Source of the DNA: Acuticoccus mangrovi | GTDB lineage: Bacteria > Pseudomonadota > Alphaproteobacteria > Rhizobiales > Amorphaceae | Direction of reading: 5' to 3' | Length of the DNA: 64,000 nucleotides | NCBI RefSeq assembly: GCF_016411865.1 | Contig: NZ_JAEKJA010000003.1 | Location: forward strand, 310,001 to 374,000 | Shown here: in pieces, positions 1-64,000 of the stretch | Position numbering within the stretch: position 1 is the first letter of the stretch | Layout: the number at the start of each line of letters is the position of its first letter | Position numbers and translations under genes: made by a program | The notes under the pieces: generated by a model | Told to the model about the DNA's origin: nothing | The model's input: the letters and a program-made list of their open reading frames with translations, nothing else | Databases searched by the model: none

Positions 1-1
1 G

Positions 2-142
2 AACATCACGTCCGAGTGCCTCGCCTGGTCCGAAGGCGAAGCGTCGAGCCAGCACGTCCGCTTCATCACCATCGCCGACCACGATGCCGTCCGTGGCGTC
101 TCGACGCTGACCCGCGTCAGCGCCGCCGGGGTGACCAACTGA
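2..142 (+). CDS. C-terminal fragment of an unidentified protein
   Basis: This is the last 46 codons of a gene that begins before the window and ends in TGA. The frame has the G/C-rich third positions typical of the real genes here, which supports coding. The visible tail contains an FITIADHD stretch and ends in GVTN. I recognise no family. It is convergent with gyrA and about 65 bases separate the two stop codons. Confidence 0.5.
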   Translation, partial: NITSECLAWSEGEASSQHVRFITIADHDAVRGVSTLTRVSAAGVTN

Positions 143-207
143 GGACGACACCCCCGTCCGCCCCGGCACCGGCCGGCGGACACACCCCGACAGCGTGAGG
201 TGAGGCC

Positions 208-3006
<2,799 letters not shown>

Positions 3007-3050
3007 GAAAGATCTGCCTATCTATTGGGGAGTGTCCGCTCTAGCTAGGC

Positions 3051-3087
3051 GATTCAACCGCGATTTGCCACCGGCTGCGCGCGATTC
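3051..3087. promoter_or_regulatory. Pair of GANTC (CcrM) sites upstream of gyrA
   Basis: The 87-base gap before gyrA contains GATTC at 3051-3055 and again at 3083-3087. GANTC is the methylation target of CcrM, the cell-cycle adenine methylase of alphaproteobacteria, and such sites in promoters can recruit GcrA. The sites are read directly from the sequence. Cell-cycle control of gyrA here is inference. Confidence 0.35.
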
Positions 3088-3093
3088 ACCCAT

Positions 3094-3660
3094 CTAGCTG
3101 CGGGTAGCTCCGAGCTTCGCAACATCGCGGCGGGCGCCGGAAAGGTTCAGCCTCACCTCGGCCATGCGCGAATAGAGCGGACGGCCGATGGTGATGCCGA
3201 AGGCAGTGCGATCCATGGTCGCCGTCAGCACCGCACGCGCCCGCTTGCGGCCGAGGCGCAGGATCTGCCCCTCGAAGCGGACGGGCCGCGTCTTCCCCTT
3301 CACGGTGAGGTCGCCCTCGACCCAGATGGCGATGCCGTCCCGCGCGCCGGCGGTGCCGATGAACTCGATGGTCGGATAGCGGCCTGGGCTGAAGCCGGAC
3401 GAGTGACGCAAGCTCTTCTGCGCCACGCCGCTTTTCGACGTCAGCGCGTTGGCGTCGAGAACGGCGTAGGCCTCGATCAAGTGTCCATCGGAACCGACGA
3501 TCAGGTGTCCCTCGCGAAACGGCATCGTCGCCCGAACCCTGCCGAGGGGGCTCGTCACCACGAAGGAGGCCGATGGAACGTCGTCGCCCTCCGTCGTCAT
3601 CACCATGTCGAGCGACAGATCGTCCGCGACGTCGGCCCGCTTCCCAGGCTCCCCACTCAT
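3094..3660 (-). CDS. YceI-family lipocalin-like protein without signal peptide
   Basis: A 188-residue member of the YceI family, beta-barrel proteins that bind polyisoprenoid-type lipids. The C-terminal half carries the family pattern TVKGKTRPVRFEG followed by DRTAFGITIGRPLYSR. The N-terminus (MSGEPGKRADVADD) is charged and has no signal peptide, so the protein is predicted to be cytoplasmic, which is unusual for a normally periplasmic family. It lies just downstream of a second YceI gene (3748-4314) that does have a signal peptide, and the two share the same C-terminal motif, so they look like a tandem duplication. The ligand is unknown. Confidence 0.8.
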   Translation of the reverse strand: MSGEPGKRADVADDLSLDMVMTTEGDDVPSASFVVTSPLGRVRATMPFREGHLIVGSDGHLIEAYAVLDANALTSKSGVAQKSLRHSSGFSPGRYPTIEFIGTAGARDGIAIWVEGDLTVKGKTRPVRFEGQILRLGRKRARAVLTATMDRTAFGITIGRPLYSRMAEVRLNLSGARRDVAKLGATRS

Positions 3661-3747
3661 GTGCGCGTCCCGTGCATATGATCACCGTCTCGTCCGCTGA
3701 ATGAGCCATGACTAGACGAACTTCCGCCCGGCGGCCAGCCGACAGGC

Positions 3748-4314
3748 TCAGCGTTCGCGCCGCTTCATGCCGACGAGGCGCAGCCGCACCGTCGCCTCGC
3801 GCGAATAGAGCGGACGGCCGGCGGTGACACCGAAGCCCGTTCGGTCGATGGTGGTCTGCAGTCGCGCGACCATGCGTTGCGGCTCGGCGCGGAGCAGCTC
3901 GCCGGTGAAGCGGACCGGAAGGGTCACCCCCTTCACCGTCAGCTCGCCGTCGATGGTGATCTGGTCGCCCCGCACCTCGCCGCCGAGCACGCGGAAGCCG
4001 ACCGTGGCGTGCTGATCGACGTGAAAGCCGTTCGCGCCGCTGAGCGCCTTTTTCACCAGGACGTTGTTGGCGCTCATCTCGCGCGCATTCAGTACGGCGC
4101 CGCCGCCGATAATCCTGCCGTCGCCATCGAGCACCATGTCCCCCTCGACGAAAGGGAGCTCCAAGCGGGCCCGCCCGATGGGGCTTGTGACGAGGATGTG
4201 GGCCGCAGCGCGCTGCGGCACGAGCCGATAGGTCCCCGACGCGAGCTCGGCCGCAGCGGGTCGAGGCTCCAACAGCGCCGGCAGAAGAAGGACGAGAAAT
4301 GCGAGCGTCTTCAT
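3748..4314 (-). CDS. Secreted YceI-family lipocalin-like protein
   Basis: A 188-residue YceI protein with a clear Sec signal peptide (MKTLAFLVLLLPALLEPRPAAA, cleaved near residue 22), so it acts in the periplasm. The barrel motifs TVKGVTLPVRFTGELLR and DRTGFGVTAGRPLYSREA match its neighbour at 3094-3660 almost position for position. Family members are thought to bind long-chain isoprenoids such as quinone precursors. Here the ligand is unknown. It is transcribed toward gyrA with an 87-base gap before the next YceI gene. Confidence 0.85.
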   Translation of the reverse strand: MKTLAFLVLLLPALLEPRPAAAELASGTYRLVPQRAAAHILVTSPIGRARLELPFVEGDMVLDGDGRIIGGGAVLNAREMSANNVLVKKALSGANGFHVDQHATVGFRVLGGEVRGDQITIDGELTVKGVTLPVRFTGELLRAEPQRMVARLQTTIDRTGFGVTAGRPLYSREATVRLRLVGMKRRER

Positions 4315-4347
4315 CGGCGGCTCCCCATGTCGCCGTCAGCCTATGGC

Positions 4348-5175
4348 TCAGCGCGGCTGAACGCCACCGAAACGAACCAGCATCGCCGTCGCGTCGTCCG
4401 AGGGCTTGAAGCGCGGGAAGCGGGTGCAGTCGGGGTCGTCGCGCTCCGCGGCCCGCAGCGCGCCGAGCGCGCCGCCGAGTTCGCGCTCCGCCTCGAGGAT
4501 CAGCGCGGGACCATCATAGAGGCCGTAGTCGATGGCCGCCTCGAAGCCGTCGGTCACGAAGAGGGCGCGGCCCGCCTCCGTCGCCACGCGATGGCGCCGC
4601 GCACGGTCGGCGCTGTTCGCCTCCGGAGCGAAGATGGCGTAGCCGTCGGGCGTGTTGGCGAAATTGCGCAGTCGCCGCAGGAAGGCCACGACTTCGGGGC
4701 CGCGACCACCGCCCAGCCGGCGGGCATTCTCCTGCTCCAGCGCCTTGCCCCGCTCGCTCCCGCCGATGCGTGTCAGCCCGGCGTCGGTGTCGATATAGAC
4801 GCCGCAATCACCGAGCTCGGCGATCGCCACGACCCCGTCGCCGAACTCGGCGAGGAGGACCGCGGCCGTCGGGATCTCGTAGCGCTCGGCGGGGGAGCGC
4901 TTGCGCTCGGCGAGAAAGCGCCGCTCGGCGATGCGTGCCGCGTCGGCAAGGAGAGCGCCCGCGTCGAGCGCCGTCGGTGCCAGTTCGCTGAGTGCCTGGT
5001 TCGCGACGGCGGTCAGCCAGGCCGCATCGCTCGGGGCGTCGAGCAGCGGCGCATCGCTGAGCCCGGTCGCCCCGTCGATGATCCAGGCGAACCGGCCGCC
5101 GCTGCCGTAGCCGTCCTCGTTGGCCCGACCGGTGCGGCCGGGATCGCTCACCGCATCGACGATCGACAGCGTCAA
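4348..5175 (-). CDS. PP2C-family protein phosphatase coupled to ssb
   Basis: A 275-residue PPM/PP2C-type Ser/Thr phosphatase. Near the N-terminus it has GRANEDGYG and then IIDGATG, which correspond to the metal-binding Asp motifs, and [12 protein letters not shown] matches the conserved GD-S element. A C-terminal DDATAML motif supplies the last metal-binding Asp. The start is TTG at 5175, overlapping the ssb stop as TTGA. No in-frame ATG is available, and this overlap implies translational coupling to ssb. No Ser/Thr kinase gene is visible nearby, so its substrate cannot be guessed. It could act on proteins in general rather than on SSB. Confidence 0.75.
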
Positions 5176-5702
5176 AACGGGATGTCGTCGTCGAACGGCT
5201 CGTCGGCCGGCATCGGGCGGCCGCCGCCGCCACCGCTGCCGCTGCCTCCACCGCCGCCGCGGTCAGAGTAGCCGCGATCACCGCCGTAGGACCCGCCGCC
5301 GCCATAGGAGGAGCCGCCGCCACCGCCGAAGTCGCTGCCGCCACGCTCGTTGCGGCCGTCGAGCATCTGCAAGGTGCCGCCGAAATTCTGAATCACCACC
5401 TCGGTGGTGTAGCGCTTCTGGCCCTGCTGGTCCTCCCACTCGCGAGTCTGCAAGGCGCCCTCGATGTAAACCTTCGAGCCCTTCTTCAGATACTGCTCGA
5501 TGACCCGGCACAGACCCTCGGAGAACACCACCACGCGGTGCCATTCGGTGCGCTCGCGCCGCTCGCCGCTGTTGCGGTCGCGCCAGGTGTCGGACGTCGC
5601 GATGCGCAGGTTGGCGATCGGCCGTCCGTCCTGGGTGCGCCGGATCTCGGGATCGGCACCGAGATTGCCGATCAGGATCACCTTGTTGACGCTGCCTGCC
5701 AT
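5172..5702 (-). CDS. ssb: Single-stranded DNA-binding protein
   Basis: SSB of 176 residues, which coats single-stranded DNA in replication, recombination and repair. The N-terminal OB fold is typical ([21 protein letters not shown], then [11 protein letters not shown] and [11 protein letters not shown]). A Gly/Ser-rich flexible linker of about 40 residues follows. The protein ends in the acidic tip DDDIPF, which recruits partner proteins. A phosphatase gene overlaps its stop codon. I looked upstream for the alphaproteobacterial LexA box GTTC-N7-GTTC and did not find one. Confidence 0.97.
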
Positions 5703-5839
5703 CGTCTTCCCTCCACGCTCGTCGCAACCTCGGGGCCTTCTGTGGCGGCGCAGACGGCGCCCGGCCGATCAACGACCCTTAGCAGCCTTCATCGCCCAGC
5801 GCGCCCATCCGTCGAGTCTTGCCCACAGCTCGGCGCCGC

Positions 5840-6946
5840 TCAGCCTTGCTTGCCGGCCTTCTTGGCGTAGCGCCCGGCGATGATGCTCTGCCCGATGCGC
5901 TGCGATTGCCAGATCCCCAGCCGCCGGAACCACGGCGCCAGCGGATGCGGCTCGACGTCGCTCCGGGCGGTGAAGGGCGAGCGCATCTCGAGCAGCCGCC
6001 CCGGCACCGACCGGTCGACGTCGAAAGTATACTGGGCCATGCGGAAAAGCACGTCCGCCAGCGAGTTCATCGTCTCCTCGTCGAGATTCGGCGGCGGCGA
6101 GGGCACGTCCCGCGGCTCGGGCAGGACGATGCCGTATTTTTCCTTAAGGAAGGCGAGCTCCGGCGCGCTCTGCTCGCGCACCTTCTCCAGCGCCTCCTCC
6201 GGCAGAACATATTTCGGGCCGCCCACCGCATCGAACGGGCGCAAGCTGTCGAGCGGCAGCATCCGGCCCGGCGCGTACATGTTGAGCGCCCGGTCGAGCA
6301 GGTGGATGCCCATCACCGAGAGACCCTCGTTGGAGCGCACCTTCTTCAGGCGCGACGCGAGGTCGAGGAGCCCCATCGTGTCGAGGATGTCGTCGATCAC
6401 GTCGCCGTTCGCCATCTGCGCGCGATCGAACGGACGGACCTTGAAGTGATCCTCGCCCGCCGCGTCGCTCCACCGGCGGATCAGCTCGCGGAACGGCAAC
6501 ACCCGCGGCTCGGCGATCGACACGGCGAGGGCCTTGCCCGAGCGCACGCCCTGACACGCCGCGCTGCTCGCGTAGCTGATCGGATGGCGAACATAGAGGA
6601 GAACGTCCACCTCCTTCGCCACGGTGTGGAACTTCGCGATGCACTCCTTGGTCTCGGCCGGGGTGAGGCGGATGAAGACCTCGCTCGTCACCAGCGCGCG
6701 GGGGTGCTTGGTCGCCTCGATCTCCTTCCAGAACAGGTCCCACATTCCCCGGTCGAACTTGTCCCGCCCCGGATTGGTCGGCGAACCGCCATGGAATACG
6801 CGGCCGATCGGGTGATGATTGCGGTTCTTGTCGAAGTAGTAGACCCCGGCCGTCCCGAGGACGGCGGCGTTCTGCTGAAACGTCGCCTGGATCGAGCTCG
6901 TGCCCGTCTTGGGATGGCCGATATGAAGGGTGAGGTGCTCGAGCAT
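5840..6946 (-). CDS. Sulfotransferase-family protein
   Basis: A 368-residue protein whose N-terminus LHIGHPKTGTSSIQ is the phosphosulfate-binding loop of PAPS-dependent sulfotransferases. A second signature, LLYVRHPISYASSAA, resembles the 3'-phosphate-binding element. The family moves sulfate from PAPS to a carbohydrate, lipid or peptide acceptor, which cannot be told here. I chose the ATG at 6946 because it sits just before the conserved loop. An extended reading without homology reaches 7048. It lies between ssb and uvrA, which are normally adjacent and divergent in related genomes, so it may be an insertion into that block. Confidence 0.75.
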   Translation of the reverse strand: MLEHLTLHIGHPKTGTSSIQATFQQNAAVLGTAGVYYFDKNRNHHPIGRVFHGGSPTNPGRDKFDRGMWDLFWKEIEATKHPRALVTSEVFIRLTPAETKECIAKFHTVAKEVDVLLYVRHPISYASSAACQGVRSGKALAVSIAEPRVLPFRELIRRWSDAAGEDHFKVRPFDRAQMANGDVIDDILDTMGLLDLASRLKKVRSNEGLSVMGIHLLDRALNMYAPGRMLPLDSLRPFDAVGGPKYVLPEEALEKVREQSAPELAFLKEKYGIVLPEPRDVPSPPPNLDEETMNSLADVLFRMAQYTFDVDRSVPGRLLEMRSPFTARSDVEPHPLAPWFRRLGIWQSQRIGQSIIAGRYAKKAGKQG

Positions 6947-7084
6947 AGACGGGGTAAAAGTGATCCGGACAAGGATATGGTGCGTATCCCGCGCGACGCG
7001 GAACAGAACTGCTGCCGCAGCATTGACCACGGCGCGCCGACGGCACACTTTCTGCCCATCAGCCCCGGGGTAATGCGATAAGCC

Positions 7085-9964
7085 ATGTCAGAGCGCAAGC
7101 TCGTCGTCCGCGGCGCGCGGGAACACAATCTCAAGAATGTCGATCTCACGCTGCCGCGGGACAGCTTGATCGTCTTCACCGGCCTTTCCGGCTCGGGCAA
7201 GTCGTCGCTCGCCTTCGACACGATCTACGCCGAGGGTCAGCGCCGCTACGTGGAGAGCCTGTCGGCCTACGCGCGCCAGTTCCTGGAGATGATGCAGAAG
7301 CCGGACGTCGACCAGATCGACGGCCTGTCCCCGGCGATCTCCATCGAGCAGAAGACGACGAGCCGCAACCCGCGCTCCACCGTCGGCACCGTCACCGAAA
7401 TCTACGACTACATGCGCCTCCTCTGGGCGCGGATCGGCGTGCCCTACTCGCCCGCGACGGGGCTCCCCATCGAGAGCCAGACCGTCAGCCAGATGGTCGA
7501 CCGGGTGCTGGAGCTGCCGGAGAAGACGCGGCTCTATCTCCTCGCCCCGATGGTGCGCGGGCGCAAGGGCGAGTACCGCAAGGAGCTCGCCGACCTCCAG
7601 AAGCGCGGCTTCCAGCGGGTGAAGATCGACGGCACCTTCTACGAGATCGAGGACGCTCCCGCCCTCGACAAGAAGTACAAGCACGACATCGACGTGGTGG
7701 TCGACCGCGTCTCGGTGCGGGCGGACCTTGCGACCCGCCTCGCCGATTCCATCGAGACCGCGCTCGGCCTTGCCGACGGCATCGCCGTCGCCGAGTTCGC
7801 CGACGAGATGGACGGCGATCAGCCCCGCCGCATCGTGTTTTCGGAGAAGTTCGCCTGTCCCGTGTCGGGCTTCACCATCGCCGAGATCGAGCCGCGGCTC
7901 TTCTCGTTCAACGCCCCGACGGGCGCCTGCCCGGTGTGCGACGGGCTCGGCACGACGATGCGCTTCGAGGCGGCGCTGGTGGTGCCCGACACCAGCCTGA
8001 CGCTGACCGGCGGCGCCGTCCTGCCGTGGGCGCGCACCGGCAACACCAGCCCCTACTACACGCAGACCCTCCAGGCGATCTGCGCCCACTTCGGCGCCGA
8101 CATGACCACCCCCTGGCACGACCTGCCGGAGAAGGTGCGCGAGGTGATCCTCTACGGCTCGGGGCGCGAGAAGATCTCCTTTACCTACGACGACGGCCTC
8201 AGGTCCTACACCACCAAGAAGACCTTCGAAGGCGTCATCACCAACATCGAGCGGCGCTGGAACGAGACCGACTCCGAGTGGGTGCGCGAGGAGCTGTCGC
8301 GCTACCAGTCCGACGCCCCGTGCGAGGCCTGCGGCGGCTACCGTCTCAAGCCCGAGGCGCTGGCGGTGAAGGTGGGCGGCTGCCACATCGGCGAGATCAC
8401 GGCGCTCGCGATCCGCGACGCGGCCCCCTGGTTCGAGGCGCTGCGCGACAAGCTGACGGAGAAGCAGACCGAGATCGCCCGCGCGATCCTCAAGGAGATC
8501 GACGAGCGGCTGCGCTTCCTAATCGACGTGGGTCTCGACTATCTCCAGCTCTCGCGCGGCTCGCGCACCCTCTCGGGCGGCGAGAGCCAGCGCATCCGCC
8601 TCGCCTCCCAGATCGGCTCCGGCCTCACCGGCGTGCTCTACGTGCTCGACGAGCCCTCCATCGGCCTGCATCAGCGCGACAACGCCCGTCTGATCGAGAC
8701 GCTGAAGCGGCTGCGCGATCTCGGCAACACCGTCATCGTGGTGGAGCACGACGAGGACGCGATCCTCGCCGCCGACTACGTGGTCGACGTCGGCCCCGGC
8801 GCCGGCGTCCACGGCGGGCGGATCGTGTCGGAAGGCACGCCGGCGGAGATCCTCGCCGACCCCAACTCGCTCACCGGCCAATATCTGTCCGGGGCGCGGG
8901 AGATCCCCGTTCCGGCGAAGCGGCGGGCGCGGAAGAAGGGGCGGACGATCGAGGTGGTGAACGCCACCGGCAACAATCTCAAGGGCGTGTCGGCGGCGAT
9001 CCCGCTCGGCCTCTTCACCGCCGTCACCGGGGTGTCGGGCTCGGGCAAGTCCACCCTCGTCATCGAGACGCTCTACCGCGCCCTCTCCCGCAAGCTCAAC
9101 AAGAGCCGCGAGCAACCCGCCCCCCACGAGGCGATCAAGGGGCTCGAGCATCTCGACAAGATCATCGATATCGACCAGTCGCCGATCGGCCGCACGCCGC
9201 GCTCGAACCCGGCCACCTACACCGGGGCCTTCACCCCCATCCGCGAGTGGTTCGCCGGACTGCCGGAGGCGAAGGCGCGCGGCTACGGGCCGGGCCGCTT
9301 CTCCTTCAACGTCAAGGGCGGGCGCTGCGAGGCGTGCCAGGGCGACGGCGTCATCAAGATCGAGATGCACTTCCTGCCCGACGTCTACGTGACCTGCGAC
9401 GTGTGCAAAGGCGCCCGCTACAACCGCGAGACGCTGGAGATCACCTTCAAGAACAAGTCGATCTCCGACGTTCTCGACATGACGGTGGAGGAGGGCTGCG
9501 AGTTCTTCTCCGCCGTGCCCTCGGTGCGCGACAAGCTCAAGACGCTCAACGAGGTGGGGCTCGGCTACATCCGCATCGGCCAGCAGGCGACCACCCTGTC
9601 GGGCGGCGAGGCGCAGCGCATCAAGCTCGCCAAGGAGCTCTCCAAGCGGGCGACGGGGCGCACCCTCTATATCCTCGACGAGCCGACCACCGGCCTCCAC
9701 TTCCACGACGTGGCGAAGCTCTTGGAGGTGCTGCACCAGCTCGTCGACACTGGCAACACGGTGGTGGTGATCGAGCACAATCTGGAGGTCATCAAGACCG
9801 CCGACTGGGTTATCGACCTCGGCCCGGAAGGGGGCGACGGCGGTGGCGAGATCGTGGCGGCGGGCAAGCCGGAGCAGATCGCCAAGACCGCCCGCAGCCA
9901 CACCGGCCACTTCCTCGCCGAGCTTCTCGATCGGCGCTCGAACGCGCGCGAGGCGGCCGAGTAG
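7085..9964 (+). CDS. uvrA: Excinuclease ABC subunit A
   Basis: UvrA of 959 residues, the damage-sensing ATPase of nucleotide excision repair that loads UvrB. Two ABC modules are present. The first has Walker [10 protein letters not shown] near residue 32 and signature [13 protein letters not shown]. The second has GVSGSGKST and [13 protein letters not shown]. Zinc-binding CxxC pairs are visible in CPVCDG, CEACGGY and CEACQGDG...CDVC. The start ATG and the overall length are standard for the family. It is divergent from the sulfotransferase gene and convergent with pdeM. Confidence 0.98.
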
Positions 9965-9984
9965 CCGCCCCGGCGGGCCGCCTC
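9950..9984. terminator. Hairpin between convergent uvrA and pdeM
   Basis: GAGGCGGCC at 9950-9958 pairs with GGCCGCCTC at 9976-9984. The stem spans the uvrA stop codon and touches the pdeM stop. There is no U-run, so termination is an inference from the convergent context. Confidence 0.35.
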
Positions 9985-10723
9985 ACACGGGATAGACGCG
10001 ACGCCGGCCGATCGCCCAGGTCCGCGGCCGCTCGCGCCAGAGACCGGCAAAGGCGGCGTCCGTCACCGGCAGGCCGCCTGTCAGAACGCCGAACGCCGGC
10101 ATCACCAGCCGCCGCGCATCGCCCACGAAGCAGCGCCGCTTGAGCGACTGGCCGCGCACCACCACGTGCGCCGCGGGATGGAGATGGCCGGCGACCTCCA
10201 CCCCCTCCCCGCCCGGCACATGGCGGAACGTCACCCCGCCGAGCCGCAGCGTCTCCACCGCCGCGCCGCCCAGCGTCTCGGCCGCCGCGTGGTCGTGGTT
10301 GCCGGTGATCCACACCACCTCCATGCGCCGGCAGAAGGCGGCGAGAAGGGCCCGATGATCGTCCGCCAGCCTCTCCGGGCCGAACGGGTCGTGAAAAGAG
10401 TCGCCGAGCGCGATCAGCCGGCGTGGCGCGTGGCGCGCCACCGCATCGGCGAGGCGGCCGAGCGTCAGGCACGTGTCGTAGGGCGGCAGCATCTGGCCGG
10501 AGCGGGCGTAGGACGAGCCGGTCTCGAGGTGGAGATCGGACACCACCAGCGTCTCTTCCGCCGGCCAATAGAGGGCGCCCGAAGGATCGAGCACCGCCTC
10601 GATGCCGACGACCTGTGCCCGCGCCGTGACCGCGACGCCACCCTCGGCGGCTGGGGTCTCGGGACGGGGACCGGGCAAGGAAAAGGCATGCATCGCCGAT
10701 AGTCCGAACGCGCCCGCACTCAC
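9983..10723 (-). CDS. pdeM: Ligase-associated DNA damage response phosphoesterase
   Basis: A 246-residue calcineurin-like metallophosphoesterase of the PdeM type. The metal motifs are VVSDLHLE, ALGDSFHD and ITGNHDH, followed by VAGHLHP. PdeM proteins are found with a Lhr-like helicase, an ATP-dependent ligase and an exonuclease in a damage-response set. Here the helicase gene is immediately upstream and the two overlap as GTGA (GTG start at 10723), so they are translationally coupled. An internal ATG at 10693 is an alternative start. The ligase is 7.5 kb away rather than in the same operon. Confidence 0.88.
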   Translation of the reverse strand: MSAGAFGLSAMHAFSLPGPRPETPAAEGGVAVTARAQVVGIEAVLDPSGALYWPAEETLVVSDLHLETGSSYARSGQMLPPYDTCLTLGRLADAVARHAPRRLIALGDSFHDPFGPERLADDHRALLAAFCRRMEVVWITGNHDHAAAETLGGAAVETLRLGGVTFRHVPGGEGVEVAGHLHPAAHVVVRGQSLKRRCFVGDARRLVMPAFGVLTGGLPVTDAAFAGLWRERPRTWAIGRRRVYPV

Positions 10724-13233
10724 TCCAACGCCTCCCTCACCAACGCGTCCGCCGCCTCCGACATGAGGAGCTCGGACGCCTCACCATGAACGATCTCCCG
10801 GCCGATTTCGAGCATCACCGGCACCGCGAGCGGGGATATCTTCTCAAGGCGCTGGTGCACGATGTCGCCCTTCACCCGCGCCAGCATCTCGCCGAGACGG
10901 CGGATGTCGAGAAGGCCCGTCGCCGCGTCCGCCCAGGTGGCGCGCAACAGGATGTGGTCCGGCTCGTGGGTGCGCAGCACGTCGTAGATGAGGTCGGTGG
11001 ACACGGTGACCTGCCGCCCGGTCTTCTCCGTGCCCGGATGGCGCCGCTCGATGAGCTGGGCGATCTCGGCGCAAGCGCGGAAGGTGCGCTTCAGAAGCAC
11101 CGAGTCGGCGAGCCACTCGTCGAGATCGTCGCCGAGAAGGTCCTCGTTGAAGAGGTCCCCCATCGCCCGCTCGGCGCCGTCGAAGGCCGTCGAAAGGTCG
11201 GCGAGGCCCCAGACCGCCAGCGCATAGTCGGACGCGACGAAGCCCATCGGATGGAGCCCCATCCGCTCCAGCCGCCGCGTCAGGAGCATGCCGAGCGTCT
11301 GGTGCGCCAACCGTCCCTCGAAGGGATAGGCGACGAGATAGTGCCGGTTGCCGCGGGGGAAGGTCTCCACCAGGAGTTCGTCCGCCTTGGGCAGCAGCGA
11401 GCGTTCGGCCTGGATGTCGAGCCAGTCGCGCACCTGCTCGGGCAGCGCGCGGCGGCGGTCGGGATCGGCGAGCATGCCCCGCACCACCGTGGCGAGATAG
11501 GTGGTGAGCGGAAACTTCGAGCCGCCATAGTAGGGAATCTTCGGCTCCTTCTGCTTGGAGCGGGTGACCAGCGCCTCGTTGTCGCGCACCCCTTCGAGGC
11601 GCAGGACGTCGCCGGCGAACAGAAAGGTGTCGCCGGGCGCCAGCGTGTTGAGGAAATATTCCTCGATGGTGCCGAGCACCCTGCCGCCACGCGTCAGCGT
11701 CCTGCCGCGCCGGGCGACGAGGCGCACCGTGAGGTTCGGGATCTCCACGATGGTGCCGACATTGAGGCGATATTGCTGGGCGATCTTCGGGTGGGAGATG
11801 CGCCACAGCCCGTCCTTGCGGCGCCGGATCTTGGCGTAGCGCTCGTAGGCGCGCAGCGCGTAGCCGCCCGTGGCCGCGAAGTCGACCACGCGCTCGAACG
11901 TCTCCCAGTCGAGCCGCCGGTAGGGGTAGGCCGAGACGATCTCCTCGTAGAGGAGCAGCGGGTCGAACGGCGCGGCGACGGCCATGCCGAGGACGTGCTG
12001 GGCGAGGACGTCGAGCGCCCCGTCGCCGACCGGCGGGGTGTCCTGATGGCCGAGATAGGAGGCGTCGAGCGCGGCCTGGCACTCCATCACCTCGAAGCGG
12101 TTCGAGGGCACCAGCACCGCCTTCGAGGGCTCGTCCATGCGGTGGTTGGCGCGGCCGATGCGCTGGGCGAGGCGCGAGGCGCCCTTCGGCGCGCCGACGT
12201 GGATCACGAGGTCGACGTCGCCCCAATCGATGCCGAGGTCGAGGGTGGAGGTGCACACCACCGCGCGCAGGCGGTTGGCCGCCATCGCCGCCTCCACCTT
12301 GCGGCGCTGGGCGCGGTCGAGCGAGCCGTGATGGAGGGCGATCGCCAGCGTGTCTTCGTTGATGCGCCACAGCTCGTGGAACAGCATCTCGGCCTGGCTG
12401 CGGGTGTTGACGAACACCAGCGTCGTGCCGTGCGCCTTAATCAGCGCGTAGATGTCCGGCAGCGCCCAGCGCGTCATGTGCCCCGACCAGGGCACCCGAG
12501 CCTGCGACTTCAAGATGGTGATGTCGGGTTTCGCGCCGCCCTCCACCACCAGAAGGTCGGCCCGCGTGCTCGCGTGCCCCTCCGCCTGGGCGACGAGCCA
12601 GCCGCAGAGCTCCTGCGGGTCGGCGACCGTCGCCGACAGGCCCACCGTGCGCAGCCCCGGCGCGTGCCGGCGCAGCCGCGCCAGCCCGAGGGCGAGGAGG
12701 TCCCCCCGCTTGGAGGTGACGATGGAGTGGAGCTCGTCGACGATCACCACCTTGAGCTCGGAGAAATAGCGCTCGGCGTCGGCCTGGCTGACGAGCAGCG
12801 CCACCTGCTCCGCCGTCGTCAGCAGGATGTCGGGCGGCCTCTCCTTCTGCCGCCGCCGGCGGTTCTGCGGCGTGTCTCCGGTGCGCGTCTCCACCGTCAC
12901 CGGGAGGTCCATCTCCGCGATAGGTGCCTCGAGATTGCGGGCGATGTCGACGGCGAGGGCCTTGAGGGGGGATATGTAGAGCGTGTGCGGGCCCTCGCGC
13001 AGCGGCGCGTTGCGGCCGCGATTGTCGCGCGCGATCTCGATCAGCGAGGGCAGAAAGCCGGCGAGCGTCTTGCCCGCCCCGGTGGGAGCGATCAGTAGGG
13101 TGGAGCGTCCCGCCTCCGCCTTTTCCACGAGGTCGAGCTGGTGCCGACGCGGCGCCCATCCGCGGCTGGCGAACCAACCGGCGAAGGGCTCGGGCAAGGC
13201 AGCGAGCCGGGGTGGATCAAGAACGGACTGCAC
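10720..13233 (-). CDS. Ligase-associated Lhr-like DEXH-box helicase
   Basis: An 837-residue superfamily 2 helicase of the Lhr type. It has Walker A IAPTGAGKTLAGFLP, the DEVH-like box VIVDELHS, motif III GLSATV, and motif VI QRIGRANHR. The C-terminal half is the Lhr-specific winged-helix and DUF4145-like core. Such enzymes unwind damaged duplexes in partnership with PdeM and an ATP-dependent ligase. I chose GTG at 13233 because homology starts right after it (LAALPEPFAGWFASRGW). The frame stays open upstream to 13578, but that stretch is Arg/Ser-rich and looks non-coding. The stop overlaps the pdeM start. Confidence 0.9.
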   Translation of the reverse strand: MQSVLDPPRLAALPEPFAGWFASRGWAPRRHQLDLVEKAEAGRSTLLIAPTGAGKTLAGFLPSLIEIARDNRGRNAPLREGPHTLYISPLKALAVDIARNLEAPIAEMDLPVTVETRTGDTPQNRRRRQKERPPDILLTTAEQVALLVSQADAERYFSELKVVIVDELHSIVTSKRGDLLALGLARLRRHAPGLRTVGLSATVADPQELCGWLVAQAEGHASTRADLLVVEGGAKPDITILKSQARVPWSGHMTRWALPDIYALIKAHGTTLVFVNTRSQAEMLFHELWRINEDTLAIALHHGSLDRAQRRKVEAAMAANRLRAVVCTSTLDLGIDWGDVDLVIHVGAPKGASRLAQRIGRANHRMDEPSKAVLVPSNRFEVMECQAALDASYLGHQDTPPVGDGALDVLAQHVLGMAVAAPFDPLLLYEEIVSAYPYRRLDWETFERVVDFAATGGYALRAYERYAKIRRRKDGLWRISHPKIAQQYRLNVGTIVEIPNLTVRLVARRGRTLTRGGRVLGTIEEYFLNTLAPGDTFLFAGDVLRLEGVRDNEALVTRSKQKEPKIPYYGGSKFPLTTYLATVVRGMLADPDRRRALPEQVRDWLDIQAERSLLPKADELLVETFPRGNRHYLVAYPFEGRLAHQTLGMLLTRRLERMGLHPMGFVASDYALAVWGLADLSTAFDGAERAMGDLFNEDLLGDDLDEWLADSVLLKRTFRACAEIAQLIERRHPGTEKTGRQVTVSTDLIYDVLRTHEPDHILLRATWADAATGLLDIRRLGEMLARVKGDIVHQRLEKISPLAVPVMLEIGREIVHGEASELLMSEAADALVREALE

Positions 13234-13309
13234 AACCTCTATCTTAGCGCGGCACCCCCGATGAGAACAGGTGCGAACGCTCGGTGCCCGCCGCCCGCCC
13301 CAACGCAAC

Positions 13310-13441
13310 GAGCCGGCCCGAAGGCCGGCTCGCCGCTCGATGGCAAAAGGTCCGCCGCGGTGAGACGAGCGACCCTCTGGCGCCGAGCGCCAGGCCGCTC
13401 TCTGATGAGCCGCTCTCCGAGCGGCGGCTCTCCGATCAGAG
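13310..13441 (-). terminator. Three consecutive hairpins after the nucleotidase-like gene
   Basis: The stretch holds three perfect or near-perfect inverted repeats. GAGCCGGCC (13310) pairs with GGCCGGCTC (13323). CTGGCGC (13377) pairs with GCGCCAG (13387). CTCTGAT (13400) pairs with ATCAGAG (13435), enclosing a further CCGCTC/GAGCGG stem. The last one spans the stop codon of the minus-strand gene at 13436. There are no U-runs, so Rho-independent termination is only probable. It sits in the 200-base gap before the helicase. Confidence 0.4.
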
Positions 13442-15664
13442 GTCGGAGTCGCTCGCGCCCGGAACCCCGAGGTTGATAATCCGCTTGTCGTCGGCGGCCG
13501 GAACATCGGCCATCGCGACGTCGTTGGACGCGTCGTCGTCGACGCCGAAGTTCGCCGCCAGATACTCGGCGAGCGCATCCTGCTCGGTGCCGACGTTGGT
13601 GAAGCGGGCGGCGCCGTCGGCGATCACGTCCGGCAGCAACAGGTCCTCCACGCCGGCGAACCCCGGGTCGGCGGCCACGAACTCGGCATAAGGATAGCCG
13701 TCGCCGCCGGCGAGGAGGAAGCTCAGCGTCACCACGCGGATGCCGTCGGCGAAGTCGGCGGCCGCGTCGGTTGCGACACCGTCGTCGAAGATCTTCACGT
13801 TCTCGCCCGCGGTGCCGGCGCCCAGCAGCGTCACGTCCTGCACCCGGCTCCCCTCGGGCAGCGAGGGATCGAACGAGAAGCTGATGCCCGCCACCTGCGG
13901 AAAGCGGCCCTCGGCGTTCGTCGGGTTGCCGTCGGCATCGTAGCTGCTCGCGGCGACGCCGTGGTTCAGGATCGCAAGCAGCTGGTCCGGCGTGAGCGAC
14001 ACCAGCGACAGGGAGTTGTTGAAGGCGAGCGCCTGCTCGATCTCGAGCTCGGAGATCAGCCCGTCGCCCAGCGCAATCGCGGCACGGATGCCGCCGCCAT
14101 TCTTCAGCGAGACGAGCACCGGCTCGTCCGACAGCGCGTTGGCCGCGGCAAGGTTGGCGTCGGCGGTGAGGTTGCCGAGGTTGGTCTCCTCGGTCCGCAC
14201 GCCCGGCTCGCGAGCCCCGTTGAGGTCCACCGCCTGATTGGCGAAGTAGTTCTTGCCGGACACCTCCAGCACGGTGTCGGCGAGGGCCTTGGCGAGGTCG
14301 CGCACCGCGCTCGCCTTGTCCGAGGAGGCGAGCGCGGTTTCGAGATCGGCCGCGCCGGTCACGGCGAGGACGCCCGCCTCGTCGGTCGCATAGGCACCCG
14401 AGACCTCCGGATCGATCGAGCTCGGAACGAGGTTGCCGTCGGCGTCGAACGCGACCACCAGGCGGCCGACATAGGTATATTGGCCGTCGGTGGAGACGAT
14501 CGCGACGTCGTTGCCGCCGGCGTCCTTGGTGAGGACCGGGTACGGCCCCTGCGCCTCGTCCTTCTCGCGCAGATGGTCGGTCGCGTCGGCGAGGCGCGTG
14601 TCGGAACCGCCGGCGATGATGATGTCGACGCCGTCGAGCAGCGTCGCGAGCTCTTCCTCCAGCGCAATCTGCTGGAGGTGCGAGGTCAGGATGATCTTGT
14701 CGATCCCGTCGGCCGTCATCGCGTCGATCACCGGCTGGATGATCGCGGCGAGCGCGGCCATGTCGTTCTCGCCCGGCTCGGCGGTGACGTCGTCGTTGGC
14801 GTTGTCGGGATCGCCCTTGGTGGAGGAGATCGTCGCCAGCAGCGGCGTCGTGGCGCCGACGATGCCGAACGTCTCGCCGTTCTTCTCGATGATCGCGAAC
14901 GGGGCGACGACCCCCGCGCCGCTGTCGCCGGCGGCGACGCCGTCGCTCTGGCGGATGGCGTTGAGCGGGCTCTCCTCACCGAAGGCGAGATTGCTCGACA
15001 GATAGGGAAACTTGGTGCCGATCCAGGTGTCGTCCTCGGTCGCCGGGGTGCCGGCGTCCGCCGCCCCGATGATCCCCGCCAGCGTGTCCTGACCGAAGTC
15101 GAACTCGTGGTTGCCGACCGCCGACGCGTCGAAGCCGATCACGTTCATGATCGCGATGTCGAACCGACCCGATCCGCTCTGAAGGCTCGCGTAGGTGTCG
15201 CCCGTCGCGCGGCTCATCACGTCGTTGAGCACCGCGGCGAGAGTTTGCTGCACCGCCGGGTCGGCCGTGCCCGCGGCGTTGGAGAAGGGGCTCGGGATGA
15301 GATTGTCGCCGGAGGAGATCACGAGGGTGGTGTCGTAGTCGTCCTCGAGCGCATCGACGACGGCGGCGAAGTTGGGCGCGCTCTCGACGGCGTCGGCATT
15401 GCCTTCGAGATCGGATGCGTGGAGGAGCTGCAGCGTCACCGCTCCGGGAGCCGCCGCCGCATCGCTCGCGGCCGTGTTTTGGGCGACCACGATGCGGCCA
15501 TCTTCGCCCGCGGCGAGACCCTCGCCGGTCGTCACGTTTGCGATGTGTTGCAGATGGCGGCGGGCAGACTCGGTGTCGACCCGGCCGGTTGTGACCACGC
15601 AGCACGGTGAAGCGGCTGTGTAGGGCGCCGCGAAAGCAGTAGCGCCACAGATCTGCGACAACAA
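13436..15664 (-). CDS. 5'-nucleotidase / metallophosphatase-like secreted protein
   Basis: A long protein with an N-terminal calcineurin-type domain and a C-terminal 5'-nucleotidase domain. The metallophosphatase motifs are LLHASDLEG, ISSGDN and VGNHEFDFG. The C-terminal part has LVSLKNGGGIRA, typical of the substrate-binding domain. The usual Asp-x-His of motif I is Asp-x-Glu (DLE). Family members hydrolyse nucleotides or other phosphoesters in the periplasm. The start is unclear. A TTG at 15664 precedes the short hydrophobic ILLSQICGATAFA segment, GTG codons at 15598 and 15439 are alternatives, and the frame stays open to 15838 without a convincing ribosome binding site. The C-terminal LGVPGASDSDL end is complete. 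Confidence 0.7.
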   Translation of the reverse strand: MLSQICGATAFAAPYTAASPCCVVTTGRVDTESARRHLQHIANVTTGEGLAAGEDGRIVVAQNTAASDAAAAPGAVTLQLLHASDLEGNADAVESAPNFAAVVDALEDDYDTTLVISSGDNLIPSPFSNAAGTADPAVQQTLAAVLNDVMSRATGDTYASLQSGSGRFDIAIMNVIGFDASAVGNHEFDFGQDTLAGIIGAADAGTPATEDDTWIGTKFPYLSSNLAFGEESPLNAIRQSDGVAAGDSGAGVVAPFAIIEKNGETFGIVGATTPLLATISSTKGDPDNANDDVTAEPGENDMAALAAIIQPVIDAMTADGIDKIILTSHLQQIALEEELATLLDGVDIIIAGGSDTRLADATDHLREKDEAQGPYPVLTKDAGGNDVAIVSTDGQYTYVGRLVVAFDADGNLVPSSIDPEVSGAYATDEAGVLAVTGAADLETALASSDKASAVRDLAKALADTVLEVSGKNYFANQAVDLNGAREPGVRTEETNLGNLTADANLAAANALSDEPVLVSLKNGGGIRAAIALGDGLISELEIEQALAFNNSLSLVSLTPDQLLAILNHGVAASSYDADGNPTNAEGRFPQVAGISFSFDPSLPEGSRVQDVTLLGAGTAGENVKIFDDGVATDAAADFADGIRVVTLSFLLAGGDGYPYAEFVAADPGFAGVEDLLLPDVIADGAARFTNVGTEQDALAEYLAANFGVDDDASNDVAMADVPAADDKRIINLGVPGASDSDL

Positions 15665-15819
15665 AATGAAACTTGAAAAGATCGAACCGGCGAGTTTCGC
15701 TGGGGCTTCAATGTTACATGTCGATGAAATTCGTCGCGCCTCCCGTGTGGTGGTCGACAAAGAACTGCGCCGGCGCCATAGAGGCGTGACCCGCCGCGCA
15801 AGAGGAAGCCTAAGCCGAT

Positions 15820-17628
15820 ATGTATGCTCGAAGCCCATTCGTCGTCGTCCTCGCTGTGATCACGGTCGCGGCGCTTGTGGCCGGCGTTTATTTCTACACT
15901 GAGAATCAGACGCTGACACGACAGCTCGCCGATGTGACCGCCGCCGCCGAGGCGGAGGAAGACCGGCTGACGACCGCCCTCGAAGAGCAGACCGAAGCCG
16001 CCGGCACCCTCGAGGAGATCCAAACCGCCGTCGCCGAGGCGACCGCCAATCGCGACGAGCTCAACGAGACCATCGAGTCGCTGTCGGCGCGCGAGGCCGA
16101 GCTCAACGACGCGATCAGCACCGCCGAGACCGCTATCGGCGAGCGACAGGCGACCCAGCAGGAGCTCGAGTCCACCATCGCCGGCCTGAACGACGACCTC
16201 GACGCGGCCCGCACCGCGTCCGACACGGCGACCAGCGACCTCGCGGAGGTGCAGAGCAGCCTCGAGGCCGCGCGTCAGGCGGTTACCGAGGCGGAGGAGA
16301 CCGCCAACGCCTCGCGCAGCGCCGCCGACGAGGCCACCGCCGACGAGACCGCCGCCCGCGAGGAGCTCGCCAAGCTCCAGGCCGCGGCCGAGGACGTGAG
16401 CACCACGCTCGAGACGACCGAAGGGGAGATCGAGGCCGCGCGCGGCGAGCTGACGACCCTCACAGCCACTCTGGAGAGCACCCGCACCGCCATCTCCGAG
16501 GCGACCGCCCGCAAGGAGGTGCTGTCAGAGAACATCGCCGGCCTCGAAGCCGATCACGCGAGCGCCGAGGCCGCCGTCACCGAGACGCGTTCCGAGCTCG
16601 ACGAGCTCAGCGCCTCGGTGGAAGCGACCCGCAGCGAGGTGGAGAGCCTCACCGGCGAACGGGACGAGATGGCCGACGAGGTCGCCGCCCTCGGCAACAA
16701 GCGCACCGGCCTCGCCGACGAGGTCGCCGCGCTCGAGGACCAGCAGACGAGCCTTGCCGCCGACATTGCCGCCCTCGAGGAGAAGAAGGCCTCGCTGACC
16801 GACGAGGTGGCCACCCTCGAAACCTCCCTCGCCGACACCCAGGACGACCTCGCCGCCGCCCAGGCGGAGGCGGAGGACGTGAAGCAGTCCACCAGCGAGG
16901 CACGCGAGGCGCTCGCCGGCCTCACCGCCGACCGCGACGACGCCGCGAGCGCCGTCGCGACGCTGAAGGACGAGGAAGCCGGCCTCACCGAGGCGATCGC
17001 CGGCCTCAAGGACGAGCAGGCGGAGGTCGCGAGCGCGCTCGAAGCCGCCCGCAGCGACCAGCAGGCCGCCGAGGCCGACCTCTCCGAGACCAAGGACAGC
17101 CGCGACGCGCTCGCCTCCGAGGTCGCCGCCCTCACCAGCGAGCAGGAGACCATCGCCGCCGCGCTGAAGGACCTCACCGCCGCCCGCGGCAGCCTCGAGG
17201 AGGTGACCGCGAGCCTGACCGAGCAGCAGGATGCGGTGAAGGGGACCATCGCCGAGCTGACCAAGCAGCGGGACGACCTCGCCGCCAGCGTCGACTCGAT
17301 GAAGTCGGAGCGCGACACGCTTGAGGAGCAGATCGCCCGCGCCAACGCGGACCTCTCCAACCTGCAGCGCCAGCTCACCAATCTCGAGACCGAGTTCGGC
17401 GGCCGCAAGGCGACGCTGGAGCAGGAGATCGAGCAGCTCCGCCGCGACGCCGACCTGTGGCGCAGCCAGCGCGACGAGCTGATCGCCGACATCGACCGCC
17501 TGCGCGAGGCGGCGAAGTCGCCGGCTCCCGCCCCGGCCGAGGCGGCCCCCGCCGCGCCGGCAGCCCCCGAGACCGCCGCCCCCGAAACCGCTGCTCCGAC
17601 AGCCACCGAGACCCCGGCCGCCGAGTAG
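15820..17628 (+). CDS. Membrane-anchored giant coiled-coil protein
   Basis: A 602-residue protein with a single N-terminal transmembrane helix (FVVVLAVITVAALVAGVYFY, residues 7-26). About 530 residues of almost unbroken Ala/Glu/Thr-rich heptads follow, then a Pro/Ala/Glu-rich tail of about 35 residues. The coil has recurring blocks of the type DEVAALxxxxTxLADEV, so it seems to have grown by internal duplication. The coil should lie either in the periplasm or in the cytoplasm next to the inner membrane. I recognise no enzymatic domain and no named family. A similar anchored coil lies at 52754-54292. A strong terminator follows. Confidence 0.7.
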   Translation: MYARSPFVVVLAVITVAALVAGVYFYTENQTLTRQLADVTAAAEAEEDRLTTALEEQTEAAGTLEEIQTAVAEATANRDELNETIESLSAREAELNDAISTAETAIGERQATQQELESTIAGLNDDLDAARTASDTATSDLAEVQSSLEAARQAVTEAEETANASRSAADEATADETAAREELAKLQAAAEDVSTTLETTEGEIEAARGELTTLTATLESTRTAISEATARKEVLSENIAGLEADHASAEAAVTETRSELDELSASVEATRSEVESLTGERDEMADEVAALGNKRTGLADEVAALEDQQTSLAADIAALEEKKASLTDEVATLETSLADTQDDLAAAQAEAEDVKQSTSEAREALAGLTADRDDAASAVATLKDEEAGLTEAIAGLKDEQAEVASALEAARSDQQAAEADLSETKDSRDALASEVAALTSEQETIAAALKDLTAARGSLEEVTASLTEQQDAVKGTIAELTKQRDDLAASVDSMKSERDTLEEQIARANADLSNLQRQLTNLETEFGGRKATLEQEIEQLRRDADLWRSQRDELIADIDRLREAAKSPAPAPAEAAPAAPAAPETAAPETAAPTATETPAAE

Positions 17629-17666
17629 CCGTCCCACCGCCACGGCGCGATGGCGGAAAAAAATAC

Positions 17667-17703
17667 GAGCGGCCCGGAATAGTCGTCCGGGCCGCTCCGT
17701 TCT
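17667..17703 (+). terminator. Terminator after the coiled-coil gene
   Basis: GAGCGGCCCGGA (17667-17678) pairs perfectly with TCCGGGCCGCTC (17686-17697) around a 7-base loop, a 12-bp stem. CGTTCT follows on the plus strand. An A-run at 17657-17663 lies on the other side, so the element could work in both directions. Confidence 0.75.
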
Positions 17704-17704
17704 C

Positions 17705-17748
17705 CCAGTGTCGTCGGAGGGATGCCGACACAATCACAGACACTGGAG
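17705..17748 (+). promoter_or_regulatory. Two mutually exclusive hairpins over a ribosome binding site
   Basis: The leader of the small secreted protein gene contains CCAGTGTC (17705-17712), which can pair with GACACTGG (17739-17746). That second arm includes the first two bases of the Shine-Dalgarno GGAG at 17745-17748. The same left arm can instead pair as GTGTCG (17708-17713) with CGACAC (17726-17731), leaving GGAG free. This is the layout of a translational switch or thermometer. The pairings are read from the sequence. Function is inference. Confidence 0.35.
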
Positions 17749-17755
17749 ACGACCC

Positions 17756-18106
17756 ATGACCATCAAGACCAACGTCATCGCCCTCGGCACCGCGCTCGTG
17801 ATCGGCATCGGTGCCCTCGCCCCCATCACGTCGGCTCAGGCCGCCCCCCTCGCCTCGTTCAGCAAGGTCGAGATCGGCACCGGAGCGGCCGGCGTCGAGA
17901 AGGTGCGCCGCTGGCGCCGCCACCACCACCACGGCCGCCACTATCGCAACGGCGCCCTCATCGGCCTCGGCGCCTTCGCTCTCGGCGCCGCCGTCGCCGC
18001 GGGTGCCTCCGGCGCCTACGCCCGCGACTGCTACTACGAGCGCGCCCGGGTGTGGAGCCCGCGCATCGGCGCCTACGTCGTCAAGCGGGTCCGCGTCTGC
18101 AACTGA
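17756..18106 (+). CDS. Small secreted His/Arg-rich protein
   Basis: A 116-residue protein with a Sec signal peptide (hydrophobic core NVIALGTALVIGIGALAP, cleaved after SAQA). A basic His-rich patch (RRWRRHHHHGRHYR) follows, then a hydrophobic Gly/Ala stretch and a C-terminus ending RVRVCN. Two Cys residues near the end (RDCYY and VCN) could form a disulfide. Small proteins of this layout are common in Rhizobiales and mostly uncharacterised. The ATG at 17756 is preceded by GGAG at good spacing. A terminator lies on each side, so it is a single-gene transcript. Confidence 0.75.
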   Translation: MTIKTNVIALGTALVIGIGALAPITSAQAAPLASFSKVEIGTGAAGVEKVRRWRRHHHHGRHYRNGALIGLGAFALGAAVAAGASGAYARDCYYERARVWSPRIGAYVVKRVRVCN

Positions 18107-18132
18107 CCCCGCCGCCCGATTTCCAAGCCGAA

Positions 18133-18157
18133 GCGCCACCCCACGGGGTGGCGTTTT
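18133..18157 (+). terminator. Rho-independent terminator
   Basis: CGCCACCC (18134-18141) pairs with GGGTGGCG (18146-18153) around CACG, followed directly by TTTT. It ends the small secreted protein transcript and separates it from the ligase. Confidence 0.85.
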
Positions 18158-18203
18158 CGCACGTGCCTTCTTTCGCCGCCCGAAGCCGCTATCTTGCGGC
18201 GTG

Positions 18204-19901
18204 ATGCACGCCTTCGCGAACCTCCTCGACCGCCTCAGCTACGAGCCTCGCCGCAACGGCAAGCTCGCTCTGATGGAGGACTATTTCCGACACACCCCCG
18301 ACCCGGAGCGCGGCTACGGTCTCGCCGCCCTCACCGACGAGTTGACCTTCCAGAACGCCAAGCCGGGCCTCATCCGCGCGCTTGTCGCCGAACGCACCGA
18401 CCCCGTGCTCTTCGCCCTCTCGCGCGACTATGTGGGCGACCTTTCCGAGACCGTCGCCCTAATGTGGCCGCGCCGCCCGCGTCAGGGCGACCTCATCGGC
18501 CACAACGCCCCGCCCGGCCCGCTCCTGTCGGAGGTGATCTTGGGGCTGCAGACGACCGGCAAGGCGGCCCTGCCCGGCCAGCTCGCCGCCTGGCTCGACG
18601 GCCTCGACGAGATCGGCCGCTGGGCCCTCCTGAAGCTCATCACCGGTGCGCTGCGGGTGGGCGTCTCGGCTCGGCTCGCGAAGACCGCCGTCGCCCGCCT
18701 CGGCCCGGTTGAGGTCAACGAGGTGGAGGAGGTGTGGCACGGCCTCGCCCCACCCTACCTCACGCTGTTCGACTGGCTGGAGGGTCGGAGCCCGCCCCCC
18801 GAAAGCCGCGACCCGGCACCCTTCCGCCCGCCGATGCTCGCCAACCCCACCGATCTCGAAGAGTTGACGCGCACCGAGGCCCCCGAGGCCTTCGCCGCCG
18901 AATGGAAATGGGACGGCATCCGCGTGGAGGTCGCCGCCGGGCGCGACGCGGGCGGGCGCCATATCGCCCGTCTCTACTCGCGCTCCGGCGACGACATCTC
19001 CGCGACCTTCCCCGACGTCGTCGACGCCGTGGACTTCGACGGCGCCATCGACGGGGAGCTCCTGATCGTGCGCGAGGGGATGGTGCAGTCGTTCAACGTC
19101 CTGCAGCAGCGGCTCAACCGCAAGAGCGTGACGGAGAAGCTGACGCGGGACTTCCCCGCCCACGTGCGCGCCTACGACCTTCTCGCCCTCGGCGGCGAGG
19201 ATCTCCGCCCCCTCCCCTTCGCCGAGCGGCGCGCCCGGCTCGAGGCTTTCGTCGCCGGCCTCGGACCGATGTTCAGCGTGTCCGAGCCGGTCCGCTTCGG
19301 CACGTGGGAGGAGGTCGCTGCCGCCCGCGCCGATCCCCAGAGCGCCGGCGCCGGCAGCGATGCGGCCGCGGTCGAGGGGGTGATGCTCAAGCGGCTCGAT
19401 TCGGCCTACGTGCCGGGCCGCCCGAAAGGCCTCTGGTACAAGTGGAAGCAGGATCCCCACGTCGTCGATGCGGTGCTGATGTACGCCCAACGGGGGTCCG
19501 GCAAGCGCTCCTCCTTTTATTCCGACTACACCTTCGGCCTGTGGACGGAGGTCGACGGAGCGCCCGGCCTGGTGCCGGTGGGCAAAGCCTATTTCGGCTT
19601 CACCGACGAGGAGCTGAAGGAGATCGACAAGTTCGTGCGCAACAACACCATCAACCGCTTCGGCCCGGTGCGGGAGGTGGTCCACGAGGCCGGCGAAGGG
19701 CTCGTGCTGGAGGTGGCCTTCGAGGGGGTGAACCGCTCCACGCGCCACAAGTCGGGCGTCGCCATGCGCTTTCCCCGCATCTCGCGCCTCAGATGGGACA
19801 AGCCTCCGGGCGAGGCGGACCGGCTCGCGACGCTCGAGCGCCTCATCCCGAGCGATGCCGCCGAGAGCGCCGCCGCCCGCCGGGGTCGCCGCAAGCGCTG
19901 A
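18204..19901 (+). CDS. ATP-dependent DNA ligase of the damage-response set
   Basis: A 565-residue ATP-dependent DNA ligase. The adenylated lysine is Lys235 in the nucleotidyltransferase motif EWKWDGIR. Motifs LYSRSGDD, IDGELLI, VEGVMLKR and LWYKWKQDP follow, then an OB-fold domain. The N-terminal 200 residues are the helical DNA-binding domain. This type normally sits in one operon with an exonuclease, an Lhr-like helicase and PdeM. Here the helicase and pdeM are at 9983-13233 on the other strand and no exonuclease is visible. The start is ATG at 18204, with GTG at 18201 as an alternative. There is no strong ribosome binding site. Confidence 0.9.
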   Translation: MHAFANLLDRLSYEPRRNGKLALMEDYFRHTPDPERGYGLAALTDELTFQNAKPGLIRALVAERTDPVLFALSRDYVGDLSETVALMWPRRPRQGDLIGHNAPPGPLLSEVILGLQTTGKAALPGQLAAWLDGLDEIGRWALLKLITGALRVGVSARLAKTAVARLGPVEVNEVEEVWHGLAPPYLTLFDWLEGRSPPPESRDPAPFRPPMLANPTDLEELTRTEAPEAFAAEWKWDGIRVEVAAGRDAGGRHIARLYSRSGDDISATFPDVVDAVDFDGAIDGELLIVREGMVQSFNVLQQRLNRKSVTEKLTRDFPAHVRAYDLLALGGEDLRPLPFAERRARLEAFVAGLGPMFSVSEPVRFGTWEEVAAARADPQSAGAGSDAAAVEGVMLKRLDSAYVPGRPKGLWYKWKQDPHVVDAVLMYAQRGSGKRSSFYSDYTFGLWTEVDGAPGLVPVGKAYFGFTDEELKEIDKFVRNNTINRFGPVREVVHEAGEGLVLEVAFEGVNRSTRHKSGVAMRFPRISRLRWDKPPGEADRLATLERLIPSDAAESAAARRGRRKR

Positions 19902-19904
19902 CGC

Positions 19905-20591
19905 TCAGAGCGTCGCGAGCGCCGTGAGGGCGGCGTGATCCTCGATGCAGTAGTAGCCGGAGATGCGGCTGATGTGGCCTTCGCGCTTCCAGTCGTTGAG
20001 GACGCGGCTGACATTCTCGCGCGCCGCCCCCACCATGGCGGCGAGGTCCGCCTGGCTGATCTTGTGGTGCACCAGCACCCGGCCCGCCCCCACATTCTTG
20101 CCGAAGAGGTCGGAGAGGTGAAGGAGGGTCTGCGCCACGCGGCCAGTGAGGGGCAGCAGCGAGCGCGCCGCGAGCGTCGCGTTGGAGACCCTGAGGCGGC
20201 GCCCGACGATGCACAGCATGTGGCGGTAGACGGCCGGATTCTCGTCGGCGAAGCGGAACACGGCCCCCTTGTCGAAGAAGGCGACGCGGGACGCCTTCAC
20301 GGCGACGACGGTCGCCGAGCGGGGCTCCCCGTCGAACAGCGAGAGCTCGCCGAAGATCGCGCCGGGCGAGAGGATCGCCAGCACCTGCTCGCCCTCCTCG
20401 CCCCGCAGGACCACATGCAGCGAGCCTTCGAGCAGCGCATAGAAGCCGTCACCGGGGTCGCCCGCCTCGAACAGCGTCGCCCCCGACTTCACCGGCCGGG
20501 TTCGGGCGACCTTGATGAGTTCTTCGGCCAGATCCTCGGGCAACCCGTCAAGCGTGACGCTCTGGGAAAGGACTTGCGGATTGACGCGCAT
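19905..20591 (-). CDS. Crp/Fnr-family transcriptional regulator
   Basis: A 228-residue regulator with a cyclic-nucleotide-binding-type beta-roll (residues about 15-130, containing FGELSLFDGEPRSATVVA) and a C-terminal winged helix (SQADLAAMVGAARENVSRVLNDW). The only Cys in the sensor half is in the MLCIVG helix, so the Cys cluster of oxygen-sensing FNR is missing. The RSA motif in the phosphate-binding cassette resembles cAMP-binding Crp proteins, but the ligand is uncertain. The ATG at 20591 has a GGAAGAG ribosome binding site. It converges on the ligase gene with only 3 bases between the stop codons. Confidence 0.9.
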   Translation of the reverse strand: MRVNPQVLSQSVTLDGLPEDLAEELIKVARTRPVKSGATLFEAGDPGDGFYALLEGSLHVVLRGEEGEQVLAILSPGAIFGELSLFDGEPRSATVVAVKASRVAFFDKGAVFRFADENPAVYRHMLCIVGRRLRVSNATLAARSLLPLTGRVAQTLLHLSDLFGKNVGAGRVLVHHKISQADLAAMVGAARENVSRVLNDWKREGHISRISGYYCIEDHAALTALATL

Positions 20592-20849
20592 GACATCTCT
20601 TCCGGATATGTTGGCATCGCCTTGAAACGGGATGCATATTATTTTTGAACCGGCTGGGCGCCAGTGAACACGAGTGCGCCAACCAGTTCAACTAAAACGA
20701 GACGCGGCCCAAACCCCGGAGGGCGGGCCGCGCGAGCGTCGTCTTCTCGGCGGAACGGGCGCTCGACGCGCCTCGTCCCTCGGGGCCTGGAGCATCCCGC
20801 GCCCCGCCGAGCGCGCAATGCTCCATCTCGTCGAACCGGAGCACGCCGT

Positions 20850-20869
20850 TCCCGCTCAGTTGAGCGGGA
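20850..20869. repeat. Palindromic repeat, CCGCTCA/TGAGCGG family, copy 1
   Basis: TCCCGCTCA pairs with TGAGCGGGA around GT just downstream of the L,D-transpeptidase stop. The same core appears twice more at 58262-58286 and 58321-58353. The 280 bases between this gene and the Crp gene also contain TGGAGCAT/ATGCTCCA and GCGGCCC/GGGCCGC pairs but no gene. Confidence 0.5.
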
Positions 20870-20877
20870 CGTGTCCT

Positions 20878-21645
20878 CTAGCGCAGCACCACCACCTTGG
20901 TGCCCACGTCGACATTCTGGTAGAGTTCGATGACGTCCTCGTTGCGCATCCGGATGCAGCCGGAGGACACTTCGTGGCCGATCGTCCACGGCGCGTTGGA
21001 GCCGTGGATGCGGTAGAGGGTGGAGCCGAGATACATCGCCCGGGCGCCGAGCGGATTGTTGGGGCCCCCTTCCATGTAGGCCGGTAGATCCGGCTGACGC
21101 TTGCGCATCTGCTCCGGCGGGGTCCAGCCCGGCCACTCCCGCTTCATGCTGACGCGGTGGGTGCCCGACCACTGGAAGCCCGGACGACCGACGCCGACGC
21201 CGTAGCGCCGCGCGGTCCCGCCGGGGCCGACGTGGTAGAGATATTTTTCCTCGGTATCGATGACGATGGTGCCCGGCGCGTAGCCGCCGCTGTAGCTCAC
21301 GTCGGCGGGCAGGAACTTCGGATCGATCTGGAGGCTCGCCCGCGTTGCCGTGCGGGGCGCCGCCGCCGCGCCCGACGGCGCCGGGCTCGTCAGATGCGGC
21401 ACGGGCTTGGCCGGAAGCACGCCGCGGGGCATCACCCGCCCGGTCTCCGCCTCCATGCCGCCGTGCAGCGAGGCGGTCGTCGGCGTCTGCTGCCGCTGCG
21501 CCCGCCGCTGCTCTTGCAGATAGTTGAGCCACGCCGCGCGGTCGGTGCTGAACGCCGACGCACCGCTCACCGATGCGACCACCATCGCCACGCCCAGTGT
21601 GGCACACACTGTCAGTCTCATGCTTATGGACATCCCGCCCTTCAT
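20878..21645 (-). CDS. L,D-transpeptidase (ErfK/YbiS type)
   Basis: A 255-residue secreted YkuD-fold protein. The catalytic motif is IHGSNAPWTIGH followed by SSGCIRM, with the nucleophile Cys at about residue 230. These enzymes form 3-3 crosslinks in peptidoglycan or attach proteins to it. The N-terminus has three possible ATG starts (21645, 21633, 21621) before the signal peptide MRLTVCATLGVAMVVASVSG. A Pro/Ala-rich linker of about 60 residues separates the signal peptide from the catalytic domain. The partner gene is unclear, and the next gene upstream on this strand is DUF2927. Confidence 0.9.
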   Translation of the reverse strand: MKGGMSISMRLTVCATLGVAMVVASVSGASAFSTDRAAWLNYLQEQRRAQRQQTPTTASLHGGMEAETGRVMPRGVLPAKPVPHLTSPAPSGAAAAPRTATRASLQIDPKFLPADVSYSGGYAPGTIVIDTEEKYLYHVGPGGTARRYGVGVGRPGFQWSGTHRVSMKREWPGWTPPEQMRKRQPDLPAYMEGGPNNPLGARAMYLGSTLYRIHGSNAPWTIGHEVSSGCIRMRNEDVIELYQNVDVGTKVVVLR

Positions 21646-21806
21646 CCTCGCAACGATCCCTTGCCACGGGGCCTGCGTCCGCCCGCAAGCTGCCCTATGG
21701 ACAGATGGGACAATTTTACGCTTTCCCGAAGCATTCTGTCAGGAATTACGACTCGATCCCGGCGAAAATGGCGCCATTAAGGTTACGAGCCTGTCAAGGT
21801 GAATGG

Positions 21807-22670
21807 TTAATGGCGCACCAACGTCCGGCCCGTCGGGGCGGCGTCGTGGCCGGCAAGACCCATCTTGACCACCGCCGTGAGGCGGTCGCGCGCCGCCGCG
21901 ATCGCGCCGGGAAGCAGCGGCAGCACCTCGGCCTCGCTCATCCCGGGCTCGATGTGATCGTCGTAGAGCATGTTCAGGATGAACCAGTCGAACAGGCCGA
22001 ACGCGTTGAGCTCGGACATGTCGTTGAAGATGCTGTCGTCGAGCAGCGAGGAATCGTTCGCCGGGCCGAGGCTCTGGGCGATCTCCTCCACCATGCAGTG
22101 GGAGAGGCCGGCAAATCCCTCGTCGGCGACGAGGTAGATGTAGGCCCGCTCGATGCCGCTGCGCCGCGCCGCGAGCACCGCCGAGCAGGCATTCTTCTCC
22201 AGAAAGGCGGTGTCGGCCCCCTCCCACACGGTCCGCCGGATCGTCGGCACGTAGTCCACGCGGTTGACGAGGAAGATCACCATGTCGGCGTCCTCGAACC
22301 GCCCGGTCTCGACGAGTTCGAGATTGTCGACGCTCTCCGAGAGCGAGCGGACGAAGGTGCGCACGGTGCGCCGGCGGTCGATCGCCGAGGTGGAGACGAT
22401 GTGAAAATGCACCGGCCCCGTGAACTTCTTCACCCGCCGCGTCGCCGTCCCGCTGCCGTCGTCGGCCTCCGCGCCGAACACGGTGAGAACGAACCCGGTG
22501 ATCAGCTCCTCGTCGGAAAAGGGCGCGTCGATCGCCTCCGCGTCGGCGGCCGCAAAAAGTGCCGCCGCACAGACGAGCAGCGCGACCAGCAGGGTCGGAA
22601 GCCTGCGCCGACGACAAATCGGTGAACGGCCGCACGGGCCGACGTCAGGTTGCGTCCCCAAAGCCGTCAC
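21807..22670 (-). CDS. DUF2927 secreted protein
   Basis: A 287-residue protein that starts with GTG and carries a basic signal peptide (RRRRLPTLLVALLVCAAALF) ending near AEA. The body matches DUF2927, with FVRSLSESVDNLELVETG in the middle and FDWFILNMLYDDHIEPGMSEAE near the C-terminus. The family is limited mainly to alphaproteobacteria and its function is unknown. It may be a protease-like fold, but I see no clear catalytic triad. The closest start with good context is GAG-GTG at 22670. Confidence 0.8.
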   Translation of the reverse strand: MTALGTQPDVGPCGRSPICRRRRLPTLLVALLVCAAALFAAADAEAIDAPFSDEELITGFVLTVFGAEADDGSGTATRRVKKFTGPVHFHIVSTSAIDRRRTVRTFVRSLSESVDNLELVETGRFEDADMVIFLVNRVDYVPTIRRTVWEGADTAFLEKNACSAVLAARRSGIERAYIYLVADEGFAGLSHCMVEEIAQSLGPANDSSLLDDSIFNDMSELNAFGLFDWFILNMLYDDHIEPGMSEAEVLPLLPGAIAAARDRLTAVVKMGLAGHDAAPTGRTLVRH

Positions 22671-22738
22671 CTCGGTCAGATCAATTCACTCGGCGATCAT
22701 ACACCCGACTGACGTGCACAATACCACCCGTTTCAGCG

Positions 22739-23491
22739 TCAATCCGTGAGATGTGGGCGAGGTTCCCACAGTGGCATCGCCGGGGCGGTATGGTTGCCAC
22801 GATGCTCGGCGATCACCTTGCCGTCGGAGAATTCGTAGGTGCGGTCGAAGAGATCGAGCGAGCGGGGGTCGTGCGTCACCACCACGACGGCGGTTCCGGC
22901 GGAGCGGCTGATGTGGTGGAAGAGCTCCATCACGTGCCGGCCGCGCACGCTGTCGAGCGCCGCCGTCGGCTCGTCGGCGAGGAGAAGCGGCGGCGCGTTG
23001 GCGAGGGCGCGGGCGATCGCGACGCGCTGCTGCTCGCCGCCCGACAGCCGCGCCGGGCGGTTGTCGACGCGATGGCCGAGCCCCAGCTCCTCGAGGAGAG
23101 CGACGGCGTGGTTCAACGCGGCGCGGGCGGGCACGTCGTCGATCTCGAGGGCGAGCGCCACGTTCTCCGCCGCGGTGAGAAAGGGAATGAGGTTCGCCTT
23201 CTGGAACACGAAGCCGATATGGCGCCGGCGGAGATCGCGCAGCCGGTCGAGCCGGGCGTCGGGGTAGGAGACGGTGGTGCCGAGGAGGTCGACCGTTCCC
23301 GCCGTCGGCACCTCCAGGAGGCCGGCGAGAAGCAGCATCGTGCTCTTGCCCGAGCCCGACGCGCCGAGGATGCCGACGAGCTCACCCGGCCTCACCTCGA
23401 TGGACACCCCGTCGAGCGCACGCACCACCGTGTCGCCGCTCACGAAGTGCTTGCTGGCGTTGGTGATGCGCAGGATCGGATCGGCGGTCAT
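22739..23491 (-). CDS. ABC transporter ATPase of a DevBCA/MacB-like exporter
   Basis: A 250-residue ABC ATPase. It has Walker A GASGSGKST, signature LSGGEQQRVAIARALA, Walker B LLLADEPTAALD and the H-loop VVVTHD. The class is that of LolD, MacB and DevA, which drive extracytoplasmic export through mechanotransmission. Its start (ATG 23491) overlaps the permease stop as ATGA. It is the last of a three-gene operon that also encodes an adaptor and a permease. The C-terminus extends about 20 residues past the ATPase fold. Confidence 0.92.
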   Translation of the reverse strand: MTADPILRITNASKHFVSGDTVVRALDGVSIEVRPGELVGILGASGSGKSTMLLLAGLLEVPTAGTVDLLGTTVSYPDARLDRLRDLRRRHIGFVFQKANLIPFLTAAENVALALEIDDVPARAALNHAVALLEELGLGHRVDNRPARLSGGEQQRVAIARALANAPPLLLADEPTAALDSVRGRHVMELFHHISRSAGTAVVVVTHDPRSLDLFDRTYEFSDGKVIAEHRGNHTAPAMPLWEPRPHLTD

Positions 23492-24648
23492 GCCAGCACC
23501 TCCTGCGCCCTCACCTGCAGCGCCCGGTGGATGCCGACGAGGCTCGCCGCCGACACGATCACCGCGACGGCGAGGAGAAGGGCGCCGAGATCGTTCGCCT
23601 CCATCGCCACCCGGCGCGGGAAGTAGGGGAAGACGAGCGCGGCGACCGCCAGCCCCGCGGCGTAGCCGGTCAGCCCGATGAGGGCGGCCTGCTGCGCGAT
23701 CATCATCACGATCATGCGGCTGCGGGCGCCCATCAGCTTCAGCATGGCGATCTGGTGCAGCTTCTCGATGGTCATCGTGTAGATGATCAGCGAGATCACG
23801 ATGGTCATCACCACCAGAAGCACCACCGTGAAGGCGAGGATCTGCACCCGGAGCCGCCACAGCCGCTCGTTGAGGAGAAGGTCGCGCTGGTCCTGCCGGC
23901 TGAGAACGGAGACGTCGCCCCAGGCCGCGATGCGGGCGGCGACCGCGGCCGGGTCGGCGCCGGCGCGCAGCCGCACCAGCACCGCCGACACCTTGCCCGC
24001 CTGCGGGCTCTCGCCGGCAAGCGCCGGCAGCCCCTGCGCGACGGCCCGGGCACGGGCGAGGCGGGCCTCCTCGCCGGTGCGGCGGGCCGCGATGGTCATC
24101 GCGTCGTTGATCGTCACGAACATCATGCCGTCGCCCGACATGTCGACCATGCCGCGGCTCACCCCGACGATGGTGTAGTCGTCGCGCGCGAGGCGCACCG
24201 TGTCGCCGACGGAGAGGCCGACGCTCTCGTCGACGATCGCCTCGTAGTGACCCGCGGCGAGGCGGCGGCCGGCGAGAAGGGAGATCCAGGCACCGTCGTC
24301 GCCCGGACGGTCGATGCCGACGATGGAAGCCCGCATCGACCGGCCGCGATGGTCGAATTGCTGGCTGATCTGGATGAAGCGGCGCACCGAGGCGACGCCG
24401 GGCACCCCCTCCACACGCCGGTCGAGGTTCGCCGGGATCGACGACGCCTCGGAAAACGGCCCGTTGCGCTCGCCCTGCACCACCCAGAGGTCGGCGCCGA
24501 CGCTGTCGACGATCATGAGGGCGTCGGCGACGATGCCGCGATAGAGGCCGATCATCCCCACCGCCGCGGTGATCAGGAAGGCGACGCCGGCGACGGTCAA
24601 CGCGAAACGGGCCGGGCTGAACGCGATGTCCTTGAGGGCGAGGTTCAT
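23488..24648 (-). CDS. FtsX/DevC-like ABC permease
   Basis: A 386-residue permease of the DevC/MacB-like class. A first transmembrane helix (residues about 15-38, ALTVAGVAFLITAAVGMIGLY) is followed by a large periplasmic domain of about 230 residues. Three further helices follow, including ILAFTVVLLVVMTIVISLIIY, which carry the FtsX domain. The ATG at 24648 overlaps the adaptor stop and its own stop overlaps the ATPase start, so all three genes are translationally coupled. The cargo is unknown. DevBCA exports glycolipids in cyanobacteria, whereas MacAB exports peptides and drugs. Confidence 0.88.
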   Translation of the reverse strand: MNLALKDIAFSPARFALTVAGVAFLITAAVGMIGLYRGIVADALMIVDSVGADLWVVQGERNGPFSEASSIPANLDRRVEGVPGVASVRRFIQISQQFDHRGRSMRASIVGIDRPGDDGAWISLLAGRRLAAGHYEAIVDESVGLSVGDTVRLARDDYTIVGVSRGMVDMSGDGMMFVTINDAMTIAARRTGEEARLARARAVAQGLPALAGESPQAGKVSAVLVRLRAGADPAAVAARIAAWGDVSVLSRQDQRDLLLNERLWRLRVQILAFTVVLLVVMTIVISLIIYTMTIEKLHQIAMLKLMGARSRMIVMMIAQQAALIGLTGYAAGLAVAALVFPYFPRRVAMEANDLGALLLAVAVIVSAASLVGIHRALQVRAQEVLA

Positions 24649-25937
24649 GATCCCGCCCGCGGCGGGCGCACTCGCATGCCCTCGTAGAGGTCGGGAGCGG
24701 CGAGAACGATCTCGCCGGCGGCGAGGCCGTCGGTGATCTCCACTTGCGCCCCGCCGAGCGCGCCGAGGCCAACACCGCGCCAATGCGCCCGTCCCCGGCG
24801 CTGGACGAAGAGGCCCGGCGCACCGTCGTGATAGGTGAGCGCGGCGGTCGGGACCGCGAGCACCGCCGGCTTCTCGGCGAGCGCGATGCGCACCTCGGCC
24901 CGCTGGCCGAGCGCCCATTCCGCCGGCAGCCTGTCGGGCCGGATGTCGACGGTGAACTCGCGCGTCTCCTCGTCCACCGCCCGACCGAGCCGCTCCACCG
25001 TGCCGGCGATGGCGCGGCGGCCGCCGCCGGCGAGGGCGATGGACGCCGCCTGGCCGGGCGCGATGTCGGCGATGGCGCTCTCGTCGAGGCGGACGCGGAA
25101 GACGAGGGTCGCGGGATCGACCAGCGTCACGATGGGGGCTCCCGCGCTCACCGTGTCGCCGACGCTCTCCTCGCGGTCCACCACCACGCCGGCGAAGGGG
25201 GCGCGCACGACGCTCTCGTCGAGGCGGGCGCGGTGCATCGCGGCGGTGGCGGTGGCGGCCCGCTTTTCCGCCTCGGCGCGGGCGATGGCGGCGTCGGCGC
25301 TCGCGACCTCGGCCTCGGCTTCGAGAAGGGCGGCGGCCGCCGCCTCCAGCGTCGCCGGCGCGGCGGTGCCGCGGGCGTGCAGCGCGTCGGCGCGGCGGTG
25401 CTCCTCGGCGGCGTGGGCGCGGGCGGCCTCGGCGCGGGCGCGCTCCGCCTTCGCTTGGCGCACGGCGAGGTCCGAGGCCTCCTCCGAGGCTTTGGCGGCG
25501 GCGAGCTGGTTCTGCATCTCCTCCGCATCGATGGCCGCGATGAGATCGCCCTTCGCCACGACGTCGTTCCGCTCCACCTCGAGGCGGTCGATGCGGCCGC
25601 CGATGGTCGTCGCGACGTCCGCCTCGACGAGCGCCTCGAGCGTCGCCGGTCCGACGATGTCGACGACGAGCGACTGGGGGAGGACGGCGAAGTGCTCGGC
25701 CGTGCGCGCCACGCCATAGCGCATGCCGAGCCCCGCCCCCGCCATGACGACCACCACCGCCACGAGGACGAGGAAGCCGCGCGAGAGGCGGCGCGGCCGC
25801 GCAGCCGGCCGCTTCGGCAGGCCCACGGCGACGGGCCGGCCCGGCACCGCGGTGACGCCCGCCGAAGCGCGGACCGCCGCTCCGGCGGCGACCGGCGTCA
25901 CCGCCTCGGTGGATGGGATGGGGTCGGAGCGGCTCAT
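24645..25937 (-). CDS. HlyD/DevB-like periplasmic adaptor
   Basis: A 430-residue membrane-fusion protein. An N-terminal Pro/Ala-rich cytoplasmic segment of about 50 residues is followed by a membrane helix (FLVLVAVVVVMAGAGLG), a lipoyl-like region, an Ala/Glu-rich hairpin coil of about 110 residues, and the beta-barrel with VRAPFAGVVVDREESVGDTV. I chose the ATG at 25937 because AGGAGG lies at the right distance. A GTG at 25958 would add seven residues. No outer-membrane TolC partner is seen in the window. Confidence 0.9.
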   Translation of the reverse strand: MSRSDPIPSTEAVTPVAAGAAVRASAGVTAVPGRPVAVGLPKRPAARPRRLSRGFLVLVAVVVVMAGAGLGMRYGVARTAEHFAVLPQSLVVDIVGPATLEALVEADVATTIGGRIDRLEVERNDVVAKGDLIAAIDAEEMQNQLAAAKASEEASDLAVRQAKAERARAEAARAHAAEEHRRADALHARGTAAPATLEAAAAALLEAEAEVASADAAIARAEAEKRAATATAAMHRARLDESVVRAPFAGVVVDREESVGDTVSAGAPIVTLVDPATLVFRVRLDESAIADIAPGQAASIALAGGGRRAIAGTVERLGRAVDEETREFTVDIRPDRLPAEWALGQRAEVRIALAEKPAVLAVPTAALTYHDGAPGLFVQRRGRAHWRGVGLGALGGAQVEITDGLAAGEIVLAAPDLYEGMRVRPPRAGS

Positions 25938-25983
25938 CGGCACCTCCTCTCGGCTCACCGGCGACGGCGGCGGGGCAGTCGCA

Positions 25984-26256
25984 TCACTTCAGCAAAATCT
26001 CTCCGATCACGGCCTGGCAGCCCGGCGACACTTCGCTCGCCTTGGCGCGCATGCAGGCCATCACGCGCCCGCCGCCCGGCTGCACGCCCGGACAGATGCG
26101 CTGGATGTCGGCCTTGCAGGCGCTCGCGATCTGCATCGCCTCGGCCTGGGTGATCCGGGGCTGAGCGGTCTGGGCCATCGCGAGGCCGGCGGGCAACAGC
26201 ACGGCGCCGAGCGTCAGGGCGCCGAAGGCACGCCCGGCAAACTTCTGATATGTCAT
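25984..26256 (-). CDS. Small secreted cysteine-rich-repeat protein
   Basis: A 90-residue protein with a signal peptide (GALTLGAVLLPAGLAMAQ). The mature part carries four Cys in the pattern ACKADIQRICPGV, then VMACMRAK, then SPGCQAVI, which matches the GLG1-type cysteine-rich repeat found in small bacterial secreted proteins. The role is unknown. The ATG at 26256 is chosen because the signal peptide begins there and GGAAG precedes it. It is the first gene upstream of the exporter operon on the same strand, 46 bases from it. Confidence 0.75.
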   Translation of the reverse strand: MTYQKFAGRAFGALTLGAVLLPAGLAMAQTAQPRITQAEAMQIASACKADIQRICPGVQPGGGRVMACMRAKASEVSPGCQAVIGEILLK

Positions 26257-26386
26257 GGTTTTCTTCCGTTTCCTAAGGGTGGACGGGACCTCCGGGGTGG
26301 GGACCGCAGATGCGCCCCGGAGGTCCCCCGCAGGCCGGATGCGATCGGCCCACGTCGAGCGGCGGAAGGTCGCCGCGTCTCGTTGC

Positions 26387-26974
26387 TCAGCGCGAGACCG
26401 TGCCGGAGCGAACGACGGTGTTGCCACGCGGACCGGTGACGGAGCGCGTCGCGCTGCACCCGTTGACGCAGGCCCCGCGCGGGGGCGGCGGCGGGCGGCG
26501 GTAGACCGGATGCGGCACGTAGTAGGCGGGGCCGCGCCGATACCAGGGATAGGCCGCGTAGTGGGTGTTCCAGTAGGCCGACGTGTAGGTGACCGCCGGC
26601 ACCGGCAGCACCACTTGCGGGGTCACCACCACGCGAGTGCTACCGACCAGCGTGGTGAGGTAGCGCGCCGCCACCCAGCCCCGGCCGGACGGCTCGGCGA
26701 TGTCGCACCAGGAGCGGTCGGCGAGACAGGCGTGGATCGTCACGGCGGCGCCCACCGGCAGCACCGTCACCACCGGGTAGGCGGTGTCGGGGCCGGCCCG
26801 CACGTTGAGCGTGGCGGTGGTGACGGCCGGCGTCGCGGCCATCGCCGGCGCGCTCGCCGCTGCGAGGGGGGATGCGGCCAGAAGGGCGATCGCCGCAGAA
26901 CGGCGCAGGCGACGCCAGACACCGTGCCGACGGGCGACGCTCTGCGGATGGGGCACTCGGACGGGCTGGGTCAT
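26387..26974 (-). CDS. Secreted SH3b-domain protein with Cys/Gly repeat tail
   Basis: A 195-residue protein. A long basic signal peptide (RRLRRSAAIALLAASPLAAA) is followed by a bacterial SH3 domain (residues about 50-115, ATLNVRAGPDTAYPVVTVLP, then GRGWVAARYL). A Tyr/Pro-rich stretch comes next, then a C-terminal module CVNGCSATRSVTGPRG with a GNTVVRSGTVSR end. SH3b domains usually bind peptidoglycan or target proteins to the wall. The tail module is repeated in the next gene upstream. The start is the ATG at 26974. Confidence 0.75.
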   Translation of the reverse strand: MTQPVRVPHPQSVARRHGVWRRLRRSAAIALLAASPLAAASAPAMAATPAVTTATLNVRAGPDTAYPVVTVLPVGAAVTIHACLADRSWCDIAEPSGRGWVAARYLTTLVGSTRVVVTPQVVLPVPAVTYTSAYWNTHYAAYPWYRRGPAYYVPHPVYRRPPPPPRGACVNGCSATRSVTGPRGNTVVRSGTVSR

Positions 26975-27129
26975 CGACGCTCTCCGATGGGTTTCGATGG
27001 TGGGGCCGATGCGGGGGACGGTCGCTGGGGATGCCTTGTCGCGACCGTCCACCCGCCCGCCTCACCACCGTCCGGGCCGGTACGTGGCGCGGGCGGCGGT
27101 GCGGCGGATCCTGGCCCCTTGGGGCGGCG

Positions 27130-27438
27130 TCAGTAGCGGCTCACGCTGCCGCTGCGGGTGACGGTGTTGCCGTAGGTGCCGCTCGTCGTGCTCGAGTGGG
27201 TGCACGTGCCGCCGGCGCAGCTCGCCGAGCCCGAGGTGGTGGCGGAGCGGCCATAGGCGCCGGAGCGGGTGGCCGAGCGCGAGCACACGCCGCCGGCGCA
27301 CTGGGCGCTCGAATTGTAGGTGGCGCTGTTGCCGGCCGGTCCGGTGGTGGTGCGGGTACGCTGGAAGGCGCTGGCGTCGGCGACGGCGCCGAGGCTGACG
27401 ACGGTGGCGAGCGCGGCGGCGGTGAAGAGCTTCATCAT
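27130..27438 (-). CDS. Small secreted protein with two Cys/Gly repeats
   Basis: A 102-residue secreted protein with a signal peptide (MMKLFTAAALATVVSLGAVADASA). The mature part is rich in Ser, Thr and Gly. It contains two copies of a module of about 26 residues, CAGGVCSRSATRSGAYG and CAGGTCTHSSTTSGTYG, the second followed by NTVTRSGSVSRY. The same module ends the SH3b protein at 26387-26974. No transmembrane segment or enzyme motif is present. The paired Cys suggest disulfides or metal binding. The function is unknown. Confidence 0.65.
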   Translation of the reverse strand: MMKLFTAAALATVVSLGAVADASAFQRTRTTTGPAGNSATYNSSAQCAGGVCSRSATRSGAYGRSATTSGSASCAGGTCTHSSTTSGTYGNTVTRSGSVSRY

Positions 27439-27589
27439 GTCGTGTCTCCGGATCTGTCGTTAGCGGGCGGGGGGTCGCCCTTTCGTCTTGTCCGGGCTCA
27501 TCGTCCCGGCGACAGGGGAGAGAATGGGGGTGGAATGTTCAGCCCCTATGATCGCGGCGCATCGGTTGGTCGCGGTTTGTCGACGCCGC

Positions 27590-27605
27590 GTAACAGTATG
27601 TAAAA
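27590..27605 (+). promoter_or_regulatory. 10-bp-spaced direct repeat upstream of the response regulator
   Basis: GTAACA at 27590 and GTAAAA at 27600 are direct half-sites one helical turn apart, 50 bases before the response-regulator start. OmpR/PhoB-type regulators bind such tandem half-sites, so this may be an autoregulatory site. The spacing is seen in the sequence and the role is inferred. The rest of the 217-base gap shows no gene. Confidence 0.35.
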
Positions 27606-27655
27606 GTCGCCCGATGGCGCTTCCCTTCGCGCGCCCGATCGCCGGAGATGGACGC

Positions 27656-28372
27656 ATGAGCACGCCAGCCACAATCCTCGTCGTCGAGGACGATGCCGAC
27701 ATTCGCGGCCTCGTCGCCGACCTTCTGCGCGGCGAAGCCTATCGGGTGGAGCTTGCCGAGGACGCCGTGGCGATGGACGCCGTCCTGATGCGGGTCCACC
27801 CCGATCTCGTGATCCTCGACCTGATGCTACCGGGCGAGGACGGGCTCGCCATCTGCCGCCGCCTGCGCAGTCACGACACGCTGCCGATCCTGATGCTGAC
27901 GGCGAAGAGCGACGAGATCGACCGCGTGCTCGGCCTCGAAATGGGCGCCGACGACTACGTGGTGAAGCCGTTCGGCCCGCGCGAGCTGCTCGCCCGCGTG
28001 CGCGCGCTGCTGCGCCGCGCGAGCGCCGCCCCCTCCGCCGCGCCGGCGACCCGCCGCCTCGCCTTCGACCGCTTCGTGGTGGACCTCGACGCCCGCCAGC
28101 TCACCCGCGACGACGGCGAGGCGGTGACCCTCACCACCGGCGAGTTCGACCTGTTGTCGTGCCTGGTGCAGGCGCCGCGGCGGGTCCTGACGCGCGACCA
28201 GATCCTCGACCGCATCCGCGGCCGCGGCGCCGATCCCTACGACCGCACCGTCGACATGCTGGTGTCGCGCCTGCGCAAGAAGCTCGATGCGGCGAGCCCC
28301 GGCTGCAATCTCGTGACGACGGTGCGCAACAACGGCTACCTCTTCACCGCCGCCGTGAAGCCCGCCCTATGA
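27656..28372 (+). CDS. OmpR-family response regulator
   Basis: A 238-residue response regulator. The receiver domain has the acidic pair ED at residues 11-12, the phospho-acceptor Asp55 in LVILDLMLPG, and the conserved Lys in VVKPFGPREL. The C-terminal domain is an OmpR-type winged helix with TVDMLVSRLRKKLD. The start ATG (27656) follows GGAG. Its stop overlaps the start of the kinase gene as ATGA. Its target genes are not evident. The adjacent divergent small secreted protein genes are candidates. Confidence 0.92.
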   Translation: MSTPATILVVEDDADIRGLVADLLRGEAYRVELAEDAVAMDAVLMRVHPDLVILDLMLPGEDGLAICRRLRSHDTLPILMLTAKSDEIDRVLGLEMGADDYVVKPFGPRELLARVRALLRRASAAPSAAPATRRLAFDRFVVDLDARQLTRDDGEAVTLTTGEFDLLSCLVQAPRRVLTRDQILDRIRGRGADPYDRTVDMLVSRLRKKLDAASPGCNLVTTVRNNGYLFTAAVKPAL

Positions 28373-29712
28373 TGCTGCGCCTCAGCCTCGCGGCGCGCCT
28401 CACCCTCATCGTCTTCTCCACGGTGATGGTGGGCTGGCTCGCGACGATCTCGATCTACTATCAGCTGCGCGACACGGCGGACGATCCGGCGATCCCGACG
28501 CCGGCTCGCCTCGCCGCCATCGTGGAGCTCATCGAGGCGACGCCGCCGGAGGAGCGGCAGCGCGTGGTCGACGCCCTCTCCTCCTCCACCCTCTCGCTCG
28601 CCTTCGAAAGCGCGCCGCCGCCGCCCGGCGGCGAGGCCGACATCCTCGCCCGCTACGCCCCCGCCCTCGGCGACCGTGTCGCGACGGTGGAGGAGCGGGC
28701 GGTCCCGCTTCCGCGGCGGCCCTTTCCGACACCGCGTATCGTCGCGACGCCCAACGGGCTCGAATTCCGCATCGCGCTGAGAACGGGCGAAACGCTGATG
28801 ATCCGCACCGTCAGCGGCGAGGTGGTGAACGGCATCGGTCTGCCGGTGGGCGTCGGGGCGGGACTGCTCGGCACCTTCATCGCCCTCATCGCCCTCCTCG
28901 TCATGCAGCGCGAGATGGGGCCACTGCGCCGCCTCGCCGCCGCCGCCGACGCGCTCGACCTCTCCGGTCCGCCGGCGCTGCTCTCCCCCTCCCGATCCTC
29001 CGCGCCGGAGATCACCTCGCTCATCTCCGCCTTCAATCGCCTCCAGGTGCGCCTGTCGGAGCTGATGCGGGCGCGCATGGCGATGATCGGCGGCATCTCC
29101 CACGACGTGCGCACCTTCGCGACGCGGCTGCGGCTGCGTCTCGAGACGCTGCCCGAGGGAGAGACGCGCGACCGGGCCATCGCCGACATCGTCGACATGG
29201 TGCACCTCCTCGACGATGCGCTGATGGCAAGCCGCGCCGGCGCCGGCGAGCTCTCCGAGGAGCTCTTGGAATTCGACGAGATCGTCGCCGCCGAGGTCGA
29301 GGACCGCCGGGCGACGGGCGGCAGGGCCGACCTCACCGTCGCCCCGGAGGCGAAAGGGGCGATGGTGCTCGGCGATCGCCTCGCGCTGCGGCGCATCGTC
29401 GCCAACCTCGTCGACAACGCGCTGAAATATGGCGGCACCGCCCATGTCGCGGTGGGCCTCTCGGGGGGCGACGTGGCGCTGATCGTCGACGACGAGGGGC
29501 CGGGCATTCCCGCCGAGATGGCGAGCCTCCTCACCGAGCCCTTCGTGCGGCTCGAGACCTCGCGCAGCCGGTCGACGGGCGGGGCCGGGCTCGGCCTTGC
29601 GATCGTCCACGGCCTCCTCACCGCGCACGGCGGAAATCTCGCCATCGAGACCGCGCCCGGCGGCGGCGCCCGCTTCGTCGCCCACCTGCCCCGCTTCGAC
29701 ATCAACGCATAA
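28369..29712 (+). CDS. Sensor histidine kinase
   Basis: A 447-residue inner-membrane kinase. A first transmembrane helix covers residues 8-30. A periplasmic sensor region of about 130 residues follows, rich in acidic and Pro residues. A second helix lies near residues 160-180 (GVGAGLLGTFIALIALLVM), then a HAMP segment. The phospho-acceptor is His245 in ISHDVRT, and the ATPase has LVDNALKYG, DDEGPGIP and GGAGLGLAIV. The signal is unknown. It is translationally coupled to the upstream regulator. Confidence 0.92.
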   Translation: MMLRLSLAARLTLIVFSTVMVGWLATISIYYQLRDTADDPAIPTPARLAAIVELIEATPPEERQRVVDALSSSTLSLAFESAPPPPGGEADILARYAPALGDRVATVEERAVPLPRRPFPTPRIVATPNGLEFRIALRTGETLMIRTVSGEVVNGIGLPVGVGAGLLGTFIALIALLVMQREMGPLRRLAAAADALDLSGPPALLSPSRSSAPEITSLISAFNRLQVRLSELMRARMAMIGGISHDVRTFATRLRLRLETLPEGETRDRAIADIVDMVHLLDDALMASRAGAGELSEELLEFDEIVAAEVEDRRATGGRADLTVAPEAKGAMVLGDRLALRRIVANLVDNALKYGGTAHVAVGLSGGDVALIVDDEGPGIPAEMASLLTEPFVRLETSRSRSTGGAGLGLAIVHGLLTAHGGNLAIETAPGGGARFVAHLPRFDINA

Positions 29713-29745
29713 TCGCCACGGTCGGCGCCCTCGAATCGCGCAGAC

Positions 29746-29774
29746 TTGACACCAAAACCGGTTTTGTCTTCACT
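29746..29774 (+). promoter_or_regulatory. Promoter with LacI-type operator for the carbohydrate operon
   Basis: A perfect -35 box TTGACA at 29746-29751 is followed by the palindrome AAAACCGGTTTT at 29754-29765, whose central CG is the hallmark of LacI-family operators. The -10 at 17-bp spacing would be the poor TTCACT. The palindrome lies between the promoter elements, where a bound repressor would block RNA polymerase. The next gene is a LacI regulator, so autoregulation is likely. Confidence 0.6.
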
Positions 29775-29856
29775 GAAATTGCTGCATGTCTAGGCGGCGT
29801 TGACGATTGAGCGAGCAAGGGCGCGAGAGACGCCCCTCGAGGAGCGAAACGACAGG

Positions 29857-30960
29857 ATGGACGACGGAGGAACGCTCCGGGCCAAGCCCGGACGGGAACG
29901 GGGCCGCAAGGGCCCGGCACGGCTGACGATCAGCGAGCTCGCCGCCCGCATCGGCGTGTCGAAGGGCACCGTGTCGCGCGCCCTCAACGGCTACCCCGAC
30001 GTGTCGGAGGAGACGCGCCGCCGCGTCCACGAAGCGGCGGCGATGCACGGCTATGCGCCGCTGTCCACCGCCCGCCGGCTCGCGACTGGCACCACCCGCA
30101 TCATCGGCATCGTGCGCGAGGCGCAGCCCGCCCCGATGAGCGAGGCCTTTCTGGGCGAGTTCATCGGCGGCGCCAGCGCGGCCCTCGCCGAGCGCGGCTA
30201 CGACCTCCTCTTCGCCACCCCCACCAAGGACGAGGCCCCCATCGCCTCCTACCGCCGCCTGCTCGACGAGGGGCGGGTCGACGGCTTCATCCTCTACCGC
30301 AGCGAGACCGACGATGCGCGCGTGCGCTGGCTGCGCGAGTGGGGCGCCCCGTTCGTGGTGCACGGCCGCACCCGCGACGAGTCCGGCTACGCCTGGCTCG
30401 ACACCGACAACATCGCCTCCTTCTACGACGCGACGACCCATCTCGCCGGGCTCGGCCATCGCCGCATCGCCATGGTCACCGGCCCCGAGCGCTTCAACTT
30501 CGTGCGCCTGCGCACGGTGGGCTACGTTCGCGCGATGGCCGAGATGGGGGTGCCGCCCCACCTCATCGCGAGCGACCTCTCGCCGCGCTCCGGCTATCTC
30601 GCGACGCGGGCGATCCTCGCCGGGCCGACGCCGCCCACCGCCATCGTGGCGATCACCGATGCGGTGGCTCTCGGCGTGATGCACGCCGCCATCGAGGCCG
30701 GCCTCGACATCCCGGGCGACATCTCCATCGTCGGCTGCGACGGCGTGGAGTCGGCCGCCTGGGCGGCGCGCCCCCTCACCACCATGGCCACCGAGAGCCG
30801 TCACGCCGGCGCGCGTCTCGCCGAGATGCTGCTCGCCCTCATCGGCGGCGCCGACCCCGACAGCCTGCACGAGATCTGGCGCGCTCACCTCCTGCGCCGC
30901 GCCTCCGACGCGCCGCCGCGCGCCCAAACACGCCAACGACAAACCGGGAGACCAGAATGA
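29857..30960 (+). CDS. LacI-family transcriptional regulator
   Basis: A 367-residue regulator. The helix-turn-helix is LTISELAARIGVSKGTVSRALNG (residues about 22-44). The rest is a periplasmic-binding-protein-like effector domain with typical features such as VDGFILYRSE, GHRRIAMVTGPE and DISIVGCDGVE. The Arg-rich stretch before the helix-turn-helix is longer than usual. I chose ATG 29857. A TTG at 29800 in the same frame would add 19 residues. Its stop overlaps the binding-protein start, and a LacI-type operator lies just upstream, so it is likely the local repressor. Confidence 0.92.
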   Translation: MDDGGTLRAKPGRERGRKGPARLTISELAARIGVSKGTVSRALNGYPDVSEETRRRVHEAAAMHGYAPLSTARRLATGTTRIIGIVREAQPAPMSEAFLGEFIGGASAALAERGYDLLFATPTKDEAPIASYRRLLDEGRVDGFILYRSETDDARVRWLREWGAPFVVHGRTRDESGYAWLDTDNIASFYDATTHLAGLGHRRIAMVTGPERFNFVRLRTVGYVRAMAEMGVPPHLIASDLSPRSGYLATRAILAGPTPPTAIVAITDAVALGVMHAAIEAGLDIPGDISIVGCDGVESAAWAARPLTTMATESRHAGARLAEMLLALIGGADPDSLHEIWRAHLLRRASDAPPRAQTRQRQTGRPE

Positions 30961-32327
30961 CCCAACGCGCCGACCGGCACGCCCTCAGAGGCACGACCTC
31001 GCGCTGTACCCTCGCCGCCCTCCTCTTCGCGGCCGGCCTCGGTGCGGCTCACGCCGACACGATCCGCTTCTGGACTCCGGAGGAGCAGCCCGAGCGCCTC
31101 GCCAAGACCCAGGAGGTGGCCGACGCCTTCAAGGAGGCGACCGGCCACACCGTGGAGGTGATCCCGGTGACGGAGACCGAGCTCGGCACCCGCGCCGCCG
31201 CCGCCTACGCCGCCGGCGACTTGCCCGACGTGATCTATCTGACGCTCCAGTATGTGCTCCCCTGGGCCGAGGACGGCATCCTCGACGTCGAGACCAACGA
31301 CGAGCTCGTCGACGAGCTCGGGCGCGACACCTTCGCCCCCGCCGCCCTCGGTATGGCCGACTTCGACGGTCTCACCGCCGCCGTCCCCTCCGACGGCTGG
31401 ACGCAGATGATCGTCTACCGCAAGGACCTCTTCGACGAGGCCGGCCTCGCCGCGCCGACCACCTACGACGCCGTGCTCGCCGCCATCGGCAAGCTGCACA
31501 ACCCGCCGGACATGTACGGCTTCGTCGCCGCCACCAAGGTCGACGAGAACTTCATGAGTCAGGTGCTGGAGCACGTCTTCCTCGCCAACGGGGTGACGCC
31601 GGTCGACAGCGACGGCTTCAAGCCGCTCGACGAGAAGAAGACCACCGAGGTGCTCGAATTCTACAAGGCCCTCGCCGACGCCTCCCCTCCGGGCGACCTC
31701 TATTGGGCGCAGTCGCGCGAGCTCTACTTCGCCGGCAAGGCCGCGATGATCATCTGGTCGCCGTTCATCCTCGACGAGCTCGCCGGGCTGCGCGACGCCG
31801 CCCCGGTCACGATCACCGACGATCCGACCACCGGTGAACTCGCCGAGAAGACCGGCATCGTCACCCGCTTCGCCGGCCCCTCCAACCCCGACGGCGCCGC
31901 CTGGGGCGACGTGCGCTATCTCGGCGTGACCGCCGACGCCAACACCGACGTCGCCATGGAGTTCGTCAAGTACGCCATGAGCGAAGGCTACGAGGCCACG
32001 CTGTCGATGGCGCCGGAGGGCAAGTTCCCCGTCCGCCGTGGCGACGCGGAGAACCCGACGAAGTATGTGGAAGCCTGGCGCGCGCTCCCCGTGGGCGTCG
32101 ACCGCAAGGCCCCGCTCACCGATCTCTACGCGCCGGAGACCATCGACGAGATCGTCGGCGGCCTCGACAGCGCCGCCCGCTGGGGCGTCAAGGAAGGCCA
32201 GCTCGCCCTCGCCTCCAAGATGATCAACAGCCAGGAGATCAACCGCGCCGTCCGCCGCTATCTCGACGGCGAGCAGGACGCGGCCGCCACCGTCGCCGAG
32301 ATGAACGACGCCCTGTCCAAGATCTGA
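30957..32327 (+). CDS. Sugar ABC transporter substrate-binding protein
   Basis: A 456-residue periplasmic binding protein of the extracellular solute-binding family 1, cleaved after AAHA. The mature protein begins DTIRFWTPEEQ and contains PDVIYLTLQYVLPWAEDG, ATKVDENFMSQVLEH and AGKAAMIIWSPFI, which match carbohydrate-binding members. The ligand cannot be read from sequence. The neighbouring GH63-like enzyme points to a small glucoside or mannoside. The start overlaps the LacI stop as ATGA and a good GGGAG ribosome binding site precedes it. Confidence 0.92.
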   Translation: MTQRADRHALRGTTSRCTLAALLFAAGLGAAHADTIRFWTPEEQPERLAKTQEVADAFKEATGHTVEVIPVTETELGTRAAAAYAAGDLPDVIYLTLQYVLPWAEDGILDVETNDELVDELGRDTFAPAALGMADFDGLTAAVPSDGWTQMIVYRKDLFDEAGLAAPTTYDAVLAAIGKLHNPPDMYGFVAATKVDENFMSQVLEHVFLANGVTPVDSDGFKPLDEKKTTEVLEFYKALADASPPGDLYWAQSRELYFAGKAAMIIWSPFILDELAGLRDAAPVTITDDPTTGELAEKTGIVTRFAGPSNPDGAAWGDVRYLGVTADANTDVAMEFVKYAMSEGYEATLSMAPEGKFPVRRGDAENPTKYVEAWRALPVGVDRKAPLTDLYAPETIDEIVGGLDSAARWGVKEGQLALASKMINSQEINRAVRRYLDGEQDAAATVAEMNDALSKI

Positions 32328-32386
32328 TCCGCCACCCGTCCGCGCGGCCTCGCGTCGCGCGGACCCCTTACCGAGGAATGCCGCCG

Positions 32387-33682
32387 ATGACCGCCACCGC
32401 CGAGACCTCCGCCCGCACCTCCCGCGTCGGGCCGATCGCGCGGCGCGAGGCGCGTCTCGCCTATGCGATGCTGCTGCCGACGATCGCCATCGTGATGGCG
32501 ATCGTGCTGCTGCCGCTCGCCGCCAACATCTGGATCAGCCTGAAGCCGGTGGAGATCGCCGACCTTCGGCCCCCCGCCCTCCTCGCCAACGAGCGGCTGC
32601 GCGGCGATCTCGAGGCGGAGGGCGACGAGGGGCGCATCCAATACCGCCTGCGCAACTCCTCGCGCGACATCGCCCTTGCCGCGACGACCCTCACCGACAC
32701 GCTGCCCGACGGGCTGACGCCGTTCAACGTCGACCCGCGCTGCACCGTCGACGGGCGCACCCTCTCCTGCGATCTCGGCGCCTTCGGGCCCGGCGAGCGC
32801 GGCGAGGTCGAGATTCCCGTGCGGGCCGGCGCCGCCTATGTCGCCGATCCCGCGAACCCCCGCGACAGCGAGGCGCTCACCACCGCCGACGCGCCCAACG
32901 TCCTGACGAACCTCCACTTCACCTTCGACAACATCCGCGCCGTGTTCTCGTCCGACGAGTTCGTCAACGTGCTCGTGGTGACGATCGTCTACACCTTTTT
33001 CGGCACCGCCGGGGCCATCGTGCTCGGCGTCGCGGCCGCCCAGCTCCTCAACCGCGATTTCCTCGGCCGCCCGATCCTGCGCGGCCTCTACCTCTTTCCC
33101 TACGTGGCGCCGGTGATCGCGATGGCCTTCACCTGGCTCGTCCTCTTCGACCCCTTCTCCGGCTCCATCAACGCCATGCTGTCGCGCATGGAGGTGGTGG
33201 GCGAGCCGATCAACTTCTTCGGCACGCGGGCCGTGCCGGTCTCGATCTTCGGGCTCGAGTTCGGCTTTCCCCTCGCCCTCGCGATGGTGATCGCCTTCGA
33301 GGCGTGGCGCTACTTCCCGCTGTCCTTCCTGTTCATCCTCGCCCGCATGCAGTCGATCCCCACCGACATGTACGAGGCGGCGGACATGGACGGCGCCACC
33401 CCGTTCCAGAAGTTCTTCCGCCTGTCGCTGCCGCAGATCGTCGGCATCATCGCCGTCCTCTTCCTGCTGCGCTTCATTTGGACGTTCAACAAGTTCGACG
33501 ACATCTTCCTGCTGACGGGCGGCGCCGCCGGCACCCGCACCCTCACCGTCGACGTCTATTATCAGGGTTTCGCCATCGGTAATCTCGGCGCGGGCGCGGC
33601 GGTGGCGGTGGTCATCTTCGTGATGCTCCTCATCTTCGCCCTCCTCTACTTCCGCGCCCTGCCGAAGGAGGAGGGGTTGTGA
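32387..33682 (+). CDS. MalF-type ABC permease with a DUF11-like periplasmic insert
   Basis: A 431-residue permease with the MalF/UgpA fold and the EAA motif YEAADMDGATPFQKFF. Between helix 1 (ending NIWISLKP) and the usual LTNLHFTFDN element lies an extra segment of about 115 residues. It reads as a beta-sandwich of the DUF11 type (LTDTLPDGLTPF, CTVDGRTLSCDLGAFGPGE, then VEIPVRAG). E. coli MalF also carries a large domain in this loop, but of another fold. The ATG at 32387 has GAGGA nine bases upstream. An ATG at 32378 would add three residues but has no spacing. Its stop overlaps the next start as GTGA. Confidence 0.9.
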   Translation: MTATAETSARTSRVGPIARREARLAYAMLLPTIAIVMAIVLLPLAANIWISLKPVEIADLRPPALLANERLRGDLEAEGDEGRIQYRLRNSSRDIALAATTLTDTLPDGLTPFNVDPRCTVDGRTLSCDLGAFGPGERGEVEIPVRAGAAYVADPANPRDSEALTTADAPNVLTNLHFTFDNIRAVFSSDEFVNVLVVTIVYTFFGTAGAIVLGVAAAQLLNRDFLGRPILRGLYLFPYVAPVIAMAFTWLVLFDPFSGSINAMLSRMEVVGEPINFFGTRAVPVSIFGLEFGFPLALAMVIAFEAWRYFPLSFLFILARMQSIPTDMYEAADMDGATPFQKFFRLSLPQIVGIIAVLFLLRFIWTFNKFDDIFLLTGGAAGTRTLTVDVYYQGFAIGNLGAGAAVAVVIFVMLLIFALLYFRALPKEEGL

Positions 33683-34962
33683 GCGTCGCGACGGATCACG
33701 CCGGGCCGGCTCCGGCGACACGCCGCGAGGCGATCCGCACCCCGGTCCCGGGCTGGCTCGTCGCCGCGCCGATGGGCCTCTTCTGGGGCTTCGTCCTGCA
33801 CATCGTGGGCGGCGTGGCGCTCACCCTCGTCACCGGCGTGGCGATGACGCCGGCGGCCGGAGCCGCGGGGCTCGCCGGCCTCGTGACGGCCCTCCTCATC
33901 GCCTGGCGCCCGGTCGCCGAGCGCACTCTCCCCTTCCTCGTGGTCGCCGGCGCGGTGTTCCTGGTGGTGCTCTTCGCCGCCGCCTTCGCCGCCCCCTACA
34001 CGGTGGGGCTCGGCACCGCCCCCGTCGGCGAGGCGGTCGTGCTCGCCCTCACCGCGGCGGGGCTCGTCGCGACGCTCGCGGTGTCGCTGAAACCCTTGAC
34101 CCTCGGCCGGCAGAGCCGCCGCACCACCGAGACGGCGCTCGCCGCCTCCCTCGGCATCTTCGGCCATCTCTTCTTCGCCGCCATCGTCGTCCTGCCCTTC
34201 TACGTGCTGCTGATGACGAGCTTCAAAACCCAGCAGGCGCTGATCGCGAACCCGCTCGACCTGTCGATCGACCTTTCCAAGGGGCTCGGCCTCTTCACCT
34301 CCTACCTGGAGCTCTTCACCACCTACGACTTCGGCCGCTACATGCTGATCTCGTTCGTGGTCTCCTCGGCGACGGTGCTCATCTGCCTCGCCTTCGCGGT
34401 GCCCGGCGCCTACGCCGTGGCGCGGCTCGACTTTCCCGGCCGCCAGCCGCTGTCGCGCTCGATCCTGCTCATCTATCTGGTGCCGGCGATCGTGCTGGTG
34501 ATCCCGCTCTACGCCGTGTTCTCCCAGCTCGGGCTGCGCAACTCGCTCGTCGGCCTCCTCATCGTCTACCCGGCGACCACGCTGCCGGTGGCGATCTACA
34601 TGCTCGCCGGCTACTTCCGCGGCGTGCCGCGCGAACTCGAGGAAGCCGGGCTAATGGACGGGCTGACGCGGCTCGGCGTCATCCGCCGCATCACGCTGCC
34701 GCTCTCGCTGCCGGCGCTGACCTCGGTGGGCCTCTACGTCTTCATGATCGCGTGGAACGAGTTCCTGTTCGCCTTCATGTTCCTCGACGATCCCAAGATC
34801 TTCACCCTCTCCCGTGCGGTGGTGTCGCTCAACTCCTCGGAGGTGCCGCGGCAATATCTGATGGCGGGGGCCGTGGTGACAACGATACCGATCCTCTTTC
34901 TGTTTCTTCTAGCGGAGCGTTTCATGGTGAAGGGTCTGACGGCCGGAGGGGTGAAGGGATGA
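33679..34962 (+). CDS. MalG-type ABC permease with extra N-terminal helices
   Basis: A 427-residue MalG-family permease. The C-terminal 270 residues are standard, with the EAA motif EEAGLMDGLTRLGVIRRI. The first 150 residues are an addition with about four hydrophobic segments (for example GLFWGFVLHIVGGVALTLVTG and FLVVAGAVFLVVLFAAAFA), making a protein of about ten helices where MalG has six. The GTG start overlaps the previous stop. The extension may stabilise the complex with the partner permease, which is also enlarged. No frameshift is visible, so the extension appears real. Confidence 0.9.
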   Translation: MSVATDHAGPAPATRREAIRTPVPGWLVAAPMGLFWGFVLHIVGGVALTLVTGVAMTPAAGAAGLAGLVTALLIAWRPVAERTLPFLVVAGAVFLVVLFAAAFAAPYTVGLGTAPVGEAVVLALTAAGLVATLAVSLKPLTLGRQSRRTTETALAASLGIFGHLFFAAIVVLPFYVLLMTSFKTQQALIANPLDLSIDLSKGLGLFTSYLELFTTYDFGRYMLISFVVSSATVLICLAFAVPGAYAVARLDFPGRQPLSRSILLIYLVPAIVLVIPLYAVFSQLGLRNSLVGLLIVYPATTLPVAIYMLAGYFRGVPRELEEAGLMDGLTRLGVIRRITLPLSLPALTSVGLYVFMIAWNEFLFAFMFLDDPKIFTLSRAVVSLNSSEVPRQYLMAGAVVTTIPILFLFLLAERFMVKGLTAGGVKG

Positions 34963-36233
34963 TGGCAAGTCCCGCCGAGCGCGACACCGAGGCCGCCGCG
35001 ATCCTCGCCGCCAACGACCGCGGCGGCTTCTCGGTCCCCACCAAGGGCCTCTATCCGTTCCAGTGGAACTGGGACTCCGCCTTCGCCGCCATGGGCTACG
35101 CCCACGCGAGCGGCGAGCGGGCGGTGCAGGAGCTCCAGTCGCTCGTCGCCGGCCAGTGGCCGAACGGCATGATCCCCCACATCATCTTCCACCGGCCCGA
35201 TCCGGGCTACTTCCCGGGGCCTGAGGTGTGGGAGACGGCGATGACGCCGCCCACCTCCGGCATCACCCAACCGCCGGTGCTCGCGATCGCGATCGCCGCC
35301 CTCGCCGATCGCGGCGTCCTCGCCGGCGAGCGCCTCGCCGATCTCCTCGAGGCGGCCGACCGCTCCCACGCCTTCTTCTTCGAGGCGCGGCGCGACCCGG
35401 CGACCAACGTCGTCGGCGTGGTGCACCCCTGGGAGTCCGGCCGCGACAACATGCCGGACTGGGACGACGCGCTCGCCGCCGTCGACGCCTCCAAGGTCAA
35501 GCCCTTCGTGCGGCGCGACACCAGCCACATCGACGCCGCCATGCGCCCCACCAAGGAGCAGTACGAACGCTATATCGCCCTCGTCGAGTTCGGCATCGCG
35601 GTGGGGTGGGACCAGCGGCGCATCATGGTCGAGGGACCCTTCTTCGTCGGCGATCCCGGCATCGCCGCGGTGCTGGTGCGGGCCGAGCGCGAGCTGCAGC
35701 GCCTCGCCCGCACGATCGGCCGCGACGATCTCGGCGGCAACGTCGACGTGCGCCTGCCTGCCCTGTGCGATGGTCTGGAGGCGCTGTGGAGCGACGCCCT
35801 CGGCGCCTACACCACACTCGATCTTCGCACCGGCAAGCGCGGCGAGGCCGTCTCCTCGGCGAGCTTCCTGCCGTTCGCGGCAGGCGTCGTCGACGCGGCG
35901 CAGACCGAGCGCCTCAACGCCCACTTCGATCGTCTCGCCGCCCGCTGCCGCTACATGGTGCCGAGCTACGATCCCGACGCCCCCACCTTCGACGAGAAGC
36001 GCTACTGGCGCGGGCCGGTGTGGCTCGTCGTCAACTGGCTGATCGCGCTGGGCCTCGCCGAGACCGGCGACGCGGCGCGGGCGGAGCGGGTGCGCGGCGA
36101 TTCCCGCGCCCTCGTGGAGGCCGGCGGCTTCTACGAATATTTCAGCCCGCTCACCGGCGCGCCGCTCGGCGGGGCGGACTTCACCTGGACGGCCGCCGCC
36201 TGGCTCGACTTCGCGCGAGGCACCGATGGCTGA
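34959..36233 (+). CDS. GH63-like glycoside hydrolase (glucosyl-/mannosylglycerate hydrolase type)
   Basis: A 424-residue (alpha/alpha)6-barrel glycosidase without signal peptide, so it acts in the cytosol on imported substrate. Motifs include GLYPFQWNWDSAF, HPWESGRDNMPDWD (candidate acid Asp163), RRDTSHIDAAMRPT, YWRGPVWLVVNW, and GFYEYFSPLTG with candidate base at about Glu393. The pattern resembles mannosylglycerate and glucosylglycerate hydrolases, which release a hexose from the compatible solute. Trehalase-like action remains possible. It starts at ATG 34959, overlapping the permease stop, and sits inside the transporter operon. Confidence 0.8.
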   Translation: MMASPAERDTEAAAILAANDRGGFSVPTKGLYPFQWNWDSAFAAMGYAHASGERAVQELQSLVAGQWPNGMIPHIIFHRPDPGYFPGPEVWETAMTPPTSGITQPPVLAIAIAALADRGVLAGERLADLLEAADRSHAFFFEARRDPATNVVGVVHPWESGRDNMPDWDDALAAVDASKVKPFVRRDTSHIDAAMRPTKEQYERYIALVEFGIAVGWDQRRIMVEGPFFVGDPGIAAVLVRAERELQRLARTIGRDDLGGNVDVRLPALCDGLEALWSDALGAYTTLDLRTGKRGEAVSSASFLPFAAGVVDAAQTERLNAHFDRLAARCRYMVPSYDPDAPTFDEKRYWRGPVWLVVNWLIALGLAETGDAARAERVRGDSRALVEAGGFYEYFSPLTGAPLGGADFTWTAAAWLDFARGTDG

Positions 36234-37296
36234 GATCACCCTCGAGGCCATCACCAAGTCGTTCGGCCTCGTCGAGGTCATCAAGGGCGTCGATCTTCGC
36301 ATCGCCGACAAGGAGTTCGTGGTGTTCGTCGGCCCGTCGGGCTGCGGCAAGTCCACCATGCTGCGCCTCATCGCGGGCCTCGAGGAGGTCACCACCGGCA
36401 AGGTGATGATCGACGGGGAGGACGTCACCGCCCTCTCCGCCCCCGAGCGGGGCCTGTCGATGGTGTTCCAGTCCTACGCCCTCTACCCTCACCTTACGGT
36501 GCGCGAGAACATGGGCTTTCCGCTCTCCGTCGCCGGCGCCTCCAAGAAGGAGATCAAAGCGGCGGTGGACGACGCGGCGGCCGTGCTGCGGCTCGAGCCG
36601 CTGCTCGAGCGCAAACCCAAGGATCTCTCCGGCGGCCAGCGCCAGCGCGTCGCCATCGGCCGCGCCATCGTGCGCGCCCCGTCGGCCTTCCTGTTCGACG
36701 AGCCCCTCTCCAACCTCGACGCGGCGCTGCGGGTGCAGATGCGCATCGAGATCGCCCGGCTGCGCGCCAAGCTCGACGCCACCATGATCTACGTGACCCA
36801 CGACCAGGTGGAGGCGATGACCCTCGCCGACCGCATCGTGGTGTTCTCGGCCGGCAAGATCGAGCAGATGGGCGCGCCGCTGGAGCTCTACCGCAACCCG
36901 GCGAACATCTTCGTGGCGACCTTCATCGGCTCGCCCACGATGAACATCCTCGATTGCGATCCCGCAGCCGACGGCGCCGTCATGGTCGGGGCGACCACGC
37001 TCAGCACCGAGCGCAGCGTGGCGGACGGCGCGGTGCCGAGCAAGCTCGGCATCCGCCCGGAGGACATCGCGCTCGTCGAGGACGGCGGCGCCGACTTCAC
37101 CGGTACCGTCGCCGTCGCCGAGCATCTCGGCGGCGACAGCTTCTACTATGTGGAAGTGCCGGGGGTCGGCGAGATCACCGTGCGCGCGCCGGGCGATCAC
37201 GTGGCGAAGACCGGCGAGACGCTGCACCTCACCGTCCGCCGCGACAACATCCACCTCTTCGACGCGCACGAGCGCTGCATCACCCGCGCCCCCTGA
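36226..37296 (+). CDS. UgpC/MalK-type sugar ABC transporter ATPase
   Basis: A 356-residue ATPase that energises the preceding permeases. Walker A GPSGCGKST, Q-loop QSYALYPH, signature LSGGQRQRVAIGRA, Walker B FLFDEPLSNLD and H-loop VTHDQ are all present. A C-terminal MalK-type regulatory domain follows (KLGIRPEDI, then GDHVAKTGETLHLTV). It starts inside the end of the glycosidase gene, 8 bases before that gene's stop. It is the last gene of the operon, with a hairpin after it. Confidence 0.95.
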   Translation: MAEITLEAITKSFGLVEVIKGVDLRIADKEFVVFVGPSGCGKSTMLRLIAGLEEVTTGKVMIDGEDVTALSAPERGLSMVFQSYALYPHLTVRENMGFPLSVAGASKKEIKAAVDDAAAVLRLEPLLERKPKDLSGGQRQRVAIGRAIVRAPSAFLFDEPLSNLDAALRVQMRIEIARLRAKLDATMIYVTHDQVEAMTLADRIVVFSAGKIEQMGAPLELYRNPANIFVATFIGSPTMNILDCDPAADGAVMVGATTLSTERSVADGAVPSKLGIRPEDIALVEDGGADFTGTVAVAEHLGGDSFYYVEVPGVGEITVRAPGDHVAKTGETLHLTVRRDNIHLFDAHERCITRAP

Positions 37297-37345
37297 GGCC
37301 CGGCACTGCGCATCCTCGCGATGGCCCCGCCGCCCGAAAACGAAA

Positions 37346-37373
37346 GCGCTGCGCCCCCGAGGGAGCGCAGCGC
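37346..37373. terminator. Hairpin between convergent operon and ilvE
   Basis: GCGCTGCGC (37346-37354) pairs with GCGCAGCGC (37365-37373), flanked inside by C-rich and G-rich bases. It lies between the stop codons of the sugar ATPase and ilvE, which converge. There is only a short T-rich stretch (GTTGTT) after it. Confidence 0.6.
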
Positions 37374-37398
37374 CGTTGTTCGTCCGACCGCTGTCGCG

Positions 37399-38295
37399 TC
37401 AGGCGACTTCGCGCAGGCCGGCGCCCGCCGGCTGAACCGCGGCGGTGTAGTCGGCCATCAGCTGCTTGGTGAGGGCGCCCACCGTGAAGCTGTAGGGGCC
37501 GATCTCGCCCACCGGCGTCACCTCGGCGGCGGTGCCGGTCAGGAAGCACTGCTCGAACGAGGCGAGCTCGTCGGGCATGATGGTCCGCTCGATCACCTCG
37601 ACGCCGCGGGCCTTCGCGAGGTCGATCACCGTGCCGCGGGTGATGCCGCTGAGGAAGCAGTCCGGCGTCGGCGTGTGCAGCGCACCGTCCTTCACGAAGA
37701 ACACGTTGGCGCCGGTCGATTCGGCCACGTGCCCCCGATAGTCGAGCATCAGCGCGTCGGCGTAGCCCTTGGCCTCGGCGGCATGCTTCGACATGGTGCA
37801 GATCATGTAGAGGCCGGCCGCCTTGGCGTGGCAGGGCGCGGTGGCGGGGTCCGGACGGCGCCAATCACCGATGGTGAGGCGGATGCCCTTCTCACGCTGC
37901 GCCGGGTCGAAATAGCTCGGCCAGGCCCAGGCGGCGATCGCGACGTGAATGGTGTTCATCTGCGCCGAGACGCCCATCATCTCGCTGCCGCGCCAGGCGA
38001 TCGGGCGCAGATAGGCATCGGTGAGCCCCATGCGCACGAGCGTTTCGCGCTTGGCGGCATTGATCGCGTCCTTGCTAAACGGGATCACCATGCCAAGGGT
38101 GTCGGCGGACGCGAACAGACGGTCGGTATGAGCCTCGCACTTGAAAATCTCGCCACCGTAGGCGCGCTCGCCTTCGAATACGGCGCTCGCATAGTGGAGG
38201 CCGTGGGTGAGAACGTGCACCTTGGATTCACGCCACGGCACGAATGTGCCGTCCATCCAGATGTCACCATCGTGTTGATCGAAGGACAGAGCCAT
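37399..38295 (-). CDS. ilvE: Branched-chain amino acid aminotransferase
   Basis: A 298-residue class IV PLP-dependent aminotransferase for the last step of Val, Leu and Ile synthesis. Typical motifs are THGLHYASAVFEG, AWRGSEMMGVSA, HAKAAGLYM with the PLP-binding Lys, YRGHVAESTGANVFFV and LSGITRGTVI. The protein is in the usual size range for the short bacterial enzymes. I chose ATG 38295 because a GGGAGGGG ribosome binding site precedes it. A start at 38319 would add eight residues. It is divergent from the MarR regulator at 38456, a pairing common in Rhizobiales. Confidence 0.93.
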   Translation of the reverse strand: MALSFDQHDGDIWMDGTFVPWRESKVHVLTHGLHYASAVFEGERAYGGEIFKCEAHTDRLFASADTLGMVIPFSKDAINAAKRETLVRMGLTDAYLRPIAWRGSEMMGVSAQMNTIHVAIAAWAWPSYFDPAQREKGIRLTIGDWRRPDPATAPCHAKAAGLYMICTMSKHAAEAKGYADALMLDYRGHVAESTGANVFFVKDGALHTPTPDCFLSGITRGTVIDLAKARGVEVIERTIMPDELASFEQCFLTGTAAEVTPVGEIGPYSFTVGALTKQLMADYTAAVQPAGAGLREVA

Positions 38296-38447
38296 TTCGA
38301 ATCCCCTCCCGTTGCGCATTCTCTATGCTTCGATTGCAGGGCAGCCGAAGGAAAGATCAGCTATGCGCAACAATATTTCAAACAAGCTCCCGTTCGGGAC
38401 ATTTATTCTCGATCCGGGGTCCGCAGACGTATGCCTTCTTGCGTGAT

Positions 38448-38466
38448 ACGTCAATATGGTTGACGT
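38448..38466 (+). promoter_or_regulatory. MarR-type operator over the petP start codon
   Basis: ACGTCAA (38448-38454), five bases, then TTGACGT (38460-38466) form a perfect palindrome that covers the ATG of the MarR gene (38456-38458). MarR regulators usually bind such palindromes and repress themselves. No ribosome binding site precedes this ATG. It could be a leaderless start. Confidence 0.55.
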
Positions 38467-38956
38467 AAAAAAGCGCACTGCCGATTTGCAAGGCAGCGAT
38501 GCTCAGATTGCGTTCGATCTCATCGAGCGGATCTTCTTCGGCTATCGGGACTTTGTCGGGGTCGCCGACGATGCGTTGTCGCAGACCGGATACGGCCGGG
38601 CCCATCATCGTGTATTGCATTTCGTCGACCGTCATCCGGGTCTGACGGTCGGCGAGCTGCTGACGATCCTGAAGGTGACCAAGCAGGGCGTGTCGCGCGT
38701 CTTGCGAACGCTGGTGGACGACGGAATGATCGAGATCCAGCCGGGCCCCTACGATCGGCGCGAGAAGCGCCTGTCCACCACGCCGATGGGGCACGACCTC
38801 GCGCGCTTCGTCGCGCGGCTCCAGACGGCGCGGATCGAGAGCGCGCTCGAGTCGCTGCCGCCCGGAAGCCGTCAGGTGGTGGCCGACTTCCTCGCCGGCC
38901 TCGTCGACGACGAAGAGCGCCCGGCCGTGCTGAAACGGATCGCGGGAGGGTGCTGA
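38456..38956 (+). CDS. petP: MarR-family regulator, PetP type
   Basis: A 166-residue MarR protein. The N-terminal helix region IERIFFGYRDFVGVADD and the HHRVLHFVDRHPGLTVGELLTILKVTKQGVSRVLRTLVDDG winged helix match PetP-like proteins. In Rhodobacter petP is co-transcribed with petR, and the same order is seen here. The stop overlaps the next ATG as TGATG. The name rests on this context as well as sequence, so it is a family-level assignment. Confidence 0.82.
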   Translation: MVDVKKRTADLQGSDAQIAFDLIERIFFGYRDFVGVADDALSQTGYGRAHHRVLHFVDRHPGLTVGELLTILKVTKQGVSRVLRTLVDDGMIEIQPGPYDRREKRLSTTPMGHDLARFVARLQTARIESALESLPPGSRQVVADFLAGLVDDEERPAVLKRIAGGC

Positions 38957-39663
38957 TGGCGGACGCCTCCGAGCCGCAGAGCCTCGACGAGGCGCCGCAC
39001 ATCCTCCTCGTTGACGACGATCAGCGCATCCGCTCGCTGATCGAGCGCTTTCTGCGCAAGGAAGGCTATCGCGTGACGGTGGCCGAGAGCGCGGGCCATG
39101 CCCGCCGCAAGCTCGAAGGCCTCATGTTCGACGCTCTGGTGCTCGACGTCATGATGCCGGGCGAGGACGGCTTCTCCCTGCTCACGACGCTCAAGGCCGA
39201 CACGCCCGACATGCCCGTCCTGATGCTGACGGCGATGGCCGAGCCCGGCGAGCGCATCCGCGGCCTGGAGCTCGGCGCCGACGACTACCTCGCCAAGCCC
39301 TTCGAGCCGCGCGAATTGTCGCTGCGCCTCACCAACATGATGCGGCGCCGGCCCGAGCCGGCGCGCGTCGTCCGCTTCGGCCGCTTCCGCTTCGACGTGC
39401 GGCGCGAGGAGCTGACCGCCGACGGCGACCCGGTCCGCCTCACAGACCGCGAGCGCCATCTCCTGAAGCTCTTCGCGAGCCGACCCGGCGCCACCATCGC
39501 CCGTCACGAGCTCGTCGCCGACGAGGACCTCGGCGACCGCACCATCGACGTGCAGATCAATCGTCTGCGCCGCAAGCTGGAGGACGACCCGGGCGAGCCC
39601 AAATATCTTCAGACGATGCGCGGCCAGGGCTACCGCCTGCTCGCCGACCCCGGGGAGAGCTGA
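38956..39663 (+). CDS. petR: OmpR-family response regulator, PetR type
   Basis: A 235-residue regulator with receiver Asp64 in LVLDVMMPGEDG, the Lys in LAKPFEPREL and an OmpR-type winged helix (TIDVQINRLRRKLEDDP). The ATG at 38956 has the ribosome binding site GGGAGGG and overlaps the MarR stop by one base. The name follows Rhodobacter petR. A histidine kinase follows 5 bases after its stop, suggesting a full phosphotransfer pair in one operon. Confidence 0.85.
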   Translation: MADASEPQSLDEAPHILLVDDDQRIRSLIERFLRKEGYRVTVAESAGHARRKLEGLMFDALVLDVMMPGEDGFSLLTTLKADTPDMPVLMLTAMAEPGERIRGLELGADDYLAKPFEPRELSLRLTNMMRRRPEPARVVRFGRFRFDVRREELTADGDPVRLTDRERHLLKLFASRPGATIARHELVADEDLGDRTIDVQINRLRRKLEDDPGEPKYLQTMRGQGYRLLADPGES

Positions 39664-39668
39664 TCCCA

Positions 39669-41045
39669 ATGACCGTCGCCGCCGGCAGCCGACCGCACCG
39701 CCCCCGCTGGCGTCGCATCGTGCGCTGGCTCGGGCTGCCGCCGCCGGTGGAGCGCTGGTTGCGGCGCCGGCTGCCGCGACGGCTCTTCGCCCGCTCGATC
39801 CTCATCATCGTGGTGCCGATGATCGTGCTCCAGTCGGTGGTCACCTTCGTGTTCCTCGACCGCCATTGGGAGAACATGACGCAGCGCCTCTCGGTGGCCA
39901 CCGCCTCGGAGATCGCCGCGGTGGTGGAGCTTCTGGAGCTCTCCCCGCCCGAGCTCCGGCCGGTGATCCTGCAGTCGGCGACCGACAATCTCTTCAGCGC
40001 CGTCAACCTGCTGCCCGGCCAGCATCTGCCGGCGCCGCATCCGAAGCGCTTCTTCTCGCTGCTCGACCGCACGCTGAGCCGCGAGATCTCGCGCCAGGTC
40101 GCCCGCCCCTTCTGGATCGACACGGTGGAAAGCACGCGCTGGGTGGAGATCCGCGTGAAGACGAGCGCCGGCATCCTGCAGATCATCACCCGGCGCAGCC
40201 ACACCTACGCCTCGGACTCGCACATCACCCTCGTCTGGATGGTCGGCACGTCGCTGGTGCTGATCGCCGTCGCCCTGCTCTTCCTCAAAGGCCAGGTGCG
40301 GCCGATCCAGGAGCTCGCCGCCGCCGCGGAGAGTTTCGGCCGCGGCAAGCCCGTCGACACCTACCGCCCGCACGGGGCGATCGAGGTGCGCCAGGCAGCC
40401 TGGGCATTCCTGGAAATGAGGCAGCGCATCGAGCGCCACATCGAGCAGCGCACCGCAATGCTGGCGGGCGTGAGCCACGATCTCAGGACGATCCTGACGC
40501 GCTTCCGCCTGGAGCTCGCCCTTCTCGGCAACGAGGAGGAGACGCGCGCCCTCTCCGCCGACGTCGACGAGATGCAGGCGATGCTCGAGGACTATCTCGC
40601 CTTCGCCCGTACCGATATCGACGAGCATGCGGACGACGTCGTCGTCGCGAGCCTCATCGCCGAGGCGGTGCGCGGCTATCCCAAGGTGAAGACCTTCGTG
40701 CCGGAGGAGCTGACGGCGCCGGTGCGGCCCACGGCGACGCGGCGTCTGATCGCCAATCTGGTGGGCAACGCGGTCGCCTATGCCCACCGCGTGGAGGTGC
40801 GCGCGAGCACCGGTAAGTCGCTCATCGTCACCGTCGACGACGACGGGCCCGGCATTCCGGAGAGCGAGCGGCGGGCGGTGTTCCAGCCCTTCTACCGCCT
40901 CGACAGCGCACGCAACCGCAACCGCGGCGGGACCGGCCTCGGCCTCACCATCGCCCGCGACATCGCCCGCCGACAGGGCGGCGACGTGGTGCTCGGCGAG
41001 AGCCCGCTCGGCGGCCTGCGCGCCACCGTCCGCCTGCCGCTCTGA
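39669..41045 (+). CDS. EnvZ-like sensor histidine kinase
   Basis: A 458-residue kinase with an Arg-rich N-terminus, one transmembrane helix at about residues 43-63, a periplasmic region of about 120 residues, a second helix near 188-207 and a HAMP domain. The phospho-acceptor is His270 in VSHDLRT. The ATP site has NLVGNAVAYA (LVGNA instead of the usual LVDNA), DDDGPGIP and GGTGLGLTIA. The partner is most likely the response regulator directly upstream. It is convergent with csaA with a 22-base gap. Confidence 0.9.
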   Translation: MTVAAGSRPHRPRWRRIVRWLGLPPPVERWLRRRLPRRLFARSILIIVVPMIVLQSVVTFVFLDRHWENMTQRLSVATASEIAAVVELLELSPPELRPVILQSATDNLFSAVNLLPGQHLPAPHPKRFFSLLDRTLSREISRQVARPFWIDTVESTRWVEIRVKTSAGILQIITRRSHTYASDSHITLVWMVGTSLVLIAVALLFLKGQVRPIQELAAAAESFGRGKPVDTYRPHGAIEVRQAAWAFLEMRQRIERHIEQRTAMLAGVSHDLRTILTRFRLELALLGNEEETRALSADVDEMQAMLEDYLAFARTDIDEHADDVVVASLIAEAVRGYPKVKTFVPEELTAPVRPTATRRLIANLVGNAVAYAHRVEVRASTGKSLIVTVDDDGPGIPESERRAVFQPFYRLDSARNRNRGGTGLGLTIARDIARRQGGDVVLGESPLGGLRATVRLPL

Positions 41046-41067
41046 CGACCTCCGTCGCGGCCGACGG

Positions 41068-41409
41068 CTACATCAGCCGCGCGCCGTCGGGCGCGGTCTT
41101 GTCGGGTACGGCGAGCACGATGGCGCCGCTCTCGTCGGCAAAGCCGAGCGTCAGCACCTCGGACATGAACTTGCCGATCTGGCGCGGCGGGAAGTTCACC
41201 ACCGCCATCACCTTGCGGCCGACGAGGCTCTCGGGGGTGTAGTGGTGGGTGATCTGGGCGGAGGAGCGCTTCTCGCCCACCTCCGGCCCGAAGTCGATCC
41301 GCAGCTTGATGGCCGGCTTGCGCGCCTCGGGATAGGGCTCGGCCGCCACCACCGTGCCGATGCGAATGTCCACTTTGAGGAAGTCGTCGAAGCTGATGGT
41401 GTCGGTCAC
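41068..41409 (-). CDS. csaA: tRNA-binding chaperone CsaA
   Basis: A 113-residue protein consisting of a single OB-fold tRNA-binding domain. FLKVDIRIGTVVAAEPYPEARKPA and NFPPRQIGKFMSEVLTLGF are the signature elements. CsaA binds tRNA-like structures and unfolded proteins and was described as a chaperone for protein export. The length is standard. It stands alone between convergent and same-strand neighbours. Confidence 0.93.
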   Translation of the reverse strand: MTDTISFDDFLKVDIRIGTVVAAEPYPEARKPAIKLRIDFGPEVGEKRSSAQITHHYTPESLVGRKVMAVVNFPPRQIGKFMSEVLTLGFADESGAIVLAVPDKTAPDGARLM

Positions 41410-41504
41410 GCTGGGCTCGCTGCTGAGTGTCGTCGCGGCCCGGCGTAAGCGGCTTGGCGACGAGGCGCAAGCGGCGCGGAGCGCCCGCGGTGGGGCGGCG
41501 CGCC

Positions 41505-42314
41505 TTACTCCGCCTCGTCGGCTGCGGCGCGCTTCGACCGGGTGCGGCGCGACGGCGTGGCGGCGCTCCTCGCGCGCGGGGTGCGCGCCCGCTTGCGCGC
41601 CGCAGGCTTCGTCGGCGCAGGCTCCTGCGCGACCGGCTCCGCCGCTGGGATGGGCTCGGGGGCCGGCTCGGGCGGCGTCGCGGGCTCCTCTTCCGTCGTG
41701 GAGGCGGTGGCCGCCGGCGGCTCGGTGACGTTGCTCATCGCCGGGCCAAACACGCGGGCGAAGCGCTCGTAGCGCTTCTGCGCGTCGCGCAGCGCCTTGT
41801 CGAGGCGTGCCATCGTGCGCGGCATTCCGGGATCATCCTCGTCGAGGAAGGTGCGCAGCACCTGCGCGAAGGACAGCGCGAGACCCTGGGTGATGATCCG
41901 CCCCCGCCAGCCCGGCGCGTCGATGCCGGCGGCGGCGAGCATCCAGCCCTGCGAGCGCAGCGCGACGGCGTTGAGAGCGACCGCCAGCGCCGGATCGCGG
42001 CGCACCGAGTGCATCAGGCTCTTCAGCGCCGCGCGATAGGGGCGGAGCGCGTCGAGCCGGCTCATCAGAACGTCGAACAGGCGCTCCCGCGGCGGCTGGT
42101 CCGCCATGTCGGAGAAGTCGCCGGCGAGCACGGCGCGATCGATCTTGGCGGCGAAGGCGCCGAGGATGTCGGTGCGGGAGGGAAAGGCTGCGGCAAGCTC
42201 GGCGAGACCGACGCCGGCGTGGTCGGCGATCGATCGAAGGCCGACCTCCTCGAACGGGCGGTCGGCGAGGAGGTCCATGGTGGCCTCGATGATCCGATCG
42301 GCACTATCCGACAC
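41505..42314 (-). CDS. TetR-family regulator with a histone-like basic tail
   Basis: A 269-residue protein. The first 50 residues are a TetR helix-turn-helix (RIIEATMDLLADRPFEEVGLRSIADHAGVGLAELAAAFPSR). A ligand-binding-type helical domain reaches about residue 190. The last 75 or so residues are Glu/Pro/Ala-rich, then strongly basic (KPAARKRARTPRARSAATPS, RRTRSKRAA), as in histone H1-like and AlgP-type tails. TetR proteins normally end after the helical domain. GTG 42314 is chosen because AGGAGG precedes it. It lies 36 bases after proC and probably shares its transcript. Confidence 0.75.
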   Translation of the reverse strand: MSDSADRIIEATMDLLADRPFEEVGLRSIADHAGVGLAELAAAFPSRTDILGAFAAKIDRAVLAGDFSDMADQPPRERLFDVLMSRLDALRPYRAALKSLMHSVRRDPALAVALNAVALRSQGWMLAAAGIDAPGWRGRIITQGLALSFAQVLRTFLDEDDPGMPRTMARLDKALRDAQKRYERFARVFGPAMSNVTEPPAATASTTEEEPATPPEPAPEPIPAAEPVAQEPAPTKPAARKRARTPRARSAATPSRRTRSKRAAADEAE

Positions 42315-42350
42315 GCCATCCTCCTGGAGCGGGCGCCGGCGCGTCGGGCG

Positions 42351-43154
42351 TCAGCTCCCGAGTTCGCGCGAGCGCGCTGTTGCGGCGGCCACGGCGCGCT
42401 CCATCAGAGGGCCGAGGCCGTCACCGGCCATCAGCACCTCGAGCGCGGCGGCCGTGGTGCCGCCCGGAGAAGTGACATTGCGTCGCAAGGTCGCCGGATC
42501 AAGCGGGCTGCGATCAAGCAGCGCACCCGCGCCGATGATGGTGCGGCGGGCGAGCACGGCGGCGACGTCGGCCGGCAGGCCCGCCTTCTCGCCGGCCGCG
42601 GCGAGCGCCTCGACCAGGTAGAACACGTAGGCGGGTCCGGAGCCGGAGACGGCGGTGGCGACGTCGATCAGCGCCTCGTCGTCGACCCACTCCACCGTGC
42701 CGATGCTCGACAGCAGCTTGTCGGCGAGCGCGACGTCCTTCTCGCCCGCCCCGTCGGCGACGGCGGCGGTCATGCCCTTGCCCACCGAGGACGGCGTGTT
42801 GGGGATCGCGCGCACCACCGGCCCGCGCCCCAGCGTCTTCAGCGTTTCGATGGTGATGCCCGCCGCGATGGAGACGACCAGCGTCGCCTCGTCCCGCAGG
42901 CCGGTGAGCTTGGGCAGCACCTCGCCCATCACCTGCGGCTTGACCGCCAGCACCAGAGTGCTCGCCGTGATGCCGTCGGGCGCGGTCGCGGTCACGGTGA
43001 GGCCGGGGGTCGCGAGCGCCTGCGTATCGGGCGGGCTCGGCTCGATGACGACGATCGATCGCGGGCTGGTGCCGGCGGCGAGCCAGCCCTCCAGCATCGC
43101 GCCACCCATGTTGCCCGCTCCCACGAGAACGAGCGGACGCTCCGGTGATAGCAT
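42351..43154 (-). CDS. proC: Pyrroline-5-carboxylate reductase
   Basis: A 267-residue NADPH-dependent enzyme for the last step of proline synthesis. The Rossmann motif is LVLVGAGNMGGAML. The C-terminal dimer domain has AVSGSGPAYVFYLVEAL and NVTSPGGTTAAALEVL, both family hallmarks. ATG 43154 is chosen because homology begins there. The start lies 4 bases downstream of the ybjN stop codon, so the two are likely co-transcribed. Confidence 0.96.
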   Translation of the reverse strand: MLSPERPLVLVGAGNMGGAMLEGWLAAGTSPRSIVVIEPSPPDTQALATPGLTVTATAPDGITASTLVLAVKPQVMGEVLPKLTGLRDEATLVVSIAAGITIETLKTLGRGPVVRAIPNTPSSVGKGMTAAVADGAGEKDVALADKLLSSIGTVEWVDDEALIDVATAVSGSGPAYVFYLVEALAAAGEKAGLPADVAAVLARRTIIGAGALLDRSPLDPATLRRNVTSPGGTTAAALEVLMAGDGLGPLMERAVAAATARSRELGS

Positions 43155-43158
43155 CGTG

Positions 43159-43662
43159 TCAGGCTTCTCCAGCGGTTTCGAACAGGGCGCCGTCGAGCGC
43201 CTCCTGCGCATTCTTGCCCGCCCATACCACGAACTGAAAGGCCTGATAGTGGCTGTCGCAGGTTTCCACCGCGTGGGTGAGAAGGGCCTGGACGTGGCCC
43301 GATGCCGGCATCTCGTCGCCCGCGAGGAGCTGGGTGTGGCGGAAGATCACCACCCCCTCCTTGCTCCACAGGTCGAAATGGCCCATCCACATTCGCTCGT
43401 TCACGAGGGCGAGGAGGCGCACGACCTCCGTGTAGCGCGGCTCGGTCACCTTCAGATCGAAGGCGACGGCGATGTGGAGCGAGTCGAATTCGTCCATGTG
43501 GGTGAAGGCGACGTGGTAGGCGCTCCAGCGGCCGGCGATGGAAATGGTGATCTCGTCGTCACCGGCGCGCTCGTAGGTCCAGTCGTTTCCGTTGGCGACC
43601 TCTTCGATACGATCGATAGGATTGGCGGACAGTGTAAATTCGTCGTAGTCGATCAAGCTCAT
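43159..43662 (-). CDS. YbjN-domain protein
   Basis: A 167-residue acidic protein with a YbjN domain across nearly its whole length (DEITISIAGRWSAYHVAFTHMDEFDSLH, then EVVRLLALVNERMWMGHFDL). The fold resembles type III secretion chaperones, but the function is not known. The gene regularly precedes proC in Rhizobiales. The ATG at 43662 has AAGGA as ribosome binding site. Confidence 0.85.
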   Translation of the reverse strand: MSLIDYDEFTLSANPIDRIEEVANGNDWTYERAGDDEITISIAGRWSAYHVAFTHMDEFDSLHIAVAFDLKVTEPRYTEVVRLLALVNERMWMGHFDLWSKEGVVIFRHTQLLAGDEMPASGHVQALLTHAVETCDSHYQAFQFVVWAGKNAQEALDGALFETAGEA

Positions 43663-43832
43663 GGCTGATCCTTTCGGGCCCGCACGGCCATCCCCGAAGA
43701 TCGGGGCGAGCCGCGCCTGGGACGACGCGTGAGCGCCAGGTTGGGATACGTGCGAATCCCTAAAGCGTCGTCTACAGGAGATCAGATTAGGTGCGGCGAG
43801 GAAAGGTGGGCGTCCCACCATCCACGACAGGC

Positions 43833-44093
43833 TCAGGCACTCTCCTTCTGGAGCTGAGCCTCGATGGCGGCGAGACGAGCCTTGAGCTCGTCCACCTCGT
43901 CGGCGGCGTTGGCGGCCATCTGCTTGACCGCTTCGAACTCGTCGCGCTGGACAACATTCGCCTCGGACAGCAATTTCTCGATCTGGGCGCGGACCGCCGT
44001 CTCCACCTCGCGGCGGGCTCCTTGGGCGACCGCAGCCGCGTCGGTGGCGAGGCGGGCAATCTCGTCGATGAGGCGATTGTTTGTCTGGGTCAT
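43833..44093 (-). CDS. ubiK: UbiK-family accessory factor
   Basis: An 86-residue alpha-helical protein of the BMFP/YqiC family (now UbiK), which assists ubiquinone synthesis and binds membranes. The heptad pattern of the C-terminal half (VVQRDEFEAVKQMAAN, then DEVDELKARLAAIEAQL) is the trimeric coiled coil typical of the family. The start at 44093 follows AGAGGG. It is divergent from lgt, which is a common arrangement in alphaproteobacteria. Confidence 0.85.
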   Translation of the reverse strand: MTQTNNRLIDEIARLATDAAAVAQGARREVETAVRAQIEKLLSEANVVQRDEFEAVKQMAANAADEVDELKARLAAIEAQLQKESA

Positions 44094-44249
44094 AACCCTC
44101 TCCGTCGCGCGCAGCAGCATGACACGCTGCGCATGGGAAGCACTATGGTTCGACCAGGCTGGCCGCACAAGGCGGCCTTCCGGTCACCCTCTCGTTGCAG
44201 CCGGCTGCGAGGAGAGGTTCACTCTTGATCGTCCCGAGCGAGCAGCCCG

Positions 44250-45104
44250 ATGTCCCTCGTCATTCCCTTCCCCACCTTCGACCCGGTCGCGATCAGTGTC
44301 GGACCGCTGGCCATCCGGTGGTACGCCCTCGCCTATATTGCCGGCATCTTGCTGGGCTGGATCTATGCCCGCTGGATCGCTCGGCAAGTCAGCCTCTGGG
44401 GCGCCCGGCCGCGCCCTTCGCTGCGCGATCTCGACGATCTGGTGACCTGGGTCACCATCGGCATCGTGGTCGGAGGTCGGTTAGGCTTCGTGCTCGTCTA
44501 CAACCCTATGTACTACTCTTCGCATCCCATGGAAGCCCTGATGTTGTGGCAAGGCGGCATGGCCTTCCACGGCGGCCTCCTCGGGGTGATCGTCGCAGTC
44601 ATCCTATTCAGCCGGGCGCGCGGCGTGTCGGCGGTGGCGGTGTTCGACATCCTGGCGGCGGTGGTGCCGTTCGGTCTGCTGTTCGGCCGCATCGCCAACT
44701 TCATCAATGGTGAGTTGTGGGGCCGGCCCGCCGACGTGCCGTGGGCGATGGTGTTCCCCGGCGCCGGGCCGGAGCCGCGGCACCCGAGTCAGCTCTACCA
44801 GGCCGGGCTCGAGGGGATCGGCCTCCTCGTCCTCGTCGGCGTGGCGGTCCGCCTCGGCGCGCTGCGCCGGCCGGGGCTCGCCCTCGGCCTCTTCGGCGCC
44901 GGCTACGGCCTCGCCCGCATCATCGGCGAGCAGTTCCGCATGCCTGACGCGCAGCTCGGCTTTCTCTTCGGCCCCGTCACCATGGGCATGCTGTTGTCGC
45001 TGCCGATGGTGATCGTCGGCGGTCTCGTCATCGTGATCGCGCTGCGCCGGCCGGCCTACGGCGCCGAGGCTCCCGCGCCCGCCGCCCCGGAGGCGCCGCA
45101 TTGA
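44250..45104 (+). CDS. lgt: Prolipoprotein diacylglyceryl transferase
   Basis: A 284-residue integral membrane enzyme that attaches diacylglycerol to the lipobox Cys of prolipoproteins. The key signature is GRIANFINGELWGR, and IRWYALAYIAGI, GGMAFHGGLLG and RHPSQLYQ are also present. Seven hydrophobic segments are visible. Its stop overlaps the TTG start of the next gene as TTGA, so the two are translationally coupled. Confidence 0.97.
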   Translation: MSLVIPFPTFDPVAISVGPLAIRWYALAYIAGILLGWIYARWIARQVSLWGARPRPSLRDLDDLVTWVTIGIVVGGRLGFVLVYNPMYYSSHPMEALMLWQGGMAFHGGLLGVIVAVILFSRARGVSAVAVFDILAAVVPFGLLFGRIANFINGELWGRPADVPWAMVFPGAGPEPRHPSQLYQAGLEGIGLLVLVGVAVRLGALRRPGLALGLFGAGYGLARIIGEQFRMPDAQLGFLFGPVTMGMLLSLPMVIVGGLVIVIALRRPAYGAEAPAPAAPEAPH

Positions 45105-46183
45105 CGCCGGTCGAGGAGCGCATCCGGCGGCGCATCGCGCTCACCGGCCCCATCTCGGTGGCCGAGTTCATGGCCGCCTGCCTCACCGACCCGGACGGCT
45201 ACTATTCCCGCAAGGAGCCGTTCGGCGACGCCGGCGACTTCATCACCGCGCCGGAGATCTCGCAGATGTTCGGCGAGCTCGTGGGCGCCTTCCTGTTGGA
45301 GCGCTGGCACGCCGACGGCCGCCCCACCCCCTTCACCCTCGCCGAGCTCGGTCCCGGCCGCGGCACGCTGATGGCCGACATCCTGCGCGTCCTGAAGCGT
45401 GACCCCGCGGCGATCGCGGCGAGCCGCCTCGTGCTCGTCGAAGCTTCGGACCGACTGCGGGCGGTGCAGCGGGCGCGCCTCTCCCCGCTGCATCCGCGCC
45501 TCGTCTTCGCCGAGCGGGTGCCCACCGACCGGCCGATCTATCTCGCCGCCAACGAGTTCTTCGACGCGCTGCCGATCCGCCAGTTCGTGTTCCGGGGCGG
45601 ACGCTGGTTCGAGCGCACGGTGGGGGTGGTCGACGACCGCCTCGCCTTCGGCCTCAGCCCCTATCCGGCGCCGCTCACGGGAAGCGCCGCCGAAGGCGGG
45701 GTGCGCGAGGTCCGTCCCGCCGCCGGCGTCGTCCTCGGCGACATCGCCGCCGCCATCGCCCGCCACGGCGCGGGCGTCGCCCTCGTCGTCGACTACGGCT
45801 ACGCCGGCAACGCCGACCACGGCGAGACGCTGCAGGCGGTGCGCCGCCACAGCCATGTCGACGTGCTCGACCGGCCGGGCGAGGCCGACCTGTCCGCCCA
45901 CGTCGACTTCGCCGCGCTGGCCGCGGCGGCGCGCGCGGCGGGCGCCGTCGTGCACGGGCCGGTGGGCCAAGGCCGCTTCCTCCTCGACCTCGGGCTCCTG
46001 GCGCGCGCCGGCACCCTCGGCGCCGGGCAATCCGAGGCCACACAGGAGGCGATCCGGGCCGCCGTCCAGCGCCTCGCGGGCGACGGCGAGGGCGAGATGG
46101 GCACCCTCTTCAAGGCGCTCGCCGTGACGTCGCAGCCAGATCCCCTCCCGGGATTCGGAGTTGTTCGCCAGCCGAACGGCTGA
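45101..46183 (+). CDS. MidA/NDUFAF7-type SAM-dependent methyltransferase
   Basis: A 360-residue methyltransferase of the DUF185 family. Motifs include EFMAACLTDPDGYYSRKEPFG, DFITAPEISQMFGE, the SAM-binding ELGPGRGTLMADIL, NEFFDALPIRQFV and LVVDYGY. In mitochondria the homologue NDUFAF7 methylates an arginine in complex I. The bacterial substrate is not established. The start is TTG at 45101, overlapping the lgt stop. There is no closer ATG before the conserved region. Confidence 0.88.
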   Translation: MTPVEERIRRRIALTGPISVAEFMAACLTDPDGYYSRKEPFGDAGDFITAPEISQMFGELVGAFLLERWHADGRPTPFTLAELGPGRGTLMADILRVLKRDPAAIAASRLVLVEASDRLRAVQRARLSPLHPRLVFAERVPTDRPIYLAANEFFDALPIRQFVFRGGRWFERTVGVVDDRLAFGLSPYPAPLTGSAAEGGVREVRPAAGVVLGDIAAAIARHGAGVALVVDYGYAGNADHGETLQAVRRHSHVDVLDRPGEADLSAHVDFAALAAAARAAGAVVHGPVGQGRFLLDLGLLARAGTLGAGQSEATQEAIRAAVQRLAGDGEGEMGTLFKALAVTSQPDPLPGFGVVRQPNG

Positions 46184-46218
46184 TACCACTCGGCCGCCGG
46201 CAACTTGGACGACAGACA

Positions 46219-46995
46219 CTGCTCACGCACTCCGACACGATCGAGGCGGACGCGCTCGCGGGCGGGCCCATCCGTCACGCCTTCTTCACCCGCCGAGGCG
46301 GCGTGTCGGACGGCATCTATGGCTCGCTCAACGTCGGCGCCGGGTCCGACGACGACGCGGCGAACATCGCCGAGAACCGCCGCCGGGTGGCGAACCATTT
46401 CGGGCTGCCGGCGGAGCGGCTCGTGACGATGCACCAGACCCATTCCGCCGACGTCCTCACCCTCGCCGAGCCGCCGGACGGGCGCCCCCGCGTCGACGGC
46501 GTGGTGACGGCGCGCCCCGGCGTCGCCCTCGGGGTGCTGACGGCCGACTGCGCGCCGGTCCTCTTCGCCGACCCGGTTGCCGGGGTCGTCGGCGCCGCTC
46601 ACGCCGGCTGGCGCGGCGCCTCGGGCGGAGTGCTCGAGGCGACCGTCGACGCGATGGTCGCCGCCGGCGCCGCGACGGAGCGGATGGTGGCGGTGGTCGG
46701 ACCGACCATCGCCCAGCCGTCCTACGAGGTGGGGCCGGAATTCGTGGAGCGGCTGACGGCGATCTCGCCCGGCGCGGACGACCTCTTCCACCCCTCCCCG
46801 TGCGACGGCCACAGCCTCTTCGACCTGCCCGCCTACGTGGTCCGCCGCCTCGCCGCGGCCGGGGTGGGCACCGTCGCCGATCTCGCGCTCGACACCTACG
46901 CGGACGAGGCGCGCTTCTTCTCCTTCCGCCGCACCACCCATCGCGGCGAGCCGGACTATGGCCGGCTCATCTCCGTCATCCTGCTGGAGCCCTGA
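46219..46995 (+). CDS. pgeF: Peptidoglycan editing factor PgeF, without canonical start
   Basis: PgeF (YfiH/multicopper oxidase-like) of about 258 residues, which removes mis-incorporated residues from peptidoglycan precursors. Family motifs are IRHAFFTRRGGVSDGIYGSLN, VTMHQTHSADV, LTADCAPVLFAD and GAAHAGWRGA. The first canonical start in frame is GTG at 46303, which would cut the conserved HAFFTRRGG motif. No in-frame ATG, GTG or TTG exists from 46021 to that point, so I propose CTG at 46219 as the start. A sequencing error or a frameshift with the frame beginning TTG 46205 is the alternative. Confidence 0.85.
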   Translation: MLTHSDTIEADALAGGPIRHAFFTRRGGVSDGIYGSLNVGAGSDDDAANIAENRRRVANHFGLPAERLVTMHQTHSADVLTLAEPPDGRPRVDGVVTARPGVALGVLTADCAPVLFADPVAGVVGAAHAGWRGASGGVLEATVDAMVAAGAATERMVAVVGPTIAQPSYEVGPEFVERLTAISPGADDLFHPSPCDGHSLFDLPAYVVRRLAAAGVGTVADLALDTYADEARFFSFRRTTHRGEPDYGRLISVILLEP

Positions 46996-46997
46996 CG

Positions 46998-48149
46998 ATG
47001 GCCCTTCACTTCGAGCGCAGCGAGTTCGACGCGCGGATGGACCGCCTTCAGGCGGCCATGGCGGCGGACAAGCTCGACGCCGTCCTGCTGTTCTCGCAGG
47101 AGTCGATGTACTGGCTCACCGGCTACGACACCTTCGGCTTCGTGTTCTTCCAGTGCCTCGTCGTGTCCAAGGAGCGGCGGATGGCGCTGCTGACGCGCTC
47201 GGCCGACCTGCGCCAGGCGCGCCACACCTCCACGATCGACGAGATCATCGTGTGGACGGACCGGGCCAACGTCGACCCCACCAAGGCGCTGAAGGACCAC
47301 CTCTTCGAGATGGATCTTCTCGGCGGCCGCATCGGGGTCGAGTACGACACCCACGGCCTCACCGCCCAGAACGGCCGCCTGCTCGACGATCAGCTGCGCT
47401 CCTTCGCCACCATCGAGGACGCCTCGCTGATGGTGCCGCGGCTCAAGGCGGTGAAGAGCCCCGCCGAGATCGCCCACGTGCGCCAGGCCGCCAAGCTCAC
47501 CGACGCGGCCTGGGAGGCGGCCATGGCGCGTATCGAGACGGGTGCCGACGAGGGCGAGATCCTCGCCGCCATGCAGGGGGCGGTGTTCGCGGCGGGCGGC
47601 GACTATCCGGCCAACGAGTTCGTCGTCGGCTCGGGCGACGACGCGATGCTGGTGCGCTCCCATTCCGGCCGCCGGCGGCTCGAGGCCGACGACCAGATCA
47701 CGCTGGAGTTCGCCGGCGTCTGGCGCCGCTACCACGTCGCCATGATGGAGACGGTGGTACTCGGCACGCCCCGCCCGCGCCACGGCGAGCTCTACGAGAC
47801 CGCCGCGGAGGCGCTCGCGGCGGTGACGGAAGCGATGCGTCCGGGCAACACCTTCGGCGCCGTGTTCGATGCCCACGCCCGCGTGTGCCAGGAGCATGGT
47901 ATGAACGGGCTCCGACTGAACGCGTGCGGCTACTCGCTGGGCGCCTCGTTCGCGCCGTCCTGGATGCAGTGGCCCATGTTCTACCACGCCAATTCAGCGA
48001 TCATCGAGCCGGACATGGTGCTCTTCGCCCACATGGTGCTCGTCGATCCGGAGAGCCACACCGCGATGGCGCTCGGCCGCACCTACCTCACGACCGAGGC
48101 TGAGCCGGAGCCGCTTTCCGCCATCCCGCCCGCCTTCCTAACGCGATGA
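46998..48149 (+). CDS. M24-family peptidase homologue without metal ligands
   Basis: A 383-residue protein with the creatinase N-domain and the M24 pita-bread fold. The metal-ligand positions of proline peptidases are replaced. The first Asp is Glu in ITLEFAGV. The second Asp is Ala in YHVAMMETV. The His of GHGIG is Tyr in GYSLG, and a ligand Glu is replaced by His in VLFAHMVL. Ectoine hydrolase (DoeA) and relatives have lost the same sites, so it likely hydrolyses a small amide without metal. The ATG at 46998 is two bases after the pgeF stop. Confidence 0.83.
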   Translation: MALHFERSEFDARMDRLQAAMAADKLDAVLLFSQESMYWLTGYDTFGFVFFQCLVVSKERRMALLTRSADLRQARHTSTIDEIIVWTDRANVDPTKALKDHLFEMDLLGGRIGVEYDTHGLTAQNGRLLDDQLRSFATIEDASLMVPRLKAVKSPAEIAHVRQAAKLTDAAWEAAMARIETGADEGEILAAMQGAVFAAGGDYPANEFVVGSGDDAMLVRSHSGRRRLEADDQITLEFAGVWRRYHVAMMETVVLGTPRPRHGELYETAAEALAAVTEAMRPGNTFGAVFDAHARVCQEHGMNGLRLNACGYSLGASFAPSWMQWPMFYHANSAIIEPDMVLFAHMVLVDPESHTAMALGRTYLTTEAEPEPLSAIPPAFLTR

Positions 48150-48637
48150 AGCGCCTTCTCGCCCTCCTCGCCGTCGGCCTCGTCCTCGCCGCCTGCAGCG
48201 GGTCGAACCTCACGGGGATCGCCGCTGGCTTCAAGGAGCGCTCGCAGGCACCGCGGCGACCGCTGGCCGATCCAGCCACGGCGACGTTTCGCTTCGAGCC
48301 GTTCGAGGGGATCCCGGGCAACGTGTCGGACGAACTCCTCCAGCGCATCTGGGTGCGCGCCGAGCGGGAAGGCCTCAACGTCGTGAAGCGGCCCGACGGG
48401 CCGGCGGTGTTCGTGGTCGAGGGCTCGCTCAGCGCGGTGAGCGACGACACCAACTCGCTGGTCTTTTATTCCTTCGACGTGACCGACATCACCGGCCGCC
48501 GCCTCCATCGCATCACCGGGCGCAAGCGGTCCGAGGATTCCGACGGCGACCCCTGGGCCGGCGTCACCTCGCAGGACCTCGACGTCATCGCCCGGCGCCT
48601 CGCCCTCCTCCTCGACGCATGGCTCCACGCGGCGTGA
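48146..48637 (+). CDS. Lipoprotein of unknown function
   Basis: A 163-residue lipoprotein with the lipobox VLAAC (Cys at residue 17) after a hydrophobic signal. The mature part has no family I recognise. It contains TATFRFEPFEGIPGN, then VVEGSLSAVSDDTN, then FDVTDITGRRLHRITG, a pattern suggesting a mixed alpha/beta fold. The ATG overlaps the stop of the M24 gene as ATGA, so it is the last gene of that operon. Confidence 0.78.
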   Translation: MKRLLALLAVGLVLAACSGSNLTGIAAGFKERSQAPRRPLADPATATFRFEPFEGIPGNVSDELLQRIWVRAEREGLNVVKRPDGPAVFVVEGSLSAVSDDTNSLVFYSFDVTDITGRRLHRITGRKRSEDSDGDPWAGVTSQDLDVIARRLALLLDAWLHAA

Positions 48638-48780
48638 TCGAGAGAATGCCCGTCTCCATTGCAAGTTAGTTTCATTTTGTGCAAGCGGACATGGCGGGGC
48701 GATGACGCTCCACGGCCACGCTCCCGGCGTGGCGATGTCGATCGGAAGGGTCACCTTCGAAGAAGGCCAGGAAGGCGAGC

Positions 48781-49713
<933 letters not shown>

Positions 49714-49754
49714 GGCGGGCCGAACCATCGCCGGAACGTCCCAACGTTGCGGCA

Positions 49755-49786
49755 CGCGGGGTGTGGCAGAGGTGCCACACTCCGCG
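49755..49786. terminator. Terminator between prs and the FliJ-like gene
   Basis: CGCGGGGTGTGGCA (49755-49768) pairs with TGCCACACTCCGCG (49773-49786), a 14-bp stem with one G-U pair and a four-base loop, followed by ATTTGC. It lies between the two convergent genes. Confidence 0.75.
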
Positions 49787-49801
49787 ATTTGCGTGATCGG
49801 C

Positions 49802-50173
49802 TCAGGCGGCGGCGTGGCGGGCTTTCGGCAGCCCCAGGGCGTCGGCCATCAGCTCGCCGGCATTGGTCAGCGCGTTGAAGAAGCCGTCGATCTCGCCGAG
49901 CTCTTCCAGCACCCGATCGCGTCGCTCGGTGAGATCGGCGATCGTGGCGCTCAGGTTGCGGCGCCGCTCGCGGGCCGCCCGCGCCACGGTGGAATAGGCG
50001 AAATTGGATGGGTCGGTCACGCCGTTGCGGCGCTCCTCGCCTTCGATCTGCTTGCCCAATTCGGCCCGGATAACCTCAAGATCGGCCATCATCCGCTCAA
50101 ACTGTGCCAGCTGGCGACGCAGCGCCGCCGCCTGAAATTCCTTGGCCTGAATGGTGCTCTCTCGCGGCTTCAT
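49802..50173 (-). CDS. FliJ-like coiled-coil protein next to ctrA
   Basis: A 123-residue helical protein (MKPRESTIQAKEFQAAALRR onward) with heptad-rich segments and a conserved centre TDPSNFAYSTVARAARERRRNL. Proteins of this type are annotated as FliJ-like flagellar export chaperones beside ctrA in many Rhizobiales. No flagellar genes are visible in the window, so the flagellar role remains unproven. ATG 50173 is chosen because GAGGG precedes it. Confidence 0.65.
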   Translation of the reverse strand: MKPRESTIQAKEFQAAALRRQLAQFERMMADLEVIRAELGKQIEGEERRNGVTDPSNFAYSTVARAARERRRNLSATIADLTERRDRVLEELGEIDGFFNALTNAGELMADALGLPKARHAAA

Positions 50174-50532
50174 ACTCGTGCCCTCAATCGCTAACGAGAG
50201 CACTCTAGCGGGGAGGCGTTGCGAATTGGTTCGCCTGGTCTCGGCAAACCCGAAGGCCGCGTTAACCGATACGATCGAGATATTGCGGGGGTGTTTTCCT
50301 GGCCGCTGCGAGCCCGCCCTCCGCCTTAAGACATCGTTTACCGCCTCCGGTCATGGTTCTTTACGCGCCTCGCCGGGGCCGTCCGAAACGTGAGGACAAC
50401 CGCACCGGTGCGCGTCAGGCGACGTGTCGATTTGGTAACAATAAACCAGTTCCGATTCGGCAACGTGCCGGGTCATGTACCCGTCAGACAAGGACCTTGC
50501 CGCTTTCGGGCGGACCGCTTGAGAGGAACCGC
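50174..50532 (+). promoter_or_regulatory. ctrA regulatory region with GANTC and CtrA-like sites
   Basis: This 359-base gap separates the divergent FliJ-like gene and ctrA. It contains GATTC (a CcrM site) at 50454-50458, about 75 bases before the ctrA start. It also has TTAA-N7-TTTACC at 50326-50342, one mismatch from the CtrA consensus TTAA-N7-TTAAC, and a lone TTAACC near 50261. In Caulobacter the ctrA promoter carries both kinds of site. No gene or other structure is visible. Confidence 0.5.
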
Positions 50533-51234
50533 ATGCGCGTTCTATTGATCGAGGACGACAGCGCCACCGCCCAAAGCATCGAGCTCATGCTGAACTCCGA
50601 GCGCTTCAACGTGTATACGACCAATTTGGGCGAAGAGGGCATCGATCTCGGGAAGCTGTACGACTACGACATCATTCTTCTGGACATCAACTTGCCGGAC
50701 ATGTCCGGCTACGAGGTGTTGCGGACGCTGCGTGTGTCAAAGATCGACACGCCCATCCTGATCCTGTCGGGTCTCGGCAACATCGAGGACAAGGTGCGGG
50801 GCCTCGGCTTCGGCGCCGACGACTACCTCACCAAGCCGTTCCACAAGGACGAGCTGGTCGCCCGCATCAACGCTATCGTGCGTCGCTCCAAGGGGCACGC
50901 GGAGTCGATCATCCGCACCGGCGAGCTCGCCGTGAACCTCGACACCAAGACCGTGGACGTCGACGGGCAGCGCGTGCACCTCACCGGCAAGGAGTACCAG
51001 ATGCTGGAGCTCCTCTCGCTGCGCAAGGGCACCACCCTCACCAAGGAGATGTTCCTCAACCATCTCTACGGCGGCATGGACGAGCCGGAGCTGAAGATCA
51101 TCGACGTCTTCATCTGCAAGTTGCGCAAGAAGCTGTCGGCGGCGACCGGTGGACGGAACTACATCGAGACGGTGTGGGGCCGAGGCTATGTGCTGCGCGA
51201 ACCCGATCCCGAGCCGCGCCGCGAGATGGCATGA
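50533..51234 (+). CDS. ctrA: Cell-cycle response regulator CtrA
   Basis: A 233-residue response regulator. The receiver starts [20 protein letters not shown] and has the phospho-acceptor Asp51 in [16 protein letters not shown]. The CtrA winged helix includes [36 protein letters not shown] and [11 protein letters not shown], which are nearly invariant in the family. It controls the cell cycle, envelope and motility genes in alphaproteobacteria. Its C-terminal tail is EPRREMA rather than the Caulobacter AA signal. A GAGAGGAACC ribosome binding site precedes the ATG. Confidence 0.97.
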
Positions 51235-51236
51235 CG

Positions 51237-51255
51237 GGGGCCGCGTCGCGGCCCC
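51237..51255. terminator. Hairpin between ctrA and chpT
   Basis: GGGGCCGC (51237-51244) pairs with GCGGCCCC (51248-51255) around GTC, directly after the ctrA stop, with T/C-rich sequence following. It lies between two convergent genes. Confidence 0.6.
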
Positions 51256-51310
51256 TCCCCTTCGCAGATGGCGCGCATCGGCCGGGTGCGCGCCTTTCTC
51301 TATGAGATCC

Positions 51311-51910
51311 TCAGCGCGCGGTGGTGCGCAGCGTCAGCCGACCTTCGTCGGCGGAGGCCTCCACGCGCGTCCCAATGCTCGCGGCGAGACGGTCGATGAT
51401 CAGCGCCTGCACGCCGCGCGCGTCGGCGATCTCGCCGCCCTCCGTCACCACGTCGAGAAACTGCGGCGTGCGCAGCTGCGGGCCTTCGGCCGCCACCTCG
51501 ATGACGCCATCTTCGTAGCGCACGGTGATGGTGCCGCCGCGTGGAACGGCGCCCAGCGCATAGGTTGCGAGGAGCATGCCGAGCTTCACCGTCGTCCGCG
51601 GCTCGGCCGCGCCCTGCCACTGCCAATCGAGGCTCGCCCGCTCGCCGGCGAAGACGAGAGCGGTCAGCCGGCCGGCCTCGCCCGGGTCGATCACGTCGGC
51701 CCCACCGGCCGCACCGTAGGCGATGCGGGCATATTGGAGCTTCGCCGTCGCCTGGGCGGCACTCTTCTTGATGAGATCGAGCGCCATGTCCGTCATCGCG
51801 TCGTCCTCGGCCATCAGCTCGAGTCCGTTCTGGATGGCGCCCACGGGGCCTACGACATCATGGCAAAGGCGCGAGGCAAGCAGGCTCGCAAGGTCGAGTT
51901 CGGTCGGCAT
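51311..51910 (-). CDS. chpT: Histidine phosphotransferase ChpT
   Basis: A 199-residue ChpT, the phosphotransfer protein that passes phosphate from CckA to CtrA and CpdR. The first helix carries the phospho-accepting His17 in LASRLCHDVVGPVGAIQNGLE. A degenerate histidine-kinase-like ATPase fold follows, with no ATP motifs. ATG 51910 is chosen because homology begins there and it gives a normal length. It is convergent with ctrA. Having ctrA and its phosphodonor side by side suggests a fixed cell-cycle island. Confidence 0.9.
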   Translation of the reverse strand: MPTELDLASLLASRLCHDVVGPVGAIQNGLELMAEDDAMTDMALDLIKKSAAQATAKLQYARIAYGAAGGADVIDPGEAGRLTALVFAGERASLDWQWQGAAEPRTTVKLGMLLATYALGAVPRGGTITVRYEDGVIEVAAEGPQLRTPQFLDVVTEGGEIADARGVQALIIDRLAASIGTRVEASADEGRLTLRTTAR

Positions 51911-51989
51911 CGTCGATCCATCGTGTGGCGGGCGCGTGACCGTCGCACGCGTCGTAGCGAATGGTAAAGCCGCTTTCCCGAGGTGTCCC

Positions 51990-52589
51990 ATGTTGCGTTC
52001 GTTGACCCGCACCGCCGTCGCCGGTGCTCTACTCCTCGCCCTCGCGGCGCCCCCGCCCGCCCTCGCCTTCGACGGGCAGGCGACGCCGGTGCAGCCTGCC
52101 GAGCGGAGCGTCTACACCCAGAACGAGCTGGTCGAGGCCGGCCACACCTTCTTCGGTGAGACTTCCGCCGAGCTCGCCACGATGATCCAGAACGTCTTCG
52201 CCGAGTTCGGCCAGCCCAACGGCTACGTGCTCGGCCAGGAGGGGTCGGGCGCCGTGATCGGCGGCCTGCGCTACGGCGAAGGCGTGCTCAACACGCGCGA
52301 CATGGGCCGCCATCCCGTGTTCTGGCAGGGTCCCTCGGTCGGCTGGGACTTCGGCGGCTCGGGCAGCCGGGTGATGATGCTCGTCTACCACCTGCCGTCG
52401 GCGAGCGCGCTCTATCAGCGCTTCACCGGCGTCGACGGTTCGGCCTACGTGGTGGGCGGCCTGTCGATGACGGTGATGGCGGCGGACGACATGATCCTGG
52501 TGCCGGTGCGCACCGGCGTCGGCGCCCGGCTCGGCGTCAGCATCGGCTATCTGAAGTTCACCGCCGAGCCCACCTGGAACCCGTTCTGA
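51990..52589 (+). CDS. eipA: Envelope integrity protein EipA (DUF1134)
   Basis: A 199-residue periplasmic DUF1134 protein with signal peptide MLRSLTRTAVAGALLLALAA. Conserved elements are AGHTFFGETSAELA, FAEFGQPNGYVLGQEGSGA and GRHPVFWQGPSVGWDFGGSGSR. In Brucella EipA is needed for envelope integrity and is transcriptionally controlled by CtrA. Here it is divergent from chpT with 79 bases between starts, in which ATGGTAAA (51961) weakly resembles a reversed CtrA half-site. Confidence 0.88.
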   Translation: MLRSLTRTAVAGALLLALAAPPPALAFDGQATPVQPAERSVYTQNELVEAGHTFFGETSAELATMIQNVFAEFGQPNGYVLGQEGSGAVIGGLRYGEGVLNTRDMGRHPVFWQGPSVGWDFGGSGSRVMMLVYHLPSASALYQRFTGVDGSAYVVGGLSMTVMAADDMILVPVRTGVGARLGVSIGYLKFTAEPTWNPF

Positions 52590-52753
52590 CGCCACCGTAC
52601 CGGCGGCGGGCGTGGCGCGGGTGCCAGAGCCCGCGCCAAAAGCATGCATTTCCTGGTGAGAGGGGCGCACCGCCGAGGTGACAGTGCCATTTCGCGGGCG
52701 CTAAATGTTGCTCGCCTCCCCTTGCGCAACCGTCCACACAGAATGGCCCCACC

Positions 52754-54292
52754 ATGCCCATGACCGACACGATGAGCACCCCCGCCGTCGTCCTCCTCAG
52801 CCTCGTGGTGCTCGTCTTGCTGGTCTGGGTGTTCCGAGGGCTCGGCGGCTCCGGCCGCAAGCGCGACAAGGCGCAGGTGATCGCCGCCGTGCAGGCGGAG
52901 CGCGACGTGCTGCGCGCCAACCACGCGGTGGAGATCGCGACCCTCGAAGGCCGCCTCGCCGACGCGCAGGCCCGCGCCCAGAGCCAGGCCGAAGCCACCA
53001 TGCGCCTCAAGACGATGGAGCAGACCCTCGCCACCCTGCGCAAGGAACTCGAGGCGAGCGAGGCGGCGCGCACGACGGCCGAGGAGCGCGTCGCCGCCCT
53101 CTCGGCCGAGCAGGAGAGCGTGGCGGAGCGGCTGCGAAACGTGCCGCAGCTCGTCTCGGAGCGCGACAGGGCACGCTCGCAGATCGCCGAGCGGGACGAG
53201 ACGATCGACGGGCTGCGCCGCGAGCTGCACGAGGCGAACGCCAGCCTCTCGCGCGCCGCCTCGGCACGGGCCGACCAGGGCGCCTCCATCGTCACCCTCA
53301 CCACCGAGCGGGACGACGCGCTCGCCCGGGCCAACCACGCCGAGGGCCTCGCCGACGGGCTGCACCGCGACATGCAGCAGCTGCGCGACCGTCTCGGCGA
53401 TGCGCGCCGCGAGTTGGAGGAGATCAAGGCCGCCTCCGGCGACGTCGGCAGCCTGAGGGACCGCGAGGAGAAGCTGCGCCGCACCCTCAAGGAGCGCGAG
53501 GACACCATCGCCGAGCTCCGCCAGTCGATGAAGACGTCCGAGCCGATCGCCGACGTGTCCGAGGTGGGGCGCCTGTCCCAGGCGCTCGAGGTGGCAGAGG
53601 CGCGTGAGAAGAGCGCGCACGAGAGCCTCTCCCGCCTCGCCTACGAATGTGACGGGCTCAAGAACCGCCTGATCGCCGCGGAGCGGGTGGAGCGGGAATC
53701 GAAGGCCGACGTCGAAAAGCGCGAAGCCGTGCTGGAGCTTCGCCTGCAGAAGATCCACGACCTCGAAGCCAAGCTGCGCGAGCAGCACGGCCAGCTAGTG
53801 GAGACGCAGCGCCGCGCCACGCTCGCCGAGTCGCGCCTCGCCTCGCAGGCGGAGACGGGCGAGATCGACCCCAACGCCGTCAACGTCACCGCGGCGGAGG
53901 CGAACGAGCGGGTGGAGCGGCTCCAGAGGAAGCTCGACCAGGTGCGCGAGGAGAATGGCGCACTGATGGGCGAGCTCGAGGCGCTGCGCCTCGCCGCCAC
54001 GCAGGGCGAAGGCGAGGAGGGCGGAGCGGAGGCGGCCATCACCGCCCTCACCGAGCAGCTCGACGCCGCGCGCACGCGGATCGACGCCCTCACCAGCGAG
54101 AACGCCAGCCTCTCCGCCGCGGCGAGCGAGGCCGGATCGGCGAGCGCGGCGGAGATCGCCTCGCTCAAGGAGGAGCTGCGCAAGCTCGCCGATCGCTTCA
54201 TGGCCGGCGAGGCGGAGGAGCCCGCGGAGCCGTCCCTTGCCGACCGCATCCGCGCCTTCAAGGCCGCCCGCGCCACCCAGCAGGGCGCCTGA
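52754..54292 (+). CDS. Second membrane-anchored coiled-coil protein
   Basis: A 512-residue protein with one N-terminal transmembrane helix (VVLLSLVVLVLLVWVF). About 440 residues of highly charged heptads follow, rich in Glu, Arg and Ala, ending in an acidic linker and a basic end (ADRIRAFKAARATQQGA). It resembles the protein at 15820-17628 in plan but has more Arg and fewer internal repeats. Three close ATG starts exist (52754, 52760, 52772). No named family is evident. A role as a scaffold or spacer at the membrane is plausible but not shown. Confidence 0.7.
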   Translation: MPMTDTMSTPAVVLLSLVVLVLLVWVFRGLGGSGRKRDKAQVIAAVQAERDVLRANHAVEIATLEGRLADAQARAQSQAEATMRLKTMEQTLATLRKELEASEAARTTAEERVAALSAEQESVAERLRNVPQLVSERDRARSQIAERDETIDGLRRELHEANASLSRAASARADQGASIVTLTTERDDALARANHAEGLADGLHRDMQQLRDRLGDARRELEEIKAASGDVGSLRDREEKLRRTLKEREDTIAELRQSMKTSEPIADVSEVGRLSQALEVAEAREKSAHESLSRLAYECDGLKNRLIAAERVERESKADVEKREAVLELRLQKIHDLEAKLREQHGQLVETQRRATLAESRLASQAETGEIDPNAVNVTAAEANERVERLQRKLDQVREENGALMGELEALRLAATQGEGEEGGAEAAITALTEQLDAARTRIDALTSENASLSAAASEAGSASAAEIASLKEELRKLADRFMAGEAEEPAEPSLADRIRAFKAARATQQGA

Positions 54293-54322
54293 GGGCCCCG
54301 CCCGTCACCGGCCGCGCCCTCG

Positions 54323-55693
54323 TCAGAAGGCGTTGGTGGTGAACACGTGCGTGACGTCGCCCTTCCAGGGCCCTTCGTAGGCGGTGATCAGCTCGTCGGC
54401 CGGGGAGCGGCCGGAATGGGCGGCATCTTCCAACGGCGCGAGGAAGACCCGCTCGTCGAGCCCGTCGCTGTTCTTGTAGCCGCGCCGCTTCAGCCCTTCG
54501 GCGGAGAGGTTCACGACGTCGCGGGCGATCTCGGCGACGCTGCGCCCCTTCACCATGGTGCCGAGCCCGTCCTTGGGCACGGTCAGCCACATGTGGTGGC
54601 GGTCCTCGGCGGTGAACTCCGCGGCGAGCGCCATCGCCTGGTCGAGCACGCCGGGATCGTAGAGCAGGCCCACCCAGAAGGCGGGCAACGCACAGATGCG
54701 CCGCCAGGGGCCGCCGTCGGCGCCGCGCATCTCCAGGAAGCGCTTCAGCCGCACCTCGGGAAAGAGGGTGGAGAGGTGGTTCACCCAGTCGCCCATCGTG
54801 GGCCGCTCGCCGGGAAGCTTGTCGAACCGGCCGTCCATGAAGTCGGCGAATGTGGCGCTCGTCGCCTCGATGTAGCAGTCCCCGCGCTTGACGAAATACA
54901 TCGGCACGTCGAGCGCCCACGCGACGTAGCGCTCGTAGCCGAAGCCCTCCTCGAAGGCGAAGGGGATGGGGCCGGACCGGGCGAGGTCCACGTCGTGCCA
55001 CACGGCGGCGCGGTTGGAGCGGTAGCCGTTGGCCTTCCCCTCGATGAAGGGGGAGTTGGCGAAGAGGGCCGTCGCGATCGGCTGCAAAGCGAGGCCGACG
55101 CGCATCTTCTTCACCATGTCGGCTTCGCTCGAGAAGTCGAGGTTAACCTGGATGGTGGTGGTGCGGTACATCATGTCGAGCCCGCGGGTGCCGACCTTCG
55201 GCATGTAGGCGGTCATGATGTCGTAGCGCTGCTTGGGCATCTTGGGCATGTCGGCCCGCGCCCAGGTGGGCGCCAGGCCGAGGCCCAGAAAGCCGATGCC
55301 GAGCCGCTCGGCGATTTGGCGAACCTGGGCGAGGTGGCCGTTCGCCTCCACGCAGGTCTGGTGCAGGCTCTGAAGCGGCGCGCCGGAGAGCTCGAACTGG
55401 CCGCCGGGCTCGACGCTGATCGCCCCACCCCCCGCGGGGTCGGCGAGGCCGATGATGTTGCCCCGCTCCTCGATGGCCTCCCAGCCGGTCAGCGTCTTCA
55501 TCTCCGACAAGACGCGGCCGATGCCGCTCGGCCCCTCGTAGGGGACCGGCGCGTGATCGGCGAGGTTGAAGGCGAACTTCTCGTGCTCCGTTCCGATGCG
55601 GAAGTCGGCCGCCGGCTTCTCGCCCTTGCGGATGTGGTCCACGAGCTCCGCCCGACCGGTGATCGGCGTCTCGTCCAAAGTATCGCGCGCCAT
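54323..55693 (-). CDS. gshA: Glutamate-cysteine ligase, plant type
   Basis: A 456-residue gamma-glutamylcysteine synthetase, first step of glutathione synthesis. It is the plant/alphaproteobacterial type (GCS2-like). Signatures are FRIGTEHEKFAF, GGQFELSGAPLQSLHQTC, RTTTIQVNLDFSSE, ANSPFIEG and MRGADGGPWRRICALPAFWVGLLYD. ATG 55693 is chosen because of GAGGAG just upstream. It is transcribed toward the coiled-coil gene and follows rsmE on the same strand with about 96 bases between. Confidence 0.95.
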   Translation of the reverse strand: MARDTLDETPITGRAELVDHIRKGEKPAADFRIGTEHEKFAFNLADHAPVPYEGPSGIGRVLSEMKTLTGWEAIEERGNIIGLADPAGGGAISVEPGGQFELSGAPLQSLHQTCVEANGHLAQVRQIAERLGIGFLGLGLAPTWARADMPKMPKQRYDIMTAYMPKVGTRGLDMMYRTTTIQVNLDFSSEADMVKKMRVGLALQPIATALFANSPFIEGKANGYRSNRAAVWHDVDLARSGPIPFAFEEGFGYERYVAWALDVPMYFVKRGDCYIEATSATFADFMDGRFDKLPGERPTMGDWVNHLSTLFPEVRLKRFLEMRGADGGPWRRICALPAFWVGLLYDPGVLDQAMALAAEFTAEDRHHMWLTVPKDGLGTMVKGRSVAEIARDVVNLSAEGLKRRGYKNSDGLDERVFLAPLEDAAHSGRSPADELITAYEGPWKGDVTHVFTTNAF

Positions 55694-55789
55694 AGGCTCC
55701 TCGTTCCGCGGGGAGCGCGACCATAGGGACGCACCCGATGCGAGGCAATCACGTGCCATGACACGGATTGCCGCACAACCACCGTTCGC

Positions 55790-56620
55790 CTAATGCCGTG
55801 CCGCCTCCACGAGCGCAAGCAGCGCGACGGCCGCGGTGTCGGCACGCAGCACCCGTGGCCCGAGCGACACACGCACGGCGCGAGGGGTGAAAAGCGCCCT
55901 CTCCTCCTGCGAAAAGCCGCCCTCCGGTCCGACGAGCACCGCGAGCGGCCCCATAACGTCGTGGACCGCTGCGTCGTGGACCGTGGCGTCGCGGATCGTG
56001 GCGTCGCGGATCGTGGCGTCGCGGAGCGTGGCGTCGCGGATCGTGGCGTCGCGGAGCGTGGCGTCGCGGATCGTGGCGTCGCGGATCGTGGCGACGGGAT
56101 CGCCCGCCTCGCCGGCGAGCGCCTCGTCGGCCACCACCAGGGTCCGATCGAGCCCGCCGAGGAAGTCGCGCAAGGCGACGGGCTCCACGATCTCGGGCAC
56201 GGCGACGATGCCGCACTGCTCGCACGCCTCGATGATGTTGGCGCGCAGCCGCTCGGTGTTGATGCGGCGCACCTGGGTGTGCTGGGTGAGGACGGGAACG
56301 AGACGGCCGGCGCCCATCTCGGTGGCCTTCTCCACCATGTAATCGAGCCGGGCCTGCTTCAGCGGGGCGAAGGCGTACCAGAGGTCGGGCAGCGGGGTCT
56401 GGCTGCCGAGCTGCACCTCGGCGCGCGCCGAGCCGTCCTTCTTGCCGAGCACGTCGATGTCGGCCCGCCACTCCCCGTCGCGGCCGTTGAACACGCGGAT
56501 CGCGTCGCCCGGCTTGAGACGCAGGACGTTGCGCAGGTAGTTCACCTGGCGTTGATCGAAGGCGACGGGACCCGGCAGGTCGGCGGTCACGAAGAGGCGT
56601 GGAGCGTTGAAGTCGCGCAC
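55790..56620 (-). CDS. rsmE: 16S rRNA m3U1498 methyltransferase with a repeat insert
   Basis: RsmE of 276 residues, which methylates U1498 of 16S rRNA. The N-terminal domain has RLFVTADLPG and YLRNVLRLKPGD. The SPOUT knot has ATEMGAGRLVPVLTQHTQ and ACEQCGIVAVPEI, and the final SAM-binding part is LVGPEGGFSQEE. Between them, at about residues 175-220, lies an insert made of repeats such as ATIRDATIRDATLRD, encoded by nine 15-base units. A normal RsmE is about 30 residues shorter. GTG 56620 is chosen, as no ATG fits before the conserved start. It is divergent from xseA. Confidence 0.92.
   Translation of the reverse strand: MRDFNAPRLFVTADLPGPVAFDQRQVNYLRNVLRLKPGDAIRVFNGRDGEWRADIDVLGKKDGSARAEVQLGSQTPLPDLWYAFAPLKQARLDYMVEKATEMGAGRLVPVLTQHTQVRRINTERLRANIIEACEQCGIVAVPEIVEPVALRDFLGGLDRTLVVADEALAGEAGDPVATIRDATIRDATLRDATIRDATLRDATIRDATIRDATVHDAAVHDVMGPLAVLVGPEGGFSQEERALFTPRAVRVSLGPRVLRADTAAVALLALVEAARH
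55961..56095 (-). repeat. 15-bp tandem repeat (nine units) inside rsmE
   Basis: Nine consecutive 15-base units with consensus GCGGATCGTGGCGTC (plus strand). Two early units read GTGGACC... and two carry GCGGAGC instead of GCGGATC. Each unit encodes five residues of the ATIRD type, so unit changes keep the frame. The array is 135 bases long. Confidence 0.92.
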
Positions 56621-56665
56621 GGTTGCGGTGTTCCAGAGGATCGGTGAAGCGCCTATGGTGGGGCC

Positions 56666-58252
56666 ATGAGTGACCCTTTCCCCCTGTTCGAGGAGGCGGG
56701 CCGGCCGCGCTCCAACGCGGCGGAATTCACCGTCTCGGAGTTGTCGCGCGCGGTCAAGCGCACGGTGGAGGACGGGTTCGGCCAGGTGCGGGTGCGCGGC
56801 GAGATCTCCGGCTTCCGCGGCCGCCACTCCTCCGGGCACTGCTATTTCTCGCTGAAGGACGTCGACGCCTCCATCGACGCGGTGGTGTGGCGCGGCGCCT
56901 TCGCCCGGCTCGGGGTGAAGCCGGAGGAGGGTCTGGAGGTCATCGCCACCGGCCGCCTCACCACCTTCCCGCGCAAGTCGAGCTATCAGATCGTCGTCGA
57001 GCAGCTCGAGCACGCCGGCCTCGGCGCGCTGATGAAGCTTCTCGAGGAGCGGCGCCGGAAGCTCGCCGCCGAAGGCCTCTTCGACGAGGCGCGCAAACGG
57101 CCGCTGCCGTCGCTGCCGGGGGTCATCGGCGTCGTCACCTCGCCGACGGGCGCCGTCATCCGCGACATCCTCCACCGCGTGTCCGACCGCTTCCCCTCCC
57201 GCGTGATCGTCTGGCCGGTGCGGGTGCAGGGCGAGACGTCGGGGGCGGAGGTGGCCGCGGCGGTGCGCGGCTTCGCTGGCGACTATGGCGGACCGCTGCC
57301 CGACGTGATCATCGTCGCCCGCGGCGGCGGCAGCGTGGAGGACCTCTGGGGCTACAACGACGAAGAGGTGGTGCGGGCCGTCGTCGCCTCGCCCATCCCC
57401 GTGGTCTCGGCCGTGGGCCACGAGACCGACTGGACGCTCATCGACTACGCCGCCGACCATCGCGCTCCCACCCCCACGGGGGCGGCCGAGCGCGTGGTGC
57501 CGGTGCGGGCCGACTGCCTCTCCGCCGTCGCCGACCGCAGCCGCCGCCTCGACGTCGCGATGGCGACCTACGTCCACCGCCGCACCGCCGACCTGCGGCT
57601 CCTGTCGCGCGGGCTGCCCGCCGCCTCGGCGCTGCTGCAGGGCCCGCGCCAGCGGCTCGACCTCGCCGGCGACCGGCTGTCGGCCGCCCTCTTCCGGGCG
57701 ACGGCGGAGGCCCGGCGGCGCTATCTCGCCACCGCGACGCGGCTTTCGCCGCACCTTGCCGCCCGTCCGGTCGAGGCCGCGCGCGAGCGCCTCTCCCACA
57801 CGCTGCGGCGGCTCCATCGCGCGGTCGACCACATCGTCGCCGACCGCCGCCTCGCGGCGGCGCGCACCGGCGGGCGTCTCGCCCCTCACCTCCTCACCCG
57901 CCGCCTCGACGAGGCACGGCTGGAGCTGAAGCGCCTCACCACCCGCCGCGACCGCGCCGCCGATGCCCTGTTAGGCGACGCCTCGACCCGGCTCGCGGCG
58001 GCGGCGAAGCTCCTCGACGCCGTGTCCTATCGCTCGGTGCTCTCGCGCGGCTTCGCGCTGGTATGGCGGGCGAACGACGAGCCCGTCCGCTCCGCCGCCG
58101 CCGTCGCCAAGGGCGAGGCGCTGGAGGTGCAGTTCGCCGACGGCCGCGTGTCCGTGGTGGAGGCGTCCACCTCGCCGCGCCCGGCCCAGTCGCGCGTCAA
58201 GCGCGTCAGCCGCTCCCGCAAGGTCGACGACCGGCAGGGCTCGCTGTTCTAG
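56666..58252 (+). CDS. xseA: Exodeoxyribonuclease VII large subunit
   Basis: A 528-residue XseA, the large subunit of exonuclease VII, which degrades single-stranded DNA. The N-terminal OB fold (FTVSELSRAVKRTVEDGFGQVRVRGEISGF) is followed by the catalytic domain (VARGGGSVEDLWGYNDEEVVRAV, SAVGHETDWTLIDYAADHRAPTPTGAAE) and a long coiled coil. It needs XseB, which is not in the window. The ATG at 56666 is preceded by GGTGGGG. Confidence 0.96.
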   Translation: MSDPFPLFEEAGRPRSNAAEFTVSELSRAVKRTVEDGFGQVRVRGEISGFRGRHSSGHCYFSLKDVDASIDAVVWRGAFARLGVKPEEGLEVIATGRLTTFPRKSSYQIVVEQLEHAGLGALMKLLEERRRKLAAEGLFDEARKRPLPSLPGVIGVVTSPTGAVIRDILHRVSDRFPSRVIVWPVRVQGETSGAEVAAAVRGFAGDYGGPLPDVIIVARGGGSVEDLWGYNDEEVVRAVVASPIPVVSAVGHETDWTLIDYAADHRAPTPTGAAERVVPVRADCLSAVADRSRRLDVAMATYVHRRTADLRLLSRGLPAASALLQGPRQRLDLAGDRLSAALFRATAEARRRYLATATRLSPHLAARPVEAARERLSHTLRRLHRAVDHIVADRRLAAARTGGRLAPHLLTRRLDEARLELKRLTTRRDRAADALLGDASTRLAAAAKLLDAVSYRSVLSRGFALVWRANDEPVRSAAAVAKGEALEVQFADGRVSVVEASTSPRPAQSRVKRVSRSRKVDDRQGSLF

Positions 58253-58261
58253 CGCGCTTGC

Positions 58262-58286
58262 CGCTCAGGTTGGATCAACCTGAGCG
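58262..58286. repeat. Palindrome, CCGCTCA/TGAGCGG family, copy 2
   Basis: CGCTCAGGTTG (58262-58272) pairs with CAACCTGAGCG (58276-58286) around GAT, an 11-bp perfect stem just after the xseA stop. It may act as a terminator. Confidence 0.6.
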
Positions 58287-58320
58287 CAGAGCAATCGCGC
58301 CAGATCTGGAGAGCGAGCCC

Positions 58321-58353
58321 GTCCCGCTCAACCTGACTCAGCTTGAGCGGGAC
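58321..58353. repeat. Palindrome, CCGCTCA/TGAGCGG family, copy 3
   Basis: GTCCCGCTCAA (58321-58331) pairs with TTGAGCGGGAC (58343-58353), 11 bp around an 11-base loop. The right arm is followed by GTACTGTAG, similar to the GTGTCCTCTAG beside copy 1 at 20850. Confidence 0.6.
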
Positions 58354-58405
58354 GTACTGTAGCGGTCGGCCGCGCGGTGGGTCCGCGCGGCCCGCGGGCG
58401 CTTTC

Positions 58406-59653
58406 TCAGCTCGCCTCACACTTCGGCACGTCCCGGCCCGGGCGGCCGATGGCGTCGAACTCCTCCTTCGACATCCCCAGCGTCTGGTTGATGCCGTCCA
58501 CCTTCTTCACCAGCTTGGTGGCGAGGTTGCCGTCGTCGGTCTCCACCACCTCGATCACGAAGTTGGAGCCGATCGCCTGGCGGTTGTCGTCGAGCGTGAT
58601 GGTGCCGTTCGGCGCATCGAGCTCGATTGAGGACAGGCACGCGCGGAAGGCACCCTGACCCTCGCCCAATTCGCCACCCAGCTCGTCGAGGCACTGCAAC
58701 GCCGCGTTGGTGGCGTTGTAGTAGGCGGTGCCGAGGAGCGACGGGCTCGCGAAGCGCTGGTCGGGCGGGAAGGCGTCCTGGTAGGCCTTCACGTACGCCT
58801 GCCATTCGGGGTCGTCCCAGGTGTCGGCCTGGGGGCCGGAGGCGGGGGTGCCGACGAGGGCCTGCTTGGCCGAGCCCTTGGAGTTCAGCACCGTGCCGTC
58901 GACCATGATGGTGCCGCCGATGAGGTTCGCCGACCCGCCGGCCTGCTGGTACTGGTTGAGGAAGTTCACCGCGTCGCCGCCGCCGAGGCCGAGATAGATG
59001 GCGTCGACGTCGTCGGGCAACGCCGCGATCACGCTGGCGAAGTCCTTGGTGCCGAGCGGAACCCAGAAACGCTCCACGATCTCGCCGCCGGCGTTGCAGT
59101 ATTCGAGCGCGAAGCCGAGGAAGTTGGTGTAGGCGAACGAGTAGTCCTCCGCCACGGAGGCAACGTACTTCCAGTCCTTCTCCTTGGCCACGTAGTCGCC
59201 GAGGCCCACGCCCCACTGGGCGCCGTCCATGTTGAAGCGGAAGAAGTTCTCGGACGGGTCGACGTAGGTGGTCTCCTGGGCCCCGGAGGCGCCGTTGATG
59301 AAGGTGACGTCGGGATATTCCTTGGCGAGATCGCGGATGGCGATGCCCTCCGAGCCCGACAGCGGGCCGATGACGAAGTCGACCTGGTCCTGCTCGATCA
59401 GCTTGCGGGCGGCGCGCACGGCGCTGTCGGGGCTCGCGTCCGTCGCGCCGATCACGTACTCGATGGGCCGCCCGCCCGCCTCGTCCTCGTGCTGCAGGAG
59501 GGCGAGCTTGAAGCCGCGAAGGCCGTCCTCGCCGAGCACGGTGTAGGTCCCCTCCAGCGTCGCCATGAAGCCGATCTTGATGGGATCCTGCGCCGCGGCG
59601 CTGCCCGCGGCCAGCGCCGCCGCCATCGCGACGGACGTCATGAGATATCGCAT
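58406..59653 (-). CDS. Branched-chain amino acid-type ABC substrate-binding protein
   Basis: A 415-residue periplasmic binding protein of the Leu/Ile/Val type with signal peptide MRYLMTSVAMAAALAAGSAA. Hallmarks are KIGFMATLEGTYTVLGEDGLRG, RKLIEQDQVDFVIGPLSGSEG, and a C-terminal LLGTAYYNATNAALQCLDELGG. Proteins of this family bind amides, aromatic acids and other ligands as well as amino acids. No permease or ATPase genes follow in the window. It shares its direction with the hydrolases upstream, so it may import their substrate. Confidence 0.88.
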   Translation of the reverse strand: MRYLMTSVAMAAALAAGSAAAQDPIKIGFMATLEGTYTVLGEDGLRGFKLALLQHEDEAGGRPIEYVIGATDASPDSAVRAARKLIEQDQVDFVIGPLSGSEGIAIRDLAKEYPDVTFINGASGAQETTYVDPSENFFRFNMDGAQWGVGLGDYVAKEKDWKYVASVAEDYSFAYTNFLGFALEYCNAGGEIVERFWVPLGTKDFASVIAALPDDVDAIYLGLGGGDAVNFLNQYQQAGGSANLIGGTIMVDGTVLNSKGSAKQALVGTPASGPQADTWDDPEWQAYVKAYQDAFPPDQRFASPSLLGTAYYNATNAALQCLDELGGELGEGQGAFRACLSSIELDAPNGTITLDDNRQAIGSNFVIEVVETDDGNLATKLVKKVDGINQTLGMSKEEFDAIGRPGRDVPKCEAS

Positions 59654-59755
59654 ATGTCCTCCCTTATTGGGCTTGTTGTTGTTGCGCGCCCGTCTCGTGA
59701 GGATAGCGGAGGGGGGCCGGCGCCCCCGTCACCCGTCGTCTGATTTTTTGCCGCC

Positions 59756-61336
59756 TCAGCCGAGGGCGGCGAGCACCTGATCGGTGGTCGTCACCGCGGC
59801 GACGTTCTGCAGCGCGTAGTCGATGGCGGCGCGATGCCAGTCGGCGTTCATCGTCGAGCACGCGTCCTCCGGGATGATCATGAGATAGCCCTTGTCCGCC
59901 CCGGTGCGGGCGGTGTGCTCGATGCTCATGTTGGTCCAGGCGCCGCACTCGATGATCGTGTCGCGCCCCTCCGCCTTCAGCACCGTCTCGAGACTCGTCC
60001 CCTCGAAGCCCGACATGCGCATCTTCTCCACCACGTGGTCGCCGGGACGCGGCTCGAGGCCGGCGACGGGCGCGGCGCCCCAGGTCCCGCGCACCATCGC
60101 CCGCTCGTCGAGGACGCCCTCGAAGAGCGGCGCGTTGAGGGTGAGGCCGTGCGCCCCCTCCGGCACCACGAAGTGGATGTGGATCACCGGAATGGCGAGC
60201 GCGCGGCAGCGCTCGGCGAGGCGGCGGGCGTTGTCGACGGCATTCTGCGCGCGGCAGTGGGCGGGAGCACCGGAGGCGGCGAAGGCGCCACCGTCGGACA
60301 CGACGTCGTTCTGCATGTCCTGGATCACCAGCGCGCAGCGACCCGGATCGAGGGCGAGGCCGTCCCCCTTCGCCGCCGGCGCCGCTGCGGACGGGGCGGG
60401 GCGCGCCGGGCTCGGAGGGGACGAGCGGGCGCGCATGAACGGCTCGTTGCGCGGCCCCACCTTCACGTCCACCGCATAGAGCGAGGTGGAGGCGCATACG
60501 AAGAGGGTGCGCCAGTCCGCCCCGCCCCAGTGGAAGTTGGCGGCGAGCTCGGGGATCGCGACGTTGCCGATGTGGGTGCCGTCCGGCGCGTAGACCCAGA
60601 GGCCGCCCGGCGCCGTCACCCACAGATTGCCCTGATGATCGCACTTCATGCCGTCGGGCACGCCGGGCTTCAGCGTGTCCTTGATGCCGGAGGCGAAGAC
60701 GCGGCCGTTGTGGAGCCGCCCGTCCCGCACGTCGAACACGCGGATGTTCGCCTGCTCGGTGTCGTTGACGTAGAGGAGGCGCTCGTCGGGCGAGAAGCAG
60801 AGGCCGTTCGGCATGGTGAACTGGTAGCGGTCCACCACGAGCTCCGGCTCCCTCCCCGGCGCGGCGCCGGGAGGAACGCGGTAGACGCCCTGAAAGCCGA
60901 GCTCGCGCGGCCGCTCCACGCCGAACCCGGGCATGCGCCCGTACCAGGGGTCGGTGAACCAGATCGCACCGTCGCAGGAGACGCAGACATCGTTGGGGCT
61001 GTTGAGCTCGCGTCCCTCGAAGTGGGAGGCGAGAACGGTGCGGCTTCCGTCCGGCGCGATGCGGACGAGGCTCGACGTCGCGTGCTCGCACACGATGAGG
61101 TTGAGCGCGCCGTCGTAGGTCATGCCGTTGCCCTTGTTCGTCGGGCGCAGCACCTCGCGCACGCCGGCCTTGTCCCAGCGGCGGCGCACATCGGCGGGCA
61201 TGTCGGAGAAGAGGAGATAGCCGTCGGGATGCCAGACGGGACCCTCGGTGAACTCGAAGCCCGAGCCGAGCTGACGGACCGGCGCGTGTGCGTCGAGGAG
61301 ACCCGCGAACGCGGGACGGAGCGCGTCGTGGGCCAT
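59756..61336 (-). CDS. SMP-30/gluconolactonase fused to an isochorismatase-like domain
   Basis: A 526-residue fusion. Residues 1-300 are an SMP-30 beta-propeller with candidate metal ligands Glu31 (FTEGPVWHPDG), Asn177 (MPNGLCFS) and Asp228 (VPDGMKCD). A Pro/Ser/Ala linker (about 303-325) joins a cysteine-hydrolase domain, residues 330-526. That domain has Asp340 in VIQDMQND and Lys438 in VVEKMRMSGF. The expected nucleophile Cys is Ser471 in WTNMSIEHTAR. The first domain should open a lactone ring, the second an amide. The fusion is continuous with no frameshift. The stop of the lactonase gene upstream lies 3 bases before it. Confidence 0.87.
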   Translation of the reverse strand: MAHDALRPAFAGLLDAHAPVRQLGSGFEFTEGPVWHPDGYLLFSDMPADVRRRWDKAGVREVLRPTNKGNGMTYDGALNLIVCEHATSSLVRIAPDGSRTVLASHFEGRELNSPNDVCVSCDGAIWFTDPWYGRMPGFGVERPRELGFQGVYRVPPGAAPGREPELVVDRYQFTMPNGLCFSPDERLLYVNDTEQANIRVFDVRDGRLHNGRVFASGIKDTLKPGVPDGMKCDHQGNLWVTAPGGLWVYAPDGTHIGNVAIPELAANFHWGGADWRTLFVCASTSLYAVDVKVGPRNEPFMRARSSPPSPARPAPSAAAPAAKGDGLALDPGRCALVIQDMQNDVVSDGGAFAASGAPAHCRAQNAVDNARRLAERCRALAIPVIHIHFVVPEGAHGLTLNAPLFEGVLDERAMVRGTWGAAPVAGLEPRPGDHVVEKMRMSGFEGTSLETVLKAEGRDTIIECGAWTNMSIEHTARTGADKGYLMIIPEDACSTMNADWHRAAIDYALQNVAAVTTTDQVLAALG

Positions 61337-61339
61337 GGC

Positions 61340-62188
61340 TCAGGCCGGGAACCAGTCGCGGTTCGGGACCGACTGGGTGATCGGCCCCGGCACCGCCATG
61401 TCGAGCCGCCCGATCACCTTGTCGGCCTCGATCTTGGCCGGCTTGTCGTGGATCGGCAGCAGGAAGCGGGAGGAGTTCAGGAGCTTCTTGATCGCCGCCT
61501 TCTCCTGCCGCTTCGACACCGAGTGGTTGCCGGTCACCCGCGGCTCGTGGTCGTTCACCTCGTTGAGCGGCTTCACCACCTGGTCGTTGAAGTCGTAGAT
61601 CACGTCGCCGCAGATGGTGGCGCGCCCCTCGGCGGTCTCCACGTGGACGTTCATCGAGCCCTCGGTATGGGCGCCCGCCCAGTCGAGCGTCACCCCCGGG
61701 ATGAGCTCGATCTCGCCGGTGATCTCGGTGTCCTCCAGCCGCAGGGCGCCCGGCGTGTGCAGCCGCTCGATGAGGTGCTGGATGTCGGGCTTCGGATATT
61801 GCGGGAACATCAGCCCCGACACCGAGTGCTCCAGCTCGCGGCGGTTCAGCACCACCGTGGTGTTCATCGGAAAATGGTCGTCCTTGCCGGCGTGATCGAT
61901 ATGGAGGTGGGTGTGGCAGACATAGCGGACGTCGCCCACCTTCACGCCGTGGCGGGCGAGCTGGTTCTCGATCATGTTCTCGTGGAACTGGAGGCCGCGC
62001 ATGCCGAGCGTCTCCATGATCGCGTTGTCGCGATAGCCGGTGTCGACCACGATCGGGTAGCGCCCGCCGAGGATCAGGAAGCCGTAGACCGGGACGCGGC
62101 GGGTCCGGCCGCACTCGCGCCCCAGAACGAGGAAGCTCGATTCCAGTTCGATGTCGCCATAGTCGAGCAACTTGATCTCAAGCGCCAT
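61340..62188 (-). CDS. AHL-lactonase-like metallo-beta-lactamase-fold hydrolase
   Basis: A 282-residue metallohydrolase. The metal motif HTHLHIDHAG gives H94-x-H96-x-D98-H99. Further ligands follow in WAGAHTEGSMNV and GDVIYDFNDQ. The sequence resembles the N-acyl homoserine lactonase family, which opens lactone rings. Other lactones are possible as substrates. It is 3 bases upstream of the fusion gene, so both come from one transcript. Confidence 0.85.
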   Translation of the reverse strand: MALEIKLLDYGDIELESSFLVLGRECGRTRRVPVYGFLILGGRYPIVVDTGYRDNAIMETLGMRGLQFHENMIENQLARHGVKVGDVRYVCHTHLHIDHAGKDDHFPMNTTVVLNRRELEHSVSGLMFPQYPKPDIQHLIERLHTPGALRLEDTEITGEIELIPGVTLDWAGAHTEGSMNVHVETAEGRATICGDVIYDFNDQVVKPLNEVNDHEPRVTGNHSVSKRQEKAAIKKLLNSSRFLLPIHDKPAKIEADKVIGRLDMAVPGPITQSVPNRDWFPA

Positions 62189-62323
62189 GTTTCCGTCCCG
62201 TCGATTGTTGTCGTGTGGCCCCTCGTGACGGCGGCCTTGGCCACAAAGGCTATCAGCGCCGGCGACCGGGTGCAGGCGGTCGCAGCGAAAAATGAGACGC
62301 GGGGGTAAGTCGCCCGGCGCACG

Positions 62324-62350
62324 AAAAAGGCCGCCCGAATGGGCGGCCTT
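62324..62350 (-). terminator. Rho-independent terminator
   Basis: AAGGCCGCCC (62327-62336) pairs with GGGCGGCCTT (62341-62350) around GAAT. On the minus strand the stem is followed by a run of five T residues, placed 25 bases after the stop of the charged secreted protein gene. Confidence 0.85.
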
Positions 62351-62374
62351 CGCGTCGGTCGAGGGGGGAGACGC

Positions 62375-62791
62375 TCAGTCGGCGTCGAGGCGGATCGTCA
62401 GACCGCCGTCGTTGCGATCGCGATCATGGTGATAGTCCGGATGATCGCGCTGGTCCTGCCAGCGGTTGCGGCTCTCGCGCCACTCGACCTGGTCCTCGCG
62501 ACGCTCGGTCTGGCGCTCGATCTTCTCGGCCTTGTTGTAGCCCTTGCGGCGCATGTCGTTGGCCTTGGCGTAGTTGCCGCGGCTCTCGGCGATGCGGGCG
62601 CGCTGCTCGCCGCGATCGGCGGCGCGGTCGGCCCGCTTCTCGCCCTGACGCTCGACGCGGTTCTCTGCCGGCGAATCGGTGGTGAGGCGGATCACCTGGG
62701 CCTCGGCCGGCGTCGCGGCGGTCATCATCGGCGCCGCCGCACCGAGGGCGAGAGCACCGGCAACGATCAGGGTCTTGGCGGAAGTCATCAT
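62375..62791 (-). CDS. Charged secreted protein of unknown function
   Basis: A 138-residue protein. The signal peptide (KTLIVAGALALGAAAPMMTAA) is cleaved near AEA. The mature protein is dominated by Arg, Glu, Asp and Gln, with a segment like RVERQGEKRADRAADRG and an acidic/His end (YHHDRDRNDGGLTIRLDAD). No family is recognised. The charge-alternating helix may be extended and soluble. GGAG precedes the double ATG at 62791/62788. It is followed by a strong terminator. Confidence 0.75.
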   Translation of the reverse strand: MMTSAKTLIVAGALALGAAAPMMTAATPAEAQVIRLTTDSPAENRVERQGEKRADRAADRGEQRARIAESRGNYAKANDMRRKGYNKAEKIERQTERREDQVEWRESRNRWQDQRDHPDYHHDRDRNDGGLTIRLDAD

Positions 62792-62990
62792 CGTTCAACT
62801 CCATTCACTGTGCGGCCGCAGCGGGTGCGGCCGGCGTCGCGACCGAAGCCGCGAGGCGTGTGGTGGAGAGAACGTCGCCTTGCCTCCATCGTTCCCACTC
62901 AGGATGAATTCCCAACAATTCGATCCCAATATGGCTCAACTATGGCGTCAACCTGAACGTCGAATGAAGACATCAATCGCATCTATGTCT

Positions 62991-63881
62991 CTATGTCGCG
63001 GTGAGACGATACACCTTCTCCGCGCAAGTTCTGAACACGGACTGCCTGTCTTCCTTCGATAGGGGACTGGCGGCCGTCGTAAACGCCCCAATCAGCGATG
63101 CATAGTCGGTCCACAACTTCTCTATCGGAAAGTTCGAGCCGAAAAGGCAGCGCTCGGCGCCGAAGAGATCGATCGCCTCGCCGAAGGCCCAGGCGACGTG
63201 GTCCGGATCGTTGCGCCGCAGGAAGGTGCCGAAGCCGGAGACCTTGCACACAACGTTCGGAAGACGGGCGAGGGTTCCGATCCGCTCGCGCCACTGCGCC
63301 TTGCCCTCGGCCGACAGGTTCTCCGGCATCCCCGCATGCTGCAGCACGAAGGTGACCTCGGGGCAGGCCTCGACGAGCCGCGCCGCCGCCTCCGCCTGGC
63401 CGGCGAACACCTGCAGCTCGAACACGAAGCCGTAGTCGGCGAGGTGGCCCACATTTCGGATCACGGCGTCGCTGCCGACGGCCTCGGCATCGGGCGCGAA
63501 GCGGTAGAGCGGATTGTGATGCCAGTGCATCTGATGGCGGATGCCGCGCATCAGCGGGAAGGCGGCGAGCTTGTCGAGATCGCGGCGCGCGTCCTCCTGC
63601 ATCATGTTGGCGTAGGCGGTGATCGCGTGCGGCCAGCCCGTCCGCCCGGCGACGCCCGACACCCAGGCCACCTCGTCGACGAACCAGTTGGGCGCCCAGT
63701 TCGCCTGCACGTAGACCGACTTCTCGACGCCCGAGCCGGCGATGTCGGCGAGATACTCCTCGATCAGATAGTCCCGCTTGATGGCGTCGTAGGCGCCGAA
63801 GATGCGTGGCTGGGTCGGACCCAGAAGCCACGGCAGGTCGGTGCGGCGCCAGATATGGTGGTGTGCGTCGACAATCCTCAT
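62991..63881 (-). CDS. Amidohydrolase-family metal-dependent hydrolase
   Basis: A 296-residue amidohydrolase 2 protein. The first metal motif is IVDAHHHIW at the N-terminus. Further features are PLMRGIRHQMHW, VLQHAGMPEN, VVCKVSGFGTF and CLFGSNFPIEKLWTDY. Relatives hydrolyse lactones such as fucono- or pyrone-lactones as well as amides. The ATG overlaps the stop of the upstream gene as ATGA. Confidence 0.87.
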   Translation of the reverse strand: MRIVDAHHHIWRRTDLPWLLGPTQPRIFGAYDAIKRDYLIEEYLADIAGSGVEKSVYVQANWAPNWFVDEVAWVSGVAGRTGWPHAITAYANMMQEDARRDLDKLAAFPLMRGIRHQMHWHHNPLYRFAPDAEAVGSDAVIRNVGHLADYGFVFELQVFAGQAEAAARLVEACPEVTFVLQHAGMPENLSAEGKAQWRERIGTLARLPNVVCKVSGFGTFLRRNDPDHVAWAFGEAIDLFGAERCLFGSNFPIEKLWTDYASLIGAFTTAASPLSKEDRQSVFRTCAEKVYRLTAT

Positions 63882-64000
63882 GAAGCTCTCGCGAAGGTCA
63901 GGATCTCATGGGTGACGGCCGCCGGCGAGGAGGCATCGCCGATGCGGTCGAGGAAGGGGGCGACGGCGCGCAGCGCCTCCGTCTGCGGCTCGAAGCGCGC
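63878..64000 (-). CDS. C-terminal fragment of an unidentified protein
   Basis: Forty codons read into the window edge from a gene that starts beyond 64000. The visible end is RFEPQTEALRAVAPFLDRIG then ASSPAAVTHEILTFARAS. It overlaps the amidohydrolase start as ATGA, so it is in the same operon. The family cannot be told from this fragment. Confidence 0.55.
   Translation of the reverse strand, partial: ARFEPQTEALRAVAPFLDRIGDASSPAAVTHEILTFARAS

Follow-up and report, generated by a model that had tools for sequence, protein, structure and literature searches.

What is the segment of about 115 residues that a MalF-type sugar permease of Acuticoccus mangrovi carries between its first membrane helix and its conserved core, where does it come from, and what could it do in the transporter? 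The gene lies in a stretch of 64,000 nucleotides (the window; contig NZ_JAEKJA010000003.1, positions 310,001 to 374,000). An initial annotation, made from this sequence alone, had read the segment as a DUF11-like domain gained by the transporter, of a different origin from the P2 loop of E. coli MalF and analogous to it in docking the binding protein. In the parts of the MalF literature drawn on here, P2 comprises residues 91-271, a segment of P2 directly contacts MalE (PMC3150292), and MalF-177 lies within ~5 Å of MalE-31 (PMC3328499). The features of the locus are collected in Table 1, in which the permease is named permease F, its membrane partner permease G and the solute-binding protein SBP.

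Table 1. Features of the permease F locus, in coordinates of the window
Feature	Position	Strand	Evidence
LacI-family regulator	29800..30960	+	Pfam
SBP, presumed partner of the domain	30957..32327	+	SBP_bac_1 8.6e-21; tblastn match in 80/80 loci
Permease F, MalF-type membrane subunit, 434 aa	32378..33682	+	ORF reading; BPD_transp_1 at aa 213-423
TM helix 1	32450..32542 (aa 25-55)	+	Hydropathy (hydrophobic segment to ~58); helix 19-55 in model
Entry linker KPVEIADLRPP, conserved	32543..32575 (aa 56-66)	+	K56, P57, L63 in 77/77; R64 in 76/77
DUF11/CLIPPER-type beta-sandwich domain	32576..32890 (aa 67-171)	+	Pfam, profile-profile, model, Foldseek, reverse search
Cys122, invariant, putative disulfide partner	32741..32743	+	77/77 rows
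Cys131, invariant, putative disulfide partner	32768..32770	+	77/77 rows
Exit linker APNVLTNLHFTFDN, runs into TM2	32891..32932 (aa 172-185)	+	L176 73/77, T177 74/77, F181 76/77, N185 77/77
Permease membrane core TM2-TM6	32954..33658 (aa 193-427)	+	Pfam, profile against PDB relatives, hydropathy
Permease G (MalG-type), N-terminal extension of ~160 aa	33679..34962	+	Pfam; MalG model begins at aa 164
MGH1-like glycoside hydrolase, likely glycosylglycerate hydrolase	34959..36233	+	PF22422 2.2e-103; NF047898 324.5 bits; start inferred from permease G overlap
ABC ATPase, UgpC/MalK type	36226..37296	+	UgpC model 454.3 bits against cut-off 432

Architecture of permease F

The BPD_transp_1 domain (PF00528) of permease F scored 54.6 bits (1.5e-14) against a Pfam cut-off of 26.4, and the same domain was found at E<=0.01 in all 46 full-length permease F proteins, which marks them as type I ABC sugar permeases. 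The nearest NCBIfam models were UgpA (82.7 bits) and MalF (67.1 bits), both under their cut-offs, and among solved structures the profile best matched the SugA-type permeases 7cad and 8ja7, and MalF. Hydropathy analysis gave six hydrophobic segments, one at aa 25-58 and five within aa 195-431, and none in aa 58-180 (maximum KD19 0.73). Because the latter region is non-hydrophobic with a net charge of -9 and the N-terminus has a charge of +3 (aa 1-27), the positive-inside rule would place aa 58-180 in the periplasm. The ~115 additional residues between helix 1 and the core are real, since 17 no-insert permeases of related genomes, selected by a match that begins no earlier than query residue 163, reach only 279-318 aa and have no space for such a domain. 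In the closest relative among the matches listed (L002:1501-2802, 82%), roughly the seventh matched codon is an in-frame TGA, a stop that hints at a true start of permease F a few codons further downstream than 32378.

Assignment of the insert to the DUF11 family

DUF11 has been renamed CLIPPER, with 9IFR as its structure (Costa et al. 2025, PMC12617251), and the part of that paper considered here describes the family as an Ig-like sandwich of seven to nine strands, usually used as a module of surface stalks. The DUF11 pattern described in the initial annotation, LTDTLPDGLTPF, CTVDGRTLSCDLG and PGERGEVEIPV, is present in the insert of the 434-aa reading frame. Scored singly, the query insert reached 14.1 bits (E=0.06) with DUF11 (PF01345), under the Pfam gathering score of 24.6, and a PF01345 search of the A. 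mangrovi genome at E<=10 gave no match, permease F included; detection of the domain from this single sequence thus fails. The evidence comes instead from the family, and is strong there. The query insert was aligned with 76 homologous inserts (77 rows), taken from the best 80 loci after three were dropped as identical to others (L032, L039 and L050, to L004, L006 and L007) and one for a faulty start (L047); a second alignment combined the query with 45 of these 76 homologues. DUF11 was matched by 62 of the 77 inserts at E<=1 (best 8.3e-9), and the related DUF7933 by 59. When nine further inserts were scored singly, DUF11 was seen in six and exceeded the gathering score in one, one insert passed DUF7933 (27.5 bits against a cut-off of 26.5), and a SAR116 insert gave no match to DUF11 or to another family. 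The insert of Thalassospira lucentensis (L034) reached 36.2 bits over profile positions 7-109 of 114, passing the DUF11 cut-off of 24.6. At the level of full-length proteins, DUF11 was matched at E<=0.01 by 20 of 46.

Comparison of profiles agreed with this result. With hhalign, the insert profile matched 23 DUF11 domains from 14 genomes at 95.9% (E 5.4e-9, 78 columns), and nine decoys (eight column-shuffled and one reversed) all stayed at <=0.5%. The reverse search of 398 phylum genomes with the insert profile gave 16 strong and 16 weak places (E 7e-9 to 7e-4). Twenty strong loci, pooled from the class and phylum genome searches, all align with permease F at 45-100% identity, one of them being the query itself. 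Fourteen of the 16 weak places had loci, and the ten that were scanned exceeded the Pfam cut-off for DUF11 (nine) or DUF7933 (one); L168, L170 and L176 overlap known PF01345 places, and L177 is a repeat beside L167. A sequence search of PDB chains with the insert profile gave two chance matches only, to augmin subunits (E 0.59 and 1.4), and did not retrieve 9IFR. The insert is a DUF11-type domain with more than chance agreement, on evidence that comes from the family and goes beyond the query sequence alone.

The predicted fold points the same way. In the AlphaFold2 model of full-length permease F, the domain is an eight-strand sandwich whose block-averaged pLDDT is 92-96 over aa 71-160 and falls to 80 and 88 at its edges, and the domain modelled alone has the same strands at a mean pLDDT of 84.6. 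Eight strands of at least three residues were counted in both models, within the seven to nine of the family description. Of the two findings that the initial annotation had named as refuting its reading, a lack of any DUF11 or beta-sandwich match and a prediction of the segment inside the membrane, neither was encountered, as the match is there and the segment is not hydrophobic. Its domain span of 32546-32900 was right in location, the modelled boundaries lying slightly inside it. Beyond aa 180 the permease was modelled poorly (pLDDT block means of 32-73 over aa 181-434), so that the orientation of the domain relative to the membrane is not usable from the model. In Foldseek searches of the PDB, 9IFR was the top match of the full model (E 1e-4, TM 0.63 by target); with the domain alone it came second (E 5.2e-4; TM 0.62 by target, 0.59 by query), behind the carbohydrate-binding 3ndy. 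Many other Ig-like folds nearly equalled 9IFR, and one was better with the domain-only model; the fold alone is therefore insufficient to name the family, and it is sequence and fold together that name DUF11. The insert shares with DUF11/CLIPPER the Ig-like sandwich, the family motif and the Asp of tDtlP (D107), with one copy over the Pfam cut-off. In contrast to the stalk domains of surface proteins, which are often in tandem, it is a single copy inside a six-segment permease.

Conserved residues of the insert

The insert alignment has eight invariant columns, and the membrane-adjacent linkers are among its most conserved parts. The two invariant cysteines are spaced as C-x8-C in 67 of the 77 inserts, and no other Cys occurs in any of them, which fits a putative periplasmic disulfide, Cys122-Cys131. 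Four of 23 surface-type DUF11 domains have the same spacing, as do nine domains in a set of 14 counted by eye (four of these nine from one genome). The pair is therefore not peculiar to the permease and was probably inherited along with the domain, although it is invariant in the permease F inserts and present in only some of the surface domains.

Domains of the CLIPPER family can also be held by an isopeptide triad of Lys-Asp-Asn, which is stated in the part of PMC12617251 considered here as not universal in the family. The triad Asp corresponds to D107, judged by eye from motif and spacing, and is kept in 76 of the 77 inserts. Lys was found in columns 67-76 in only 17 of 77 rows (<=15 at any one column), with no Lys in aa 58-180 of the query, and Asn at the expected columns 161-172 in <=4 of 77 rows at any column. 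Further on, N174 is present in 67 rows, 15 of which combine it with a Lys in columns 67-76. Since neither the Lys nor, at the expected columns, the Asn is conserved, a conserved isopeptide bond is excluded for the inserts as a family, and single rows may still have one; the inserts differ in this from the adhesin CLIPPER domains with their isopeptide Lys. Other fixed residues are E72 (76/77), R90 (77/77) and R92 (75/77), which, more speculatively, may form a charged core.

Distribution, origin and selection

A scan of genome contigs confirmed at least 445 relatives of permease F, and the best 80, which were kept, all match across the insert (query residue <=31 to >=413). By title, these 80 are mostly from Alphaproteobacteria (Rhodobacterales, Rhizobiales-type genera, Thalassospira and SAR116), and they include Leucothrix and two MAGs labelled Thiotrichales and Betaproteobacteria. 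The insert profile matched in 8 of 289 class genomes and 25 of 398 phylum genomes. The insert segment is 127-137 aa long in all 89 aligned homologues, each of them selected by a match that begins ahead of residue 40; two others were no-insert paralogues of <=40% identity, and no orthologue without the insert was seen among the relatives examined. In a quick tree of insert-removed cores, with 23 insert-bearing rows (of 90 aligned), 17 no-insert permeases and 3 MalF, all 23 insert-bearing rows fell on one side of a branch with a support of 100, at which, by a warning of the program, long branches meet. Apparently, the insert was gained once and early by the permease F clade. The gain proposed in the initial annotation is thereby retained, but it is better read as one old event in a clade than as an acquisition by this transporter.

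The insert is under purifying selection at a near-constant length. Of nine pairs of sequences, two were saturated for the insert and seven had finite dS; in these seven, some of them near saturation, dN/dS was 0.08-0.33 for the insert and 0.00-0.17 for the core, with the insert value higher in every pair. The insert was also the fastest of five segments by mean p-distance (0.583), followed by permease G (0.394), the ATPase (0.347), SBP (0.275) and the membrane core (0.249).

Operon and likely substrate

The gene order LacI-SBP-permease-permease-glycosidase-ATPase recurs across the loci of relatives. By tblastn (E<=1e-20, anywhere in the stretch), SBP was found in 80 of the 80 loci, permease G in 79, the ATPase in 75, the MGH1-like hydrolase in 70 and the LacI regulator in 59; some of the misses are contig ends, and the ATPase of L102 lies off the operon. 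The extension of permease G (33679-34160) has hydrophobic stretches and no Pfam match, and is covered by the tblastn match in many relatives. A like order of regulator, SBP, two permeases, glycosidase and ATPase is known from the AglEFGAK alpha-glucoside importer of Sinorhizobium, whose glycosidase AglA belongs to GH13, in contrast to the MGH1-like enzyme found here.

This enzyme gives the main hint to the substrate. The hydrolase of three plasmid-borne relatives, annotated there as 'hypothetical protein', scored 314-360 bits against the glucosylglycerate hydrolase model (NF047898), similar to the query in Table 1; all four scores are below the curated cut-off of 550, so that the specificity may be for gluco- or mannosylglycerate or another compound. 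A glucosylglycerate hydrolase is reported from mycobacteria. In the Limimaricola locus, the operon adjoins a glycerate kinase (L181:3912-5189; DUF4147 and MOFRL over the cut-off, the glycerate 2-kinase model under it) and an AGE-family epimerase (L181:1536-2756). Relatives of the kinase were found in 4 of the 80 loci and relatives of the epimerase in 6, one of which was scanned and matched the D-mannose isomerase model below its cut-off; most of the 80 loci have neither neighbour. From the hydrolase match together with the kinase and epimerase neighbours, we infer that the pathway could comprise glycosylglycerate import, hydrolysis and glycerate phosphorylation, which hints at glucosyl- or mannosylglycerate as substrate.

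Several loci deviate in their gene content. For example, no recognised hydrolase lies between permease G and the ATPase in L034, L071, L075, L087, L088 and L103, though the contig continues. L057 encodes a GAK-system CofD-like protein (L057:742-1920; TIGR04357, 506.4 bits), whose cluster of similar proteins also takes in L074 and L090; a relative of the glycerate kinase is present in each of the three loci. A minus-strand reading frame of ~600 aa occurs in seven loci; in L082 (2536-4386) it is upstream of the LacI gene, and neither NCBIfam (1e-10) nor Pfam (1e-4) gave a match for this copy.

Comparison with MalF P2 and possible function

Permease F and E. coli MalF (PDB 2R6G and others) have several features in common. 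Both are type I permeases with a large folded periplasmic domain in the loop preceding the permease core, and both have an SBP partner and a UgpC/MalK-type ATPase. However, none of the six hydrophobic segments found in permease F corresponds to the additional helices at the N-terminus of MalF (MalF_N_TM), and P2 belongs to another domain family. In the MalF control, MalF_P2 (PF14785) was detected at aa 100-260, ahead of the permease core, with 209.4 bits; PF14785 was absent from the families matched by the 77 inserts at E<=1. The hhalign comparison of the insert profile with MalF P2 gave 0.1%, using nine of eleven MalF sequences (L153 was left out for a wrong frame, and L152 was missed by the cutting pattern), and no MalF chain was among the 50 matches listed in each Foldseek search with either model. 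Homology of the insert to MalF P2 is rejected on the Pfam, hhalign and control results. Despite the same location, the insert is without detectable sequence kinship to P2, and the different origin that had been supposed at the outset is supported.

Since the loop that bears P2 in MalF carries an unrelated sandwich here, a docking arm is the simplest explanation, and by this analogy we see an even chance that the domain of permease F docks the binding protein. The locus as a whole is best explained as a type I ABC sugar importer, with LacI regulator, SBP, permeases F and G, glycosidase and ATPase, in which permease F apparently took up the Ig-like domain of DUF11/CLIPPER type in its periplasmic TM1-TM2 loop in a single early event. 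The domain would stand in the periplasm on two conserved linkers. In place of the isopeptide bond known from adhesin CLIPPER domains, a Cys122-Cys131 disulfide would stiffen it, and as a P2-like arm it could contact SBP and keep SBP above the permease pair. Imported glucosyl- or mannosylglycerate would then be cleaved intracellularly by the co-encoded hydrolase. The full scenario, in which an importer captured a domain of an adhesin-stalk family and independently reinvented the P2 docking arm, with a disulfide replacing the isopeptide bond, we hold to be tentative and slightly short of even. The existence of the 17 no-insert paralogues means that the domain is not needed for docking as such.

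Covariation was examined with a mirror-tree analysis of 53 loci (all subunits readable, of the 77 rows) and the query. With the other subunits accounted for, the partial correlation of insert divergence was 0.494 with the ATPase, 0.194 with permease G and 0.175 with SBP, the last being reached in 2 of 1000 label permutations. Covariation of insert and SBP is weak, and there is no strong SBP-specific co-evolution. This speaks against docking, as do the rapid change of the insert relative to the other segments and its higher dN/dS. The excess of the ATPase over SBP would suit a structural brace, in which the domain packs on permease G or clamps TM1-TM2 and stabilises an unusual heterodimer with no contact to SBP. 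Such a role would also agree with the extra N-terminal membrane segments in the extension of permease G, a protein matched in 79 of the 80 loci, and with the conserved membrane-adjacent linkers. However, permease G shows hardly more partial covariation with the insert than SBP does, and a free-standing sandwich of ~105 residues would extend beyond the need of a brace, and we consider this role unlikely.

The appearance of cellulose- and chitin-binding domains among the Foldseek matches, including 3ndy, raises the question of whether the domain serves as a carbohydrate-binding module near the permease, with the sugar substrate or a wall glycan as its ligand. This is quite improbable, because these matches share the Ig-like fold only (8-17% identity), no such family recurs in the 77 inserts (Glyco_hydro_5_C in one), and a conserved surface aromatic platform is missing: Y89 is kept in 75 of 77 rows, but W136 in 29 and Y154 in 40. 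We also give little credence to contact with another periplasmic partner (peptidoglycan, an outer-membrane porin or a lipoprotein) by which the importer would be placed. The usual use of DUF11 domains in surface stalks (PMC12617251, in the part considered) speaks for it, but the largest cluster of non-operon neighbours comprised only seven loci (reading frames of at least 150 aa, with shadow frames displacing some real genes). Finally, that the segment is a tolerated passenger with no function of its own is hardly tenable, since, although it evolves faster than the core, its length is kept in 89 of 89 homologues, eight columns are invariant, dN/dS is 0.08-0.33 (seven pairs), and no orthologue lacking it was seen.

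Conclusion

In conclusion, permease F carries a DUF11-type domain in the loop preceding its core, where it may act as a docking arm for SBP. Full-text searches for this architecture in a mostly open-access literature gave no DUF11/CLIPPER domain in an ABC permease among the matches listed, and no such case is given in the part of PMC12617251 considered here. A P2-like arm and a CLIPPER domain are each known, and their combination appears to be undescribed. The domain places DUF11/CLIPPER outside surface fibres, in a widespread uptake system that probably serves glycosylglycerate osmolytes, and the insert-bearing bacteria include strains of Thalassospira, Roseibium, Martelella and Ruegeria. To the best of our knowledge, most work on MalF P2 concerns one transporter, so that the purpose of P2 is difficult to address. 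Another domain in the P2 location, unrelated to P2 in sequence, would allow one to ask whether such arms are general docks for SBPs. If the reinvention of a docking arm holds true, type I importers would have arrived at P2-like arms repeatedly and by convergence.
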